DNA of 64,000 nt from positions 6,572,001 through 6,636,000 of the forward strand of contig NZ_VFOZ01000001.1 in assembly GCF_006716425.1 (NCBI RefSeq), in the 5' to 3' direction. Below are positions 1 to 64,000 of this stretch, piece after piece. Under the pieces are notes generated by a model that saw only the letters and a list, made by a program, of their open reading frames with translations, was not told the origin of the DNA and searched no databases. The stretch is from Actinoallomurus bryophytorum. Lineage in GTDB: Bacteria; Actinomycetota; Actinomycetes; Streptosporangiales; Streptosporangiaceae. Both the position numbers and the translations under genes were made by a program. Every line of letters begins with the position of its first letter. Within the stretch, counting starts at the first letter, position 1.

Positions 1-2
1 AG

Positions 3-3000
3 CCGCAGGCGTTCGAGCACGGCCTGCCGGTGGACGGGGAGGCGCTGAAGACCCTGCCCGAGGGTGACACCGTGCCGTACGATCCGGAGGCGATACGCGG
101 CGGCGGGCAGCGCGGCACCGAGACCGGCAAGGACAAGGGCAAGGGGAAGGCGGTCGAGGAGCCGGCGTCCGAGCCGATCCCCCCGCACATCCTCAAGGGG
201 AAGGGCATCGGGACCGGCCTGCTCAGGACGGACGAGGCCACCGTCGAAGAGATCCGCCGCATGCTGAAGGAGGAGCTGAGGCCGTACGGGTTCCTGCCCG
301 AGGAGGACAGGCCGTTCGGCGAGCACCGGCACACTCACGGCAACAAGGTCGAGAGCCGCCTGGACAACAAGGAACTGCTCGACAAGATGGTGTCCCTGCA
401 GAGCCTGGACACCAACTACGACCAGGCGCACCAGGACGGGCTCACGTTCACGCTGCGGCTGCGCAGAGGCGCCGCGGGCATGGACCTGGACACCGATTCG
501 GCGAAGGTCACGATCAGGGCGAAGAGCCGGGAGGACACGCCGCCGGAGTACCTCGGGACCGTCGAGACGTTCCATCTGGTCAACCTCGCGATGGGCATGG
601 ACACCGCCGGGCAGGGGACGAGCCACTCCCGGAAGATCGCGCTGAGCCTGAAGTTCAAGGGCCTGTTCAAGTACCTCAAGGCGGCCCTGACGGGCATCGA
701 GGCGCAGCGGATCAGCGGCGCCTCCGACTCGGCCGCTTTCCTGAACAACCGCCCCGAACTGGCCGACCGTGTCGGCAAGGCGCTCAAACTCAGGCTGACC
801 GACGACTACGAGGTCACCGTCGAGTACCAGCACTCCGGTGAGATCGGCAAGATCGCGAAGGACCATCGGGACCGCGTGCTGCCGCCGATCGAGCGGCAGA
901 CGGCCGTGGCGCACGTGCCCACGCTGGGGAACCACACGCATCCGACATTGAAGCCGTCGGAGATGTCCGTCGCCGAGCTCATAAACACCGAGCGGAACAC
1001 CCCGTCCGACGTCCTGGACCAGGCCATCATCTACTACGCGGACCTCGCGGGCCTGCGGGAGGCCGCGGCCGGGATGCTGAAGGACCTGGTCGGCCCGGCC
1101 GGGGCGGCGGACCGCGACGTGAGCTCGTTCGCCGGTCACACGCTGGTCCGGTCGCACCTGAAGGAGATCTTCAACCGCGAGTACACGACCGACCGGCCGT
1201 TCGAGCCCGGCCTGATTCGCAACACCTTCGGGGCACTGGACATCTCCGGATCGCTCGGTCCGGCCAGGTTCGTCGACGCGACCTCCGACCCGTTCGTGAT
1301 CGGCATCATCAAGCTCCTGCTGCTCGAGAGCCGGCTCACGGCCACGAAGTCCTCCGGCATCACCTGGGACCAGCTCGACCTCGAGCTCGGCAGTGTCGCC
1401 GGGCAGGCCAACCTCAGCACCGAGTGGGACGTCAACCGGCACTGGCAGCGCAACACCAGCAAGTCCAGCGGGCGCACCGGCGCCAAGGAACTGATCCAGC
1501 TCAAGATCGACAGGGCCTACCTGTTCGAGGCGCCGGCGGACCTCAAGGTGAGCGGCCTGCTGGAGAAGCGCGCGAAGCTCCTCCCCAGCAGCACCGCCAA
1601 GCCCGGCCCGAAGACGCTCGAGAACCGGCCCGTCGGCTTCCTGCTGTCCGAGCCCGACGCGCTGCACGAGTACGCGCGGCGGACGGTGCCGCTCTCGGAC
1701 ACCCAGCTCACCGACGTGATGAAACGCTGGCAGAGCGGCGAGCTGATCATGAACGGCGACGTCGCGGCGGGGGTGCTGACCCGCTGGCGCACGGACGTGG
1801 CGGGGCGCCCGAAGGCCAGGCCCGAAGACCTGGCCTTCATCGACGCGCTCGGCCGTGACCTGGCGCGGGCGCACGAGCTCGGCGGGATACGGATCCTCGA
1901 CCAGGACGGACGCCGGCGGTTCGGCGAGGCCTTCGGGCAGGGGCTGTCCGACCCACCGGCCCTCGACCCGTACCTCGGCACTCCGCTGGATCTCGTCCAG
2001 TACGCCCAGGGCACCGCGCGGCTGGACGACACGCGGCTCGCGGAGGCCATGACCGCCTGGCAGGCCGGCACGCTCCTCCTCCCCGGCGACGTCGTGGCCG
2101 GGATCCTGCTGCGCTGGACCCCGCAAGCGCCGGTCGATCGCGACGAGCTGGCGGCGACGCTGGCGAGCCGGCACGGCCAGGGCACCGCCCCGGTCCGCGA
2201 CGAGGATCTCCGCCGGAGGCTCCAGGAGACCTTCGGGCGCAAGCTCCCGCAACCGCCGATCCCGGCCGGCGAGGTGGAGATCCCGGAGTACCTGACCCGC
2301 GAGGACCGCGGAGGACGGTTCATCGGAGCCAACGGCATCGAGAGCTTCAAGCATCGGAACGGCAAGTCGACGTACCAGATCGTCAAGGAGCGTATCGACA
2401 AGGTCGCGCCCGGCATGCTCAGCGCCGGCGCGGAGCTCTGGAACCGGGACCGCCGGGTGATCGGGCGCATGCAGGGCGGGGTCGACGCCCTGCAGTCACT
2501 GCTGGCCAAGGGCCGGGACGACGCCATGCTGGACGAGTTCCTGGCCGAGGACGGCTACACCTTCTACCTGGTGAACCCGACGGGCTGGCTGCTGTCGGAC
2601 ATCGTCGAGGTGACCATCTCCAGCGACCTGTTCTCGCCCGAGATAGGGCACTTCGTCCCGAACACCGGAACGGAGATCTACGGGTACGGCGGATCCGGAA
2701 CCTCCATGGGCAGGTCCAGGGACGGGGGACAGGCCCTGACGTTCGCCAAGCTCAACATGGGCGGCCTGCAGAAACCGGCGAGCGGAGGCGGCAACACCTC
2801 GCTGAAGATCGCCGAAGGGCACCACCGGGGCACCACGCGCTCCGAGACCCATCTGAAGGAGCAGACCAAGTACGCCGGCTACGACGGCCAGTACATCGTC
2901 GGGTTCGACACCGAGACGTCCATGCGGGTGCGCCGGCTGGACATGTCCCATCGGCCGCTCAACAACCGGCTCCTGCACACGTTCGACCGGTGGACGAAGC

Positions 3001-5783
3001 ACAGCGCCACGAGCAGCGTGACCGTGCCGGGCCGGCTGGAGGTCCAGGTGGGACGGGCGCTCGCCGAGTCCGGCCGGGCCCGTGGCCCGCACCCGCCGCC
3101 CGACCTGCGGCCGTTGCCGAAACTGCCGGGGAACTCCTTCAACACCGGCGTCGTCTTCGGCGACACGCAGAGGATCGCCCGCAAGATGCTGGAGCGGATG
3201 TTCGAGCCCGGCCTGGTCGACCGGCTGCTCAGCCCCACGGCCACCCACGCGAAGACCGGCGAGCCGCACACCCGGCCGGTCCTGTCCCTTCCGCTGCTGT
3301 TCTCCCGCATGCACCTCGGCAACCACCTGGCGGACGCGGCCGGCGGCGGCACCTACTGGCTGCCGGACGGCATCTTCGAACCGGGCCAGTCCAGGAAGAG
3401 AGCCGACATCGGGCTGAAGGGCGACTTCTACGGCCTGGAGGTGCTCGGGACGATGAAGAAGGGCAGTGGCGTCGGCCGCTACAACAAGTACCAGAGCGGC
3501 ACGACCGTCAGCGCGAGCACCGACCATTCACGGGTGGTCGGCGACTTCGGGTTGTCCGGCAGCGGGGCGATCGGTGACCACACACCGGGCCACTCCTGGT
3601 CGACCGACAACGGCGCGGGACGGAGCACGGCCTTCGGCGACAGCACGGGCGCCAGCGTGAACAAGCGGGACGAGCAGCACGGCAAGGAGAAGGGACCGCT
3701 GCAACTGGTCCGGATGCGGTTCCGCGGCACACTGGTCGCCAAGCGGTTCAACGACCACCTGTTCCGCAAGAACAAGCCCACGGGTCACTTCGAAAGCGAT
3801 CCGATCACCGGCGAGGCGTACGCCGAGCTCTACCAGGAGCAGATCGACGACCTGAACCGGCAGCTGCACGAGAACGCCAGGGCGCCGCGGAGGGACTGGC
3901 CCGCCATGGAGCGGGCGCCGCGGCTCGACCTGGCTCCGCTGCTGACCGACACGGGCGGCGCCCGCGTCGACGCGCTTCGGGCCTACCGCGGCGTCGCCCA
4001 GCGCATCCGCCGGCAGGCCGGCGCGAACACGCCGGTCGTCCTGACCGCCGACCAGGCCGCGCTCACCGTGAGCGCCCATGAGCAGGTGCTGAGGTGGGCG
4101 GTCCGCACGATGCGGGACGACCTGGAGGCGATTCGGCGGGTCACTCCGGACTTCGAGGCGCCGGAGGCGCTGGCGCGGTACGAGCTGCGGCTGCACGCCC
4201 TGGGCGTGGAAGGCGCCGAAGCCGCCCTCGGCCCCGTGGAGTCTCTGCCGGACGAGACGACGACCGTGATCAACACGGTCAACGCCCTGCATTCCCAGCG
4301 GCCGGACAACCCCACCGGGGCGCCCGCGTCCGCGCCGCGAGAGGCCGCGGCACTGAGCCTGGACCCGGCGTTCCTGGGCCGTGACGTCGCTCACGAGCTG
4401 AACGCACACGTGCAGGTGGACATCGTCGGTCTCGACGGGACCGTGCGCCGTACCTGGGCCGACCCCGACGGCCGGGCCTTCACCTTCGACCCGGCACGGA
4501 TCCGCCGCGACGCGAGCGGCGCCCTGTGGATCTTCGACCCGGTGACCTCCAAGAACCGTTTCTTCACCGCGGAGATCGCGCAACGGGACGGGCTGCTGCA
4601 GCCGGACATGCGCGCCGAACTGGACGCCTACGGATTCGGTTACGCCGAGCTCGGCCGGCTGTACCTGCTCGCCCAGGAGCGACAGCAGACCTTCGAGCAG
4701 GCGGCGGGCGCCGAACTCGCCATCCGGAGGGACCGGCTGACCGCGCACCATGACGACCTGCCGGAGCTGCTCCAGCACGCCGCCGATGCTCAAGCCCACT
4801 GGCGGCAGGAGGCGATCGAGCGCCGGCGGCTCCAGGCCGAGAACGACTCGCTGACCGGCTTCCTGGAGCTGTCCGAGAAGAGACACCAGGCGGAGTGGAA
4901 CGAAGAGGCCGCCACGAAGATCCTCGATCTCCTGCGGGCGGCGGCCCGCAGCGGTTTCAGGACGGACCTCACCGAACAGGAAGTACGGGAGATCGCCGAC
5001 GGGCTCGACCGGATGACGTTCCAGCATGACCGCGAGCTGGCCATGTCGCGGCGCGAACAGCGCCACGCGCGCGCGGAGAGACGGGAGCTCGCCGCGTGGG
5101 CCCCGCAGGACCGCGGCGGCTCGTCGGCGGCGTCCCGTACGGGTGGGGGCCTCACCCGCGAACAGGAGTCGGCGCTGACGTCGCAGGGGCTGGCGCCGCT
5201 CTACGTGCCCGCGACCGGTGACGAGATCGTCAACGCTCTCGGCGCGGGAGCGGCCACCGAGCTCGCCGCGATCGGCCGCGGACGGCCCGCGACACCGGAC
5301 GAGCTGAGAAGGCACCTGGCGGACATGCTCGCCGCCGATCTCGCGCGTACCTCGGCCGAACGGCGGCTGTGGCCGATGATCGATGCCGAGCTGGGCCGGA
5401 TCGGACTGTCGCGGGACGCACCCATGACAGACGACCTCCGCCGCTCGCTCATGGCCATGCTCACCAGCCCCGGCCGCTCCGACGGCGCGGAGGTGCTGAT
5501 GCTCGTCGCCACCGGTGTGGTGCTGCGCCTGCGCGTCGTCGTCATATCGCCGAGCGGCGTGGCGGACGAGTACGGCTTCCCGTCCGGCCGGCGGATCGTC
5601 CTGGTCCGGCTGCCGCAGGGCGGTGCCTACATCGGCGTGTGGACGGCCACCAGGCAGGTCGGGGACGGCGCTCCGTCCGAGGATCCGCCGTCCCCGGCCC
5701 CGAGTCCGGGTCCGCAGTCGACCGGTAGCCGTCAGCCGATCGCGAACCTCGGCGTCGACCCCTTCTCAGGCGTCGGGATCTGA
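3..5783 (+). CDS. Giant modular protein, 5' end outside window
   Basis: The reading frame is open to the left edge, so the true start lies upstream; about 1,926 residues are visible. No signal peptide or membrane segment is seen in this part. Visible residues about 547-656 and 657-751 are a tandem duplication: each copy has a helical block ending in GDVxAGxLxRW and then an RRRxxExFG block. Residues about 1556-1696 are charged and probably coiled coil. The last 200 residues (about 1715-1875) resemble the OTU-like cysteine protease end of large actinobacterial toxins (PATGDxxxNAL, TPDELRRHLADMLAADL, and a final hydrophobic hairpin), but the expected Cys after GD is Glu and the expected terminal His-Tyr is Ala-Tyr, so it looks catalytically dead. 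A Pro/Ser-rich tail follows. Two lectin-type membrane proteins follow in the same direction. The fold calls are inference; overall function is unknown. Confidence 0.8.
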   Translation, partial: PQAFEHGLPVDGEALKTLPEGDTVPYDPEAIRGGGQRGTETGKDKGKGKAVEEPASEPIPPHILKGKGIGTGLLRTDEATVEEIRRMLKEELRPYGFLPEEDRPFGEHRHTHGNKVESRLDNKELLDKMVSLQSLDTNYDQAHQDGLTFTLRLRRGAAGMDLDTDSAKVTIRAKSREDTPPEYLGTVETFHLVNLAMGMDTAGQGTSHSRKIALSLKFKGLFKYLKAALTGIEAQRISGASDSAAFLNNRPELADRVGKALKLRLTDDYEVTVEYQHSGEIGKIAKDHRDRVLPPIERQTAVAHVPTLGNHTHPTLKPSEMSVAELINTERNTPSDVLDQAIIYYADLAGLREAAAGMLKDLVGPAGAADRDVSSFAGHTLVRSHLKEIFNREYTTDRPFEPGLIRNTFGALDISGSLGPARFVDATSDPFVIGIIKLLLLESRLTATKSSGITWDQLDLELGSVAGQANLSTEWDVNRHWQRNTSKSSGRTGAKELIQLKIDRAYLFEAPADLKVSGLLEKRAKLLPSSTAKPGPKTLENRPVGFLLSEPDALHEYARRTVPLSDTQLTDVMKRWQSGELIMNGDVAAGVLTRWRTDVAGRPKARPEDLAFIDALGRDLARAHELGGIRILDQDGRRRFGEAFGQGLSDPPALDPYLGTPLDLVQYAQGTARLDDTRLAEAMTAWQAGTLLLPGDVVAGILLRWTPQAPVDRDELAATLASRHGQGTAPVRDEDLRRRLQETFGRKLPQPPIPAGEVEIPEYLTREDRGGRFIGANGIESFKHRNGKSTYQIVKERIDKVAPGMLSAGAELWNRDRRVIGRMQGGVDALQSLLAKGRDDAMLDEFLAEDGYTFYLVNPTGWLLSDIVEVTISSDLFSPEIGHFVPNTGTEIYGYGGSGTSMGRSRDGGQALTFAKLNMGGLQKPASGGGNTSLKIAEGHHRGTTRSETHLKEQTKYAGYDGQYIVGFDTETSMRVRRLDMSHRPLNNRLLHTFDRWTKHSATSSVTVPGRLEVQVGRALAESGRARGPHPPPDLRPLPKLPGNSFNTGVVFGDTQRIARKMLERMFEPGLVDRLLSPTATHAKTGEPHTRPVLSLPLLFSRMHLGNHLADAAGGGTYWLPDGIFEPGQSRKRADIGLKGDFYGLEVLGTMKKGSGVGRYNKYQSGTTVSASTDHSRVVGDFGLSGSGAIGDHTPGHSWSTDNGAGRSTAFGDSTGASVNKRDEQHGKEKGPLQLVRMRFRGTLVAKRFNDHLFRKNKPTGHFESDPITGEAYAELYQEQIDDLNRQLHENARAPRRDWPAMERAPRLDLAPLLTDTGGARVDALRAYRGVAQRIRRQAGANTPVVLTADQAALTVSAHEQVLRWAVRTMRDDLEAIRRVTPDFEAPEALARYELRLHALGVEGAEAALGPVESLPDETTTVINTVNALHSQRPDNPTGAPASAPREAAALSLDPAFLGRDVAHELNAHVQVDIVGLDGTVRRTWADPDGRAFTFDPARIRRDASGALWIFDPVTSKNRFFTAEIAQRDGLLQPDMRAELDAYGFGYAELGRLYLLAQERQQTFEQAAGAELAIRRDRLTAHHDDLPELLQHAADAQAHWRQEAIERRRLQAENDSLTGFLELSEKRHQAEWNEEAATKILDLLRAAARSGFRTDLTEQEVREIADGLDRMTFQHDRELAMSRREQRHARAERRELAAWAPQDRGGSSAASRTGGGLTREQESALTSQGLAPLYVPATGDEIVNALGAGAATELAAIGRGRPATPDELRRHLADMLAADLARTSAERRLWPMIDAELGRIGLSRDAPMTDDLRRSLMAMLTSPGRSDGAEVLMLVATGVVLRLRVVVISPSGVADEYGFPSGRRIVLVRLPQGGAYIGVWTATRQVGDGAPSEDPPSPAPSPGPQSTGSRQPIANLGVDPFSGVGI

Positions 5784-5818
5784 CCCCCCCTTCCACCGTC
5801 ACATTGAGGAGATGACCG

Positions 5819-6916
5819 TTGAACGATCCGAAGCAGAACGAACGTCGGGGCCAGGAACGCGGTGACCTCGTCGGCGCGTTCACCCGTGGTGCGTGGCAGC
5901 CGAGCGTGCAGCCGCAGGTCGGCCCGCGGATGCTCGCGGGCGGAATCGTGCTGATCGTGGTCGCGGGAGCGGCGTTCGGCGCCGGTGCGATGACGTCGTA
6001 CGACCACAAGCGCGCCGCGGAAGAGCGCTCGCGAGAGCTGGCCCTGACCTCGCGGTACCCCAGCGTCGACCGGGCCGGCCGTACGGGCGCGACGACAGTG
6101 CCCGGAGTCCCGCGCCCGTCGGTCGACGCCCCGAGGGGCGGCATCCCGTCCAAGCGCGCCTCACGTCCGGACACGCCGGGCAGGCCCGGAGCGGAAGGGC
6201 CGCGCACCGAGCCGGCGCCGACCCCGGCCCCGACGGGCTCGCCGGCACTCACGGTGCCGCTGAAGGCCCCGGCCGGGGACGGTGCCGATGACGAGAAGGG
6301 TGCCGACCGCGCGGGGGGACGGCGAAAGGTCGCCGAGCGGAGCTCGCAGCAGGGCGGCGAGACCGCACCCCACACCCTGCTGACACTGCCGGAGCCGGAG
6401 AAGACCCCGACGCCGACGGAGAGGCCGGATAGGTCCGAGTGGCCGACGATTCGCACGGGGCCGCCTCCGACCACGCCCCCGCAGGGCGGCACTCGCAGCG
6501 CCGAGCACGACGCGTACAGCCCGATCCAGGCCGAAGCGCTCGATCGGCAGTCGAACCTGGGCACGGAGAACACCGGCGACACCGGCGGTGGCCAGAACCT
6601 CGCCTGGATCAGTGACGGTGACTGGGCGCTGTACAAGGGAGTCGGCTTCGGTCTCGATGGAGCGCGACGGTTTTACGGCCGGGTCGCGAGCGGCGCCGCC
6701 GCGGGAGTCAGCGGCCGGGTCGAGGTGCGGTTGGACGCCCTGTCGAACGCGCCGGTCGGCGGCTTCGCCATCGCCAACACGGGCGGCTGGCAGACCTACG
6801 GCACGGTCGAGGCCGATGTCCGCAAGGTGACCGGGGTGCACGACGTGTACCTGAGGTTCAGCAGTGGGCAGCCGGGCGACTTCGTCAACCTGCACTGGTT
6901 CGCCTTCGGCCACTGA
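5819..6916 (+). CDS. Membrane-anchored CBM6 carbohydrate-binding protein
   Basis: A 365-residue type II membrane protein. Residues 1-38 are a charged cytoplasmic stretch, 39-59 one transmembrane helix, about 60-232 a Pro/Thr-rich linker, and 233-365 a family 6 carbohydrate-binding module (IQAEA, DTGGGQN, GDWALY, GGWQTYGTV, VNLHWFAFG). No catalytic domain is present, so it probably binds a polysaccharide or cell-wall glycan outside the membrane. The start is a TTG preceded by GAGGAG seven bases upstream; an ATG at 5812 is in another frame. The N-terminal 70 residues match those of the next gene (GAW/RAWQP, LAGGI, YDHK/RxAA, RELALT), so the two are paralogues that share an anchor and differ in sugar-binding head. 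It follows the giant gene by 35 bases and is probably cotranscribed. Confidence 0.85.
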   Translation: MNDPKQNERRGQERGDLVGAFTRGAWQPSVQPQVGPRMLAGGIVLIVVAGAAFGAGAMTSYDHKRAAEERSRELALTSRYPSVDRAGRTGATTVPGVPRPSVDAPRGGIPSKRASRPDTPGRPGAEGPRTEPAPTPAPTGSPALTVPLKAPAGDGADDEKGADRAGGRRKVAERSSQQGGETAPHTLLTLPEPEKTPTPTERPDRSEWPTIRTGPPPTTPPQGGTRSAEHDAYSPIQAEALDRQSNLGTENTGDTGGGQNLAWISDGDWALYKGVGFGLDGARRFYGRVASGAAAGVSGRVEVRLDALSNAPVGGFAIANTGGWQTYGTVEADVRKVTGVHDVYLRFSSGQPGDFVNLHWFAFGH

Positions 6917-7151
6917 CCAGATCCTGGATGCGGCATTGCCGAGGTCCGGGAATAGGCAACAGTGCCGATACTCAGGCTTGGCCGTCCGGTGCCAGACTCG
7001 ACGTCGCACCTCCCGTTTCCTGCGAATCGGGAGGTGCGCAGGCCACGCCGTACCTCCACGGAGACGCGCCGCACACATATCCGGCCGGACCGGCCTTATG
7101 GAGTCCACCGGACAGCGGCCGGATCCGCGCGCACTGATCCAGGAAGAACAC

Positions 7152-8039
7152 GTGAGCGAGCAGAATTCCACTGAACGCCAACGACAAGAGCGCGCCGAAT
7201 TCGTCGACGCCTTCAACAAGCGCGCCTGGCAGCCGGGGGAGCGGCCCCGGCAGCGCCTGCGTTTCCTGGCGGGTGGTATCGCCGTGATCGTGGCGGCGGG
7301 CGTCGCGTACGGTGCCGGCGTCCTGGACCACTATGACCATCGGAAAGCGGCCAAAAACCGAGAGCGGGAACTGGCGCTGACGGCGCGCGCCGGTCAGGCG
7401 CCCACCCCGGCTCCGACATCGCCGTACGCCATGCCCTGGGGCACGACGACACCGAGTTCCAAGCCACCGGCTTCCCCGGCTCTCCCGGCTCCGAAGCCCG
7501 CCGAGCCGGGGACGAAGGAGAAAAAGCGGACGGTATTCAAGGCGGAGTCCAAGGGGGGACGGCGGCCTGCCGGCCCGAAGTTCAGCACCGCCCGTGATCT
7601 GCTGCTCATGAACGTGGTGACCGGCAAATGCGCCGACGTCCCCGGCAACGGCGACGGGACGATGAACGGCCCGGTGGTGCAACACACGTGCCGCGCGACG
7701 GCCCAGGACAACCAGCGCTGGGACCTCGTGGTGCGCAAGAACGGCGCCGGTCCGAACGGCGCGGACCTGTTCACGATCCGCAACAGCAAGGACGGCCTCT
7801 GCTTCGACCTGCGCGGCAGCGGAGCCGTCGATAGGGTGACCGAATGGCGCTGCGCCTCCGGCGGCAACCAGCTGTGGTACCTGGACGAAAAGCATTCAGG
7901 GGAGTTCTGGATCCGCGACTCGGGCGACGGCGGCAAGTGTCTCGACGTGGAAGGCGCCCGCGCTGAGGACGCCAGCTTGACCGCCTGGCCGTGCGACCCC
8001 AAGGACGACCACCTGTGGGTGCTCAAGCCTGCGAACTGA
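7152..8039 (+). CDS. Membrane-anchored ricin B-type lectin protein
   Basis: A 295-residue protein built like its upstream neighbour: charged N-terminus, transmembrane helix at about 39-57, Pro/Lys-rich linker, then a ricin-type beta-trefoil at 146-295. The three trefoil lobes show the expected QxW-type signatures (NQRW, NQLW, DHLW) and paired cysteines. It should bind galactose-type or related glycans at the cell surface; there is no enzyme domain. GTG 7152 is chosen because AGGAAGA lies just upstream and because it aligns the anchor segment with the CBM6 paralogue; the frame stays open further upstream without a good ribosome site. The 235 bases before it hold no other gene. A 19-bp perfect hairpin follows the stop. 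Confidence 0.85.
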   Translation: MSEQNSTERQRQERAEFVDAFNKRAWQPGERPRQRLRFLAGGIAVIVAAGVAYGAGVLDHYDHRKAAKNRERELALTARAGQAPTPAPTSPYAMPWGTTTPSSKPPASPALPAPKPAEPGTKEKKRTVFKAESKGGRRPAGPKFSTARDLLLMNVVTGKCADVPGNGDGTMNGPVVQHTCRATAQDNQRWDLVVRKNGAGPNGADLFTIRNSKDGLCFDLRGSGAVDRVTEWRCASGGNQLWYLDEKHSGEFWIRDSGDGGKCLDVEGARAEDASLTAWPCDPKDDHLWVLKPAN

Positions 8040-8099
8040 AATCCGGCACGCCGTATGGGGACTCAGCGGATTTCCTCGAAATAGACGACAAAAACGCGT

Positions 8100-8144
8100 G
8101 CTCGGGTCTCGCGTACGCTTGTGTGGCGTACGCGAGACCCGAGC
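8100..8144. terminator. Perfect 19-bp hairpin between convergent genes
   Basis: The arms at 8100-8118 and 8126-8144 (left arm GCTCGGGTCTCGCGTACGC) are perfectly complementary around a 7-base loop TTGTGTG. It lies between the lectin gene and the convergent small secreted protein gene, so it most likely ends transcription from both sides. Confidence 0.8.
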
Positions 8145-8168
8145 CTCAGTGACGCGTCCGGATGCCGC

Positions 8169-8402
8169 TCACCACCAGTCCAGCCGGTATCCACCGTTGA
8201 CCTGGGGACAGGAGAATCCGTGAAGCAGGCCCATCTGAGCGTAGGTGTTCCCGGCGTAAACGCAGTCGTAGTAGGTCGGGTAGACGACGCCGTGACGCGG
8301 GGTGTCCGCGGACGCGGCAGAGGCGCCGACGAGGCTGAAAGCGGCCGCAGCGGCAGCGATGCCGGCAGTGACGCCTACCTTGCGAATGGTGAGAGACCGC
8401 AA
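8169..8402 (-). CDS. Small secreted protein of unknown function
   Basis: The product is 77 residues: a Sec signal peptide (basic start LTIRK, hydrophobic alanine-rich core, ending ASAASA-DTP) and a mature part of about 46 residues with two cysteines, many tyrosines and a terminal RLDWW. I do not recognise the family; the mature peptide could carry one disulfide. The TTG start at 8402 is chosen because AAGGAG sits six bases upstream; an ATG at 8456 in the same frame would put 18 polar residues before the signal peptide. The upstream region holds inverted repeats and is noticeably less GC-rich than the genes. Confidence 0.75.
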   Translation of the reverse strand: MRSLTIRKVGVTAGIAAAAAAFSLVGASAASADTPRHGVVYPTYYDCVYAGNTYAQMGLLHGFSCPQVNGGYRLDWW

Positions 8403-8487
8403 TTTACTCTCCTTTTGAAATGAGTGGCCATAGAGCGAGTGTCCGGGCGCTAGCATCTCCTATGTCCACGAGGAAATCCATCTCAAT

Positions 8488-8531
8488 AGGTGCGATAAAC
8501 GCGCACCTCTTTGCCTAATTATTCGGTTAGG
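8488..8531. promoter_or_regulatory. Inverted repeats upstream of the small secreted protein
   Basis: AGGTGCG (8488-8494) and CGCACCT (8502-8508) form a perfect 7-7-7 inverted repeat, and CCTAA (8514-8518) pairs with TTAGG (8527-8531). The motif TTRCCTA also occurs at 8511-8517, 8592-8598 and 8614-8620. This 276-base AT-richer gap contains no gene; a regulator-binding role is inferred from symmetry and position only. Confidence 0.35.
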
Positions 8532-8678
8532 TACTCCGCCGCAGCTCAGGCGGATCGGTGACGCTCGAACCGTCTATACCGGCAAGAGCAATTACCTAGA
8601 CGAGTGCGATGAATTGCCTATTCTCGCCGCGCACACTTGACGCCCGGTCGCCTTCCGTGACGGTGGTGTGATGCCTGC

Positions 8679-9827
8679 TCAGCGCACCACGGGCACGCCG
8701 TCTCCGGCGAAGAACTCGACCATGGCGCGCGGGGAGTCCGGCGCGAAGCACATGTCCAGTCCCTGGGCGGACCCGGCGGCGGCGGCCGCGGCGCGGGGGA
8801 ACATGGCCGTCTCGTACTCCAGGAGCGCCGTCTCGATGTCGTCCTGGTGCGCGACGAGGGCCAGCGCCAGCTCGGCCCCGTCGAGCAGGGCGAGGTTGGC
8901 GCCCTCACCGGCGTACGGCGACATCACGTGCGCCGCGTCGCCCACGAGCGTCACACCGGGGACCCGCGACCAGGAGTGGCCGGTCGGCAGGGCGTAGATC
9001 AGGCGCGGGACGATCGTGTCGTCGCAGTTGCGGATGAGGTCGGTCAGCTCCGTGCTCCAGTCGGCGAACTCCGCGAGCAGGAGCGCGCGGGCGGCGGCCG
9101 CGTCGGACCAGTCGACGCCGCGGGTGGCCGTCCAGTCCTTGGGCACCCGCAGTGAGGCGCCCACGTGAACGTCGGTGCCGCCGTGCCCTATCAGCGCCTT
9201 GTCGTCGGAGAGGGCGAACATGATCCCGGGGCCGAAGAGGGCGGCCGAGTCGGGATGACGCGTCCTGACGTCGGTCAGGCGCAGCTCCAGGTAGGAGATT
9301 CCGGCGTACTCCGGGGTGACCGCCGAGACCAGGGGCCGTACCTTCGACCAGGTGCCGTCCGCGCCGACCAGCAGGTCGACGGTGGTGCTGCCGCCGTCGG
9401 CGAAGGTCAGCTCGTGCCGGCCGTCGTCGAGCGAGCGGGCCGCGGTGACCTTGTGGCCCCAGGCGACGCGGCCGGGGTCGAGGGATTCGATGAGCAGGTC
9501 GCGCAGGGCGGTCCGGTCGATCTCGGGGCGGCCGCCGTAGCCGCCCTCCGGCTCGTGGTGGATGAAGACCGTGCTGGCCTTGTCCAGAACGCGCATGGTC
9601 TCACCCTCGGGATGGGTGAGCGTGAGGAACCGCTCGTGGAGGCCGGCCTCGCGCAGCGCGAACTGCCCGGACTCCTCGTGCAGGTCGAGGGAGCCGCCCT
9701 GGCTGCGGGCGTCGGCCGAGGCGTCGCCTTCGTACACCGTGGACTCGATGCCGTGCATCTGCAGGATGCGGGCGAGGACGAGGCCGCTGGGGCCGCCGCC
9801 GACGATCGCGATGGAGGGTGTGGACAT
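8679..9827 (-). CDS. FAD-dependent monooxygenase (TetX/PHBH type)
   Basis: A 382-residue flavoprotein hydroxylase of the aromatic hydroxylase superfamily. The N-terminal Rossmann motif GGGPSGL (about residues 10-16) binds FAD, the middle has the DG segment (VGADGTWSKVRP), and the GD motif (LVGDAAHVMSPYAGEGAN) is near residue 300. Such enzymes use NAD(P)H and O2 to hydroxylate aromatic or polyketide substrates; tetracycline-inactivating TetX is a close type, but the substrate cannot be told from sequence. ATG 9827 has GAGGAG upstream. It begins 12 bases upstream of the 3' end of the TetR gene, so the TetR gene lies before it on the same strand and the two are probably one autoregulated unit. 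Confidence 0.85.
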   Translation of the reverse strand: MSTPSIAIVGGGPSGLVLARILQMHGIESTVYEGDASADARSQGGSLDLHEESGQFALREAGLHERFLTLTHPEGETMRVLDKASTVFIHHEPEGGYGGRPEIDRTALRDLLIESLDPGRVAWGHKVTAARSLDDGRHELTFADGGSTTVDLLVGADGTWSKVRPLVSAVTPEYAGISYLELRLTDVRTRHPDSAALFGPGIMFALSDDKALIGHGGTDVHVGASLRVPKDWTATRGVDWSDAAAARALLLAEFADWSTELTDLIRNCDDTIVPRLIYALPTGHSWSRVPGVTLVGDAAHVMSPYAGEGANLALLDGAELALALVAHQDDIETALLEYETAMFPRAAAAAAGSAQGLDMCFAPDSPRAMVEFFAGDGVPVVR

Positions 9828-9838
9828 GGTGGAGCTCC

Positions 9839-10531
9839 TCATGTTCGGGGGAGGGACGCCAGGACTCCGTCGACCAGGACGTTGAACGCCCAGTCGGAAC
9901 GGCTCGCCCCGTCGCCTGAGACGAGTTCGTCGCCGAGCGCGGTGATGTGCGGATAGCGCGCCGGGTCGGTGGCCCGGATCTGATCCGCCAGCGCGGACAG
10001 ATCCGCGGCCTCCTGGGCCGCCGATCTCGGGCCGGTGTGCTCGACGGCGGCCGCGGTCGGAACCAGCAGCAGCAGGTCCAGACCCCACGCCGCCGCGCGA
10101 CCGGTCACGCCACCCTCGGCGAGCAGGGCGAGGATCGCCTCGGCCAGCGCCATGTAGTTGGGGCCGCTGGGCTGGGTGGACAGTGCCATTCGGGCGATCT
10201 CCGGGTGTTCGAACAGCACGTCGCGGTAGGCGTTCAGCAGGGCCTTGAGCCGGTCGCGCCAGGGGCCTGCTCCACGTGCGGACACGGTGACCGTGCCGAG
10301 CAGGACGTCGAGGATCTGGGCGTGCAGGTCCTCGGTGTTGCTGACGTAGACGTACAGCGACGAGGGGCCGGTGTCGAGCGTGGCGGCGATGCGGCGCATC
10401 GTCACCTTGCTCAGGCCCTCCTCACGCAGGATCGCCAGCGCGGCGTCGATGATGCCCTGCCTTGTGAGGGCGGGTTTTGCGGGCCGCTCCCGCCGGCTGC
10501 GAGGTGTCGTGCCGCTCTCGTCTGCGTTCAT
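9839..10531 (-). CDS. TetR-family repressor
   Basis: A 230-residue repressor. The N-terminal helix-turn-helix (about residues 25-70: IIDAALAILREEGL, TMRRIAATLDTGPSSLYVYV) is followed by a TetR_C-type ligand-binding domain. It lies directly upstream of, and in the same direction as, the FAD monooxygenase, which it probably controls. There is no clear Shine-Dalgarno; the sequence TACGGT six bases before the ATG fits a -10 box of a leaderless transcript. A tandem palindrome ends 14 bases before the start codon and is the probable operator. The inducer is unknown, but substrates or products of the monooxygenase are likely. Confidence 0.88.
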   Translation of the reverse strand: MNADESGTTPRSRRERPAKPALTRQGIIDAALAILREEGLSKVTMRRIAATLDTGPSSLYVYVSNTEDLHAQILDVLLGTVTVSARGAGPWRDRLKALLNAYRDVLFEHPEIARMALSTQPSGPNYMALAEAILALLAEGGVTGRAAAWGLDLLLLVPTAAAVEHTGPRSAAQEAADLSALADQIRATDPARYPHITALGDELVSGDGASRSDWAFNVLVDGVLASLPRT

Positions 10532-10545
10532 GGAGGAACCGTACC

Positions 10546-10574
10546 ACGAGCATGTTCGTTACGAACATGTTCGT
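10546..10574. promoter_or_regulatory. Tandem palindromic operator for the TetR gene
   Basis: ACGAACATGTTCGT (10561-10574) is a perfect 14-bp palindrome. ACGAGCATGTTCGT (10546-10559) repeats it with one mismatch, at a 15-base step. The pair overlaps where the -35 region and spacer of the TetR promoter should be, which fits negative autoregulation. Confidence 0.75.
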
Positions 10575-10616
10575 GATGTGGCATACGTCGCGCGCCGGTC
10601 CTGACCGTGGGGTGGC

Positions 10617-11456
10617 TCAGGGAATTCTGGCGACCGCTCCGTACACGGCGGTCTCCGCCGCGGAGGGACGGGGACCGGCTTCGTTCTCGGCCCGCCATTC
10701 GGCGACGGACACGATGCCCGGCGGTACGAGGTCCATTCCGTCGAGGAAGCGGCCGAACTCCTCACGGGAGCGGAACTGGAACGGGATTTGTGCGTCGGCG
10801 TCGCCGACCGCCGCGAGGATCTCCGGCGGCATGTGGTCGTTGGTCGCGTGGGTGATGGTCAGATAGCTGCCGGACGGCATGGCCGAGACGAGCCGGGACA
10901 CCGCCCCGTACGGGTCGTCGGCGTCCTTGACGAAGTGCAGGATCGCGACCAGCATCAGCCCGACCGGCCGCGACAGGTCGATGGTGCGGGCGAGCTGCGG
11001 ATCGCCGAGGATCCTGCCGGGGTCGCGGAGGTCGGCGTCGAGGTAGGCGGTGGCCCCTTCGGGCGTACTCGTCAGCAGAGCACGCGCGTGCATCAGGACA
11101 ATGGGATCGTTGTCGACGTAGACGATCCGGGATTGTGGGGCGATCGCCTGGGCGACCTGGTGGGTGTTGTCGGCGGTCGGAATCCCGGTGCCGACGTCGA
11201 GGAACTGACGCAGCCCCGCCTCCCTCGCCAGGTAGGCGACCGCGCGGCGCAGGAACCGGCGGTTCTCGATGGCCGAGGTCCGCACGGTGGGGAACGCGGC
11301 GGCCACGGCATCACCGGACTCCCGGTCGGCCGCGAAGTTGTCCTTGCCCCCGAGCCAGTAGTCGTAACGGCGAGCCGGATGCGCTACCGACGTGTCGATC
11401 TTCGATGACCACGAATCCGTGCGTGCCGGCGACGAGACGGGATCCTGACCGCTCAC
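10617..11456 (-). CDS. DUF574 SAM-dependent methyltransferase
   Basis: A 279-residue protein of the actinobacterial DUF574 family. It has the family opening IDTSVAHPARRYDYWLGGKDNF, the SAM-binding segment FLDVGTGIPT (about residues 85-94), VYVDNDPIV and LMLVAILHFV. The family is abundant in actinomycetes and its substrates are mostly unknown. GTG 11456 is preferred because GGAGG lies five bases upstream; a GTG five codons earlier lacks a ribosome site. A second member lies at 43.6-44.4 kb. It precedes the TetR gene on the same strand by 85 bases, which contain the TetR operator. Confidence 0.85.
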   Translation of the reverse strand: MSGQDPVSSPARTDSWSSKIDTSVAHPARRYDYWLGGKDNFAADRESGDAVAAAFPTVRTSAIENRRFLRRAVAYLAREAGLRQFLDVGTGIPTADNTHQVAQAIAPQSRIVYVDNDPIVLMHARALLTSTPEGATAYLDADLRDPGRILGDPQLARTIDLSRPVGLMLVAILHFVKDADDPYGAVSRLVSAMPSGSYLTITHATNDHMPPEILAAVGDADAQIPFQFRSREEFGRFLDGMDLVPPGIVSVAEWRAENEAGPRPSAAETAVYGAVARIP

Positions 11457-11571
11457 GGCCACCTCCAGCACTGCTGCTCAACTCGGACCGGCCTACCGCA
11501 CCGGTAGTTGTCGATTTGAACATGTCAGCACTGCCAAAGCCGCCGCCGAGGCCGACGTCGGCCACGCCGGC

Positions 11572-11610
11572 CCGGGGGGCGACCCCCCGGAACCCCCGCG
11601 ATGTGGGGGG
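11572..11610. terminator. G/C-tract double hairpin
   Basis: CCGGGGGG (11572-11579) and CCCCCCGG (11583-11590) form an 8-bp stem with a 3-base loop, and CCCCC (11593-11597) can pair with the G tract at 11605-11610. It is downstream of the PD40 gene stop and upstream of the methyltransferase start, so termination of the PD40 transcript is the simplest reading. From memory, similar G/C-tract elements recur in related genomes. Confidence 0.45.
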
Positions 11611-11699
11611 CTCCAGGGTTACGCGGCCTTGGTCACCTCGCCTCGCCACGACGACGTGGCGGAGGTCGTGTGGCCATCCATGCGCCGGTCGCGTAAGGC

Positions 11700-12641
11700 T
11701 CAGCGCCAGTCGATGGACAGGCCCGACATGCACTCGGTCTCGCCGCTCACGCGTGTCTCGACGCCGGCACGCAGCACGTACACGCGGGGGCAGTCGGAGA
11801 CCTTGCGGTACGCCACGGCCTGGTCGTCGGGGGACGGCGCCGGGGCGCCGTGTGTGTGCGGGTCAGTGGTGACCTGGGTCAGCACACCGTCGCGCGTGGC
11901 GCTGTAGATCTGGTCGGCCTCTCCCCCCTTGGCGAGGTAGATCTTGCTGCCGTCCGCGGAGAAGGCCGGATCCCGCGCCGACCGAACCAGAAGGTGTCGC
12001 TCGCCGTCCGGTTCACGCAGCCAGACGTCGTAGCCGCTCGAGGCCGGCGAAGTCACGTACGCGATGGTCCCGTCAGGGGCCACCGAGAGGTTGTCCACCG
12101 TGGAGACGTCACCGTCGACCGGCAGCGGCTCGGGTGCGGCGCCGCCCGCCACGCCCACCTCGAACAGCTTGTTCACACCGGCCTGGGAATCGTAGGCGGG
12201 GAAGACGACGTGTGTCCCGTCCGGCATCCACGCCGGCTCGTCCCGCGGGTTGTACCGGCCGTCCCAGAAGGCGGTGATCCGATGGGCGCCGGTGCCGTCG
12301 ATGTTCATCACCCAGAGCTCGGCCGCGTAGTCCTTGACGGCGGTGAAGACGATCTGGCTGCCGTCGGGGGAGATGTCGGGTGCCTCCGCCGAGTCATAGC
12401 CGTCGGGGGTGGGCAGCACGGTTCGCGTGAGCGTGGCCATGTCGACGACGGTGATCTGCTCGCCCTGGCCGTACTCCTCGGTGAGCGAGGTGTAGGCGAT
12501 CTTTCCCGGACCGTCGGCGGCCGCGGCCCGTGGCGCCGCGCCGGCGCCGCCTGCCGTCGCCACCGCCGTCGCGGCGGCGATGACGCCGGCCACGGTCAGC
12601 CTGAGCAACCGGCCCGTCAGATCGAGCGGTCGTTCCCCCAT
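11700..12641 (-). CDS. Secreted PD40/TolB-like beta-propeller protein
   Basis: A 313-residue exported protein. Residues 1-40 are a signal peptide (LLRLTVAGVIAAATAVATA, AAPRA). The rest contains WD40-like PD40 repeats (PDISPDGSQIVF, PAWMPDGTHVVF, LSVAPDGTIAYV, PAFSADGSKIYL, PAPSPDDQAVAY), predicting a six-bladed TolB-type propeller. Two cysteines near the C-terminus could form a disulfide. It probably serves as an extracellular binding or scaffold protein; no catalytic residues are evident. ATG 12641 has GGGGAGG upstream. In the 249 bases before it CCGAC-AA-GTCGG (12778-12789) is a small palindrome of unknown meaning. Confidence 0.8.
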   Translation of the reverse strand: MGERPLDLTGRLLRLTVAGVIAAATAVATAGGAGAAPRAAAADGPGKIAYTSLTEEYGQGEQITVVDMATLTRTVLPTPDGYDSAEAPDISPDGSQIVFTAVKDYAAELWVMNIDGTGAHRITAFWDGRYNPRDEPAWMPDGTHVVFPAYDSQAGVNKLFEVGVAGGAAPEPLPVDGDVSTVDNLSVAPDGTIAYVTSPASSGYDVWLREPDGERHLLVRSARDPAFSADGSKIYLAKGGEADQIYSATRDGVLTQVTTDPHTHGAPAPSPDDQAVAYRKVSDCPRVYVLRAGVETRVSGETECMSGLSIDWR

Positions 12642-12890
12642 GAAGCCTCCCCGTTCATCGGCTCCTGCGCGGCCGCTGATCGGCCTGGAGCCATCGCCTG
12701 TCAGGATGACGCCGAACTGATCATGATGGGGACGGATCGCTGGAACATTGGCAGGATTCGGCCAATAAGTTTCAAGTCCGACAAGTCGGCCGGGAGAAAC
12801 CACCGGCTTTGAGCAAGTTGCCAAGGGTGACCGCCACCTGCCGGCCGCGAACCGGTGGACGTCGTCGAGCGTGGTCGCGGCGAAGCTCCT

Positions 12891-13772
12891 TCAGGCGTGG
12901 TCGAGGGCGGCTCGGAGGGCGGATTCCACGTCGGGGTGGTGGAAGGTGAAACCGGCCGTGGTGAGGCGGTCGGGGATGACGCGGAGGCTGCCGAGCACCT
13001 CGGGGGCGACCTGGCCCACCGTGAGGCGCAGGGGCCAGGCCGGGAGCCGGAGGAAGGCACGTCTGCCCAGCTCGCGAGCAAGAGTGTCGGTGAGGTCGCG
13101 GCTGCGGGCGGGGTGCGGCGCGGTGATGTTGTACGGCCCGTACGCCTGCGGGTCCGAGGCCAGGAAGCGGATGGCGCGGACCGTGTCGGTCAGGGAGATC
13201 TGGCTCCAGTACTCGCGGCCGGAGCCGATCGAGGCGCCGAGGCCCGCACGGAACCAGGGCAGGAGTCTCGGCAGGACGCCGCCCTGCCCGGACAGGACGA
13301 GGCCCGTACGCAGATGGCACACGCGGATTCCGGCGTCCTCGGCGGGCCGGGTGGCCGCCTCCCAGCGGTGGGAGACCATCGGCAGGAAGCCAGGGGAGGC
13401 GGCGGCGGACGCCTCGGTGAGCGCCTCGTCGCCCCGGTCGATTCCGTACCAGCGCATGCCCGAGGCGGAGATGAGCACGCCGGGACGGGCCTGCACGCAC
13501 AGCTCGGCCAGGGCGGCGGTCGTCGAGACTCGGCTGTCCAGCAGGACCTTCTTGTAGGCGGGCGTCCAGCGCCGGTCTCCGATACCGGCGCCCGCGAGGT
13601 TCACGACCACGGCGTCGGCCAGGACCGAGGGGGTGGGCGGCCATTCGACCTCGCCCGGAGCCTCGGGAACGTGCCGGACCAGACGTGTGACGCTGTGCCC
13701 GTCGGCCTCCAAGGACCGCCGCAAAGCGGTCCCGATCAGGCCGCTCGACCCCGCGATGACGACGTTCGTCAT
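12891..13772 (-). CDS. TIGR01777-family NAD-dependent epimerase-like protein
   Basis: A 293-residue extended short-chain dehydrogenase/reductase of the TIGR01777 (SDR39U1) family. The N-terminus VVIAGSSGLIG binds NAD(P), and the family hallmarks VVNLAGAGI and LISASGMRWYG are present, with a DUF1731-like C-terminal segment. The family's biochemical role is poorly known. Its ATG overlaps the stop of the upstream membrane protein gene as ATGA, so the two are translationally coupled. The frame is open far upstream across the opposite-strand LLM gene, but that is a non-coding read-through. Confidence 0.87.
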   Translation of the reverse strand: MTNVVIAGSSGLIGTALRRSLEADGHSVTRLVRHVPEAPGEVEWPPTPSVLADAVVVNLAGAGIGDRRWTPAYKKVLLDSRVSTTAALAELCVQARPGVLISASGMRWYGIDRGDEALTEASAAASPGFLPMVSHRWEAATRPAEDAGIRVCHLRTGLVLSGQGGVLPRLLPWFRAGLGASIGSGREYWSQISLTDTVRAIRFLASDPQAYGPYNITAPHPARSRDLTDTLARELGRRAFLRLPAWPLRLTVGQVAPEVLGSLRVIPDRLTTAGFTFHHPDVESALRAALDHA

Positions 13773-14200
13773 GTGTCGACGCTTACGCTCAACGTCGTCA
13801 CGAAGGCGGCGGCGACCAGGCCGAGAATCGTCCAGGCCAGCCGCCGTAGCCGGTGCTGGTACCCGGGAAGCTCTTCGGGGAGGGCGAACACCCGCGCGGG
13901 CCAGTGGCGCCAGGACACGTGCGCGAACACGGATCCGGCGAGCAGATGCAGCACCAGGGCGACGCCGTAGCCGAGCCGGACCTCGGGCCGTATGACCAGG
14001 ATCGACAGGTCGGTGAGCAACAGCGCGGCGACCAGTGCGACCACCGGTCGGCGGTTCCCGTTCGCGAGGGTCACGAGGAACTCCTCGCGGCGTTCGGCGT
14101 CGGGGAAGAAGCGTTCGACGCGGGGCTGGACGACCACGAGGCTGTAGACCATGGAGCCCAGCCAGACGGCCGCGATCGTTAAGTGGGCGACGATGACCAT
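13769..14200 (-). CDS. Four-helix membrane protein (CopD-like)
   Basis: A 143-residue integral membrane protein with about four transmembrane helices (starting VIVAHLTIAAVWLGSMVYSL, then residues about 50-70, 75-95 and 120-140). The N-terminal H-x(6)-WxG pattern resembles CopD/DUF2269-type proteins, which suggests but does not prove metal or haem handling. Stop and the epimerase start share ATGA. It is divergent from the LLM operon with 109 bases between them. Confidence 0.7.
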   Translation of the reverse strand: MVIVAHLTIAAVWLGSMVYSLVVVQPRVERFFPDAERREEFLVTLANGNRRPVVALVAALLLTDLSILVIRPEVRLGYGVALVLHLLAGSVFAHVSWRHWPARVFALPEELPGYQHRLRRLAWTILGLVAAAFVTTLSVSVDT

Positions 14201-14270
14201 GCCTCGCGTATATCCGCCGGATCACCGGCGCCGCAAGAGTAGGGCCTCTACGGATCCATACCGAAGTTAA

Positions 14271-14287
14271 CCTATTGACAAAGTAGG
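14271..14287. promoter_or_regulatory. Candidate promoter/operator of the LLM operon
   Basis: CCTATTGACAAAGTAGG contains a -35-like TTGACA and has CCTA/TAGG ends that make a short inverted repeat. It lies 22 bases before the first LLM gene. No convincing -10 follows at normal spacing, so an operator role is as likely as a -35 role. Confidence 0.35.
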
Positions 14288-14309
14288 GAAATCCAACAAT
14301 CTTGAAGCC

Positions 14310-15473
14310 ATGGCGCAGGCCCCCCTCCATCTCGCGGCGGCTCTCGACGGTGCCGGCTGGCATCCGGCGGCATGGCGTGATCCGGGCGCACGGCCGCGGG
14401 AGCTCCTCACCGCGGGGTACTGGACGGATCTGGTCCTGGAGGCCGAGCGAGGCCTGCTGGACTTCGTGACCATCGAGGACGCGCTCGGCCCCGGCGATCC
14501 GGTCGGTCGTACGGACCGGGTGCGCGGCCGGTTGGACGCCGTCCTGGTGGCCTCGCGGGTCGCGCCGCTCACCCGGCACATCGGCCTCGTGCCGACGGCC
14601 ACCACGACCCACACCGAGCCGTTCCACGTGGCGACCGCCCTGGCCACGCTCGATCACATCAGCGCCGGTCGCGCGGGCTGGCGGGCGCGGATCTCCGGGC
14701 GGCGCGAAGAGGCGGCGCACTTCGGGCGGCGGGAGTTCCCCGAGCCCGACGGCCTCGGTCACATCGAGGAGCTGTTCGGCGAGGCAACCGACGTCGTCGA
14801 GGTCGTACGGCGGCTGTGGGACAGCTGGGAGGACGACGCCGTCATCCGGCATGTCGCGAGCGGCCGTTTCGTCGACCGCGACAAGCTGCACTACGTCGAC
14901 TTCGCCGGGCGGTGGTTCAGCGTCAAGGGGCCGCTCATCACTCCGCGGCCGCCCCAGGGACAGCTGCTGGTCACGGCGCTGGCGCACGCGGCGCTGCCGT
15001 ACCGGTTCGCTGCGGGCGGGGCCGACCTGGTGTACGTGACGCCGCGCGACGGGGAGCAGGCACGTTCGATCGTCGCGGAGGTACGCGAGGCCGAGGCCGC
15101 CGTGCGGCGTGAAGAGCCGCTGAAGATCTTCGCCGACCTGCTGGTCTTCCTCGACGCGAGCGACGAGGAAGCGGCGGACCGCAAGGCGCGGCTCGACGAC
15201 CTGGACGGTGCGGGGCTCTCCTCCGACGCCGCGATCTTCACCGGAACCCCGGAAGGCCTGGCCGACCTGATCCTGGACTGGCGAACGACCGGGCTCGACG
15301 GATACCGGCTGCGGCCAGGGACCCTGCCGCACGACCTCGAGGCGATCAGCCGCGCGGTCGTGCCGGTCCTGCAAGAGCGGGGAGCCTTCCGCCGCGAATA
15401 CGAGGCGGGCACGTTGCGCGGGCTGCTCGGGCTGGCGCGCCCGGTCAATCGGCATGCCCTGGAAAGGAGATAG
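14310..15473 (+). CDS. LLM-class flavin-dependent monooxygenase
   Basis: A 387-residue TIM-barrel protein of the bacterial luciferase-like (LLM) superfamily, NtaA/SnaA/DszA branch. Typical features are the FVTIEDA strand, the GLVPTATTTHTEPFHVATALATLDHISAGRAGWRA core (in pieces), and the C-terminal LLQERGAFR-like end. Such enzymes take FMNH2 from a separate reductase and oxidise organosulfur or N-heterocyclic compounds. No flavin reductase is adjacent. The next gene starts directly after this stop, and four genes in a row share the direction, indicating an operon. Confidence 0.85.
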   Translation: MAQAPLHLAAALDGAGWHPAAWRDPGARPRELLTAGYWTDLVLEAERGLLDFVTIEDALGPGDPVGRTDRVRGRLDAVLVASRVAPLTRHIGLVPTATTTHTEPFHVATALATLDHISAGRAGWRARISGRREEAAHFGRREFPEPDGLGHIEELFGEATDVVEVVRRLWDSWEDDAVIRHVASGRFVDRDKLHYVDFAGRWFSVKGPLITPRPPQGQLLVTALAHAALPYRFAAGGADLVYVTPRDGEQARSIVAEVREAEAAVRREEPLKIFADLLVFLDASDEEAADRKARLDDLDGAGLSSDAAIFTGTPEGLADLILDWRTTGLDGYRLRPGTLPHDLEAISRAVVPVLQERGAFRREYEAGTLRGLLGLARPVNRHALERR

Positions 15474-16826
15474 GTGGCCAAGCAGATCATCCTCGCCGCG
15501 CACTTCCCGGGAGTGAACAACACGACCGTCTGGACCGACCCGGCCTCGGGCAGCCAGATCGACTTCGCCTCCTTCGCCCATCTCGCGCGGACCGCCGAAC
15601 GCGGCCTGTTCGACATGTTCTTCCTCGCCGAGGGACTGCGGCTGCGCGAGCAGCGCGGCCGCATCCACGACCTGGACGTGGTGGGCCGCCCGGACGCCCT
15701 CACCGTGCTGACCGCCCTGGCCGGGGTCACCACGCACCTCGGGCTGGCCGGCACCGTCAACACGACCTTCAACGAGCCGTACGACCTGGCCCGCAAGGTC
15801 GCCACCCTCGACCATCTCTCCGACGGCCGGGCCGGCTGGAACGTCGTGACCTCATCCGACGCGTTCACCGGCGAGAACTTCCGCCGTGGCGGTTTCCTGG
15901 AGTACTCCCAGCGGTACGAGCGCGCGGCGGAGTTCGTACGGGCGGCCCGTACGCTCTGGGACTCCTGGCCCCCGGACGCCGTCGTGGCAGCCAAGGACGA
16001 GGGAGCCTTCACCCGTACGGCGGACGCGGGGGAGTTCGGCCACCACGGACCGCACTTCGACATCGCCGGCCACTTCACCGTGCCACGCAGCCCCCAGGGG
16101 TATCCGGTGATCATCCAGGCCGGAGACTCCGACGAGGGCCGGGACTTCTCCGCCGCGACCGCCGACGTCGTCTTCACCCGGCATTCGACGCCAAGGGCGG
16201 GCCAGGCGTTCTACCGCGACATCAAGTCCAGGCTCGCCAAGTTCGGCAGGTCACCCGAGGAGCTCAAGGTGCTGCCGGCGGCCACGTTCGTGCTGGGAGA
16301 CACCGAGGCGGACGCCCTGGAGCGCACCGCCCACGTACGGCGCCAGCAGGTGAGCCCGCAGACGGCGATCTCCCTGCTGGAGCAGGTGTGGAACCGCGAC
16401 CTGTCCGGATACGACCCGGACGGGCCGCTCCCGGCCGAGGACCCGGACCCGGCCGCCGACTCCATCATCAAGGGCCGCACCCGGCAGCACGACGACCGGC
16501 TCGCGACGGCCCGCGCCTGGCGTGCGATCGCCGAGGAGAAGCGGCTGAGCATCCGCGAGCTGATCATCGAGGTGACCGGCCGCCAGTCGTTCGTCGGCAC
16601 ACCGGAGCAGGTCGCGGACCAGATCGACCGGTTCGTCCAGGCGGACGCCGCCGACGGGTTCATCCTGGTGCCGCACCTCGTGCCGGCCGGGCTGGACGAG
16701 TTCGTCGCCACGGTCGTGCCGTTGCTGCAGGAGCGCGGAGTCTTCCGTACGGCCTACACCGCGAGCACGCTGCGCGGAAATCTCGGCCTCGGGCCCGCAC
16801 GTACCCGCGACGGGGTGCCGGCGTGA
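15474..16826 (+). CDS. NtaA/DszA-type FMN-dependent monooxygenase
   Basis: A 450-residue LLM-family protein of the nitrilotriacetate/dibenzothiophene-sulfone monooxygenase type. The N-terminus AAHFPGVNNTTVW, FMNH2-site segments (TVNTTFNEPYDLARKVATLDH in part, GWNVVTS) and the C-terminal TLRGNLGL are characteristic. It probably uses externally reduced FMN. GTG 15474 follows the upstream stop with no gap, and AAAGGAG lies in the end of the previous gene. The two LLM proteins are related and may act together or in sequence. The substrate is unknown; sulfur or nitrogen scavenging is the usual role. Confidence 0.87.
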   Translation: MAKQIILAAHFPGVNNTTVWTDPASGSQIDFASFAHLARTAERGLFDMFFLAEGLRLREQRGRIHDLDVVGRPDALTVLTALAGVTTHLGLAGTVNTTFNEPYDLARKVATLDHLSDGRAGWNVVTSSDAFTGENFRRGGFLEYSQRYERAAEFVRAARTLWDSWPPDAVVAAKDEGAFTRTADAGEFGHHGPHFDIAGHFTVPRSPQGYPVIIQAGDSDEGRDFSAATADVVFTRHSTPRAGQAFYRDIKSRLAKFGRSPEELKVLPAATFVLGDTEADALERTAHVRRQQVSPQTAISLLEQVWNRDLSGYDPDGPLPAEDPDPAADSIIKGRTRQHDDRLATARAWRAIAEEKRLSIRELIIEVTGRQSFVGTPEQVADQIDRFVQADAADGFILVPHLVPAGLDEFVATVVPLLQERGVFRTAYTASTLRGNLGLGPARTRDGVPA

Positions 16827-17332
16827 TCGGTGATCCCGTGCACCCGGTGCCGCTGCGGGCGCCGGGGGTCACGGTCATCGCCGTCGACTACGACGACCCG
16901 GCCGCCGGCGCGCTCCGCCGCGCCATGGTCCGGGAGATGGGTCACCGGTACGCCGACCGGGGGGCCGAGTTCGGCGCCCACGCGCCGGCGCTGAGTGTCG
17001 CGCCCGGCACGGTCGCCTACACGGCACTCGCGATCACCGGTGACGGCCTGCCCATCGGGCACCTCGCCCTGCGCCGGGCCGGTGACGACGTCGAGCTCAA
17101 GAGGATGTACGTCGTCCCGCCCTACCGCGGCACCGGTGCCGCCGTCGCCCTGCTCAGGGCCGCGGAGGAAGCGGCACGGACACTGCGCGTACGCCGGATC
17201 ATCCTGCAGACCGGTGACCGGCAACCCGACGCGGTCCGGCTGTACGAACGGCACGGCTACACCCCGATCCCGGTCTTCCCGCCGTACGAGGACGTGCCGT
17301 TCTCACGGTGCTACCAGAAGGCGATGCGATGA
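16823..17332 (+). CDS. GNAT-family N-acetyltransferase
   Basis: A 169-residue acetyltransferase. The acetyl-CoA binding motif A ([22 protein letters not shown], in part around residues 90-112) and the C-terminal [13 protein letters not shown] are clear. The GTG start overlaps the upstream stop (GTGA), so it is translationally coupled to the monooxygenase. In this operon it may acetylate a substrate amine before or after oxidation, or detoxify it. Substrate specificity cannot be read from the sequence. Confidence 0.85.
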
Positions 17333-17360
17333 AGTTCCTGGACGCCGACGGAGGACACGC

Positions 17361-18488
17361 ATGACCCGGATACCGCTGTCGATCCTGGACCTCGCACCCA
17401 TCGGCTACGGGGACACCGCGGCCGGCGCTCTGCGCAACACGCTCGACCTGGCCCGGCGCGCGGACGAACTCGGCTACCACCGGTACTGGCTCGCCGAGCA
17501 CCACCTCGCCACGGGCGTGGCGAGCTCCGCGCCCGCGGTGCTGATCGGGCTGGTGGCGGCCGCGACCCGCCGCATCCGGGTCGGCTCCGGTGCCGTCCAG
17601 CTCGGCCACCAGACCGCGCTGGCCGTCGTCGAGCAGTTCGGCACGGTCGACGCGCTGCACCCCGGCCGGATCGACCTCGGCCTCGGCCGCTCCGGCCACC
17701 GCCGCGCCGAGTTCGCCGCGAAGGCGGCCGCGGCACCGGAGCCCGGCAGTACCGGTGCCCGTACGGTGAACGGGCTGCTCATCCCGCCGCCGTTCTCCCC
17801 CTCCGGCATCGCCAGGTCACCCCTGCTCGCGCTGACCGACCTCCTGTTGATGCAGCCCGAGGCGCGGTCACCGGACTTCGTTCAGCAGGTCGACGACATC
17901 CTCGCCCTGATCGAGGGCACCTACCGGTCCGCCGAGGGCACCCAGGCCCACGCCGTCCCGGGGGAGGGCGCGGACCTGCAACTGTGGATCCTGGGCAGCA
18001 GCGGCGGGCAGAGCGCACAGGTGGCCGGCGAACGCGGACTGCCGTTCGCCGCGAACTACCACGTCAGCCCGGCCACCGTGCTGGAGGCGGTGGACGCCTA
18101 CCGCGCCGCGTTCAAACCCTCCGCCTCCCTGGAGGCTCCCCATGTGCTCGTGTCCGCGGACGTCGTGCTCGCGGCGGACGAGAGCACGGCACGAGAGCTG
18201 GCCTCCCCGTACGGCCTGTGGGTGCGCAGCATCCGCACCGGTGCCGGAGCGATCCCGTTCCCCACGCCGGCCGAGGCCGCCGCACACCGCTGGTCCGACC
18301 AGGACCGCCGGCTGGTCGCCGACCGGCTCGACACCCAGTTCGTCGGCACTCCGCCCGCCGTCGCCGAGAAGCTGCGCGTCCTGGCGGAGGCGACCGGGGC
18401 CGACGAGCTGCTCGTCACGACGATCACTCACGACCACCCTGACCGCGTGCGCTCCTTCGAGCTCCTCGCGGCCGAATGGGGTCTGTGA
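17361..18488 (+). CDS. LLM luciferase-like oxidoreductase, TIGR03558 group
   Basis: A 375-residue protein of the luciferase family oxidoreductase group 1 (MsnO8-like). The opening [29 protein letters not shown], and [20 protein letters not shown] in part are hallmarks. ATG 17361 has GGAGG six bases upstream. It closes the LLM-LLM-GNAT-LLM set. Like its partners it should need reduced flavin or F420 from elsewhere. The FMN enzymes of this group often serve in sulfur-compound or antibiotic oxidation; which applies here is not determined. Confidence 0.85.
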
Positions 18489-18566
18489 GATCCATTGCCA
18501 GGGCCCGCCGCGGCGGCTTGGCTGAGCTGAAGCCGGACCATCCGGCCCCTCGCGGAGGAGCACCCC

Positions 18567-19403
18567 ATGTCCGTTGCCCACGACACCGAGCAGATCGAGC
18601 GCGCCAACGCCTCCGGGCGGCCACCGGTGGTCTTCGTCCACGGTCTGTGGCTGCTGCCGAGCAGCTGGGACCGATGGGCGCAGGTGTTCGAGGAGGCCGG
18701 GTACGCGCCGGTGACACCCGGCTGGCCGGATGATCCGGACACGGTCGCCGAGGCCAACGCCCATCCTGAGACGTTCGCCCGCAAGAGTGTGGGCGAGGTC
18801 GTCGACCACTTCGGTGACCTGATCGGCAAGCTGTCACGCAAGCCCGCCGTGATCGGTCACTCGTTCGGCGGCCTGATCACCCAGATCCTGGCCGGCCGCG
18901 GCCTGTCGGCCGTCTCGGTGGCGGTCGACCCCGCTCCGTTCCGCGGCGTGCTGCCCCTGCCGGTCTCCGCGCTCCGAGCCGCGAGTCCCGTCCTGGGCAA
19001 CCCCGCCAACCTCCACCGCGCGGTCCCACTGACCTACGAGCAGTTCCGTTTCGCGTTCGCGAACGCCGTGAGCGAGGAGGAGGCCAAGGAGCTCTATGAG
19101 ACCTTCGCGGTCCCGGCCTCCGGCGAGCCGCTGTTCCAGGCCGCGACGGCGAACCTCAATCCCTGGACCGAGGTGAAGGTGAACAGCAAGAATCCCGAAC
19201 GCGGCCCCCTGCTGCTGGTCTCGGGGGAGAAGGACAACACGGTCCCGTGGGCGATCACCAACGCCTCGTACAAGAAGCAGAGGCGGAACAAGGCGGTCAC
19301 CGAGATCGTCGAAGTGCCCGGCCGCGGCCATGCCCTGACGATCGACGGTGGCTGGCATGAGGTCGCCGACACCGCCCTGGCCTTCGTCCGCCGCTTCCAC
19401 TGA
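18567..19403 (+). CDS. Alpha/beta hydrolase
   Basis: A 278-residue alpha/beta-hydrolase. The oxyanion-hole motif FVHGLW (about 33-38), the nucleophile elbow GHSFGG (about 94-99, Ser the nucleophile), an acid in SGEKDNTVP and the catalytic His in GRGHAL complete the triad. There is no signal peptide, so it is cytoplasmic. It lies 78 bases after the LLM operon and may be part of it; it is convergent with the LysR gene, 15 bases apart. Substrate unknown. Confidence 0.85.
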   Translation: MSVAHDTEQIERANASGRPPVVFVHGLWLLPSSWDRWAQVFEEAGYAPVTPGWPDDPDTVAEANAHPETFARKSVGEVVDHFGDLIGKLSRKPAVIGHSFGGLITQILAGRGLSAVSVAVDPAPFRGVLPLPVSALRAASPVLGNPANLHRAVPLTYEQFRFAFANAVSEEEAKELYETFAVPASGEPLFQAATANLNPWTEVKVNSKNPERGPLLLVSGEKDNTVPWAITNASYKKQRRNKAVTEIVEVPGRGHALTIDGGWHEVADTALAFVRRFH

Positions 19404-19418
19404 TCGCGGCGACGGGCG

Positions 19419-20339
19419 TCAGGACGCACCGGTCTGTGTGGCAGCCGCGCGCAGGGCTTCGACGACGCGCAGGGCGGTCTCGGGCAGGGGCCGCGGGAGG
19501 TGGGCCACGACCACGCGGCGTCGTTCCTCCGGCCCGCCGCGCACCGCGAGCACGCGTACGCCCGCGGGCGCGGCGGCGGCGATGACGGCGGGCACCGTGG
19601 TCAGGCCGCACCCTGCCGCCACCAGTCGCAGCTTGGCGAGCCAGTCACGTGCGATGTGCGCGACGTCCGGGCGGCCCTCCAGGCCGGGCCAGACGCCGAG
19701 TTGCGGCTCGTCACCGGACGTCCGGCCGGCGATCCACCGTTGCCCGCGCAGGTCATCGACGTGGATGGAGTCATTGTCGGCCAAGGGATGGGTCGATGGC
19801 ACCGCGACGCAAAGGTTCCTCTCCGTCAACGTGTCCGTGACCAGGGCGGGCGTCTCGGCGTCCGGCGGACGGAACGGTGGTTCCGAACCCAGGACCGCGA
19901 GGTCGATACTGCCGGCACGTAGTGCGCGGACGAGCACGGGCGTGCCGCCGTCGCGGGTGACCACTGTGATGCTGGGATTCGTACGGCGCAGAGCGGTGAG
20001 CGCCCGCGGCAGCAGGACGGCACCCGCGCTGGGGAACGTGCCCAGCCGCACGGTTCCCGTCTCGTCGGGTAGGTCGCGCAGTTCGCGGTCGGCGGCGTCG
20101 ATCTCGTCGAGCACGGCCGCCGCGTGCCGGAGTATCACACGCCCGGCGGTGGTGAGCCGTACGCCTTCCCTGCGGCGTTCGAACACCGGCACCCCGGCCG
20201 CGCGCTCCACGGCCGCGACCTGCCTGGACACGGCGGACTGGGTGTAGCCCAGTGAGGCCGCCGCCGCGGTGAAGGTGCCGCGCTCGGCGACCTCGCGTAC
20301 GACCCGGAGCCCGGCGAGCGACACATCGGTAAAGTCCAT
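19419..20339 (-). CDS. LysR-family transcriptional regulator
   Basis: A 306-residue LysR-type regulator: winged helix-turn-helix in residues 1-60 (LRVVREVAERGTFTAAAASL, TQSAVSRQVAAVE) and a periplasmic-binding-like effector domain. It is divergent from the short-chain dehydrogenase gene with 71 bases between starts, so by the usual LysR arrangement it probably controls that gene and itself. ATG 20339 is chosen because it begins just before the helix-turn-helix; a GTG nine codons earlier is possible. No clear Shine-Dalgarno is seen. Confidence 0.87.
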   Translation of the reverse strand: MDFTDVSLAGLRVVREVAERGTFTAAAASLGYTQSAVSRQVAAVERAAGVPVFERRREGVRLTTAGRVILRHAAAVLDEIDAADRELRDLPDETGTVRLGTFPSAGAVLLPRALTALRRTNPSITVVTRDGGTPVLVRALRAGSIDLAVLGSEPPFRPPDAETPALVTDTLTERNLCVAVPSTHPLADNDSIHVDDLRGQRWIAGRTSGDEPQLGVWPGLEGRPDVAHIARDWLAKLRLVAAGCGLTTVPAVIAAAAPAGVRVLAVRGGPEERRRVVVAHLPRPLPETALRVVEALRAAATQTGAS

Positions 20340-20410
20340 GATGTTTACGCATACCACGGATGACAAAGACTCGTTGGACGCATGGAACGCGGGTGTCTAG
20401 TTTCGACGGC

Positions 20411-21271
20411 ATGACAGCCCAACGCATCGCTCTGGTCACCGGGGCCAACCAAGGCGTCGGTTACGCGCTCGTCGAGGGGCTGGCCGCCCGGTGGAACCCG
20501 GATGACCTCGTGCTGCTCACCGGACGGAACCGGTCCCGTGTCGCCGAGGCCGCCGCACGCGCCGGCGGCGCGTCCACCACGGTCGCCCGCGTCGAGGGCA
20601 GGCCGCTCGACGTCACCGACGCCGGCGCGGTCGCACGGATGGCGGCCGGCCTCGCCGGGCAGTACGGCGGCATCGACGTCGTGGTCTCCAACGCCGCCGC
20701 CAGAATCACCCCTGACCTCCCCCAGGAGAAGCAGGCCGACGCGTTCGTCGACGTGGCGAACGGCGGCACGCACGCGATACTGCGCTCGTTCGGCCCGGTG
20801 GTCCGCCCGGGTGGGCGTCTGATCGTCGTGGCCAGCGCCCTCGGCACCCTCGGGAACCTGGACGAACGCCTGCACCCGCTGTTCGAGAACGCCTCCCTCG
20901 ACGAGGTCGAGTCACTGGTGGAGTCCTGGCGTACGGCCGTTCACGCCGGCACCGCGCAGGATCTCGGGTGGCCGCAGTGGATCAACGTGCCGTCCAAGGT
21001 CGCGCAGGTGGCCGCGGTACGCGCGGTCGCCAGCGAGCGGAGGGAGACCGACCTGGAGGAAGGCACCATGGTCGCGGCCGTCTGCCCGGGCCTGGTGGAC
21101 ACGCCGGCCTCACGGCCCTGGTTCGAAGACTTCAGCCAGGCCCGTACGCCCGCGGAGGCCGCTGCCGTCGTTCTCGACTTCGTGCTGGCCGAGCCGGTCG
21201 ATCCCGCCGCCTACGGCGAGCTGGTGCGCGACGGCAAGGTGCTGCCCTGGCTCAGCGCACGGCACGGGTGA
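20411..21271 (+). CDS. Short-chain dehydrogenase lacking the catalytic Tyr
   Basis: A 286-residue SDR of the carbonyl-reductase-like type. The NADP motif TGANQGVGYALVEGL and the NAA-like SNAA motif are present, and the active-site Ser lies in VVASALG. Where the family has Y-x-x-x-K, this protein reads N-V-P-S-K, so the Lys is kept and the Tyr is Asn. Either another residue replaces it or activity is altered. The partner LysR gene is divergent. ATG 20411 is preferred since the upstream extension is unlike SDR N-termini. Confidence 0.83.
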   Translation: MTAQRIALVTGANQGVGYALVEGLAARWNPDDLVLLTGRNRSRVAEAAARAGGASTTVARVEGRPLDVTDAGAVARMAAGLAGQYGGIDVVVSNAAARITPDLPQEKQADAFVDVANGGTHAILRSFGPVVRPGGRLIVVASALGTLGNLDERLHPLFENASLDEVESLVESWRTAVHAGTAQDLGWPQWINVPSKVAQVAAVRAVASERRETDLEEGTMVAAVCPGLVDTPASRPWFEDFSQARTPAEAAAVVLDFVLAEPVDPAAYGELVRDGKVLPWLSARHG

Positions 21272-21447
21272 GCACTCCACCCGCGCGTTGACGCCGGACC
21301 GGCGGGTGAGAAACTCGAAAAAGGGGATCTGCCTGCGGATTCTCAAGTTCCGCGGGCGCAGGGGCGATGGTCTGGGGAGTCGCCGGCGTTCCGCGCTGCG
21401 GCCCGGCGGCCAATAATCCGTTGATCGAGAAGATCGGGGTGTTCGCC

Positions 21448-22599
21448 ATGAAGGCCCTGGTGTACGAGGGACCCCGGATGGTCGGGGTCGAGGACGTACC
21501 GGACGCGAGGATCGAACGCGCCACCGACGCGCTGGTGAGGGTCACCACCACCAACATCTGCGGTTCTGACCTGCACATGTACGAAGGCCGCACCGACATG
21601 GAGACCGGCCGCGTGCTCGGCCACGAGAACCTTGGCGAGGTGGTGCAGGTCGGTGCCGCCGTCGACCACGTCCGGGTCGGTGACCTGGTGTGCATGCCCT
21701 TCAACATCAGCTGCGGATTCTGCGGGAACTGTGAGAAGGGGCTCACGGCGTTCTGCCTCATCGCGAATCCGACCCCGGCCATGGCAGGGGCCGCCTACGG
21801 GTTCGCGGACATGGGGCCGTACGAGGGCGGGCAGGCCGAACTGCTCCGCGTCCCGTACGCCGACTTCAACTGCCTGGTCCTTCCGCCGGAGGCCGAGGAG
21901 CGGCAGACGGACTACGTGATGCTGTCCGACATCTTCCCGACGGGTTGGCACGCCACGGAGCTCGCGGGCCTGCGTGCGGGGGAGACGGTCGCCATCTACG
22001 GCGCCGGGCCGGTCGGCCTGATGGCGGCGCTGTCCGCCAGGCTCAAGAGCGCCAGCAAGGTCTTCGTGGTCGACCGCCATCCGGACCGGCTCCGGCTGGC
22101 CGAGGAGGTCGGCGCCATTCCCGTCAACGACGCGGATGCGTCGCCGGTCGACCAGATCCTCGACCGGACCGACGGCATCGGCGCGGACCGCGGCTGCGAG
22201 TGCGTGGGCTTCCAGGCCCATGATCCGCAGGGCCACGAGCATCCGAACATGACCCTGAACAACCTCGTCAGGTCCGTACGCTTCGCCGGCTCCATCGGCG
22301 TCGTCGGGCTCTTCGTGCCGCGTGATCCGCGAAGCCCCGACCCGCTGTACAAGGAGGGCGAGGTCGCCTTCGACTACGGTCTGTTCTGGTTCAAGGGGCA
22401 GAGCGTCGGAAACGGCCAGTGCAACGTCAAGGCCTACAACCGCGAGCTCATGCGTCTCATCCGTACGGGCCAGGCCAGGCCGTCGTGGATCGTCTCGCAC
22501 GAGCTCCCGTTGAGGAAGGCGCCGGAGGGCTATGAGCACTTCGACCGCCGCGACCGTGGCTGGACCAAGGTCGTCCTGCACCCGAACGCCATGACGTGA
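21448..22599 (+). CDS. fdhA: Glutathione-independent formaldehyde dehydrogenase-like enzyme
   Basis: A 383-residue zinc-dependent medium-chain dehydrogenase close to Pseudomonas FdhA. Catalytic zinc ligands are in ICGSDLHM and GHEN; the structural zinc site is CGFCGNCEKGLTAFC; NAD binding is GAGPVGL (about 190). Further matches to FdhA are AAYGFADMG, GGQAELLRVPYADFN and the LFVPRDPRS insertion. It should oxidise formaldehyde or a small aldehyde with NAD. ATG 21448 has only a weak ribosome site; TTG 21421 or GTG 21439 are alternatives. The last codons are part of a large inverted repeat that also serves the convergent clpB gene. Confidence 0.85.
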   Translation: MKALVYEGPRMVGVEDVPDARIERATDALVRVTTTNICGSDLHMYEGRTDMETGRVLGHENLGEVVQVGAAVDHVRVGDLVCMPFNISCGFCGNCEKGLTAFCLIANPTPAMAGAAYGFADMGPYEGGQAELLRVPYADFNCLVLPPEAEERQTDYVMLSDIFPTGWHATELAGLRAGETVAIYGAGPVGLMAALSARLKSASKVFVVDRHPDRLRLAEEVGAIPVNDADASPVDQILDRTDGIGADRGCECVGFQAHDPQGHEHPNMTLNNLVRSVRFAGSIGVVGLFVPRDPRSPDPLYKEGEVAFDYGLFWFKGQSVGNGQCNVKAYNRELMRLIRTGQARPSWIVSHELPLRKAPEGYEHFDRRDRGWTKVVLHPNAMT

Positions 22600-22661
22600 C
22601 CGCCGGCGGTGACGCGGACCGGCTCGCGCCGGTCCGCGTCATGCTCCGGCGGTCACGTCAT
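22591..22661. terminator. 71-bp nested double hairpin
   Basis: Outer arms 22591-22606 (ATGACGTGACCGCCGG) and 22646-22661 pair perfectly over 16 bp; inner arms 22610-22623 (TGACGCGGACCGGC) and 22628-22641 pair perfectly over 14 bp with a TCGC tetraloop. Only 3 and 4 unpaired bases separate them, giving a 30-bp stem. It covers the stop codon of the dehydrogenase gene and sits just past the clpB stop, so it can end both transcripts. Confidence 0.85.
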
Positions 22662-22666
22662 GGCCA

Positions 22667-25244
<2,578 letters not shown>

Positions 25245-25254
<10 letters not shown>

Positions 25255-25556
25255 GATCGGTCTCCCGGAGGTCGGGAACGATGGCGCATCGCCGACTCCA
25301 GCGCGGCGATGCGGTCGAGCAGGTCGCAGACGAGCCCGACCGAGGCGTAGTTGAGGGCGAACGCCGAACGCAGCCGCTGGATGCGGTTCACCTCGGCGAT
25401 CTGGGCGTGTGAGAACCACAGTGCGCCGTGGACGTCGCGCTCCGGCTCGATCAGCCCGAGCCCCACCAGCCGGCCGACCAGCTCCGGATGGACGCCGCTC
25501 GCCCGCGCGAACGCATCCAGGTCGAGCCGCAGCGGGCGCATCAGCGCGTACCTCAT
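25245..25556 (-). CDS. cbpM: Chaperone modulator CbpM
   Basis: A 103-residue MerR-like helix-turn-helix protein of the CbpM type ([45 protein letters not shown], and a C-terminal leucine-rich helix [13 protein letters not shown]). CbpM binds the J-domain of CbpA-type DnaJ proteins and limits their action; it is not the HspR repressor, whose N-terminal signature is different. It overlaps the dnaJ stop (ATGA) and runs 10 bases into clpB, so it is within the chaperone operon. Confidence 0.8.
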
Positions 25557-26521
25557 GACCGCCCCCGCGGGTCGAACGTGGAGGTGGCGGCGAGTTGCTC
25601 GAACGACCGCCGCTCTTCGGCGCTCAGGCTCGGCGGCACCGTGATCTGGACCTCGGCGAACAGGTCGCCCGGCCGGCCGCGGGGGTTCGGCAGGCCGCGG
25701 CCGCGCAGCCGCAGCCGCCGTCCGGAAGAGGTGCCCGGCGGCACCTTGACCTTCGTCTCACCGCCGGGAGTCTCCAGCGGCACCGTCGTGCCGAGCGCCG
25801 CCTCCCACGGCGCGAGCGGCAGCCGCATCGAGATGTCACGGCCCTCCACCCGATAGCGCGAGTCCGGCCTGATCGCGACGATCAGGTACAGGTCGCCCGG
25901 CTGCCCGCCGTCGGCTCCTCGCCCGCCCTGTCCGGCCAGCCGGATTCGCTGACCGTCGGTGACCCCGGCGGGAACGGAGACCTCGACGTTGCGCGTACCC
26001 TCCGGCCCGGAGATCGCCAGGCTCCTTCGCGTGCCGCGATAAGCCTCCTCGACGGACAGCTCGACCTCGGTCTCCTGGTCGGCGCCCGGCATCGGCCCCC
26101 AGCCGCCGTACCGCCCCGTGCCGGTGCCGCGCCCGGTATGCCCGGCACGTCCCGCGCGTCCGGCGAAGATGTCGTCGAACAGGTCCTCGAAGCCGACGTC
26201 GCCGAAGCCGCCGCCGGTGGGAGCGCCCGCGCCCGCCGGTGCCCGGCCAGCACGGGACGCCCGTGCCCAGGTCTGCGGGTCGACGTCTTCGGGGACCCGC
26301 CGGAAGTCCGCGCCGAAGGCGTCGTAGCGCTTGCGCTGCTCCGGGTCGGACAGGACCGAGTAGGCCTCGGAGACGTCCTTGAAGCGTTCCTCGGCATCGG
26401 GAGACCTGTTCACGTCGGGATGGAACTCGCGGGCGAGCTTCCGGTAGGCGCGCTGGATCTCCTCCTGGCTCGCCGTCCTCGCCACACCGAGATCCTCATA
26501 GAAGTCACGGGGCCGGGCCAT
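25553..26521 (-). CDS. cbpA: CbpA-type DnaJ co-chaperone
   Basis: A 322-residue J-domain protein. Residues 1-70 are the J-domain with the HPD motif ([11 protein letters not shown]), followed by a Gly/Phe-rich linker (about 100-150) and two C-terminal substrate-binding beta domains. The CxxCxGxG zinc-finger cluster of classical DnaJ is absent, so this is the CbpA class, consistent with the CbpM gene that follows. ATG 26521 begins [13 protein letters not shown]; it overlaps the end of grpE by 17 bases. It stimulates the ATPase of the DnaK encoded in the same operon. Confidence 0.88.
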
Positions 26522-27173
26522 CGCCACGCCCCTTGGCGACCACCACCTGCGCCGGCCGCAGCTGCGTCTCGCCGTCGCCGTAGCCGGGCCGTACGACCTG
26601 CACCACGGTGCCGTCCGGCGCACCGGAACCGGCCACCGTGCTCACCGCCTCGTGGCGTGCCGGGTCGAACGGCTCGCCCTCGTCGTTCCTGCGCGGGAAC
26701 CCCAGTCGCGTGATCACGTCGCGGGCCTGCTCCAGCACCGACCGCACGCCCTGGATCACCGCACCGGACTCGGACCCGGCATGCTCCAGAGCGCGTTCGA
26801 GGTTGTCCAGGACCGGCAGCCACTCCGCCGAGGTCCGTGCCCGCTCCCCGGTACGTTCCCGGTCCAGGGCACGCGCCGTGCGTTTGCGGTGGTTGTCCAG
26901 ATCCGCCAGCGCCCGGCGCCACCTGTCCTCCAGCTCGGCGATCCGCGCCGCGGCCGCCTCCTCCGGACTGCCCGCCTCCGGCGGCCAGTCCCCTTCGGTG
27001 CCGGTACGCGGCCGGGCCTCTCCGGCCGGTTCCGTGGAGCAGGTGAGCCCCTCCTCCGGCCCGGAACCTTTCGTCATGCCGGCCGGAGGACCGCCGTTCT
27101 CGGCGCGGCCGGCCGGCCTCTCGCCGGATGGCCGCTCCTGCCGTTCGTCGTGTTCTTCGCCCATGTCACTCAC
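26505..27173 (-). CDS. grpE: GrpE nucleotide exchange factor
   Basis: A 222-residue GrpE: a disordered acidic and Pro-rich N-terminus (1-75), a long helix ([24 protein letters not shown]) and the beta domain ending [23 protein letters not shown]. It releases ADP from DnaK. The GTG start overlaps the dnaK stop as GTGA; ATG 27164 is an alternative three codons later. The N-terminal tail is longer than usual and of low complexity. Confidence 0.87.
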
Positions 27174-29059
27174 TCATCGGTCGTGAACTCCGCGTCGATC
27201 ACGTCTTCGCCACCTGTGGGCCGGGGTTCCTGGGCTCCGCCGGGACCCGCGCCCGCTCCTGCGGCGGAGGCCGTAGCGGCGAGGCCGTGGTAGATCTGCT
27301 GGAGTTCGGCGGTCAGCGACCGTATCCGGTCGACCGGTGCCTCTTCCTTGATCGCCTGGCGGGCATCGTCGACCAGCATCTGGGCGCGGGCCCGCTCATG
27401 CTCGGGAACACTCCCGCCGAGCTCGTTCAGGCGTTTCTCCACCTGGTAGGTGACCGAGTCCAGCTCATTGCGCGCGTCGATGCACATCCGCACCCGCGCG
27501 TCCTCGTTGCTGTGCTGCTCGGCGTCGCGGATCATCCGCTCGATCTCACCCTGGTCCAGGTTGGTGGTCTCACTGATCGTGATGCGCTGTTCGGCGCCGG
27601 TGTCCTTGTCACGTGCCGAGACGTTCAGGATCCCGTTGGCGTCGACGTCGAAGGTGACCTCGACCTGCGGCTCGCCCCGCGGCGCCGGTCGGATGTTCTC
27701 CAGCCGGAACCGGCCCAGCGTCCGGTTGTCCGACGCCTTCTCGCGTTCGCCCTGGAGGACGACGACGTCCACCGCGGTCTGGCCGTCCTCGGCGGTGCTG
27801 AACGTCTCCGTACGACGGGCCGGAATGGTGGTGTTGCGTTCGAGCGTCTTGGTCATCACCCCGCCGAGCGTCTCCAGGCCGAGCGAGAGCGGCGTGACAT
27901 CGAGCAGCACGACGTCCTCGACCTCGCCCTTGAGCACGCCGGCCTGGATCGCGGCGCCGATCGCGACGACCTCATCCGGGTTGACCGTCATGTTCGGGTC
28001 CTTGCCGCCGGTCAGCCGCCGTACCAGGCTCTGCACCGCGGGGATGCGTGTCGAACCGCCGACCAGGATGACCTCGTCGATGTCATCCGCGGTGATCTTG
28101 GCATCGGACATGGCCTGGCGCATCGGCCCTTCGCAGCGTTCGAGCTGATCGGCGATCAGCTGCTCGAACGTCGAGCGCATCAGCGTCGTGTTCAGGTGCT
28201 TCGGCCCGGAGGCGTCCGCGGTGACGAACGGCAGGTTGATCGTCGTCTGGGTCACCGAGGACAGCTCGACCTTGGCCTTCTCGGCCGCCTCGAACAGGCG
28301 TTGCAGCGCCTGCGGGTCCTGCCGCAGGTCGATCCCGTTGTCCCGCCGGAACTCATCGGCGAGGTGGTCCACGATCCGCCGGTCGAAGTCGTCGCCGCCC
28401 AGGTGCCCGTCGCCGGAGGTGGCGCGTACCTCCACGACGCCGTCGCCGACGTCCAGGATGCTCACGTCGAAGGTGCCTCCGCCCAGGTCGAAGACCAGGA
28501 CGGTCTCGTTGCCCTTCTTGTCCAGGCCGTAGGCCAGCGCGGCGGCGGTCGGCTCGTTGATGATCCGCATGACCTCCAGGCCGGCGATGCGGCCCGCGTC
28601 CCTGGTGGCATGGCGCTGGGCGTCGTTGAAGTAGGCCGGGACGGTGATGACGGCCTCGGTCACGCGTTCCCCGAGGAACTTGCCCGCGTCGTCGGCGAGC
28701 TTGCGCAGCACCAGCGCCGAGATCTCCTCGGGTGCGTACTGTTTGCCGCCCACCGGGAACCGCACCACACCGTCAGGGCCGCCCACCACGTCGTACGTGA
28801 CCGCGTTCAGCTCGCTGGACACCTCGTCGTGGCGCCGGCCGATGAAACGCTTGGCCGAGTAGATGGTGCCCTTCGGGTTGAGGATCGCCTGACGGCGGGC
28901 CAGCTGACCCACCAGGCGCTCGCCCTCGGGCGTGAACGCCACCACCGACGGCGTCGTACGCGCGCCCTCGGCACTGGGGACCACCGTCGGATGGCCGTCC
29001 ACCATCGCCGCGATCACCGAGTTCGTCGTGCCGAGATCGATTCCGGCTGCCTTCGGCAT
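27170..29059 (-). CDS. dnaK: Hsp70 chaperone DnaK
   Basis: A 629-residue Hsp70. The ATPase domain carries [10 protein letters not shown] at the start, [20 protein letters not shown] in part, [12 protein letters not shown] and [10 protein letters not shown]; the substrate-binding domain has LDVTPLSLG and [15 protein letters not shown]; the C-terminal lid ends in a Gly/Ala-rich tail and EFTTDE. AGGAGG precedes ATG 29059. It is the first gene of dnaK-grpE-cbpA-cbpM-clpB, all overlapping. I see neither a CIRCE nor an HAIR (HspR) operator in front. The CbpA/CbpM content suggests this is an accessory rather than the housekeeping chaperone operon (inference). Confidence 0.93.
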
Positions 29060-29122
29060 ATGCCCCCTCCTGCGCAGATCTGGCCCTCCCCGGCGGACCG
29101 GCCGTGCCGGGACCCCTCTTGA

Positions 29123-29308
29123 TCAGTCCGTGATCTCGATGTGGCGGTCCCTCTCGGCCGCGCCGCCCCGCGCATCGCGCGCGGTGAGGATGCCGCCGGC
29201 AGGCGGACGCGGTACTCGAAGCGGTCCTCGCGGCGAAGCCGGCCGCCCTCGCGCTCGGTGAGACGCCCGAACGCCCCCTCCAACCGACGCTTCTCGCCTC
29301 GGGCGCAC
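29123..29308 (-). pseudogene. Remnant of an Hsp20 small heat-shock protein gene
   Basis: Two frames together read like the end of an actinobacterial Hsp20. From 29283 downwards one frame gives LTEREGGRLRREDRFEYRVRLPA; it then breaks and the frame ending at 29123 gives GILTARDARG and AERDRHIEITD. This matches the family pattern of ER.G...RR...FEYRV.LP, DGVLTVRVP and RRIEIT, but about 15 residues between are missing and the first half of the gene is absent. It fills the 294-base gap between dnaK and the thioredoxin gene. Confidence 0.5.
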
Positions 29309-29330
29309 GGCGCATCCTCATATCTGGTAG
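29309..29330. repeat. 22-bp element, copy 1
   Basis: GGCGCATCCTCATATCTGGT plus AG here matches the element at 29868-29889 in 20 of 22 positions. In the direction of transcription (minus) it lies upstream of the hsp20 remnant and dnaK, as the other copy lies upstream of the thioredoxin gene. It may be a shared stress-promoter element or simply duplicated DNA. Confidence 0.5.
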
Positions 29331-29353
29331 TCCTGCGCGGCCCACGGCGGCGG

Positions 29354-29812
29354 TCAGACGCTCCTCTCGAGGGCCTGTTCCACCCATTGGCGCAGGGCGG
29401 AGGCGGGTGCCGCGCCGGACTTCCGCGCGATCGCCGAGCCGTCTCGCATCAGCAGCAACGTCGGCACCGCCATCACCTCGAAGCGCGCCTGTGTCTTCGG
29501 TGCCCGGTCGATGTCGACCTTGACCAGCTTCACCCGGCCGGCCAGGTCGCGGGCGACCTCCTCAAGCGCCGGGGTGACCTGACGGCAGGGCCCGCACCAT
29601 TTCGCCCACAGGTCCACGAGTACCGGGACCGACGCGTTTCCGGCGACGTCGGCGAACGTGTCGTCGTCGGCGTCGGCGATCCATGGCAGTGGCTCGTGGC
29701 AGTCGCCGCAGCGCGGCACACCCGCCGCGGCGGCGGGCACGCGGTTCTGCCTGCCGCAGTTCGCGCAGCCGGCCGTGGCGGCCTGCCGCGTCTTCGCGTC
29801 CTGGTGAGTCAT
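29354..29812 (-). CDS. Thioredoxin with N-terminal zinc ribbon (Trx2/TrxC type)
   Basis: A 152-residue thioredoxin of the TrxC class. Residues 15-40 hold two CxxC pairs (CANCGR, CGDCHE) forming a zinc ribbon, and the thioredoxin fold follows with the active site WCGPC (about 72-76) and the cis-Pro in VMAVPT. Members of this class resist oxidative and heat stress, fitting a place next to the chaperone operon. ATG 29812 has GGGGGAC upstream; GTG 29815 is an alternative. The C-terminal GAAPASALRQWVEQAL helix is complete. Confidence 0.88.
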   Translation of the reverse strand: MTHQDAKTRQAATAGCANCGRQNRVPAAAAGVPRCGDCHEPLPWIADADDDTFADVAGNASVPVLVDLWAKWCGPCRQVTPALEEVARDLAGRVKLVKVDIDRAPKTQARFEVMAVPTLLLMRDGSAIARKSGAAPASALRQWVEQALERSV

Positions 29813-29867
29813 CACGTCCCCCAGGTGTGTACTGCTCCTCCAACGACACTCGCCGCCCGTCAGGCCC

Positions 29868-29889
29868 GGCGCATCCTCAGAACTGGTAG
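29868..29889. repeat. 22-bp element, copy 2
   Basis: Second copy of the element at 29309-29330 (GGCGCATCCTCA, then GAACTGGTAG). It lies about 55 bases upstream of the thioredoxin start codon on the minus strand, a position suitable for a promoter element. Confidence 0.5.
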
Positions 29890-29999
29890 CGCTCGTGGCC
29901 CCGAGCGGCCCGCCGAACCGCTACCGGGGCCTGCCGGCGGGCCGCCGCGCCGTATCCCGAAGGGGTCGTGCGACCCCGTCCGCCCGCGGCAACGGTGGA

Positions 30000-30205
30000 T
30001 CAGGGACCGGAATGCCCGGGGGTCCTGATGGCGAGAATGGCGGTGTCGTCGCTCCCGTCGCCGGGGTGGCCGTCGGCGAGGATCCGGCAGAGCCGGTCCG
30101 GTGGCTCGCCGGCGCTCGCCGTGGCGAGGCCGGCGAGCGTGTCCAGGCCGTCCTCGATGGACCGGGTGCAGCCCGTCCTGGACCCGCGCCAGGGCCTTCA
30201 GTGTT
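30000..30205 (-). pseudogene. Remnant of a PP2C/SpoIIE-type phosphatase gene
   Basis: In the 603-base gap between the thioredoxin and MFS genes, the minus strand reads SIEDGLDTLAGLATA, DRLCRILADGHPGDGSDDTA and ILAIRTPG before a stop at 30000-30002. This is the usual C-terminal end of actinobacterial PP2C (SpoIIE) phosphatases, where DDTA/DDIA is a metal-binding motif. An upstream frame keeps the DGL motif, but the frame is broken near 30165 and stops occur soon after, so only a decayed end is left. Apart from this and the 22-bp element I see nothing else in the gap. Confidence 0.45.
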
Positions 30206-30415
30206 CGGCGATCCGGTCGAGCTCGGCACTCAGCTGGAAACCTGGCCGGAGTCGGCCGCGCGCGGCCGCCCGCGTACGTCCCCTCCTCCCATGTCCCCCC
30301 TCCCGTCAGCGAACCGCACAGGTCTCCTACCCGCGCGGCGAAGAGGCGCCCGGTTGGATGATCGACGGCCGCTGACAGAGGGTGGGAGGGAGACGGCGAC
30401 GACGGAAGGATCGCG

Positions 30416-31628
30416 GTGATCGGCTCCCGCCGGCCCGGCCACGGCACCGAGACGGCGCGGATCGTGCCGCCGCGGCGCGCGCTGATCGCCCTGTGCGTCA
30501 CGGAGATCACCAGCTGGGGTGTCCTGTACTACGCCTTCCCGGTGATGCTCTCGTCGCTGACCCGCGACACGGGCTGGTCCACCGCGACCGCCATGGCCGC
30601 CTTCTCCACCGGAGCCGTCGTCTCCGCCCTCGCCGGCATCCTGGTCGGCAGGCTCATGGACGCCCACGGGCCGCGCCCCGTCATGACCGCCGGGTCGGTC
30701 CTCGGCGTCGCCGGCGTACTGGCGATCGCCGCCGCGCCGACCCTGCCCGTCTTCTTCGCCGCCTGGGTCCTCGCCGGCCTGGCCCAGTCGGCCGTGCTCT
30801 ACCAGCCCGCCTTCACCGCACTCACCGGCTGGTACGGCCCGGACCGCGTACGCGCGGTGACCACCGTGACCCTCGCCGCGGGGTTCGCCAGTACCGTCTT
30901 CGCCCCGCTGACCGCCGTCCTGCTGGACCACCTGACCTGGCGTGGCACCTACCTCGCACTCGCCGTGATCCTGGCCGTGGTGACCATCCCGCTCCACGCT
31001 GTGCCTGACCCCGCCCTGGCCCGCGAGCCGCGCCGGGGACGCTCGCGACCGGGACGAGCACGCCCGTTCGGTGGTCCGGAGCGGGACGTTCCTCACACTG
31101 ACCGCGGCGATGACGTTCGCCGCGTTCGGCTGCTACGCCGCCACGGTCAACCTGGTCCCGCTGCTGACCTCGGACGGGCTGGGCACCCATCTGGCCGCCG
31201 TCGCGCTCGGCCTGTGCGGTGCCGGCCAGGTGCTCGGGCGGCTCGGCTACCCCTGGCTGGTCTCCCGCCTCGGTCCGAGGCCGCGTACGGTCGCCATCCT
31301 GGTCGGCGGCGCGGCCACGATCGTCGTCCTGGGCGTCCTGCCGGGCCCCGGCGTCGCCCTGGTCTGCGTCGCCGTCGTCGCGGGCTCCGCCCGCGGCCTG
31401 TTCACCCTGCTCCAGGCCACCACGGTCGCCGACCGGTGGGGCACCCGCTCGTTCGGGCGCGTCAACGGGGTCTTCACCGCGCCCATCACCGTCGCCATCG
31501 CTCTCGCGCCCGGCGGCGGCGCGCTCCTGGCCCGTCTCACCGGCGGCTACCCCGCCTCGTACGCCCTGCTGGCCGGCCTCACCTTCACCGCCGCCCTCGC
31601 GGCCGGTGGCGCCGGCCGGGAGCGCTGA
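30416..31628 (+). pseudogene. MFS transporter gene with a frameshift
   Basis: Two adjacent frames together encode one 12-helix major facilitator protein of about 403 residues. The first (30416 to about 31036) gives helices 1-6 with the motif GRLMDAHGPRPV; the second (ending 31628) gives helices 7-12 with LGYPWLVSRLGPRPR. They join at a run of four G at 31035-31038, where one G too many (or two bases lost) shifts the frame between REPRR and DARDRDEHARS. Oxalate/formate-antiporter-like MFS proteins look similar; substrate unknown. GTG 30416 has GGAAGGA upstream. Sequencing error and true inactivation cannot be separated from sequence alone. Confidence 0.8.
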
Positions 31629-31632
31629 CGGA

Positions 31633-32472
31633 TCACTCCTCGGCGGCCATCCCGCGGGACAGCGCCTCGCGCAGCGTGTCCGCCGTGATCGTGAAGTGCT
31701 CGCGGGCGATCTCACCCGCCAGTTCGACGTCGCCGGCGGCGATGGCGTGCGCTATCGCACTGTGTTCGCGCAGGGCGCGCTCGTGCACCTCGCGTACGTC
31801 CATGTTCGGCTCGATGGGAAGGCCGAGGGCGACACGGGTGAGCAGGGCACGGCTGAGCGCGATGATCTGCGGGTTGCCGGTCGCGTCGAGCACGGCCTGG
31901 TGGAAGGCGTTGTCCGCGGCGTGCATCTCGCGTCCCGTCTCCGCCGACTCGTACGCCTCGACGGCGCTGCGGAGCCGCTCGACGTGCTCGGGCCGTCGGC
32001 GTTGTGCCGCGGTACGGGCGACCATCTCCTCGACGAGTCCGCGCAGGTCGAACAGCTGCTCGAACTCCGGCCACCGGGGGAGCAGCGTCCGGCGTACGGC
32101 CGGGGCGGACACTTCGGTCCAGCTGTCGCGTACGTAGGTGCCGCCCAGCCGGCCACGGCGGATGTCGACGACGCCGGCCGCCTGGAGCCGGCTGATCGCC
32201 TCGCGTACGGTGGGCCGGCTGACGCCGAGGAGGCGGGCGAGCTCCCGCTCGACGGGCAGCCGGTCGCCCGGCAGGAACTCCCCGACGGCCACGGCGGTGA
32301 TGAGCCGGTCGGACACCTCCTCGGCCGCGGTCGAGACGCGTACCGGTCCCAGCAGCGGCGCGGGAGCGCCCTCGTCGAGAACCTGTGTGATCACCCGGAA
32401 GAGCTCGTCGGCCGGACCCGGCGCTCGCGTCGCGTCCGCGCCGAGATCGTCTGCCTCAGGCTGGCCGGTCAC
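31633..32472 (-). CDS. FadR-type GntR regulator
   Basis: A 279-residue GntR-family regulator of the FadR subfamily: a winged helix-turn-helix (about residues 50-115, GDRLPVERELARLLGVSRPTVREA in part, LQAAGVVDIRRGRLGGTYV) and an all-helical FCD effector domain with the metal-binding D/H positions (ADNAFHQAV, REHSAIAHAI). It is divergent from the peptide ABC transporter operon, with 208 bases between, and probably controls it. GTG 32472 has GAGGAG upstream. The 40-residue N-terminal extension is unusual. Confidence 0.85.
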   Translation of the reverse strand: MTGQPEADDLGADATRAPGPADELFRVITQVLDEGAPAPLLGPVRVSTAAEEVSDRLITAVAVGEFLPGDRLPVERELARLLGVSRPTVREAISRLQAAGVVDIRRGRLGGTYVRDSWTEVSAPAVRRTLLPRWPEFEQLFDLRGLVEEMVARTAAQRRRPEHVERLRSAVEAYESAETGREMHAADNAFHQAVLDATGNPQIIALSRALLTRVALGLPIEPNMDVREVHERALREHSAIAHAIAAGDVELAGEIAREHFTITADTLREALSRGMAAEE

Positions 32473-32680
32473 GGACTGGCTCCTCGGGTCGGGTCGATGG
32501 TCAGAGATGTTAACGGGGTGTTATTTCACGACGACATCGCGATTAGGTCTTGTGGCCTGACCTTTTTGCCTTCAGGATACCGGCACGAGATCGCTTTCCG
32601 TCGTAACCGACCAGATCCGGGGAGAGGCCGTGGCCGTTCCGGAACGGCATTCTCGCCGAACATGTCATGGAGGAATCCGG

Positions 32681-34396
32681 ATGTCCAAGACACGTATCGG
32701 GTCGGTGGCGGCCGCGGCCTTGCTCGTCCTCACCGCCGCCTGCAGTGGTTCCGGTGACTCCGGTGACTCCGGTGGGTCCGGCGTTTCCGGCGGAGCCGCC
32801 GCCCAGGGCTTCCAGCCCCAGCACAAGGGCGGCACCCTCCACCTGATGGCCAAGGCGGCGGGCGGTTCGTTCGACCCGCAGGTGAACTACACGCTGCAGT
32901 ACTGGCAGCTCTACCAGGCGACCTACGACGGGCTGCTGGCCTTCAAGAAGGTCGGCGGACAGGCGTCGTTCACCGTCGTTCCGGACCTGGCCGAGGCGAT
33001 GCCGCAGGTGACGAACGGCGGCAGGACCTATGTCTTCAAGCTGCGCCCCGGCATCAAGTTCTCCACCGGCAAACCGGTCACCGTCGATGACGTCGTGGCC
33101 TCGTTCGAGCGCATCTTCAAGGTCTCCAGCCCGACCGCGGGCACGTTCTACAACGGCATCGTGGGAAGCGCCGCGTGCCTGAAGAAGCCCGCGGACTGCT
33201 CGCTGAGCAAGGGCGTCGTGGGCGACGCGAGCGCCGGCACCGTGACGATCAACCTGACCGATCCGGACCCGGAGCTGCCGTACAAGCTCGCGGTGCCGCA
33301 CGCGAGCATCGTGCCCAAGGACTCGCCGGCCAAGGACGCGGGCACCAAGCCGCTGCCCAGCACCGGGCCGTACATGGCCGCCTCCTACGACCCGAACCGT
33401 GCGCTCAAGCTGGTCCGCAACCCGTACTTCAAGGAATGGTCACACGACGCCGAGCCACAGGGCTATCCGGACGAGATCGATGAGACGTTCGGTCTCACCG
33501 TCGAGGCGGAGGTCACGGCGGTCGAGAACGGCCAGGGCGACTGGGTCTTCGACCCGCCCCCGTCCGACCGGCTGAACGAGATGGGCACCAAGTACGAGAA
33601 GCAGGTGCACGTCAACCCGCTGACGGCGTTCTTCTACCTCACGCTCAACACCAACATGGCGCCGTTCAACAACCAGATGGCCCGTCAGGCCATCAACTGG
33701 GCGATCGACCGGGCGGCGGCGGTACGGCTGTATGGCGGTACGAACCTCGCGCAGCCCGCCTGCACGGTCCTTCCGGCCGGTTTCCCCGGCCACGTGAACT
33801 TCTGCGACTACACCAAGGGCGGCGGGGCGACCTGGTCGGCGCCGGATATCGAGAAGGCCAAACAGCTCGTGCAGCAGTCCGGCACCGCCGGCCAGAAGGT
33901 CGCCGTCGTCGTGCAGGAGGACGAGGTCTACAAGTCGATCGGGGAGTACGTCCAGAGCCTGCTCAACCAGATCGGCTACAAGGCCACGCTGAAGCCGCTG
34001 TCGGCCAACATCCAGTTCACCTACATCCAGAACACCGAGAACAAGGTGCAGCTGGCACTGACGTCCTGGTACCAGGACTACCCCGCGGCCTCGGACTTCC
34101 TCAACGTGCTGCTGTCGTGCGCGTCGTTCCACCCCGGCAGCGACTCGAGCATCAACATCGCCGGCTTCTGCGACAAGGATGTCGACGCGCAGATGAAGGA
34201 CGCGCTGAAGACCGAGCAGACCAGCATGCCGACGGCCGACCAGAAGTGGGGCCAGGTCGACCAGGCGGTCATGGCGAAGTCGCCACTCGTCCCGCTGTTC
34301 AACCCCAAGCTCGTCGACTTCGTCTCGACCAAGGTCGGCGACTACCAGTTCAGCAAACAGTTCTACATGCTGGTCAGCCAGCTCTGGGTGAAGTGA
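32681..34396 (+). CDS. ABC transporter substrate-binding lipoprotein (peptide type)
   Basis: A 571-residue extracellular solute-binding protein, family 5 (DppA/OppA). The signal peptide ends in the lipobox LTAAC, so the protein is anchored to the outer face of the membrane; a Ser/Gly-rich linker follows. Family signatures are FKLRPGIKFSTGKPVTVDDVV in part, LPSTGPYMAASYDPN and AINWAIDRAAAVRLYGG. It captures oligopeptides, nickel complexes or similar ligands for the permeases encoded downstream. ATG 32681 has GGAGGAA five bases upstream. Unlike many relatives it contains several extra cysteines. Confidence 0.9.
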   Translation: MSKTRIGSVAAAALLVLTAACSGSGDSGDSGGSGVSGGAAAQGFQPQHKGGTLHLMAKAAGGSFDPQVNYTLQYWQLYQATYDGLLAFKKVGGQASFTVVPDLAEAMPQVTNGGRTYVFKLRPGIKFSTGKPVTVDDVVASFERIFKVSSPTAGTFYNGIVGSAACLKKPADCSLSKGVVGDASAGTVTINLTDPDPELPYKLAVPHASIVPKDSPAKDAGTKPLPSTGPYMAASYDPNRALKLVRNPYFKEWSHDAEPQGYPDEIDETFGLTVEAEVTAVENGQGDWVFDPPPSDRLNEMGTKYEKQVHVNPLTAFFYLTLNTNMAPFNNQMARQAINWAIDRAAAVRLYGGTNLAQPACTVLPAGFPGHVNFCDYTKGGGATWSAPDIEKAKQLVQQSGTAGQKVAVVVQEDEVYKSIGEYVQSLLNQIGYKATLKPLSANIQFTYIQNTENKVQLALTSWYQDYPAASDFLNVLLSCASFHPGSDSSINIAGFCDKDVDAQMKDALKTEQTSMPTADQKWGQVDQAVMAKSPLVPLFNPKLVDFVSTKVGDYQFSKQFYMLVSQLWVK

Positions 34397-35460
34397 GCCG
34401 ACCCATGGCCGTGGTGGCCGGGCTTCCCGGCGCTCCGGAGTCGGGCGGGACGGTCGCCGTCCCGCCCGCCGCGGGGACGTCGGGCCCGTGGCGCAACTCC
34501 CTGACCCAGCTGACGCGCAACCGGGCGGCGATGGCCGCGGCGGCCGTCTTCGTACTGATCGTCCTGGCCTGCGTGGCCGCGCCGCTGTACGCCCACCAGA
34601 TCGCGCACACCGACGCCTTCCGGTCGAACATCTCCGGCTCGACGGTCGTCGACGGCAGGACGGTGCCGGTGCTGCGCCCGAGCAGCACCGGCCTGCAGCT
34701 CGGCGTCACGCCGATCGGCCCGACCTGGGACCCCGGCCACTACTTCCTCGGCGCCGACAACCAGGGGCGCGACGTGATGGCGCGGCTGCTGTACGCCGGC
34801 CGCAACAGCCTGTTCATCGGGCTGACGTCGGCGGTGCTGTGCTGCCTGATCGCCACGCTCGTCGGCGTCGTCGCCGGCTACGCCGGGGGACTGGTGGACG
34901 CGATCCTGTCCCGCGTCCTGGACGTCGTCTGGGCGTTCCCCGTCTACCTGCTCGCGATCTGCCTGTCCGTGGTGCTGCTCACCAGCGGCGTGCACATCGG
35001 GCCGGTCGGCGTCGACGCCGGGAGCATCTGGGTGCCCATCTTCATCATCGCGGTGATCTACGTGCCCTACGTCGCCCGCCCGGTACGCGGAAAGGTGATC
35101 GCGCTGCGGCACCGGGACTTCATCCAGGCCGCGATCGGGATCGGCGCCACCGACCGGCGGATCATGCGCCGCGAGATCCTGCCCAACGTCACACCCACGG
35201 TGATCGTCTTCCTCCCGCTCATGACCGCGCTCAACATGCTCACCGAGTCGGCGCTGTCCTTCCTCTCGGTCGGCGTGCAGCCACCGGACGCGAGCTGGGG
35301 CACGATCATCAACGACGGCCTCGGGTTGCTGTACACGCGGCCGGCGGTGGCACTCGTCCCCGGCCTGCTCATCGCGGTGACGGCCGTGGCGCTGAACATC
35401 TTCGGCGACGGCGTCCGCGACGCGCTCGATCCGGGCGCCCGGCTAAGGGGAGGCGTGTAG
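34393..35460 (+). CDS. ABC transporter permease (DppC type)
   Basis: A 355-residue inner-membrane permease with about six transmembrane helices and an N-terminal cytoplasmic tail. The EAA loop reads about HRDFIQAAIGIGATDRRIMRREILPN (in part) near residue 235-255, where it contacts the ATPases. GTG 34393 overlaps the upstream stop as GTGA; ATG 34405, four codons later, is an alternative. An unusual 30-residue insertion with GSTVVDGRTVPVLRPSS lies in the first external loop. It pairs with the DppB-type permease of the next gene. Confidence 0.87.
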   Translation: MSRPMAVVAGLPGAPESGGTVAVPPAAGTSGPWRNSLTQLTRNRAAMAAAAVFVLIVLACVAAPLYAHQIAHTDAFRSNISGSTVVDGRTVPVLRPSSTGLQLGVTPIGPTWDPGHYFLGADNQGRDVMARLLYAGRNSLFIGLTSAVLCCLIATLVGVVAGYAGGLVDAILSRVLDVVWAFPVYLLAICLSVVLLTSGVHIGPVGVDAGSIWVPIFIIAVIYVPYVARPVRGKVIALRHRDFIQAAIGIGATDRRIMRREILPNVTPTVIVFLPLMTALNMLTESALSFLSVGVQPPDASWGTIINDGLGLLYTRPAVALVPGLLIAVTAVALNIFGDGVRDALDPGARLRGGV

Positions 35461-36429
35461 ATGCTCGCCTTCGCCGTACGCCGCTTCGTCTCCGCGATCC
35501 TCGTCCTGTTCGCGATCAGCGTGCTGGTCTTCCTCATCTTCTTCGCCACCCCCGGCGTCGACCCCGCGGCGCGCATCGCGGGACGCAACGCCGACCCGGC
35601 GACGCTCGCGCAGGTCCGGCACGCGTTCGGCTTCGACCGGCCGCTCCCGGTGCGGTACGTGCTGATGATGAAGCACCTGTTCGTGAGCCGTGACCTCGAG
35701 TCCTTCGTCAACCGCGGTTCGAAGGTGATCCCGCAGATCACGCACGCCATGCCGATCACGCTGTCGCTCGTGCTCGGCGCGGCGGTGATCTGGGTGGTGC
35801 TCGGCATCGCCATGGGCAGCGCGGCGGCCGCACTGCGCGGCACCGCCGTGGATCCGCTGATCATGATGCTGGGCGTCGTCGGCGCGTCGCTTCCCGTCTA
35901 CTGGGTCGGCGAGGCGGTCAACCTGCTCACCCAGAGCCGGCTGCACGACGGGGTCTTCTCCTGGGTGCCGCCGCTCGGCTACGTCGGGCTGACCGAGAAC
36001 CCGGGCGAGTGGGCCCTGCACCTGCTGTTCCCCTGGCTCACGCTGGCGCTGCTGTACGCCGGCATCTACGCCCGGCTCCTGCGTTCGGAGGTCATCGCGA
36101 GTTTGAACGAGGACTACGTCACGACCGCACGCGCGAAGGGCATCTCCGAGCGGCGCATCCTGATCAAGCATGCGCTCCGGTGCTCGCTCATCCCGTTCGT
36201 CTCGCTGTTCGGGCTCGACTTCGGCGCACTGGTCGGCGGCTCCGCCCTGCTCACCGAGGTGGTGTTCGGCCTGCCCGGGGTCGGCAAGCTGACCTACGAC
36301 GCGCTGCAGAACGTCGACCTGCCGGTGATCATGGGAACGGTCCTGTACGCGGCCTTCTTCGTGGTGCTGACGAACGCGCTGGTGGACGTCCTGTACGCCC
36401 GGCTCGACCCGAGGGTGCGTCATGCCTGA
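35461..36429 (+). CDS. ABC transporter permease (DppB type)
   Basis: A 322-residue permease with about six transmembrane helices: MLAFAVRRFVSAILVLFAIS opens it, and the EAA loop (EDYVTTARAKGISERRILI) lies near residue 220. VVFGLPGVGKLTYDAL is the family signature. ATG starts directly after the previous stop, with GGGGAGG inside the end of that gene. Here the permease order (C before B) is the reverse of the usual dppBC order. Together with its partner it forms the channel for the peptide-like substrate. Confidence 0.88.
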   Translation: MLAFAVRRFVSAILVLFAISVLVFLIFFATPGVDPAARIAGRNADPATLAQVRHAFGFDRPLPVRYVLMMKHLFVSRDLESFVNRGSKVIPQITHAMPITLSLVLGAAVIWVVLGIAMGSAAAALRGTAVDPLIMMLGVVGASLPVYWVGEAVNLLTQSRLHDGVFSWVPPLGYVGLTENPGEWALHLLFPWLTLALLYAGIYARLLRSEVIASLNEDYVTTARAKGISERRILIKHALRCSLIPFVSLFGLDFGALVGGSALLTEVVFGLPGVGKLTYDALQNVDLPVIMGTVLYAAFFVVLTNALVDVLYARLDPRVRHA

Positions 36430-37444
36430 GCCGCTCCTCGACGTACGCGACCTGCGCGTGACGTTCCGTACCCGCCGTGGCACCGTCACCGCCGTCGACG
36501 GCCTGTCGTTCGCGGTCGAGCCCGGTGAGGTGCTCGGCATCGTCGGCGAGTCCGGATCCGGCAAGACCGTCTCGGTGATGAGCATCCTCAAGCTGATCCG
36601 TGACCCGAACGCCAGCGTCTCCGGCACCGTCTCCTTCAACGGCCGTGACCTGCTCGCGCTCTCCGACAAGGAGTTGCGCTCGGTACGCGGCCGCGACATC
36701 GCGATGATCTTCCAGGATCCGATGACGGCGCTCACCCCGGTCTACACGGTCGGCTGGCACATCGCCGAGCAGCTGCGCGCGCACAATCCCGTGTCCCGGT
36801 CCGAGGCACGTAAGCGGGCGATCACGCTCCTCGACGAGGTGGGCATCCCGAACCCCGCGCAGCGCGTCGACGGCTACCCGCATGAGTTCTCCGGCGGGAT
36901 GCGGCAGCGTGCGGTCATCGCGATGGCCCTCGCCTGCAACCCGAAACTGCTGATCGCGGACGAGCCGACCACGGCGCTCGACGTCACCACCCAGGCCCAG
37001 ATTCTCGACCTCATGCGACGGCTCCGCGAGACCCACGGCTCGTCCATCCTCGTCATCACGCACGACATGGGGGTGGTGTCCGAGATCGCGGACCAGGTCC
37101 TCGTCATGTACGGCGGCCGCGCCGTCGAACAGGGACCGAAGACCCAGGTCTTCCGCCACCCGCGGCATCCGTACACGTGGGGGCTCCTGGGCTCGGTGCC
37201 ACGCGTCACGGGCGCGCGGATCCGCCGGCTCACCGCGATACCCGGGTCGCCGATCTCACCGTTCGACGTCCCCTCCGGCTGCGCGTTCGCGACGCGCTGC
37301 CGGTTCCGGCACGAGGCCTGCGACGAACGGCCCGAGCTCGCCGGCGGCGACGGGCACCGGGACGCCTGCTGGCTGCCTCGCGACGGGCGTGACGAGCTGC
37401 GGGCGGAGGCGGCGACGGCCGCCGTGGGGGAGGACACACCATGA
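36422..37444 (+). CDS. ABC transporter ATPase (DppD type)
   Basis: A 340-residue ATPase: Walker A GESGSGKT (about 40-47), ABC signature FSGGMRQR, Walker [14 protein letters not shown]-switch VITHDMG, and the C-terminal oligopeptide-transporter extension with cysteines ([16 protein letters not shown]) that in the family hosts an iron-sulfur or structural site. It drives import through the two permeases. The start overlaps the permease stop by 8 bases. The end overlaps the next ATPase start as ATGA. Confidence 0.9.
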
Positions 37445-38448
37445 GCACGCTCCTTCGCGCGACCGACGTGGTCAAGCACTTCCCGCTGCGGTCCAGCGTG
37501 CTGACCAAGGCGCGTGGCGGCGGAGAGGAGGTCGTGCGCGCCGTCGACGGGGTGTCGCTGGACGTGGTCGCGGGGGAGACCCTGGGGGTCGTGGGCGAGT
37601 CCGGGTGCGGCAAGTCGACGCTCGGCCGCTGCCTGGTACGCCTCATGGACCTGACGAGCGGCACGGTGGAGTTCGACGGACGCGACATCAGCACGCTGTC
37701 CCGGCGCCGCCTGCGCCCGATCCGTCGCGGACTCCAGCTCGTCTTCCAGGACCCGTACGCCTCCCTGAACCCGCGCCGCCGCGCGGGCGACATCGTCGCC
37801 GAGCCGCTCCAGGTGCACGGGTACGGCGACGCGGCCGCGGTCCGCCGCCGCGTACGCGAGCTCTTCGACGTCGTCGGCCTGTCGGAGACCTACGTCGACC
37901 GATACCCGCACGAGTTCAGCGGCGGCCAGCGCCAGCGGATCGGCATCGCACGCGCGCTCGCGATGAACCCGAAGCTGGTCGTGGCCGACGAGCCGGTCGC
38001 CGCACTCGACGTGTCCATCCAGGCGCAGGTGCTGAACCTCTTCGCCGACCTGCGCGAGGAGTACGGCCTGACCTACATCTTCATCGCGCACGACCTCGGC
38101 GTGGTGCGGCACGTCTCAGACCGGATCGCGGTCATGTACCTCGGCGAGATCGTCGAGCTCGCCGACGCCGAACCGCTGTACGAGGCGCCCGCCCACCCGT
38201 ACACCCAGGCACTGCTGTCGGCCGTGCCGGAGATCGACGACGGCACGACGCCGCGGCGCGAGCGGATCGTGCTCACCGGTGACGTGCCGAGCCCGATCAA
38301 CAAGCCGGTGGGCTGCCCGTTCCATCCGCGCTGCCCGTACGCGCAGGACAGGTGCAGGACCGAGCGGCCGGTTCCGGTGGAGGTCGCCCCCGGCCGGCAG
38401 GTCAGCTGCCACTTCCCGCTGGTCGAGACCGCCGCCACGGGCGGGTGA
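37441..38448 (+). CDS. ABC transporter ATPase (DppF type)
   Basis: A 335-residue ATPase forming a heterodimer with its neighbour: Walker [10 protein letters not shown], signature [15 protein letters not shown], Walker [14 protein letters not shown]-switch FIAHDLG, and the C-terminal segment [15 protein letters not shown]. The start is coupled to the upstream gene by an ATGA overlap. It completes a five-gene import operon (binding protein, two permeases, two ATPases). The convergent hydrolase gene ends one base after this stop. Confidence 0.9.
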
Positions 38449-38449
38449 G

Positions 38450-39250
38450 TCAGAGGGCGTCCAGGAACGCGAGCAGGGCCTGGTCGAACGCTTCCGGGCA
38501 TTCCAGGTTGGGCATGTGTCCCGCACCGTCCACCACGACCAGTGTGGAGTCCGGGATCAGTTCGTGCATCTGCCGCGCGTCGTCCACGGGGGTGTACTCG
38601 TCCTCGCTGCCGACGACGATGAGGGCGGGCACCTTGGCCCGCGACAGCGACTCGGCATAGTCGGGGCGTTCGGCGCGACCGCGCAGGGCCGCCGCGGCGC
38701 CTTCCGGAGAGGTGCCCAGCATCATGCCCAGTACGTGTTCGGCCACCGCAGGCAGGCGTTCGATCGTCGCCGGGGCCACCATCTTCGGCAGGACCTCCTC
38801 CGCGTAAGGCCGCATGCCCTCGCGCAGCAGCCGGTCGGCGACCTCGTTGCGCGTCCTCCGGCCGTCCGGCGTCTCCGGCCAGGGTGCGGTGTCGGCGAGC
38901 AGCAGGCCGCGGATCCGGTCCGCCACCTGCCGGTGGAGCTCCATGACGATCTGCCCGCCCATGGACAGGCCGCCCAGTGCGAAGCGTTCGACGCCGAGCT
39001 GGTCGAGCAGCTCGATGATGTCGTGGGCGAAGGCCGCCAGCGGGGTCTTCCCGGGGACGACCGCGCTCTCCCCGTAGCCGCGCAGGTCCGGGACGATCAC
39101 CCGCCGGCCGGCCTCGACGAGCCGCTCGACCTGCGGCCGCCACATCGACCGGTCGAACGGGTGGCCGTGCACCAGGACCACGACCGGCGCGCCGGCGCTC
39201 CCCTCGTCGTCGTAGGCGATGCTCAACCCGTCAACGGAAACTGCGCTCAC
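38450..39250 (-). CDS. Alpha/beta hydrolase
   Basis: A 266-residue alpha/beta-hydrolase: oxyanion motif LVHGHPFDRSMW, nucleophile elbow GGLSMGG (about 93-99), acid in VGSEDEYTP, and His in GAGHMPNLE. There is no signal peptide. The 3-oxoadipate enol-lactonase/esterase group looks similar, but the substrate is unknown. GTG 39250 has GAGGAG seven bases upstream. It is divergent from the MocR-type regulator with 104 bases between, which probably controls it. Confidence 0.87.
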   Translation of the reverse strand: MSAVSVDGLSIAYDDEGSAGAPVVVLVHGHPFDRSMWRPQVERLVEAGRRVIVPDLRGYGESAVVPGKTPLAAFAHDIIELLDQLGVERFALGGLSMGGQIVMELHRQVADRIRGLLLADTAPWPETPDGRRTRNEVADRLLREGMRPYAEEVLPKMVAPATIERLPAVAEHVLGMMLGTSPEGAAAALRGRAERPDYAESLSRAKVPALIVVGSEDEYTPVDDARQMHELIPDSTLVVVDGAGHMPNLECPEAFDQALLAFLDAL

Positions 39251-39302
39251 GTGCGTGCTCCTCGGTCCGGCGTTTGACGGATCAATGCTATTAACGCCAA
39301 TA

Positions 39303-39337
39303 TCTCGGTGCAATCGATGGATTGTTCTCGGTGCAAT
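39303..39337. promoter_or_regulatory. Direct repeats, candidate MocR operator
   Basis: TCTCGGTGCAAT occurs at 39303-39314 and again at 39326-39337, a 23-base step that is roughly two helix turns. GATTG/CAAT halves give partial dyad symmetry as well. MocR-type regulators such as PdxR and TauR bind direct repeats in divergent promoters, and this region separates the hydrolase and MocR-like genes. Confidence 0.55.
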
Positions 39338-39354
39338 GTCGATAGCGACGGGCG

Positions 39355-40686
39355 ATGATGGACGACTACCGGAGGATCGCGGACGACCTGGCGGCGCAGA
39401 TCGCCGACGGGAGGCTGCGGGCCGGCGACCGGCTGCCGCCACAGCGGCGGTTCGCCCGGCAGAACGGCATCGCGGGCTCGACGGCCGCGCGGATCTACGG
39501 CGAGCTGATCCGGCGGGGGCTGGCCGTCGGGGAGGTGGGCCGCGGCACGTTCGTGCGCGCCGCCCGGCCGCAGGCCGAGCCCGCTCTGGCCGAGCCGGTC
39601 GACGCCCTGGTCGACCTCGAGCTGAACTTCTCCGTCCTGCCGGACCAGCCCGCGCTCGTCGCGGTGAGCCTGGCCGGGATGCTGCGGCACGACGTACTGG
39701 ACGCGGCCCTGCGGCCGGTGGGCGCCGCGGGGACCGCACCGGCCCGCGAGGCCGCCGCGCGGCTGCTCGCCCGCGCCGGCTGGGCACCGGAGCCGCGTGA
39801 CGTCCTGTTCGCCGGCAACGGGCGGCAGGCGATCGCCGCGTCGGTGGCGGCGCTGGTCCGGCCGGGCGAACGCCTCGGCGTGGAGGCGCTTACGTACCCC
39901 ATCGTCAAGGGCATCGCCGGCCGTCTGGGCGTCACGCTCGTCCCGCTGGCGATGGACGCGGACGGGGTGACGCCGGAGGCGATCCGTTCCGCCGGCGCAC
40001 TGAGCGCCGTCTATCTCCAGCCCACGCTGCACAACCCCCTGGGCATCACGATGTCCGCCGGGCGGCGCGCCGAGATCGCCGGTCTGCTGCACGAGCTCGG
40101 CCTGTACGCGATCGAGGACGGCATCTACGCCTTTCTCCGCGCGGACCTGTCGCCGTTGGCCGGTCTGGCACCCGAACGCGTCGTCGTCGTGGACAGCCTG
40201 TCCAAGCGGCTGGCACCCGGGCTGACCGTGGGTTTCGCGGTCACGCCGCCCGCCGTCGCCGGGCGGATCGCCTCGGCACTGCGGTCCGGCGGGTGGTCGG
40301 CGGGCCGGTTCGCCCTCGAGGCCGCGACCCGCCTGCTCACCGACGGCACCGTGGACACCGTGCAACGTGCCAAGCGCGTGGACGCGGAGACGCGGCAGGA
40401 GCTCATGCGCGAGCGCCTCGCCGGGTTCGCGGTCGACGCCGACCCGTGCGCGTACCACTGCTGGTGGCGGCTGCCCGAGCCCTGGCGCGCCGAGACGTTC
40501 GTCGCCGCCGCGGCCCGCAGGGGGATCGCGGTGACCCCCGCCGCCGCCTTCACGGTCGGCGCCGGTCACGCACCCGACGCCGTACGCCTGGCGCTCGCGT
40601 CCCCGCCTGCCGAAACGCTCTCGGCGGCGCTCGGAACGCTCGCGGCCCTCGCCCAGCTGGCGCCGGAGGACACCGCAGCGGATTGA
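39355..40686 (+). CDS. MocR-type GntR/aminotransferase regulator
   Basis: A 443-residue MocR-family protein. Residues 1-70 are a GntR winged helix-turn-helix (GDRLPPQRRFARQNGIAGSTAARIYGEL in part), and the rest is a fold-type I aminotransferase-like domain that binds pyridoxal phosphate; the Schiff-base lysine is in VVDSLSKRLAPGL, with YLQPTLHNPLG before it. Such proteins sense amino acids or vitamin B6 compounds. ATG 39355 (or the ATG at 39358) lacks a clear ribosome site. It is divergent from a hydrolase gene with direct repeats between. Confidence 0.88.
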   Translation: MMDDYRRIADDLAAQIADGRLRAGDRLPPQRRFARQNGIAGSTAARIYGELIRRGLAVGEVGRGTFVRAARPQAEPALAEPVDALVDLELNFSVLPDQPALVAVSLAGMLRHDVLDAALRPVGAAGTAPAREAAARLLARAGWAPEPRDVLFAGNGRQAIAASVAALVRPGERLGVEALTYPIVKGIAGRLGVTLVPLAMDADGVTPEAIRSAGALSAVYLQPTLHNPLGITMSAGRRAEIAGLLHELGLYAIEDGIYAFLRADLSPLAGLAPERVVVVDSLSKRLAPGLTVGFAVTPPAVAGRIASALRSGGWSAGRFALEAATRLLTDGTVDTVQRAKRVDAETRQELMRERLAGFAVDADPCAYHCWWRLPEPWRAETFVAAAARRGIAVTPAAAFTVGAGHAPDAVRLALASPPAETLSAALGTLAALAQLAPEDTAAD

Positions 40687-40715
40687 CCCCGCCGTGTCCA
40701 CGAGGCGCGGTGGGC

Positions 40716-40763
40716 CGGTACGTGGTGCCGCTGCTGCTCTGGACCCAAGCGCCGGGCATGGCG
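40716..40763. repeat. 48-bp direct repeat, copy 1 (fragment of the MBL-fold gene end)
   Basis: Identical in 45 of 48 positions to 42495-42542, which is the C-terminal coding end of the MBL-fold gene. Read on the minus strand, this copy still spells PGAWVQSSSGTTYR, against PDAWVQGSSGTTYR in the intact gene; weaker similarity continues to about 40690. The two copies bracket the CxxC protein/XRE/DUF397 cassette in direct orientation. No intact MBL gene body remains here. Confidence 0.75.
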
Positions 40764-40786
40764 GTGGACGCCCGGCGGCGAGCGCG

Positions 40787-41413
40787 TCAGACGCGGTCCA
40801 GGTCCACCACCGTCCGATCGCGTAGTCCGCGCATGAGCTGGGCGGCCTGCAGATACCTGACCTGTGGGTCGTCGTACGCGAGGGTGGCGGGTCCCAGGCA
40901 GGCGAGGCCCCACCGGCGGAGTTCGTACAGGGTGCCGGAGACGCCGACGAGTGGCGCGTCGCGGACCCGCGGCGCCAGTACGCCACGGTCGCGCAGGTGC
41001 GGGCAGACGCGGCGGGCGGTACCCGCGCAGCGCAGGCAGACCGGCGGGTGGCCGGTCACCTCCTCGTCCGACCAGCCCCGTCCGGCGTCGCCCACGAGCC
41101 ACAGGACGCCTTGTTCGTTCAGGTCGGCCGGCCCGCCGCAGACCTGGCAGAGCAACCGGCGCATGGCTCGGCGTTGCCGGTACGGGTGCACCCCGCCGAA
41201 CTCGGGCACGCCCTCGCCCGGCGCGCGGACGTAGCGCTTCCACAACACGCCGCGCGCGTCGCGGTCGCCCGGGCGCTCGCGCTGATAGCCGATTCCGGTA
41301 CGGCCGTGGGCCACCACCGGAACACGGGCCGGCCGCTCACCGCTCCAGCGGGCGATGTAGGGCACCAGCCCGGCGCGGACCAGGCGAGTTTGAATATCGG
41401 TAAAGTCGTTCAT
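40787..41413 (-). CDS. Cysteine-rich hypothetical protein (CxxC zinc-ribbon-like)
   Basis: A 208-residue protein that I do not recognise as a named family. Cysteine pairs CQVCGG (about 89-92), CLRCAG and CPHL suggest a zinc-ribbon. The N-terminal half includes VPVVAHGRTGIGYQRERPGDRD and LWKRYVRAPGEGVPEFGGVHPYRQRRAM in part. Similar proteins sit near XRE/DUF397 genes in other actinomycetes (from memory). It is divergent from the XRE gene, with 139 bases between, and may be coexpressed with it. GC content is like the neighbours. Confidence 0.7.
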   Translation of the reverse strand: MNDFTDIQTRLVRAGLVPYIARWSGERPARVPVVAHGRTGIGYQRERPGDRDARGVLWKRYVRAPGEGVPEFGGVHPYRQRRAMRRLLCQVCGGPADLNEQGVLWLVGDAGRGWSDEEVTGHPPVCLRCAGTARRVCPHLRDRGVLAPRVRDAPLVGVSGTLYELRRWGLACLGPATLAYDDPQVRYLQAAQLMRGLRDRTVVDLDRV

Positions 41414-41552
41414 GGGGCGTTTTGCCTTTATGTGATTGCGGATTTTCCTCTGCCGAGAATGGCACCTGTCCCATAGGCTGATAAGTGCTCCGGTGTGCAC
41501 GATTGGCAAGTGCGGTGCGGGTAAAGGCGAGTGCGAGAGGGTACGAATCTCA

Positions 41553-42332
41553 ATGCCAGCACGTATGACGGGGAGAGAGTTCTTCGGGCGGCGGCTTCGC
41601 GTCGCACGGGAGCGGCAGGTCCCCAAGATGAGTCGCCGGGCCATCGGAGAGCGGCTTCGGGTGTCGGACTCGGCCGTCGCCGCGTGGGAGTCCGGCCGTA
41701 ACATCCCGGACCCCGACACACTGAAGGGCGTCGAGGACATCCTCGGCACGGACGGACTTCTCCAGGACATCGTCGAGAACATGGTCACGGGAGAGAAGCC
41801 TCAGGAATTCCTGGGCACGTGGGCGTTCGCCGAAGCCCAAGCGGCGACGCTTTTACTATTTACGTACGACGTCGTCCCCGGCCTTCTGCAAATCGAAGAG
41901 TACGCGCGAGCGGTGCTCCGCAACGACGATCAGGTCAAGGTGCGGATGTCGCGGCAGCAGGTTCTGGCGAAGGAGGATCCGCCGATCTTCGTCGCGCTCA
42001 TCGACGAGAGTGTCCTGCATCGTAACGTCGGCGGGCCCCAGGTCATGTGCGACCAGCTCAATCGCCTTGTCGAAATGGCGGGGCAGGAGCATGTGATCAT
42101 CCAGGTCGTCCGCCTGAGCTGCTCGATCGGCTCCCAATACACCGGCTCATTCGGTGTCGCGGCTGAAATCGGCCAGATAGACGACGCGCTCAGTGGTGAC
42201 GTGGTGGAGAGCGCCGATGAAGTGTCCAGACTCCGGCGTATGTTTGAGATCACGCGGAAGCACGCGCTGAGCGAGCAGGAGTCCATCCGGCTCATCAAGG
42301 AAGTGGCGGAGTCGTGGAACAGCAGGATCTGA
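41553..42332 (+). CDS. XRE-family regulator with DUF5753 domain
   Basis: A 259-residue protein: helix-turn-helix (about residues 14-70; SRRAIGERLRVSDSAVAAWESGRNIPD in part) and a C-terminal DUF5753 domain (VPGLLQIEEYARAVL, ALIDESVLHR, QLNRLVEMA, VIIQVVRLS). This class is paired with small DUF397 proteins in actinomycetes and several pairs control differentiation or antibiotic production. ATG 41553 is chosen because it precedes the domain; ATG 41565 is also possible. The gene is less GC-rich than its surroundings. A truncated DUF397 gene overlaps its 3' end. Confidence 0.87.
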   Translation: MPARMTGREFFGRRLRVARERQVPKMSRRAIGERLRVSDSAVAAWESGRNIPDPDTLKGVEDILGTDGLLQDIVENMVTGEKPQEFLGTWAFAEAQAATLLLFTYDVVPGLLQIEEYARAVLRNDDQVKVRMSRQQVLAKEDPPIFVALIDESVLHRNVGGPQVMCDQLNRLVEMAGQEHVIIQVVRLSCSIGSQYTGSFGVAAEIGQIDDALSGDVVESADEVSRLRRMFEITRKHALSEQESIRLIKEVAESWNSRI

Positions 42333-42415
42333 GCTGGCGTAAGTCCTCACGGAGCAACGCGAACAACAGTAATTGCGTCGAGGTCGCTCGGGTCGATCGC
42401 GACCGGAACGCTTAG
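42314..42415 (+). CDS. Truncated DUF397 protein
   Basis: A 33-residue product that overlaps the XRE gene by 19 bases in another frame. The sequence LSWRKSSRSNANNSNCVEVA is the typical first half of DUF397 proteins; the second half (normally a VRDSKDP-type motif and a helix, about 60 residues in all) is missing because of a TAG at 42413. The usual XRE/DUF397 arrangement is kept. A strong hairpin follows six bases later, so the shortened gene may be stable rather than freshly broken. Confidence 0.6.
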   Translation: MEQQDLSWRKSSRSNANNSNCVEVARVDRDRNA

Positions 42416-42420
42416 CGACG

Positions 42421-42459
42421 GAAGCGAAAGGCGGACTCTCGGACCCCGCCTTTCGCTTC
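42421..42459. terminator. 14-bp hairpin after the XRE/DUF397 pair
   Basis: GAAGCGAAAGGCGG (42421-42434) pairs perfectly with 42446-42459 across an 11-base loop; the right arm ends in TTTCGCTTC. It separates the DUF397 gene from the convergent MBL-fold gene. Confidence 0.8.
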
Positions 42460-42475
42460 GCCCACGCCGCCCTGT

Positions 42476-43531
42476 CTACACGGCGGCGGTGAGGCGGTAC
42501 GTGGTGCCGCTGCTGCCCTGGACCCAGGCGTCGGGCATGGCGCCGGCCATGGCGTGCTGGGCGCGCCAGCCGGTGCAGTGGCCGGGGACCACGAGGCTGG
42601 GCGCGAGTTCGGTCAGCGCGGCGAGTGTGGGGCCGATGACAGGTTCGAACGCCGGGCCGCTCAGGTGCAGCCCGCCGACCAGTGCGTGCAGCCGCTCGAT
42701 CCCCGTCAGCCGCTGCGCCTGCCGGACGATGTTGATGACGCCGGCGTGACCGCAGCCCGTCAGGACGACCAGGCCACGGTCGCGTACGTGCACCACGAGG
42801 GCCTGGTCGTCGATCACCAGAGGGTCGTGGGCCCACTCGGACCCGGTCCACGCCTGGTGCGGAGGCGGCATGCCGCGCTCGAACTCGGTCGTCCGGTCCA
42901 CTTCGCCCGTGATCAGGACGCTGCCGTCGACGAGCAACGACGGATCACGGCGTTCGATGACCGCGAAGCCCTCCCCCTCCAGCGCCCGTTTGCTCAGGGT
43001 CGGCAGCTCCTCGGTGGTGCCGCCGGGTATCGCCAGCCGGCGCCTGGTCCACACCCGCGGGTGCACCACCATCGGCAGTGCGCGCACCCCCTGTCTGCCG
43101 GCCAGCCCGGCAAGGCCACCCGCGTGGTCGTAGTGACCGTGGCTGAGCACGACGCCGTGCAGGCCGCTCAGGTCGATGCCGAGCCGGTCCGCGTTGGTGA
43201 GCATCGCGTCGGGGGACCGGCCCGTGTCGAACAGCAGCGTCGTGGAGCGGTCGGCGCGGCGGACCGTGACCAGAGCGGAGAAGCCGTGCTCGGCGATCAT
43301 CCCGGGCGTGGTCCGGCCGGTCTCGAACTGCGGTGCCGCCACCACCGCACCGGAGCTCGCCCTGCGCGTGCGCTCGTCACCGGTCAGCAGCGCGTCGAAC
43401 ACGTTGTCCACCAACGTGGTGATCTTGATCTCGTCGACCGGCTCCAGCGCGATCGGGTCGACCGCGGGCCCGGCGGCCGGGCGTGGCATGGCAGTGAGCA
43501 CGTCGTGGGGGTCGGCCCCGGTTTCGCACAT
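42476..43531 (-). CDS. MBL-fold metallo-hydrolase
   Basis: A 351-residue protein with the metallo-beta-lactamase fold. The metal motif HGHYDHAGG (about residues 133-141), the histidine in LTGCGHAGVINIV and the last ligand in VGGLHLSG are all present. Related proteins include DHPS-like and arylsulfatase-like MBL enzymes; the substrate is not known. There is no signal peptide. The 3' end of the gene is duplicated 1.8 kb away (40716-40763). ATG 43531 lacks an obvious ribosome site. Confidence 0.85.
   Translation of the reverse strand: MCETGADPHDVLTAMPRPAAGPAVDPIALEPVDEIKITTLVDNVFDALLTGDERTRRASSGAVVAAPQFETGRTTPGMIAEHGFSALVTVRRADRSTTLLFDTGRSPDAMLTNADRLGIDLSGLHGVVLSHGHYDHAGGLAGLAGRQGVRALPMVVHPRVWTRRRLAIPGGTTEELPTLSKRALEGEGFAVIERRDPSLLVDGSVLITGEVDRTTEFERGMPPPHQAWTGSEWAHDPLVIDDQALVVHVRDRGLVVLTGCGHAGVINIVRQAQRLTGIERLHALVGGLHLSGPAFEPVIGPTLAALTELAPSLVVPGHCTGWRAQHAMAGAMPDAWVQGSSGTTYRLTAAV
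42495..42542. repeat. 48-bp direct repeat, copy 2 (inside the MBL-fold gene)
   Basis: This copy is the coding end of the intact MBL-fold gene; the partner is at 40716-40763 with three mismatches. The mismatches and the ragged flanking similarity argue against a recent target-site duplication and for an older rearrangement that brought the intervening cassette in. Confidence 0.75.
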
Positions 43532-43581
43532 CTTCGCAGCTTAGAACGGCGGTACGGCTCCGGTGGCACCCCCCACGGGGT

Positions 43582-44403
43582 TCAGACGAGGCGGCCGATG
43601 CCGCCCAGGAGCTGGCCCGCGAAGGTCTCGCCGCCGTCCGGGCGCCAGTCGTGGATCGGGACGATCCCCGGCTCCACGATCTGCCAGCCGTCGAACATCG
43701 CGGTGATCTGACCGGGGCTGCGGGGCGACAGCCCGGAGGTGGCCGTTTCGTAGGCCTTGGCCGCGTTACGTGTCTCGACCGTGTCGATGACGTGCGACAG
43801 CAGAAGATGACTGCCCGGCGACAGGGCGTCCCGGTAACGGGCGACCAGGCTCCAGGGGTCCTCGCCGTCGTCGACGAAGTACAGCAACCCGACGAACATG
43901 AGCGCGATCGGCTGCTCGAAATCCAGGAGCTCGCGTACCGCGGGATGACGGAGGATCGTGTCGGGCTCGCGGACGTCGGCCTGAACCGTGAACGTACGGT
44001 CGTTCGTGGTCAGCAGCGCACGGGAGTGCGCGAGCACGATCGGGTCGTTGTCCACATATGCGACCCGGGCCAGCGGGTTCACCCGCTGGGCGACCTCGTG
44101 TGTGGGCCCCACCGTCGGAATGCCCGTACCGATGTCCAGGAACTGAAAGATGCCCTGACCGGCCGCATAGGTGACCACCCGGCGCAGGAACTCGCGGTTC
44201 GCCGCCACCTCCGCCCGCGCCGACGGCACCGCCGCGACGACCTTTTCGGCCGCGTCGCGGTCGACCTGGAAATTGTCCTTCCCGCCGAGCAGGAAGTCGT
44301 AGATACGCGCCGGATGGGGTTTCGTCGTGTCGATCCTGGCCGGCTGACTTTCAAGGTCGGCCGGGCGGTCGGAAGGAAAGGGTCGGGCTGGGACATCACT
44401 CAC
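43582..44403 (-). CDS. DUF574 SAM-dependent methyltransferase (second copy)
   Basis: A 273-residue DUF574 methyltransferase, paralogous to that at 10.6-11.5 kb: IDTTKPHPARIYDFLLGGKDNF in part, FLDIGTGIPTVGPTHEVAQ, AYVDNDPIVLAHSRAL, IALMFVGLLYFV. GTG 44403 is preceded seven bases upstream by TACCTT, a -10-like box, suggesting a leaderless transcript. It follows the AurF-type gene on the same strand with 136 bases between, but its own promoter suggests it is not part of the peptide operon. Confidence 0.85.
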   Translation of the reverse strand: MSDVPARPFPSDRPADLESQPARIDTTKPHPARIYDFLLGGKDNFQVDRDAAEKVVAAVPSARAEVAANREFLRRVVTYAAGQGIFQFLDIGTGIPTVGPTHEVAQRVNPLARVAYVDNDPIVLAHSRALLTTNDRTFTVQADVREPDTILRHPAVRELLDFEQPIALMFVGLLYFVDDGEDPWSLVARYRDALSPGSHLLLSHVIDTVETRNAAKAYETATSGLSPRSPGQITAMFDGWQIVEPGIVPIHDWRPDGGETFAGQLLGGIGRLV

Positions 44404-44539
44404 CCGACGTAAGGTACCAGTTGGGCTTTTCCGGCATTCCCCTTTAATTGCCCAACGGCCGGTGAACTGCGGTTTCCCGGAACGGGAGGCAGGGTCCACC
44501 GCATTGTCGGCGACTCGGCGCCGGACAGGACGTCCCGCG

Positions 44540-45493
44540 TCATTCCAGGCCGGCGGCCATAAAGGCCTCTCGCGTCGCGGTGTCGTCAAGCGCGTCCACG
44601 TCGCGGAACGCACGTACCGTCGCCCTGGCGGCCGGGGCGACGTCGAAGACCGGCGCGCCCGGCGGGTAGGAGCGCCGCACGATGGTGTCCGCTTCGGCTG
44701 CGGTGAAGCCCGACGCGACCAGGGCGGCACGTACCGCGGCCAGATCCGGGTGGAGGAAGGCCTCCACGAGTTCGGGTACGCGGGGGCCGACCAACCGACG
44801 CTGCGCCGCGGTGAGCCGTGGCCACAGGCAGCGAAGGAACGCGCGGAAGTAGGAGTGGTGGCGCCCCTCGTCGGCGGCGTGGTCGGCGACCAGTGCGCGT
44901 ACCGGCTCGGGCAGCCGGCGGTCGAACGGCAGGCCCGCCAGAAGCGAGGACACCAACGTCTCGCTGACCACGGCGAACACCAGGTCGACCAGGGGCCGGT
45001 CCGCCACGTCGAAACCGTCCCTGAGCCGGGCGAGCAGGTGCGCGAACCGCGGCTCCACCACCGCGCTCGCCGCGATGCCCGTCACCGCGGCGACCCGCTC
45101 GGTGAAGTCGTGGGAGCTCTGGGCGTGCCACGCCTCATCCGTGGTGATCTTGAACGCGTCGGCGCGCATCGCGGCGGGCAGCGCCACGACTCCCGCCCGG
45201 TCCAGGGAGATGCGCGCGGTCACCGGCAGCACGGCGACCTGTTCGAGCACGGTCGTGAAGTGCAGGTACTGGTAGAGCGAGTGCACGAGAAGCCGGTGTG
45301 CGACCGCCGGTCCCCGCTCGACGACGAGCGGATCGGACACGGCCGGGACCGCCTCCGGCGGGAAGAAGACCGTCGCCGGCGTCGCCTCCGTCAGGATCCT
45401 CGGCGGCTTGTTCCGTACGCTCGCACGGTTCTCCCAGTTACCGAACGTGCTCGTGTAGCTCCATCCCGGGTTCGCTCGCTCCTCTGGGGCCAT
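44540..45493 (-). CDS. AurF-type diiron N-oxygenase
   Basis: A 317-residue protein of the p-aminobenzoate N-oxygenase (AurF) family. The seven diiron ligands of AurF (E101, E136, H139, E196, H223, E227, H230) have counterparts at E84, E120, H123, E178, H205, E209 and H212 with nearly identical spacing, in VLEQV, DEAWH, SETL and HAADEGRH. AurF-type enzymes oxidise amines to hydroxylamine or nitro groups with O2. Here it is the last gene of the peptide-modification operon, starting two bases after the pqqD-like stop, so an amine on the peptide or on a building block is the likely substrate (inference). Confidence 0.85.
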   Translation of the reverse strand: MAPEERANPGWSYTSTFGNWENRASVRNKPPRILTEATPATVFFPPEAVPAVSDPLVVERGPAVAHRLLVHSLYQYLHFTTVLEQVAVLPVTARISLDRAGVVALPAAMRADAFKITTDEAWHAQSSHDFTERVAAVTGIAASAVVEPRFAHLLARLRDGFDVADRPLVDLVFAVVSETLVSSLLAGLPFDRRLPEPVRALVADHAADEGRHHSYFRAFLRCLWPRLTAAQRRLVGPRVPELVEAFLHPDLAAVRAALVASGFTAAEADTIVRRSYPPGAPVFDVAPAARATVRAFRDVDALDDTATREAFMAAGLE

Positions 45494-45495
45494 GC

Positions 45496-45765
45496 TCAGC
45501 CCGGGAACTCGAGGATGTCGCTCCGCGCCAGCGCGTCGAGGAGCTCCGCGACATCCTCGACCGCCGTGTCGACCGGGATCGCGTACTTTTCGGCGAGGAG
45601 CACACCGATCTCCTGGACGCTGCGTCTTCCATTGATTCCGCGGAAGATGAACTCGGCCGACTCGGAGAGTTCGAACGTCTCCTCATCGATCGAGACGAGC
45701 AACTGACCTCGGAATTTGCGAGCCCGTACGCTGGTGCGCCTTTTCGGGATCGATTCCGGCGTCAC
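45496..45765 (-). CDS. PqqD-family RiPP recognition element protein
   Basis: An 89-residue PqqD-like protein: three N-terminal beta strands (SVRARKFRGQLLVSIDEETF in part) and a helical half with GINGRRSVQEIGVLLAEKY and a C-terminal LLDALARSDIL helix. PqqD-type proteins bind the leader of a precursor peptide and hand it to the modifying enzymes; lasso-peptide B1 proteins are of this fold. The GTG start overlaps the stop of the nucleotidyltransferase gene as GTGA. A 22-residue precursor with a Y-x-x-P leader motif is encoded in the same operon. Confidence 0.88.
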   Translation of the reverse strand: MTPESIPKRRTSVRARKFRGQLLVSIDEETFELSESAEFIFRGINGRRSVQEIGVLLAEKYAIPVDTAVEDVAELLDALARSDILEFPG

Positions 45766-46547
45766 GTGATCTCCACCTCCATGGCGATGTCCTTGCACAG
45801 GTCGACGACCTGCTCCACCCATTGCGCCGGGTCGGCCGGATCATAGCCACGCATGGTCTCGATCTCCCAGTACTCCTCGAAGGTCAGCGGCTCCGGTTTC
45901 GCCTCCTGAAAGCGCCGGGCCCGCCATTTCGGCGGATTCGGGTACTCGCCGTAACCGACGAGCAGTGCGTCCACGGCGCAGCCGAAGGCGTCCCGCGCCG
46001 AGAGCACGGCGCTGGGCAGGTCACCGGCGGCCAGCTGGCCCATCGCGGTCTCGGCCCTCGTGTCGGCCATGGCGAGCAGGTCGGTCAGGACGTAGGTCTG
46101 AAAGGCGGACTCCTCGATCTGCCGCAGGCGGCGGCGTACCCAGTCCGGCCCGGACAGCGGATGGCAGGCCGCCAGCCGCCCCAGAAGGATCTCCTCGGTG
46201 GGGATGAGCCGGGCGCCCGCGGTCCTGTCGTGGTCGAAGGAGTCGCGGGAGACCTTGTCGAGCACCTGGTCCACCTGGTCGTCCAGCCAGTACTTGACCT
46301 CCCAGCGGCGACCTTCCCGCGTGAAGCCGATGACGTCGACCTCGCCCGGACTGAGCGGGACGGTGACCCTTTCCAGCCTCTCGTCCTGGAAGCGTTCCGC
46401 GCACACCACCACCAGGTCGAGGTCGCTGGCGCCGTGGTCCCAGCCCCGGACCGTCGAGCCGACGACGAACACGGCCAGCTCGGTGCCGGGCAGCAGGCCG
46501 AGGTCCCTGAGGGTGGGCAGGCAGTGGGCGAACCTGTCCTCGTTCAT
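45762..46547 (-). CDS. Nucleotidyltransferase-domain protein
   Basis: A 261-residue protein with a polymerase-beta-type nucleotidyltransferase domain at its N-terminus: VVGSTVRGWDHGASDLDLVV contains the G-S-x(n)-D-x-D catalytic pattern, and the third acidic residue is probably in EVDVIGF. The C-terminal two-thirds is mostly helical. Such enzymes transfer a nucleotide to a small molecule or peptide; nucleotidyltransferases also occur in some lasso-peptide clusters. Its start shares ATGA with the asparagine-synthase stop, and its stop shares GTGA with the pqqD-like start, so the three are tightly coupled. Confidence 0.8.
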   Translation of the reverse strand: MNEDRFAHCLPTLRDLGLLPGTELAVFVVGSTVRGWDHGASDLDLVVVCAERFQDERLERVTVPLSPGEVDVIGFTREGRRWEVKYWLDDQVDQVLDKVSRDSFDHDRTAGARLIPTEEILLGRLAACHPLSGPDWVRRRLRQIEESAFQTYVLTDLLAMADTRAETAMGQLAAGDLPSAVLSARDAFGCAVDALLVGYGEYPNPPKWRARRFQEAKPEPLTFEEYWEIETMRGYDPADPAQWVEQVVDLCKDIAMEVEIT

Positions 46548-48769
46548 CGGCCGGCTCCCTGAGTCGTGGTGAGAGCGCCGGCGGTCGCCGTGAGCACGCC
46601 GGCGTCCAGGGCGTCCCACAGCTCGGTGGCCACCGACGCGTGCGTGACGCCCGCCTCGGTGAGCACCTCACCGATGCGACGCCGCCCGTCGACCGCACGC
46701 AGGAACGCGCACCATTCCGGGGCGGCCGAGGCGGTCGCGACGTACTCGAACTGGCCACCGACGGCGAGATAGAGCGTGTCCGGGTCGGCCGGCTCCGCGA
46801 CCAGCAGGACGTCCGGGGCTAGGGCGACCACGTCGTCAGCGCGCGGTTCGGGACAACGGTGCATCGCGGCGGTCAGGCCGGGGGCGTCCTGGTCCCAGTC
46901 CGTGATCGGCGCGGCGGAGAGGATCTTCACCGGGGGTGCGTCGACGGGCGGCACCGGAGGCTCCGCGGCCATCTGGTCGAGCAGCCCGAGGTTGACCAGC
47001 CGCAGCAGGAACTCGACCCCGAAGGGCTCCATCTCACCGGCCAGCCCGCGCAGCATCCCCCGCAGCGCGTCCGGCCGCAGGTGCCGCCGGGCCCCGGGGC
47101 TCGCCAGAGCCTCCTCCAGCAGCGCGTCTCCGTCCTGGCGCAGCATCCGCACCATGGCCCGGTGGGTGAACCCGGCGCCCTCCCCGTAGAAGAACGACAC
47201 CTTGGGCCGGTCCGCGACGAACGCGGGCAGCAGATCGCGTACGCCGTCGCGCAGGATCCGCTTGTCCCACAGCAGGCTCGCTCGCCGGCCGGCCGGGATC
47301 GTGGCCAGCAGCTCGATGACGCGGTGGTCGAGGAAGGGGACGCGCGCCTCGACGCCGTTGCCGGCGGCGGTCCGGTCCTCGTGCCAGCAGTTGTACTGCT
47401 GGACGTCCCGGTGCTTCCAGGCCACGTACCCGGGGTACGGGTCGGCCGCTCGCCGGCCGGCGCCGTCCCGCAGCAGGTCCTCGGCGAGCAGCTCGCCATG
47501 CTCCCACCATGACGCCAGGGCCGGCAAGCCGTGCAGCGCGGACGCCCTGGCCAGGTCCCGCACGCCCACCTCGAAGCCCGCCCACCCGTCCCCCCGGGTG
47601 ATCGTGGTCGAGTAGCCGCCGTTGTACTCGTCGCTGGCCTGGCCCAGCAGCATCCCCCGCAGCTCGGGACGTACGTGCTTGGCATAGCGGTAGAGCTCGT
47701 ACTTGTAGTACTGCTCCGCGTTGCACAGAGGGGTCTCCAGCAGCCAGAGCAGGCGCTTCCACTCCTCGGTGCCGGGTATCCGGTCCGGCTCGAACACCAG
47801 CTGGTGGTTGGGCATGCCGAGCGCCCGCGCGACCCGATGACCGTGCTCGGCGTCGCCGTTGGCCAGTGTGGCGGCGTTCAGGACGCTGAAGGTGTGGATC
47901 GTGGTGCCCTGACGTGCCGCGAGCGCCGCCACCGAGGCGGAGTCGACACCCCCGCTGAGGAACAGCCCCACCTCGGCGTCGGCCCCGGTGCAGTCGGCCA
48001 CCGACGCGGCGAGCAGCTCACGGTACGCCCGGATCAGCTCCTCGTCGGAGGCGTCGTTGTCACCGTCGAAGCCGGGCAGTTCCCAGTACGTGCGGTGCTC
48101 GGTGTGTCCGGTCGTCAGGTCGATGGTGACGATCCCGCCCGCCGGCACCGTCTCGATGCCGTGGAACCAGGTGTTGACCGGCTCGTGGCTCAGGTACGGC
48201 GCGGCGGTCATGGACTGGTCGGCCAGCGCGCCGTCCCAGTCCAGCTCACGCCGGCAGCCGGGATGCTGGAAGAGCGCCTTGATCTCCGAGGCGAACAGCA
48301 CGGTGTCGCCGGCACGGGTGTAGTAGAGCGGCTTGACGCCGAACCGGTCGCGCGCGAACACCAGCCGGCCGGCGGCGCGATCCCACAGGGCGATGGCGTA
48401 CATGCCGGCGACGTCGTCGAGGAAACGGTGACCGCGCTGCGCGTACAGGTGGGGGAGTACCTCACAGTCGGACTTGGTGCGCATCGGGACGCCGGCCAGT
48501 GGCCCGGCCTCCAGCTCGCGGTGGTTGTAGACCTCCCCGTTCGCGATCAGCACCTGCTGCCGGTCCTGGCTGAACAGTGGCTGGTCGCCGTCTGCCGGAC
48601 CGACCAGGGCGAGGCGGCGGAAGCCCATCGCCACCGGTCCGTCGCGGAACAGCCGCTCACCATCGGGACCACGGTGTCCCACGGCCCGCGTCATTCGTTC
48701 GAGCAGCACCTCGTCACGAACGGACAGATCACCGCCGCCGACGCGTGCCATGCCCGTCAGGCCACACAT
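46544..48769 (-). CDS. Asparagine-synthase/lasso-cyclase-like enzyme with C-terminal RRE-like domain
   Basis: A 741-residue class B asparagine-synthetase homologue. The N-terminal glutaminase is intact: Cys2, the R52 region, NGE at 78-80 and D101. The synthetase domain has the PPi loop SGGVDS (272-277) and the family core through VEARVPFLDHRVIELL. After about residue 610 there is an extra 130-residue extension; its last 80 residues (LYLAVGGQFEYV, LRAVDGRRRIGEVL, ELWDALDAGVLT) resemble a PqqD-type winged helix. It adenylates a carboxylate and either transfers ammonia or closes an amide, as lasso C proteins do. ATG 48769 places Cys next to the initiator Met; GAGGAG precedes it. Confidence 0.85.
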   Translation of the reverse strand: MCGLTGMARVGGGDLSVRDEVLLERMTRAVGHRGPDGERLFRDGPVAMGFRRLALVGPADGDQPLFSQDRQQVLIANGEVYNHRELEAGPLAGVPMRTKSDCEVLPHLYAQRGHRFLDDVAGMYAIALWDRAAGRLVFARDRFGVKPLYYTRAGDTVLFASEIKALFQHPGCRRELDWDGALADQSMTAAPYLSHEPVNTWFHGIETVPAGGIVTIDLTTGHTEHRTYWELPGFDGDNDASDEELIRAYRELLAASVADCTGADAEVGLFLSGGVDSASVAALAARQGTTIHTFSVLNAATLANGDAEHGHRVARALGMPNHQLVFEPDRIPGTEEWKRLLWLLETPLCNAEQYYKYELYRYAKHVRPELRGMLLGQASDEYNGGYSTTITRGDGWAGFEVGVRDLARASALHGLPALASWWEHGELLAEDLLRDGAGRRAADPYPGYVAWKHRDVQQYNCWHEDRTAAGNGVEARVPFLDHRVIELLATIPAGRRASLLWDKRILRDGVRDLLPAFVADRPKVSFFYGEGAGFTHRAMVRMLRQDGDALLEEALASPGARRHLRPDALRGMLRGLAGEMEPFGVEFLLRLVNLGLLDQMAAEPPVPPVDAPPVKILSAAPITDWDQDAPGLTAAMHRCPEPRADDVVALAPDVLLVAEPADPDTLYLAVGGQFEYVATASAAPEWCAFLRAVDGRRRIGEVLTEAGVTHASVATELWDALDAGVLTATAGALTTTQGAGR

Positions 48770-48811
48770 GTCTCGCAACTCCTCAGGGGTCTTTCTGGAT
48801 TTCCGGCGTGG

Positions 48812-50071
48812 TCACGCCGGTTGAGACTCACGGACCGGTGCCTCCGGCAGGTCCCGGCGCCCGCGTAGGTCGGAGAACAGGAGGGGCAGGGGCGTCAGCA
48901 GCAGCAGTCCGCACACGGCCCACAGGGCGGCCCGGTTGCCCGCCAGCTCGCCCAGAGACCCGCCGAGCAGGGCACCGATGGGCAGCACGCCCCAGGAGAT
49001 GAACCTGATGCTGGCGGTCACCCGCGCCAGCAGCACGCGGGAGACGGTGGCCTGGCGGTAGCTGCGGGCCAGCAGGCTGAACACCGTGATGCACACCTCG
49101 CGGCCGACCAGTCCGGCCCCGAGCAGCACGAGGCCCGCGCCCGCCGTGGAAAGCGGTGCCAGCATCGAGATCAGCGGGCAGACGCAGGCGGTGAGCACCA
49201 TGGTCCGCGCGCCGCCGAGCCTGGCGGCGACACGGGGGCCGAGTACGCCGCCGAGCACGCCGCCGACGCCGCCGACCGCGAGCAGCACACCGATCAGCGC
49301 GGGCCTCACCTCCACGGTCCGCAGCAGGAACGGCACCAGAAGGGTCTCGTACGCGGTGCCCACCATGTTCAGGCCCGCCGCGACCAGCATCAGCGGTCTG
49401 ATCACCGGGTCCGCCAGTACGTGCCGCAGTCCCTCACGGATCTGCGGCAGCATCCGCGCCCGATCCGTCACCTCGGAGGGTTCTTCCCGGGTGCGGAGCG
49501 TGGACAGGAACAGCGCGGAGAACAGGTAGCTCGCGACGTCGACGAGCAGCGTCAGCGGTGCGCCGATCAGCTGCGCCAGGGCGCCGCCGACGGCGGGACC
49601 ACCGGTCTGCGCGGCCGACTGACCGGCCTGCAGCCGGCTGTTGCCCGCCAGCAGGCCGTCCGCCTCGACGACCAGGGGGAGGTACGTCTGACCGGCGATG
49701 TCGAAGAACACCGAGGCGACACCGAGGACGAGCGCCACGAGGACGAGCTGGGGGACGCTCACCATCCCGGTCGCGACCGCGACGGGTACCGAGACGAGCG
49801 CGACCGCGCGCAGGAGGTCACAGGCGACCATCAGTGGCCTACGCGCCAGGCGATCGACCCAGACTCCGGCGGACAGGCCGAGAACCAGCCAGGACAGGAG
49901 TTCCGCCGCCGAGATGAGGCCGACCGCGAAGGTGGAGGCGTGCAGAGTCACCAGTGCGACGAGGGGCAGCGCCACGGTCGTCAGAGTGGTACCGAAGGAG
50001 CTCGCGGTGGTCGCCGCCCACAGGCGCACGAAGTCGCGACCACCGAACCTTCCGGCCCACTGACTCACCAC
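48812..50071 (-). CDS. MFS exporter (EntS/MFS_3 type)
   Basis: A 419-residue major facilitator with about 12 transmembrane helices. The start (FGGRDFVRLWAATTASSFGT) and the loop motif WVDRLARRPLMVACDLLRA are typical of the MFS_3 group that exports siderophores, macrolides and peptides. It lies between the precursor-peptide gene and the asparagine-synthase gene, so it probably exports the finished product and gives self-protection. GTG 50071 has AAAGGAG upstream; a second GTG follows directly. A hairpin between the peptide gene and this one may lower its expression relative to the peptide. Confidence 0.85.
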   Translation of the reverse strand: MVSQWAGRFGGRDFVRLWAATTASSFGTTLTTVALPLVALVTLHASTFAVGLISAAELLSWLVLGLSAGVWVDRLARRPLMVACDLLRAVALVSVPVAVATGMVSVPQLVLVALVLGVASVFFDIAGQTYLPLVVEADGLLAGNSRLQAGQSAAQTGGPAVGGALAQLIGAPLTLLVDVASYLFSALFLSTLRTREEPSEVTDRARMLPQIREGLRHVLADPVIRPLMLVAAGLNMVGTAYETLLVPFLLRTVEVRPALIGVLLAVGGVGGVLGGVLGPRVAARLGGARTMVLTACVCPLISMLAPLSTAGAGLVLLGAGLVGREVCITVFSLLARSYRQATVSRVLLARVTASIRFISWGVLPIGALLGGSLGELAGNRAALWAVCGLLLLTPLPLLFSDLRGRRDLPEAPVRESQPA

Positions 50072-50137
50072 CGGCCGTAACTCCTTTCCGTACCGTGCCG
50101 ATCGGTCTCGATGTCCACCGCTTGAGAACCGGCAGGA

Positions 50138-50170
50138 GAGCCGGATTCGCCTCGTCGCAGAGCCCGGCTC
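50138..50170 (-). terminator. Hairpin downstream of the precursor-peptide gene
   Basis: CCGGCTC (50164-50170) and GAGCCGG (50138-50144) pair over 7 bp with a 19-base loop, 15 bases after the peptide stop. There is no T-tract. It could be a partial terminator or RNA-stabilising stem that favours the peptide message over the downstream genes, as often seen behind RiPP precursors. Confidence 0.4.
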
Positions 50171-50184
50171 CCCGTCGACAGATC

Positions 50185-50253
50185 TCAGGTGCGGCTTCGG
50201 AGCACCGCGTTGCTGTCTACCTTCTTGACGATCGGCTTGCTGTATTTGGTCAT
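50185..50253 (-). CDS. Candidate RiPP precursor peptide, 22 residues
   Basis: A very short gene with the strongest ribosome site in the window (AAAGGAGGTGA, six bases from ATG). The peptide begins MTKYSKPIVKK, continues VDSNA and ends VLRSRT. Tyr4-x-x-Pro7-x-Val9 matches the Y-x-x-P-x-L/V motif by which lasso-peptide leaders bind the PqqD-type B1 protein, and such a protein is encoded 4.4 kb downstream in the same operon. Only 13 residues follow Val9 and there is no T-x-G cleavage site, so a lasso core is unlikely. Asp13, Ser14, Asn15, Ser20 and the C-terminal Thr are possible modification sites (inference). It could also be a scaffold peptide on which units are added. The gene lies between the oxidoreductase and exporter genes. 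Confidence 0.7.
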   Translation of the reverse strand: MTKYSKPIVKKVDSNAVLRSRT

Positions 50254-50284
50254 TCCGTCACCTCCTTTCTCGTCGTGCAGACTG

Positions 50285-51424
50285 CTAGGTCAGCGGCCAT
50301 TCACGCCCCGGGGTCATCCCGATTCCGTCGGTGAAGAACCGTGGATCCGGTACGTCCACCCAGGAGCCGCCCGCGGCCGCCGAGCCTTCGGACACGATCC
50401 CGGGAAGCATGGTGTCGAGGGCGGCATAGACGCCGAGCGGCGGAGGCGATCCGGACCGGATCGCGTCGACGAAGTCGAGGGTGGGGCCGTATGGCGTCTT
50501 CCAGAGGCTTTCATCGGTGGCGAGCTCCCGGTAACGCCCGGGGAGGAACGTCTCGACGTAGGGATCCAGGGGTTCCCATTCGCGCTCCGCGCTCCGGCCG
50601 CGGATGTGGACCCGAGGCCGGTCGAACGGACCACGGCCGGACTCGAAGGCCCCGTTGGATCCCTGAACCGCCACGTAGGAGGCCTCACGAGGCCGGTAGG
50701 AGATCAGGTCCTGGCGCATCGTCACCAGCGCGTGGCCGGCGGTCCGGCCCAGGAGTACCATCGTGCTGTCCACCGCGTAACCGGGCTCCCGTCCGGCCCC
50801 GGCGGCGGCGACCGCGACCAGGCGGGTGTCCATCCACCGCAGCAGCGGCCCGAGAGTGTGCGTGGGATAGGTGACCGCGTTGCGCCCGGCGTGCCATTCG
50901 CCCTGCCAGGTCGGCCGCCCGTCCGTGTCGCGCAGCTTGTGCCGGGCCTCGTAGAGGTACTCGCCCTCGGCGTAGTAGAGGTCGCCGAACAGGCCCTCGC
51001 GCACCATGGCCTCGACGGTCAGGTGGTGCGGGAAGTAGCAGTGGTTCTCCGCCATCATGTAATACGCGTCGCTCTGGCGGCAGGCGGCCACCAGATCATG
51101 GGCCTGGTCGATGCCGGCGACCGGTGGTATCTCACTCAGCACGTGAATGCCGCGCCGGAGCGCGGCGACGGCCTGCGGCACGTGGTGCTGCTGCGGTGAG
51201 GCCAGGTAGACCGCGTCGACGCCGGAGGCGAGAAGCTCGGCGAAGTCACCGGCGATCCGCACGCGCGGATGACCGTCGCGGAGCGACGCCCCGGCCTCGG
51301 CGGAGGGATCGAACGCGGCGACGAGCTCCGCGTGGGGGACGCGGGCGAGGGCGCTCACGAAGCTCGCGCCCCGGCGAAGCCCGGCGATCCCGAAACGGAC
51401 GACGTCGGCCGTACGTTCGGACAT
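50285..51424 (-). CDS. Gfo/Idh/MocA-family oxidoreductase
   Basis: A 379-residue NAD(P)-dependent sugar/cyclitol oxidoreductase: N-terminal Rossmann fold (FGIAGLRRGASF; YLASPQQHHVPQAVAAL) and a C-terminal alpha/beta domain with NHCYFPHHLTVEAMVREGLFGDLYYAEG in part and a conserved GPLLRWM/H segment. The usual E-K-P active-site motif reads E-I-P here, so the catalytic lysine is missing and the chemistry may differ. RifL of rifamycin biosynthesis is also in this family and also travels with a two-subunit transketolase, but no AHBA synthase is present here. It precedes the precursor-peptide gene by 31 bases. Confidence 0.85.
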   Translation of the reverse strand: MSERTADVVRFGIAGLRRGASFVSALARVPHAELVAAFDPSAEAGASLRDGHPRVRIAGDFAELLASGVDAVYLASPQQHHVPQAVAALRRGIHVLSEIPPVAGIDQAHDLVAACRQSDAYYMMAENHCYFPHHLTVEAMVREGLFGDLYYAEGEYLYEARHKLRDTDGRPTWQGEWHAGRNAVTYPTHTLGPLLRWMDTRLVAVAAAGAGREPGYAVDSTMVLLGRTAGHALVTMRQDLISYRPREASYVAVQGSNGAFESGRGPFDRPRVHIRGRSAEREWEPLDPYVETFLPGRYRELATDESLWKTPYGPTLDFVDAIRSGSPPPLGVYAALDTMLPGIVSEGSAAAGGSWVDVPDPRFFTDGIGMTPGREWPLT

Positions 51425-51463
51425 GCGTCACCACCTTCCCAGCGATGGTCGAAGGGCCCCGGC

Positions 51464-52387
51464 TCAGTGCAGGAGTTCGCGCGCCGACCGGACGATCGCG
51501 TCGGCGGTCAGGCCGTACGCGGCGAGCAGCTCCGCGGCGGGCGCGGACTGGGTGTAGCCCTCCAGCCCCACGAACCGCATGGGCACGGGACACAGGGTGG
51601 CCAGCGTCCGCGCCACGATGGAGGCCAGGCCGCCCTGCTTCAGGTGTTCCTCGGCCACGACGATCCGGCCGGTCTCACGCGCGGCGGATTCCAGCGTCCG
51701 CGCGTCGATCGGCTGGAGCGTCGACACATTTACCACCCGGCACGCGATGCCGTCACCGGCGAGGACGTCCGCCGCCTCCAGGGCGGCCTCCACCATCGTG
51801 CCGGTGGCGACGACGGTGATGTCGTGACCCGGCCGCAGGACGTTGGCCGTGCCGGTCGCGAAGGGTTCGGACCCGGAGACGTCCGCCGCCGATTCGTACC
51901 GGCTGCAGCGCAGATAGAAGGGGCCCTCGCTCTCCAGCGCGGCGCGGAGCGCGGCGGCGGTCTGCGGCGCGTCGGCGGGGACGACGACGCCGACGCCGGG
52001 GAGTGAGCACATCAGCGCAAGGTCCTCGACCGCCTGCGCGGAGATGCCGTCCTCGCCCACCGTGATACCGCCGTGCGTGCCGACCAGCGTGACGTTCAGC
52101 CGGGGCTGGGCGACGAGGAGGCGCATCTGATCGAACGCACGGGTCGTCAGGAAGGCCGCGAACGACACGGCCACCGCCGGCACTCCCGACGCGGCAAGCC
52201 CGGCCGCGATCGAGACGAGACTCTGCTCGGCGATGCCGCAGTTGAAGTACCGATCGGGGAACCGCTGGGCGAATGACCAGGTCCGGGTGGGCTCGGACAC
52301 GGCGGCGTCGAGTACGACGAAGTCCGGCCTTTCCTTGCCCAGCTCGACCAGGGCCTGGCCGAAGGCGTCACGCGTGGACGTCCGCAT
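51464..52387 (-). CDS. Transketolase, C-terminal subunit
   Basis: A 307-residue protein equivalent to the C-terminal half of transketolase: the pyrimidine-binding domain (YFNCGIAEQSLVSIAAGLAASG in part, with the catalytic Glu in AEQ) and the transketolase C domain. It forms a two-chain enzyme with the product of the gene before it, moving a two-carbon ketol unit with thiamine diphosphate. Split transketolases occur in secondary-metabolite clusters, for example in rifamycin biosynthesis. ATG 52387 is chosen; GTG 52420 would add 11 residues and overlap the partner gene. Confidence 0.87.
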   Translation of the reverse strand: MRTSTRDAFGQALVELGKERPDFVVLDAAVSEPTRTWSFAQRFPDRYFNCGIAEQSLVSIAAGLAASGVPAVAVSFAAFLTTRAFDQMRLLVAQPRLNVTLVGTHGGITVGEDGISAQAVEDLALMCSLPGVGVVVPADAPQTAAALRAALESEGPFYLRCSRYESAADVSGSEPFATGTANVLRPGHDITVVATGTMVEAALEAADVLAGDGIACRVVNVSTLQPIDARTLESAARETGRIVVAEEHLKQGGLASIVARTLATLCPVPMRFVGLEGYTQSAPAAELLAAYGLTADAIVRSARELLH

Positions 52388-52394
52388 CTGCCGC

Positions 52395-53261
52395 CTATGC
52401 CCTTTCGAGATAGCGCTCACCGGCCGGGTTCAGCTCGGCTATCGCCGCGTCCAGCAACTCCGGAGGCAATGGGCGCATGTGGTATTCGGGATTGTCGGCC
52501 ACGTGCCGGGTTCCCTTTCCTCGCACCGTACGTGCGATGATCACTTTCGGCCTGCCGGTCCTCGAGTCGCGTGCGTCGGTGAGCTCGGCGAGGAGAGCCG
52601 GCAGATCGTGACCGTCGACCTCGTGCGTGTCCCAGCCGAACGCCTCCCATTTGTCCGCCATCGGTTCCATCGGACCGTACGGAAGGGAGCCGGACGTCTC
52701 TCGCTCGTGGTCGTTCCGGTCGACGATCACGGTGAGGGTGTCGAGGTTCCAGGTGGCGGCGTTGATGGCAGCCTCCCAGATCTGTCCCGCGTTGCACTCG
52801 CCATCGCCCACCATGACGAACGTGTGGTAGTCCCGGCCCGTGACCCGAGCGGCCAGGGCGACGCCGATCCCGAAGGAGAGTCCCTGCCCCAGGGAGCCGG
52901 AGGACGCCTCGACGCCGGGCGTCAGGGTCATGTCGGGAAAGCCCGGCAGCCGGCTTCCGATACGCCGCAGCGTGCGCAGCTCGGCGGCGGGAAAGTAACC
53001 CGAAAGAGTGAGAGCGGCGTAGAGCGCCGGGGCGGCATGCCCCTTGCTGAGAATGAACCGGTCGCGTTCCGGCCAGCCGGGTTCTTCCGGGCGGTGCCTC
53101 ATGAGGTGGAAATACAGAACCGCGATGACGTCCGCCGCCGACAGGGACGGGCCGGGATGGCCGCTGCCCGCGAGTGTCGTCATTTCCAGGACCAGAGTGC
53201 GGAGCCGCATCGCCTTTTCGGCGACGGACCGGATATCGTCCGTGCTCGCTGGTTCGGTCAT
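52395..53261 (-). CDS. Transketolase, N-terminal subunit
   Basis: A 288-residue thiamine-diphosphate-binding subunit: GSGHPGPSLSAADVI, FILSKGHAAPALYA, and the cofactor motif GDGECNAGQIWEAAINAATWNLD in part. It ends VADNPEYHMRPLP, typical of split transketolases. It is eight bases from the next subunit, and both are needed for activity. ATG 53261 has AAGGA very close upstream; a start ten codons earlier is possible. The partner pathway is unknown, but the eIF2B-like and NDK-like genes before it also point to phosphorylated sugars. Confidence 0.88.
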   Translation of the reverse strand: MTEPASTDDIRSVAEKAMRLRTLVLEMTTLAGSGHPGPSLSAADVIAVLYFHLMRHRPEEPGWPERDRFILSKGHAAPALYAALTLSGYFPAAELRTLRRIGSRLPGFPDMTLTPGVEASSGSLGQGLSFGIGVALAARVTGRDYHTFVMVGDGECNAGQIWEAAINAATWNLDTLTVIVDRNDHERETSGSLPYGPMEPMADKWEAFGWDTHEVDGHDLPALLAELTDARDSRTGRPKVIIARTVRGKGTRHVADNPEYHMRPLPPELLDAAIAELNPAGERYLERA

Positions 53262-53304
53262 CTTCCTTCGCTGTCCTCGGGTAGGCGCCAAGATACACGA
53301 ATCT

Positions 53305-54363
53305 CTATATCTGCTTGACCGAATTCAGGTGCCGGCTACGTAGGGAGAGCGACAACCACTCTGTGTCGAAAACAATGGCGTCTCGTGTGCCGAGTGTGAT
53401 CCCGGCCTTTTCCGCGGCGTCGCTCATCCGCTCCGGATCGAAGTCGGCCGCGAACAGCGCGCCTTCGGCCTCGGCGAACACCGTCAGCAACGGCTCGGAG
53501 GGATCGAGTTCCCGCCGGAGGAGCGGGTACACGGGCCGGAACCGCGACCTGAACTCGGCGAGGACCTCGACGGGCCGGTCCGGGGCGCGGCCTGCGGTCC
53601 AGGCGGCTTCGGCGGCGGTCAGACGCTCCGCCTCCGCGAGATCGGCCGTGGGCACCGAGACCCGTATCCGTTCGAGCAGGCTCCGGCGCAGCGACACCGC
53701 CACGTGGGCCAGCGAGACGCCCTCCGGCAGGCCGGTCGCCGGTGTCAGGGACAGCGCGTCCTCGCGGCCACGCGCCTGGGGACCTGAGCGGGCGTCGCGG
53801 GCGCGGTTCCACAGGGTGAGCAGTTCCTGCTCCGGCAGCATGACCGCGGCCTCCCGCAGGAGCTCCGGCGGGCCGTCCGGCATGTGCACGAAGTTGTTGA
53901 ACATGTTGGCCGCGCCGAGATGATGGCGGAGATGGTGCGGAGCGGTCCGGTCCGGGTCCGCGTGGCCCTTCAGCTCGCACAGCCGGGTCGCCACCGGGAT
54001 GCCGTCCCGCACCGGGCCGACGACGGCCAGCAGCAGGGAGGGCCCGTAAGTCAGCAGCCGCGACACGAGACGGATCCGGTCCGCACCGTCGTCGGCGATC
54101 TGGTACTTCCACATGCGGTGGATGCGGTCGTCGGTGAGCCGCACCGTATGCGCGTACTCCACGCTGAAGCCGTGGGCGTCGAGCCATTCCAGCGCCACCG
54201 GGGTCCGGCGGGTGGCGAGGGAGAGCGGCGGAAGAACGAGCACCGCCGTCGAGGCGAGAACCTCCCGAGCCGCCGCTCCGGTCGCGGCGCGCATGACCCG
54301 GACGCCCACGGTGAAGTCGAGGTCGTCCTCGTACCGCGTGAAGTCGTCGTCCGCGTGAGACAT
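53305..54363 (-). CDS. Protein with nucleoside-diphosphate-kinase-like domain
   Basis: A 352-residue protein whose first 190 residues follow the nucleoside diphosphate kinase pattern: a first strand with LVLPPLSL, LDAHGFSVEYAHTVRLTDD, LLLAVVGPV, VATRLCELKGHADPDRTAP and HHLGAANMFNNFVHMPDGP; the histidine in NFVHMPDG aligns with the catalytic His of NDK (N-x-x-H-x-S-D). The second half has no recognised domain. It may transfer phosphate, or the fold may be reused for another purpose. It is the second gene of the peptide operon. Confidence 0.65.
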   Translation of the reverse strand: MSHADDDFTRYEDDLDFTVGVRVMRAATGAAAREVLASTAVLVLPPLSLATRRTPVALEWLDAHGFSVEYAHTVRLTDDRIHRMWKYQIADDGADRIRLVSRLLTYGPSLLLAVVGPVRDGIPVATRLCELKGHADPDRTAPHHLRHHLGAANMFNNFVHMPDGPPELLREAAVMLPEQELLTLWNRARDARSGPQARGREDALSLTPATGLPEGVSLAHVAVSLRRSLLERIRVSVPTADLAEAERLTAAEAAWTAGRAPDRPVEVLAEFRSRFRPVYPLLRRELDPSEPLLTVFAEAEGALFAADFDPERMSDAAEKAGITLGTRDAIVFDTEWLSLSLRSRHLNSVKQI

Positions 54364-54397
54364 CCTGCCCCTCTCAGCCTCCTTCGTCGGCCGGGCC

Positions 54398-55039
54398 TCA
54401 GCCGCCGATGGCGGCGGCCCGCCGGCCGACGTCCGCGGGATCGAGGATCTCGCCGTCGAGCGCGACGGCGGCGAACGCGCGCAGGGGGATCCGTTCGAAG
54501 ACCGGGGCGCCGAGGCGTGAGAAGACGCTTCCGGGCACGAGCTTCAGCGACGTGGTGACCACCAGCGTCGGCAGCCGTGCGGCCAGCTCGGCCGTGCCTT
54601 TGATGTTCAGCACCTCGGCCGGGCCGATCGCGTCGGCTCCGGCCAGGGCGATCGCGGCGCCGTCGTCGGGCCCGTGCCCGAGCCGGGCCAGTACCTGGCT
54701 CACGACCGAGCTGCTGGGCGCGACCGCGACCGCGCCGCCACGGTCGGCCACCCACGCGGCGGCCGCGGCCACGCTTTTGCCGACGGCCTCGTCCAGCTCC
54801 CCGCGGATACGCAGCAACGCGGCGGCCGGCTCGTCGCCGTGGACGGCATCGGCGATATGCCAGATCGGGGCGTAACCGGGAAGCCGGGCGGCCAGAATCG
54901 CCGCCGCCTGTTCGAGCGCGCCACGGTCGTCGACGATCTCGAGCAGACCGGCGATCGCGAGACGCGCGACACCGGTCGCACCGGCCGTTTTGGTCCTGAG
55001 GGCTTCCTGGAGGGCCGTGGGCAGTGCGGCTTCGTCCAC
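54398..55039 (-). CDS. eIF2B/ribose-1,5-bisphosphate-isomerase-like protein
   Basis: A 213-residue protein of the eIF2B/MtnA superfamily: GADAIGPAEVLNIKGTAELA, TTSLKLVPGS and the C-terminal FERIPL and EILDPADVGRRAA blocks are present. Family isomerases convert ribose-1,5-bisphosphate or methylthioribose-1-phosphate. It is shorter than the usual 300 residues, and the catalytic Cys of the isomerases (in THC-N) is replaced in VAVAPSSSVV; the GAD aspartate is kept. The first gene of the peptide operon, it starts at GTG 55039 with AAAGG upstream. A sugar-phosphate role is inferred. Confidence 0.65.
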   Translation of the reverse strand: MDEAALPTALQEALRTKTAGATGVARLAIAGLLEIVDDRGALEQAAAILAARLPGYAPIWHIADAVHGDEPAAALLRIRGELDEAVGKSVAAAAAWVADRGGAVAVAPSSSVVSQVLARLGHGPDDGAAIALAGADAIGPAEVLNIKGTAELAARLPTLVVTTSLKLVPGSVFSRLGAPVFERIPLRAFAAVALDGEILDPADVGRRAAAIGG

Positions 55040-55414
55040 CTATGTACCTTTCTGCCTGTCGAGGACCTTTATCCCCAATACGGTCGGACGCTCGGGCGTG
55101 TCGATCTTACGGAGAAGCCGGTGGCGGGATGCCGCAATCGGAGAGTGCCACAGCGCCAAGCGCGTATTTACCTCAAATCCGTTGATAGTGGACCGACTGG
55201 GGGGTCGGTACACGAACGTCGCCGAACACACAGTGACCCGGTGGTGACCTGCAGAAATCGAGGGGCCGTGCACCTGCGGCACCGCGGCCGGCGGGGGCTG
55301 CGTAAGTGATGCCTTAATCCGCTGTTGCGGGTGGGTGGGCGGCGGTGGAGCATCGCGTTCGCATGATGCGGCGACGGTGCCTCGCGGCTCCGTCCTGTGG
55401 AAGGGGCAGACGCC
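55040..55414. other. Divergent intergenic region of the peptide and CO dehydrogenase operons
   Basis: This 375-base gap separates the GTG of the eIF2B-like gene (minus) from the small gene that heads the cox operon (plus), so promoters for both should be inside. Local AT-richer stretches occur (for example GGTAAATACG on the minus strand), but I could not assign a -35/-10 pair. The open minus-strand frame through it has no ribosome site or family resemblance. Confidence 0.5.
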
Positions 55415-55702
55415 ATGCCGGTCGAGTCGGATGGGCACAGCCGGGGCAATCCCCGCCTGTACGAGCTGTTCGAGAACGCGCCCAAGACGGGCACCAAGAC
55501 GAACAGCAGCCCTACAGTCTGGGCGTTTCCCCAGTTCGTGGACTTCCTGAAGGTCGCCGGCCAGCCGGTGCAGGGCCCATGGCCACCCCACCAGCGTCCG
55601 AGGCCCGACCCGACGGACGAGGAGTCCGGGCCGGTGGCGGTGCCGGATCCGGCGGCGGAGACCCGGACCGATCCGAAGACTTCCGACCGCGCCGAATCCT
55701 GA
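55415..55702 (+). CDS. Hypothetical protein at the head of the cox operon
   Basis: A 95-residue soluble protein that I do not recognise. The N-terminal half contains RLYELFENAPKTGTKTNSS and FPQFVDFLKVAGQPVQG; the C-terminal half is Pro/Asp-rich and probably disordered. Third codon positions are almost all G or C, which supports coding. ATG 55415 has AAGGGG eight bases upstream. It ends 16 bases before coxM and so is likely the first gene of the CO dehydrogenase operon. Confidence 0.6.
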   Translation: MPVESDGHSRGNPRLYELFENAPKTGTKTNSSPTVWAFPQFVDFLKVAGQPVQGPWPPHQRPRPDPTDEESGPVAVPDPAAETRTDPKTSDRAES

Positions 55703-55718
55703 GACCCCGGAGGTTGGT

Positions 55719-56594
55719 ATGTATCCGTCGCGGTTCCGCTACGAGGCGCCACGGTCGATGGACGAGGCGATCGAGCTGCTGCACGCCGGCGACGGCGAGG
55801 CGAAGGTGCTCGCCGGGGGGCAGAGCCTGGTGCCGCTGCTGAAGCTGCGTTTCGCGTCGCCGGAGATGCTGGTCGACATCAACGGCCTGCCGGGCCTGGA
55901 CTACCACCGGGCCGACCCGGACGGCACGATCCGGGTGGGGGCGCTGTGCCGCCACGCGGACCTGGAGCGCTCCGCGCTTCTGGCCGGCCGGCAGCCGACG
56001 ATGGCCGCGGCCGCCCCGCTCGTCGCCGATCCCATCGTCCGCAACCGCGGCACGCTGGTGGGGTCGCTGTGCCACGCGGACCCGCAGGGTGACTGGGCCG
56101 CGGTCGTCACGGCGCTCGGCGGGCACGTCGTCGCGCAGGGGCCGGACGGCCGCCGTGAGATCCCGATCGGGCGGTTCGTGAACGGCCCGTTCCAGAACGC
56201 CCTCGCCTACGACGAGATCGCCGTCGAGGTGGTGATCCCCGCGCCCGAGGGGACCCCGGCGGGCGGATACCTCAAGCTGGAGCGCCGGGTGGGCGACTTC
56301 GCCACCGCCGGCACCGCGGTCGCCGTGGAGACCTCGGGCGGCCTGGTGACCCGTGCCGGGATCGCGCTGACCGGAGTGGGCGGGTCGACCATCGACGCGG
56401 CCGAGGCGGCCCGGGTCCTCGTGGGCCGGCCGCTGGGCGCCGAGGCCATCGGCGAGGCCGCCGACCTCGCCGCGCGGGCGGCGCAGCCGAAGTCGGACCA
56501 CCGCGGCAGCGCGAAGTACAAGCGGCACCTGGTGCACACCTTCGTCGAGCGCATCCTCACCCGCATCGGCGACACGACGGAGAGGGCGGCCTGA
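55719..56594 (+). CDS. coxM: CO dehydrogenase medium (FAD) subunit
   Basis: A 291-residue flavoprotein subunit of the molybdenum hydroxylase family. The two FAD motifs are [10 protein letters not shown] (about 32-41) and [14 protein letters not shown] (about 111-124), and a C-terminal CO-dehydrogenase flavoprotein domain follows. It passes electrons from the [2Fe-2S] subunit via FAD to the respiratory chain. GGAGG lies just before the ATG. The order M-S-L is that of form I CO dehydrogenase operons. It is separated from coxS by one base. Confidence 0.92.
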
Positions 56595-56595
56595 G

Positions 56596-57132
56596 ATGGC
56601 ACTGTTCGAGGAGATCGCCCCCGAGCCGGCCGACACCGTTCCGGTCCGGCGGGTGACGATCAGCGTCAACGGAGAGCGGCGTACGGCCGACATCGAGCCG
56701 CGGCTGCTGCTGGCCCACCTGCTGCGGCAGGGGCTGCGCCTCACCGGCACCCATACCGGCTGCGACACCACGAACTGCGGTGCCTGCACGGTGCTGTTCG
56801 ACGGCAAGCCGATCAAGAGCTGCACCATGCTCGCCGTCCAGGCCGACGGGCACGAGATCACCACCGTGGAGGGGCTGAGCGGCGCGAGCGAGCTCCATCC
56901 GGTGCAGGAGGCGTTCAAGGACTGCCACGGCCTGCAGTGCGGGTTCTGCACGCCGGGCATGATGCTGACCGCCAAGGCGCTGCTCGACGAGACGCCCGAC
57001 CCCAGCGAGGACGACGTCCGCTGGGCGCTGTCCGGCAACCTGTGCCGCTGCACCGGCTACCAGAACATCGTGAAGTCGGTCCTGTCGGCCGCGCAGAAGC
57101 TGCAGGGGCAATCCGCCGCGGATGGGAGCTGA
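56596..57132 (+). CDS. coxS: CO dehydrogenase small [2Fe-2S] subunit
   Basis: A 178-residue iron-sulfur subunit. Cysteines 56, 61, 64 and 76 form the plant-type [2Fe-2S] cluster, and 115, 118, 150 and 152 ([13 protein letters not shown]) bind the second. It conducts electrons from the molybdenum site to the FAD. The N-terminal 18 residues are longer than in typical CoxS. The stop overlaps the start of coxL by 11 bases. Confidence 0.93.
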
Positions 57133-59518
57133 AGTGACAGCACTGGACGAGATCAAGATCGGTGGAATGGGCGCGCGCCGCAAGCGCGTCGAGGACAACC
57201 GGTTCATCCGCGGTCGCGGCAACTACATCGACGACATCGTGCTGCCCGGCATGCTGCACATGGAGATCCTGCGCAGCCCGCTGGCGCACGCGCGCATCAG
57301 GTCCATCGATACCAGTAAGGCCTGGGACATCCCCGGCGTACGCCTCGTGCTCACCGGCGAGATGATGGCGACCCGCAACCTCGCGTGGATGCCGACCCTC
57401 TCCTACGACACGCAGGCCGTGCTCGCCACCGACAAGGTGCGCTTCCAGGGCCAGGAGGTCGCCTGCGTCATCGCCGACGACCCCTACATCGCCAAGGACG
57501 CCTGCGAGGCGATCGTCGTCGACTACGAGCCGCTGCCGGTGATCGTGAACCCGACGCAGGCGCTGGCCGACGGCGCCCCGCTGATCCGCGACGACAAGGA
57601 GAACCAGCCCGACAACGTCATCTACGACTGGGAGGTCGGCGACCGGGCGGGCACCGACCAGGCCTTCGAGCAGGCCGACCACGTGTCCGAGATCGAGCTG
57701 CACTACCCGCGTTCGCATCCGTCGCCGCTGGAGTGCTGCGGGTCGATCGCCGACTTCGACCGGGCCACGTCGAAGCTGACGGTCTACATGACCTCGCAGG
57801 CGCCGCACATCGTCCGCGCCGCGGTCGCGCTGATCGCCGAGCTGCCCGAGCACATGATCCGCATCATCTCCCCGGACCTGGGCGGCGGCTTCGGCAACAA
57901 GGTGCCGGTCTATCCCGGCTACGTCATGTCGATCCTCGCCTCGATCCTGACCGAGCGCCCGGTCAAGTGGATCGAGGACCGGAGCGGGAACCTCATCTCC
58001 ACCGGGTTCGGCCGTGACGTGTACCTGAAGGGTCAGATGGCGCTGCGCGCCGACGGCCGGATCCTCGGCGTCCGCATGCACACCGACGCCGACCACGGCG
58101 CGTTCTTCGGCGACGCGCAGCCGAGCAAGTTCAAGATCGGGCTGATGCACTCGGCGTTCTCCTGTTACGACATCCCGGCCGCGCACCTGACCGCGCGGGG
58201 CATGTACACCAACAAGGCGCCGGGCGGCGTCGCCTACCGCTGCTCCTTCCGTGTCACCGAGGCGATGTTCTTCCAGGAGCGCATGGTCCAGGCCGCGGCC
58301 GATGACCTGGGCATGGACCAGGCGGAGTTCCGGCGCCTCAACTTCGTACGCGACGACGACTTCCCGCACCGCACCCCGTTCGGCTTCCTCACCGACTCCG
58401 GCCAGTACGGCAAGTGCCTGGACGTCGGGCTGAAGGCCGTGGGCTATGAGAAGTTCCTCGAGCAGAAGGAAGAGGCCAGGAAGCGCGGCCGGCTGCTCGG
58501 CATCGGCATCTCGACGATGACCGAGCCGCTCGGCGCCGGCAACAGCCGCGAGTACGACATCCTCGGCATCAAGATGTTCGACTCCGCCGAGCTGCGCGTG
58601 CACATGACCGGCAAGGCGATCCTGCGTACCGGCGCGAAGACCCAGGGCCAGGGCCACGAGACCACCTGGGCGCAGATCGTCGCCCACGAGCTCGGCCTGC
58701 CCGCCGAGGACGTCGTGGTCGAGGAGGGCGACACCGACACCGCGCCGTTCGGCATGGGCACCTACGCGTCGCGCAGCACGCCCGTCGCCGGCGCGGCCGT
58801 GGCGATGGTGTCCCGCAAGATCCGGGCCAAGGCCCGCAAGCTCGCCGCGCACCTGCTCGAGGTCTCCGAAGAGGACATCGAGTGGGAGCTCGGCCGCTTC
58901 TACATCCGCAGCGCGCCGGACCAGGGTGTGACCATCCAGGAGTGCGCGATGGCCGCGTACAGCAACATGCCCGACGGCATGGAGCCCGGCCTGGAGGGCA
59001 ACGCCTACTACGACCCGCCCAACCTCACCTGGCCGTTCGCCTGTTACATCGTCACCGTCGAGGTCGACCCCGAGACCGGCGTGTGGGACGTGCTGAGCAC
59101 CATCGCGGTGGACGACTGCGGCGTGCGCATCAACCCGATGGTCGTCGAGGGACAGATCATGGGCGGGCTGACCGAGGCGTACGCGATGGCCAGCATGCAG
59201 TTCATCACCTTCGACGCCGAGGGCAACTGCGTCGGCTCGAACTTCATGGACTACCTGCTGCCGACCTCGTGGGAGACGCCGGGGTACGAGCTGCACGAGG
59301 TCGTGACCCCGTGCCCGCACCACCCGCTCGGCGCCAAGGGCATCGGCGAGTGCGCGACCGTCGGCGGACCCGCCGCGTTCGTCAACGCCGTCATGGACGC
59401 GATCAAGGACACCGGCGTACGCAACATCGACATGCCGTTGCTGCCCGACCGGGTGTACGAGGCGCTGACGGAACGGCACGACGTGTCCGGCGCGCCGCCG
59501 GTGAAGGTGGATGAATGA
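57122..59518 (+). CDS. coxL: CO dehydrogenase large (Mo-Cu) subunit, form I
   Basis: A 798-residue catalytic subunit. The active-site loop reads AYRCSFR (residues 371-377), the signature of form I, genuine CO-oxidising enzymes; Cys374 would hold the copper of the Mo-S-Cu centre. The Mo-binding glutamate lies in [10 protein letters not shown] near the C-terminus, and DLGGGFGNK is also present. It oxidises CO to CO2, feeding electrons to respiration so that traces of atmospheric CO can be used. The start overlaps coxS by 11 bases; GTG at 57134 is possible. Confidence 0.95.
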
Positions 59519-60485
59519 GATGAGCGGTCACTCCATCGACCGGTGGGACGTCATCGACCGGGCCCACGAGCTCGCTCGGAACGGCGAGGAGTTCGCGCTG
59601 GCCACCGTGGTGTGGCGGCAGGGCCCTTCGTCCGGGCAGCAGGGATCGCGCGCGATCATCACGGCCACCGGCGAGCTCCACGGCTGGATCGGGGGTGCCT
59701 GCGCCGAGCCCGTCGTCATCCGTGAGGCGCGCGACGTGATCCGCTCGGGCGAGGCGCGGCTGCTGCTGCTCGGCGCGCCGGAGCAGTTCGGCGCGGCGAT
59801 CCCCGAGGGCATGGCCGTCATCCCGATCTCGTGTCAGAGCGAGGGAGCGCTGGAGGTCTACATCGAACCCGTGGTCCCCACACCGCACCTGGTGATCGTC
59901 GGCCGCTCGCCGATGGCGCACACGCTCGCCGACCTGGCCACGGCGATGGGGTGGCGCACCGACCTGCGCGACGGGCCGGACTTCTCCGCCGCGGACGCCG
60001 GCGCCCGCTCGATCGTCGTCATAGCCACCCAGGGGCACGGCGACGAGGAGGCCGTCGAGCAGGCGGTCTCGGCCTCACCCGCGTTCATCGGGCTGGTGGC
60101 CTCCAGACGCCGCGGCGAGGCGATCCGCGGCTACCTCGCCGACCGCGGCGTGCCACAGGACCTGCTCGACCGGGTACGCGCGCCGGTGGGTCTGGACCTC
60201 GGGCACACGTCGCACCGCGAGATCGCGGTCGCGATCCTCGCCGAGCTGGTGAAGCTGCGCGCCTCCGGATCGCTGCTGCCCGCGCGGCCCGCCGAACCGC
60301 CGCGGTCGAGCACGCCCGCCCAGGCGACCGACCCGGTGTGCGGGATGACGGTGGCCGCCGCCCCGTCCGGCCGCCCGATCGAGCATGACGGCGTCACCTA
60401 CTACTTCTGCTGCGCCGGCTGCCACGACGCCTTCGAGCAGGACCCGGGCACCTACGTCACCGCCTACGCCCGCCAGGAGGTCTGA
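59511..60485 (+). CDS. XdhC/CoxF-type maturation factor fused to a YHS domain
   Basis: A 324-residue protein. Residues 1-255 form an XdhC/CoxI-type Rossmann protein (HELARNGEEFALATVVWRQGPSSGQ in part, GWIGGACAEP, VIVGRSPMAHTLADLA), the family that inserts or sulfurates the Mo cofactor in hydroxylases. Residues 274-324 are a YHS domain (DPVCGMTV, YYFCCAGCHDAFEQDPGTY) that binds metal ions. A metal domain joined to the maturation factor suggests a role in supplying copper to the Mo-Cu centre (inference). ATG 59511 overlaps coxL by 8 bases; ATG 59520 is an alternative. Confidence 0.85.
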   Translation: MNEMSGHSIDRWDVIDRAHELARNGEEFALATVVWRQGPSSGQQGSRAIITATGELHGWIGGACAEPVVIREARDVIRSGEARLLLLGAPEQFGAAIPEGMAVIPISCQSEGALEVYIEPVVPTPHLVIVGRSPMAHTLADLATAMGWRTDLRDGPDFSAADAGARSIVVIATQGHGDEEAVEQAVSASPAFIGLVASRRRGEAIRGYLADRGVPQDLLDRVRAPVGLDLGHTSHREIAVAILAELVKLRASGSLLPARPAEPPRSSTPAQATDPVCGMTVAAAPSGRPIEHDGVTYYFCCAGCHDAFEQDPGTYVTAYARQEV

Positions 60486-61067
60486 ATGCTCATCAGGAGC
60501 GACTTCGAGGTCACCGAGCCGCCGGACAAGGTGTGGAGGTTCTTCGACGACATCCCGCAGGTGGCGGCCTGCCTGCCGGGCGCCGAGCTGACCGACGACC
60601 TCGGCGACGACAAGTACAGGGGCACGGTCTCCATCCGGATGGGCCCGGTCAGGCTGCGATTCGCCGGCACGGCCGAGATCAAGGAGCGCGACGACGCCGC
60701 GAAACGCATCGTGGTCGACGCGGCAGGCGCCGACGAGAAGGGCCGCGGCCAGGCCGCGATGTCGGTGACGGCGAACGTCGTCGCCACCGCGCGCGGCAGC
60801 AAGGTCGAGGTGGCACAGGACCTCCAGCTCTCCGGCGCCGCGGCACAGTACGGGCGCGGCATGATCTCCGACGTCACGTCGGTGCTGATGCGCGACTTCG
60901 CGGCCAACATGCAAAAGCGCATCACCGCGATCGAGCAGGGCGTCTCGCCGGACCAGATCGGCTCGGCCGCCGCGGGCGGCTTCACGATCGCCCTGCGCGC
61001 GATGCGGATGGCGCTCGCCCGCGTACTGCGCCGCTTCTTCCTGCCCTACGAACCCAACCGAGGCTGA
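60486..61067 (+). CDS. coxG: CoxG, CO dehydrogenase membrane-recruiting protein
   Basis: A 193-residue SRPBCC-fold protein of the CoxG family (DFEVTEPPDKVWRFFDDIPQVAACLPG in part, FAGTAEIKERDD, VAQDLQLSGAAAQYGRGMI). The C-terminus is a basic amphipathic helix (IALRAMRMALARVLRRFF) that fits membrane attachment. CoxG ties the enzyme to the membrane and, in mycobacteria, is reported to bring menaquinone to CO dehydrogenase. ATG follows the previous stop directly. It is followed by five tiny one-TM proteins. Confidence 0.9.
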   Translation: MLIRSDFEVTEPPDKVWRFFDDIPQVAACLPGAELTDDLGDDKYRGTVSIRMGPVRLRFAGTAEIKERDDAAKRIVVDAAGADEKGRGQAAMSVTANVVATARGSKVEVAQDLQLSGAAAQYGRGMISDVTSVLMRDFAANMQKRITAIEQGVSPDQIGSAAAGGFTIALRAMRMALARVLRRFFLPYEPNRG

Positions 61068-61079
61068 GGAGGTCCGCTC

Positions 61080-61334
61080 GTGCTGCTCTGGTGGATCGGC
61101 AACGCGGTGCTGTTGCTGGTGGTGGTGCCCGTACTCGTCGCGCTCCTCAACCGGGTGCTCGCGGCGCTGGAACGCATCCGCGGCGCCGCCGATGACATCC
61201 TCGCCGGCGGTGTCGCGCTGGCGGGCGAGCTCGAGGGCGTGCCCGAGGCACTGGCCACGACCGAACAGACCATCCACGACGTCGCCGTCGGCGCGACCCG
61301 GTACGCCGGGTCGGTCGGGAAGCTGCTGAGCTGA
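61080..61334 (+). CDS. Small single-TM protein 1 of the cox operon
   Basis: An 84-residue protein with one N-terminal transmembrane helix (WWIGNAVLLLVVVPVLVALL) and a soluble, mostly helical tail of about 60 residues. GTG 61080 has GAGGAGG upstream. No known family is recognised. The same design (TM helix first, short helical tail, no cysteines in this one) recurs in the next four genes, which suggests that they assemble together in the membrane. Confidence 0.75.
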   Translation: MLLWWIGNAVLLLVVVPVLVALLNRVLAALERIRGAADDILAGGVALAGELEGVPEALATTEQTIHDVAVGATRYAGSVGKLLS

Positions 61335-61347
61335 GAGGAGAGCCGAC

Positions 61348-61575
61348 ATGCCCGCCGTCGCCTGGGTGACCCTGGTCATCACCGCGCTGATCGTCGCCGC
61401 TGCCGCGCTCGGACTGATTCGAGTGATCTTCCATCTCCGTGCCGTGCGGCGGACGCTCGGCAACGTCATCGGGGGCGTCGCCGTCGTCGCCCAGCGGACC
61501 AGTACGGTCCCCGAGGTCCTGCCTGCCGTGAACGCCGAGCTCAAGCCGGTCCGCGACTTCTGCGAATCCGTCTGA
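61348..61575 (+). CDS. Small single-TM protein 2 of the cox operon
   Basis: A 75-residue protein: transmembrane helix at about 5-27 (VTLVITALIVAAAALGLIRVIF), then a basic segment (HLRAVRRTLGNVI) and a helical tail ending RDFCESV. GAGGAG precedes the ATG. It is 13 bases from the previous gene and shows no recognised family. The tail has some similarity in pattern (leucine/valine every 3-4 residues) to its neighbours. Confidence 0.72.
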   Translation: MPAVAWVTLVITALIVAAAALGLIRVIFHLRAVRRTLGNVIGGVAVVAQRTSTVPEVLPAVNAELKPVRDFCESV

Positions 61576-61585
61576 GGAGACGACC

Positions 61586-61858
61586 ATGCCTTTGATCTCC
61601 GCGGCCGCGGACACCTCGACCACCGGATGGGCGATCGGCTACACAGCCGCAATTGTCGTCGTGCTCGTGGTCGTCGCCCTGGTCGTACCGATCCTGCTGC
61701 TGGCCCGCTCGATCGGCACGCAGGCGAAGGCGATCGACGACTCGCTCACCGAGTCGGTCCACAACACCGCCGCTCTGAAAGAGCTGACCACGACGATCGA
61801 GCACGCCGAGGTCATCGTCGCCGGACTCGAACGCGGACGCACGAGGCTGGGAGGCTGA
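61586..61858 (+). CDS. Small single-TM protein 3 of the cox operon
   Basis: A 90-residue protein with a short N-terminal segment, a long hydrophobic helix (about 14-40, YTAAIVVVLVVVALVVPILLL), and a helical tail of alternating charges (TTTIEHAEVIVAGLERGRTRL). GAGGAG lies upstream of ATG 61586. Ten bases separate it from the previous gene. The family is not recognised. Confidence 0.72.
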   Translation: MPLISAAADTSTTGWAIGYTAAIVVVLVVVALVVPILLLARSIGTQAKAIDDSLTESVHNTAALKELTTTIEHAEVIVAGLERGRTRLGG

Positions 61859-61860
61859 CC

Positions 61861-62151
61861 ATGGGAGAACTCGCACTGACGTCCACACAGCGCGGCCTGT
61901 GGTGGGGGGCGATCATCGGCGGCTTCGTCATCGTGCTGGCGGTGGCGGCCCTGCTCACCATCCTGGTCGTGCTGGTGCGCACCATCGACCGGCGCGTCGT
62001 CCAGGTGCGCGACACCCTCAAGGCCGCGGCGGCCAACACGGCCGACACCGCGCTGATCGCCGAGACCGGCAAGGGCGTGGACGCCGTACTGGCCGAAGGC
62101 CTCAAGCACCACCTGTTCCTGGGGCGAGTGCTCGACAAGGTGAGGATGTGA
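61861..62151 (+). CDS. Small single-TM protein 4 of the cox operon
   Basis: A 96-residue protein: transmembrane helix at about 15-40 (GAIIGGFVIVLAVAALLTIL), basic anchor (VRTIDRRVVQVRDTL) and a helical tail ending GRVLDKVRM. ATG 61861 is two bases after the previous stop. Its own stop overlaps the next start as GTGA. The TM-plus-coil arrangement is like the others; no known family was recognised. Confidence 0.72.
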   Translation: MGELALTSTQRGLWWGAIIGGFVIVLAVAALLTILVVLVRTIDRRVVQVRDTLKAAAANTADTALIAETGKGVDAVLAEGLKHHLFLGRVLDKVRM

Positions 62152-62510
62152 CGACCATGGTCGTGCTGTCGGTCATCGACATCGCCCTGCTGATCGCCGG
62201 GCTCGCGTTCTACCTCTTCGTCGTCGGCTCGCAGCTGGGCCGGATCGCGACCAACCTCGAAGAGTGTCGTGATCTCGTACGGGAGATCGGCGGCAACGCC
62301 GAGCCGATCATCCCGGGCGTCGACCACATCAACCGCACCGGGGGAGTGGTGGCGGGGGCACTGCCCCTCCTGTACGGGATGGCCGAGGGCATTGTCGCCG
62401 GCGTGACCCCCCGCCCCGAACCCGAACCCGAGCCCGTCCCGGCGCGCCCGGCCTCCGGCCGCCGCCGCTCCCGCCTCCACGACGGCGTGGGATACGCACC
62501 TCGCCCGTGA
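62148..62510 (+). CDS. Small single-TM protein 5 of the cox operon
   Basis: A 120-residue protein: N-terminal transmembrane helix (VIDIALLIAGLAFYLFVVGSQL in part), a short helical stretch with one cysteine (ATNLEECRDLVREIGGNA), PIIPGVDHINRTGGVVAGALPLLYGMAEGIV in part, and a Pro/Glu/Arg-rich tail that is probably disordered. It is the last gene of the operon; a 13-bp hairpin follows six bases after the stop. ATG 62157 is an alternative start three codons later. Unknown family. Confidence 0.7.
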   Translation: MTTMVVLSVIDIALLIAGLAFYLFVVGSQLGRIATNLEECRDLVREIGGNAEPIIPGVDHINRTGGVVAGALPLLYGMAEGIVAGVTPRPEPEPEPVPARPASGRRRSRLHDGVGYAPRP

Positions 62511-62515
62511 CCGCC

Positions 62516-62551
62516 ACCGCTCAGGCCGCGCGGTGAGCCGGCCTGAGCGGT
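62516..62551. terminator. 13-bp hairpin after the cox operon
   Basis: ACCGCTCAGGCCG (62516-62528) pairs perfectly with 62539-62551 around a 10-base loop, between the last small membrane-protein gene and the convergent RCC1 gene. It can serve both. Confidence 0.78.
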
Positions 62552-62562
62552 GAACGCCGGCC

Positions 62563-63783
62563 TCAGCGGTCCAGCGCCAGCGTGTGGTGCCCGCCGCCCG
62601 AGATCTGGAACACCCCGCTCAGCCCGGGCACGGTCACCGGGCTGGTGCGGTCGGTCGTCGTGCCGTCGCCGACCTGCCCGTAGTGGTTGTAGCCCCACGC
62701 CCGTACCGTGCCGTCCGTGCGCAACGCGAGGCTGTGATAGCCGCCCGCGCTCACCCGCGCGACGTCGGAGGAGGCGCCGCCCACCACCACGGGGATCGTC
62801 CGGTTGGTGAGCGTGCCGTCGCCGATCTGCCCCTCGTAGTTGCCGCCCCAGGCCACGACGGTGCCGTCCGTGCGCACCGCCAGGTCGTGGTAAGCGCCTC
62901 CGCTGAGCTGGACGACTCCGGACAGGCTCGGGTCGACGCTCGGGTTCACGCCGTTCACGGTCACCGGGAAGTAGCGGTTGATCGTGGTGCCGTCACCGAG
63001 CTCCCCGTCGCCGTTGTAGCCCCACGCGCGTACCGTGCCGTCCGTGTGGAGCGCGAGGCTGTGGTTGTAGCCGCCCGCGACCTGGGCGACGCCGGACTGG
63101 CCGGACACGACCACGGGAAGGCTCCGGTTGGTGGTGGTGCCGTCGCCGAGCTCCCCGTAGGTGTTGTCGCCCCACGCGCGGATGGTGCCGTCGGCGAGCA
63201 GGGCCAAGGCGTGGCTCCCGGCCGCGGCGATCTGCCTCACCCCGGTCAGGCCGCTCACCTGCACGGGAGTGGTGCGGTTCGTCGTGCCGCCGTCGCCGAT
63301 CTGCCCGGACACACCGGACCCCCAGGCCCACACGGTGCCGTCCGAGCGCAGTGCCAGGCTGAAGTCGGCGGCCGCGGACACCTGGGCGACGTCGGTCAGG
63401 CCGGTCACCTGCACGGGTGCCGAGCTTCCCGTCGTGGTGCCGTTGCCCAGTTCGCCGTACGTGTTGTCACCCCACCCCCATGCCGTGCCGTCGTCGCGCA
63501 GCGCCAGTGTGTGCTGGAAGCCGCCGCTGAACTGCGTGATCTTGGTCAGCGAGGTGATCAGGACCGGAGAGTGCTGGTCGGCCGTCGAACCGTTGCCCAG
63601 CTGCCCGGAGGTGCCGCGCCCCCAGACCTCCCCGAAGCCCCACGTGCTCGCCCGTGCGGGCTGCGCCGTGGCGAGCGTCGTCGTGGTGGCGGCCACTAAG
63701 GCGAGCCCCGCCGCGACCGCGAAGGCGTGCGTCCGCCCCCATCTCCGGGTACGTTCGGTGCTCGGGATTACCTCGGTCATCAT
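62563..63783 (-). CDS. Secreted RCC1-repeat beta-propeller protein
   Basis: A 406-residue exported protein. A signal peptide (basic RTRRWGRTHAF, then AVAAGLALVAATTTTLA, ending QPARA) is followed by seven RCC1 repeats of about 50 residues, each with the pattern S-L-A-L-R-x-D-G-T-V-x-A-W-G-x-N-x-x-G-x-x-G-D-G-T. The final short strand HHTLALDR should close the propeller with the first blade. RCC1 propellers of this type are binding scaffolds; some act on cell-surface polysaccharides or as inhibitors. One repeat has an 11-residue insertion (VNPSVDPSLSG). ATG 63783 or 63780 may be used; GAGAGGAA precedes them. Confidence 0.87.
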   Translation of the reverse strand: MMTEVIPSTERTRRWGRTHAFAVAAGLALVAATTTTLATAQPARASTWGFGEVWGRGTSGQLGNGSTADQHSPVLITSLTKITQFSGGFQHTLALRDDGTAWGWGDNTYGELGNGTTTGSSAPVQVTGLTDVAQVSAAADFSLALRSDGTVWAWGSGVSGQIGDGGTTNRTTPVQVSGLTGVRQIAAAGSHALALLADGTIRAWGDNTYGELGDGTTTNRSLPVVVSGQSGVAQVAGGYNHSLALHTDGTVRAWGYNGDGELGDGTTINRYFPVTVNGVNPSVDPSLSGVVQLSGGAYHDLAVRTDGTVVAWGGNYEGQIGDGTLTNRTIPVVVGGASSDVARVSAGGYHSLALRTDGTVRAWGYNHYGQVGDGTTTDRTSPVTVPGLSGVFQISGGGHHTLALDR

Positions 63784-63886
63784 GCTTCCTCTCGTCTTGG
63801 AGGTCACGATGATGACTTCGGCCGCATCCCCGTTACATCGGGGAAATCCCTACATTGGACCCTTGACGTTTTTCTCGGATATGCGC

Positions 63887-64000
63887 CTATGTCGCGTCCG
63901 GTGGGCCGGGCTCGCGGCGGGTGGTGAGAGGGCCGGTCGTCGGGGCGTTGTAGCCGCCGATCCACTCCTCCTTCCACGAGGGCTCGTACTTCTCCTCGTT
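63887..64000 (-). CDS. 3' end of a gene running out of the window
   Basis: The minus strand is open from the right edge to a TAG at 63887-63889 and reads 37 residues: NEEKYEPSWKEEWIGGYNAP near the edge, then a Pro/Arg-rich tail ending PPDAT. Third positions are mostly G or C. Too little is visible to name the protein. If real, it would be transcribed towards the RCC1 gene and lie 103 bases upstream of it. Confidence 0.45.
   Translation of the reverse strand, partial: NEEKYEPSWKEEWIGGYNAPTTGPLTTRREPGPPDAT

Follow-up and report, generated by a model that had tools for sequence, protein, structure and literature searches.

What a gene of only 22 codons contributes to a cluster of enzyme genes is the question raised by a 64,000-nucleotide stretch of the Actinoallomurus bryophytorum genome (contig NZ_VFOZ01000001.1, positions 6,572,001 to 6,636,000), referred to below as the window. 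The gene lies on the minus strand at 50253..50185 and consists of 22 codons followed by TGA, with the translation MTKYSKPIVKKVDSNAVLRSRT. Its ribosome-binding site, AAAGGAGGTGA, occupies 50268..50258 on the same strand, and seven bases separate its AGGAGG from the ATG, which confirms the open reading frame and full ribosome site reported in a preliminary description of this DNA. Tyr4, Pro7 and Val9 are present as that description listed them; as a Y-x-x-P-x-V motif they hold only in part, since Val9 does not belong to the conserved portion and the invariant motif is Y-x-K-P. The hairpin placed 3' of the stop codon exists, but the 116-nt stretch after the stop folds no better than shuffled versions of itself (z -0.33; 76 of 200 shuffles fold as well), and a search there for a terminator-like site found none.

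The neighbouring genes are those described earlier, all on the minus strand. A Gfo/Idh/MocA oxidoreductase gene (50285..51424), probably a small-molecule supply gene, adjoins the short gene here and again in a related locus, L011; on the other side is a gene for an MFS transporter, the probable exporter (48812..50071; MFS_3, 2.5e-31). Next comes an asparagine-synthase-like enzyme, AsnS, of the FzmA family (46544..48769; 741 aa counted from MCG), which combines an Ntn glutaminase domain with Cys2, an adenylating synthetase domain and a C-terminal RRE-like winged-helix domain (residues 631-741; 46547..46879). It is followed by a nucleotidyltransferase of 261 aa (45762..46547; NTP_transf_2, 4.5e-5), in which G30, S31, D42 and D44 are invariant (17/17) and for which no solved family was assignable (best E 0.064); by a stand-alone PqqD-type RRE of 89 aa (45496..45765; Pfam PqqD 1.7e-11 in a 108-aa reading, PDB PqqD entry 5sxy 2.1e-4); and by a homologue of AurF-type diiron N-oxygenases of 317 aa (44540..45493; Pfam AurF 1.3e-18). 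Residues E84, E120, H123, E178, H205, E209 and H212 of the AurF homologue are invariant in all 8 sequences aligned and presumably represent the seven ligands expected for a diiron centre. Beyond the oxidoreductase are the pyrimidine-binding and C-terminal part (51464..52420; Transket_pyr, 2.5e-43) and the N-terminal part (52395..53291; Transketolase_N, 6e-50) of a transketolase, a protein with a weak nucleoside-diphosphate-kinase-like region (53305..54363; NDK 4.8e-5 and 23.7 bits, short of the gathering score of 27), whose relatives occur in 12 of 38 clusters at a threshold of our own, and a conserved protein (54398..55039) with no Pfam or NCBIfam match that is 88% identical in L011.

Relatives of the peptide, 22 residues long, were first met in another genome from the window's genus and in one Frankiaceae MAG. 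Searching one genome per species with a nucleotidyltransferase profile built from two sequences yielded 15 loci. A nucleotidyltransferase match in genome G062 was weak (8.1e-19). Nine of the 15 have AsnS in the fetched stretch, and the peptide is found in all nine as well as in the window; five have a hydrazine cassette with no AsnS in the first stretch, and one (L014) has neither. If the module is one unit, AsnS and the peptide are expected further out in the five hydrazine-cassette loci (L020-L024), and in all five the same contig carries both, at a distance of 19-23 kb. At L014, in Actinokineospora globicatena, nucleotidyltransferase and PqqD genes are present, the genome has no family AsnS (best match 1.5e-75) and there is no 22-mer; upstream of the gene pair is a precursor-like ORF of 70 aa ending ASCETGAQ (9558-9770, plus strand), which may represent another class using the same nucleotidyltransferase-PqqD pair.

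The AsnS family profile matches five fosfazinomycin-type genomes at 3.2e-287 or better, against 3.8e-61 to 1.5e-75 for the ten other AsnS homologues listed, so that the FzmA-type AsnS forms a sequence family distinct from AsnB. At 1e-200 or better the profile finds 23 of 392 Streptomyces genomes, 4 of 250 in the family of the window, 5 of 297 in the family of G418 and 12 of 250 in the family of G424, counts that include known members (G423 and G430; G000, G006 and G983; G418; G424). Altogether 57 distinct AsnS-family loci were collected (38, plus 16 later loci and 3 on plasmids), and a 22-residue peptide with Tyr4 and Pro7 occurs in 55 of them (38 + 14 + 3). Within these figures are a 47-residue form with a doubled leader, the last 22 residues of which fit the family (L015), and a gene that starts with GTG (L013). 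No 22-mer was found within 18 kb in L109/L115, one locus under two handles, and the locus L099/L114 has only a divergent candidate just upstream of AsnS. The small ORF in L114 (6729-6800, plus strand), MNHMQPTKTEEVVDVEALFAVVA, lacks Y-x-x-P and lies directly upstream of a divergent family AsnS. Gene calls in relatives came from our own GC-based caller, so starts there are approximate.

Several controls bear on whether such a short reading frame could recur by chance. None of the ten other AsnS homologues encoded in these genomes had a Tyr4 peptide within about 2.5 kb on either side, a span smaller than that of most family loci; two of the ten had a chance 22-codon ORF with Val4 or Trp4 plus Pro7. 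The 918,821 bases of the window and 43 loci contain 40 22-codon ORFs with Y4-x-K-P7, every one a member of this peptide family, and five first-order Markov resamples contain 0, which excludes chance. The 22-codon gene is thus a real gene and one of a conserved family. The preliminary description had proposed looking for the peptide in related clusters; it is conserved there, and the contrary picture of homologous clusters without it was not borne out. The gene tables of the three plasmid records, themselves incomplete, list no gene at its place, so a gene this short may be overlooked. The plasmids are large and linear and come from Streptomyces (L092, L093, L094); two of the records are typed as mobilizable, transposases lie near the cluster in L092 and L094 and a recombinase gene in L093, and the cluster may therefore move between strains.

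Among 57 distinct peptides, Tyr4 is present in 57, Lys6 in 56 and Pro7 in 57. Position 9 is Ala in 33, Val in 15, Thr in 7 and Ser in 2; Val12 occurs in 52, Val or Ile at position 17 in 53 and Leu at position 18 in 44. The distance from Pro7 to the C-terminus is constant across the family, and the last residue may be Ala, Val, Arg, Thr, Pro, Lys, Ser, Ile or Cys. The single Cys-ending precursor among the distinct sequences, with the end SNVC, is from L108 (3836-3904, minus strand). Four precursors from different genomes (L013, L101, L103, L106) end in Thr-Pro with positions 19-20 variable, and three of four such precursors sit with a CAAX-protease-like (Rce1) gene in the fetched stretches (L013, L117, L118).

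Sequence change is distributed unevenly along the gene. Over 13 related pairs, some of which share a member, codons 2-18 show 23 synonymous and 25 non-synonymous differences, and codons 19-22 show 5 and 21 (Fisher p 0.023). Such a pattern matters for the suggestion that the 22 codons are a regulatory leader ORF, acting in cis on translation or attenuation, with a peptide that is no substrate at all. A short frame that has a strong ribosome site and frequently lies immediately upstream of AsnS is what that suggestion would lead one to expect. It does not fit the relatively larger share of synonymous change in codons 2-18 than in codons 19-22, the invariance of Tyr4 and Pro7, or a gene position that shifts to about 5 kb upstream of AsnS in L072 and 6 kb in L017. 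Nor does it fit the three near-identical tandem copies in L076 (8521-8813) and again in L107 (1146-1416), or the doubled-leader form in L015. We consider a regulatory role very unlikely and reject it on these grounds. L072 also carries two different tandem precursors (3860-4037), with ends SGNA and VNGA.

The ends of the peptides drift even between close relatives. Between the window and L011, whose AsnS proteins are 87% identical, the peptides differ at positions 20-22 (RSRT and RGSV). Where two AsnS proteins share at least 70% identity (31 pairs), the peptides agree at positions 19, 20, 21 and 22 in 74, 29, 71 and 74% of cases, figures to which 13 pairs of two hydrazine-type loci contribute; in the other 18 pairs the values are 56, 17, 50 and 56%. 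Position 20 therefore drifts most and position 19 is kept as well as 21 and 22, so the last two residues are not singled out, and at AsnS identities of 60-70% no end position of the peptide stands out.

Drifting ends of this kind, together with a leader-like conserved part before a short variable end and supply genes that vary between clusters, are also what one would expect of a removable scaffold, on the C-terminus of which a small molecule is built and then released without any peptide residue. TglA/PEARL and LysW are peptide-carrier systems of that type. No Pfam match to a LanB-like peptide aminoacyl-tRNA ligase (PEARL) was obtained among ten directon proteins scanned, and the ends of the hydrazine-type peptides, described below, run against release without a peptide residue. 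We judge a removable scaffold unlikely, and prefer the reading in which the peptide is a RiPP precursor whose last residues enter the product.

The conserved part of the peptide resembles lasso peptide leaders. The RRE-recognised lasso motif is [Y/W]xxPx[L/V/I/A/F/Y] according to the part of PMC13381572 available, and Y-x-x-P followed by any residue and Ala or Val fits it. A PqqD-type RRE and an enzyme of AsnS fold are further features shared with lasso peptides, and together with the Y-x-x-P leader they could point to a lasso precursor with a truncated core. Yet the whole peptide has 22 residues, leaving no core of 13-20 residues; 29 of the 57 distinct peptides contain no Asp or Glu and so lack an acidic ring acceptor; the glutaminase Cys of AsnS is kept; and the lasso-cyclase model NF033535 gives AsnS 171.8 bits against a cut-off of 525. 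The B2 protein of lasso clusters is a transglutaminase-like leader peptidase, and no Pfam match to one was found among ten directon proteins scanned. A lasso precursor is therefore rejected as extremely improbable, in agreement with the preliminary description, which had proposed a RiPP precursor or derivatised scaffold of a non-lasso class; the conservation of the peptide supports that proposal. Microcin C (MccA/MccB) is no closer, as its precursors mostly have seven residues and its enzyme is of ThiF type; here a 22-residue peptide goes with a PqqD protein and an AsnS-type enzyme, and the ten directon proteins scanned gave no Pfam match to a ThiF-type MccB adenylyltransferase. These clusters do hold two general features of RiPP pathways, a gene-encoded precursor with a conserved leader motif and a recognition element in the same cluster, and we hold it highly probable that the 22-mer is a conserved RiPP precursor.

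The glutaminase motif of AsnS is intact, Cys included, and the match to TIGR01536 is above the cut-off. A fold search with the whole protein, a test outside of which the C-terminal domain falls, returned TsnB9 as the top match, tied with AsnB. The C-terminal domain, folded and searched alone, has an RRE-like fold, which winged helices from non-RiPP proteins match as well or better; Foldseek alone returned nothing at E <=0.001 for this domain. In the accessible text of PMC13418202, TsnB9 moves hydroxylamine from glutamyl hydroxamate to a carboxylate; the trichostatin TsnB6/7/9 hydroxamate cassette to which it belongs differs from the present clusters in acting on a small-molecule substrate, with no peptide or RRE described there. 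AS-like enzymes also act on RiPPs: PesC of the nitrilobacillin pathway modifies the C-terminal carboxylate to give a nitrile, and TsrC and ScdTA likewise work on C-terminal carboxylates (PMC13060819, portion available). That portion pairs PesC with MNIO hydroxylation in Bacillus-type clusters and mentions neither an AurF or hydrazine module nor a 22-mer of fixed length. Should the peptide be a substrate of AsnS, its C-terminus would be the only carboxylate shared by every member of the family, 29 of 57 sequences being without Asp or Glu, and we think AsnS probably does act on the C-terminus of the 22-mer.

Companion genes were tabulated over 38 loci at score thresholds of our own. Of these, 36 have the nucleotidyltransferase gene within the fetched stretch and the remaining two have it elsewhere on that contig; the PqqD gene falls within the fetched stretch in 35. 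AurF occurs in 30. The eight without it are seven hydrazine-type loci and L016, where AurF lies on another contig of the genome. All five cassette genes are present in each of the merged loci L020/L026 to L024/L030; the other two hydrazine-type loci are so classed on partial evidence (only a GS-like gene in L079, GNAT and amidase genes in L080). L065, with AurF and one cassette-type amidase, is a partial exception to what is otherwise an either-or choice, and this alternation suggests that the two modules supply a single step. TMK-like or NDK-like genes are found in 23 of 38 loci and homologues of PEP mutase and phosphonopyruvate decarboxylase in 7, while supply genes differ by cluster (transketolase, sugar kinase, inositol phosphatase, adenylosuccinate synthetase, formyltransferase and others). 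Five of the 16 later loci, read over 17-18 kb, have AurF in 5 of 5 and the nucleotidyltransferase and PqqD in 3 of 5, L115 and L116 having AurF with neither of the others within 18 kb; at each of the three plasmid loci, genes for nucleotidyltransferase, PqqD and diiron oxygenase are annotated. No common leader peptidase was found across the clusters.

Two features of individual AurF loci are recorded here. In L077, PEP mutase and phosphonopyruvate decarboxylase homologues occur together with AurF, that is, phosphonate plus AurF chemistry. Ten of the 30 AurF frames, read from an in-frame ATG, begin with an N-terminal stretch MCG[TI]xG[LM]FxGC..CP with three spaced cysteines (L013, L018, L025, L059, L064, L065, L067, L068, L069, L071); the start of this stretch resembles the Cys start of Ntn amidotransferases.

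The exchange of AurF for the hydrazine cassette bears on a simpler reading, in which AsnS does no more than turn the peptide into an amide or nitrile, a small molecule apart from the peptide is the substrate of AurF, and a longer peptide is the mature product. The intact glutaminase motif with a TIGR01536 match above cut-off would suit C-terminal amidation, as would the action of TsrC, ScdTA and PesC on C-termini (PMC13060819, in the part available). Over 38 clusters, with L016 and L065 as exceptions, the swap nevertheless ties both modules to the same step, and only four residues follow the conserved Val/Ile17-Leu18. Plain amidation accordingly appears improbable to us, and we return to a RiPP-type pathway whose product keeps the peptide end joined to a nitrogen nucleophile.

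The hydrazine-type clusters connect the family to a known antibiotic. Strain NRRL S-244 holds a fosfazinomycin A-like cluster, according to the part of PMC12692060 available. In its loci (L023, L029), 82 bases separate the 22-codon gene from the AsnS gene downstream of it, and all five hydrazine-cassette clusters, that of NRRL S-244 among them, contain the family AsnS, the 22-mer, the nucleotidyltransferase and PqqD. The FzmA-family label used here, a putative link to the published FzmA (U5YQM4), is based on the NRRL S-244 cluster and on gene content. The window differs from fzm in having AurF in place of the hydrazine cassette; its directon gave no match to homologues of the cassette genes (GS, amidase, FzmP, GNAT, lyase), and a PEP mutase gene sought there was not found.

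All seven hydrazine-type peptides, six of them distinct, end A-x-Val-Arg, where x is Thr, Ala, Asn or Val. Fosfazinomycin itself contains Arg and Val-Arg. The seven loci are related, so the VR ends are not independent, and Ala19 is constant in them too; a peptide from an AurF cluster, L018, also ends VR. Val, N-methyl-Arg, hydrazine and methyl hydroxyphosphonoacetate together give m/z 461.1966 for the 15N7 ion, which matches the value in the portion of PMC6133997 available, a check of the fosfazinomycin A structure by mass alone that does not separate isomers. Since FemAB-like and ATP-grasp genes in the fosfazinomycin-type stretch L026 could add Val later, Arg is the firmer claim.

Published enzymology touches on the same step. 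In the available part of PMC6133997, FzmA frees hydrazine from glutamylhydrazine, neither adenylation of free Arg nor condensation with it was seen, and FzmH accepts free argininylhydrazine. The last observation fits a free-amino-acid route, or release of Arg before methylation. According to a 2025 preprint (PMC12154649, in the part available), the fosfazinomycin pathway is not yet confirmed beyond the shared hydrazine intermediate, and among the matches listed from the open-licence literature there was no ribosomal peptide for fosfazinomycin and no such gene set.

Taken as a whole, the explanation that we favour, at a probability of roughly 0.6, is that a RiPP-type pathway starts from the 22-mer as its precursor and that nothing but the end of this peptide remains in the product. 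We infer each chemical step from sequence, and the roles of AurF and the nucleotidyltransferase from the gene pattern. Residues 1-18, with Y4-x-K6-P7, V12 and V/I17-L18, would form a leader held by PqqD and by the RRE-like domain of AsnS. The FzmA-type AsnS would adenylate the C-terminal carboxylate, as PesC reportedly does, and join to it a nitrogen nucleophile drawn from a gamma-glutamyl donor. That nucleophile would be hydrazine in the hydrazine-cassette clusters; in AurF clusters, the window included, it may be hydroxylamine made by N-oxygenation, yielding a C-terminal hydroxamate, with ammonia as a fallback. The nucleotidyltransferase, assisted by TMK-like and NDK-like kinases in clusters that have them, might then attach a phosphoryl, phosphonyl or nucleotidyl group to this nitrogen or oxygen; that it makes a bond to phosphorus is a tentative assignment, to which we give somewhat less than even odds. 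A peptidase would cut off the leader so that the last one or few residues remain, and the transporter would export the product. Retention of those residues is slightly favoured; for fosfazinomycin they would be Arg or Val-Arg.

These results suggest that antibiotics of the fosfazinomycin type start as ribosome-made peptides. A wider proposal is somewhat less likely than not: that fosfazinomycin belongs among the RiPPs, together with a broad group of phosphorus-nitrogen and nitrogen-oxygen antibiotics from actinobacteria. In these, a precursor fixed at 22 residues would supply the last one or few residues, an RRE-fused AsnS would cap its C-terminus with hydrazine or hydroxylamine, and the link to phosphorus would be made by a nucleotidyltransferase. 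EM2487 and 1100-50, which contain hydroxylamine, would then be candidate members of this RiPP group, as would phosmidosine, and the Thr-Pro-ending precursors of four loci could give rise to prolyl products. With a ribosomal substrate, the failure of FzmA to act on free arginine would be explained, an idea open to test with a synthetic 22-mer such as MKVYVKPEAKKVDQGTIVAAVR. A ribosomal substrate would also link many unstudied clusters through one short gene and would let the end of each product be read from DNA.
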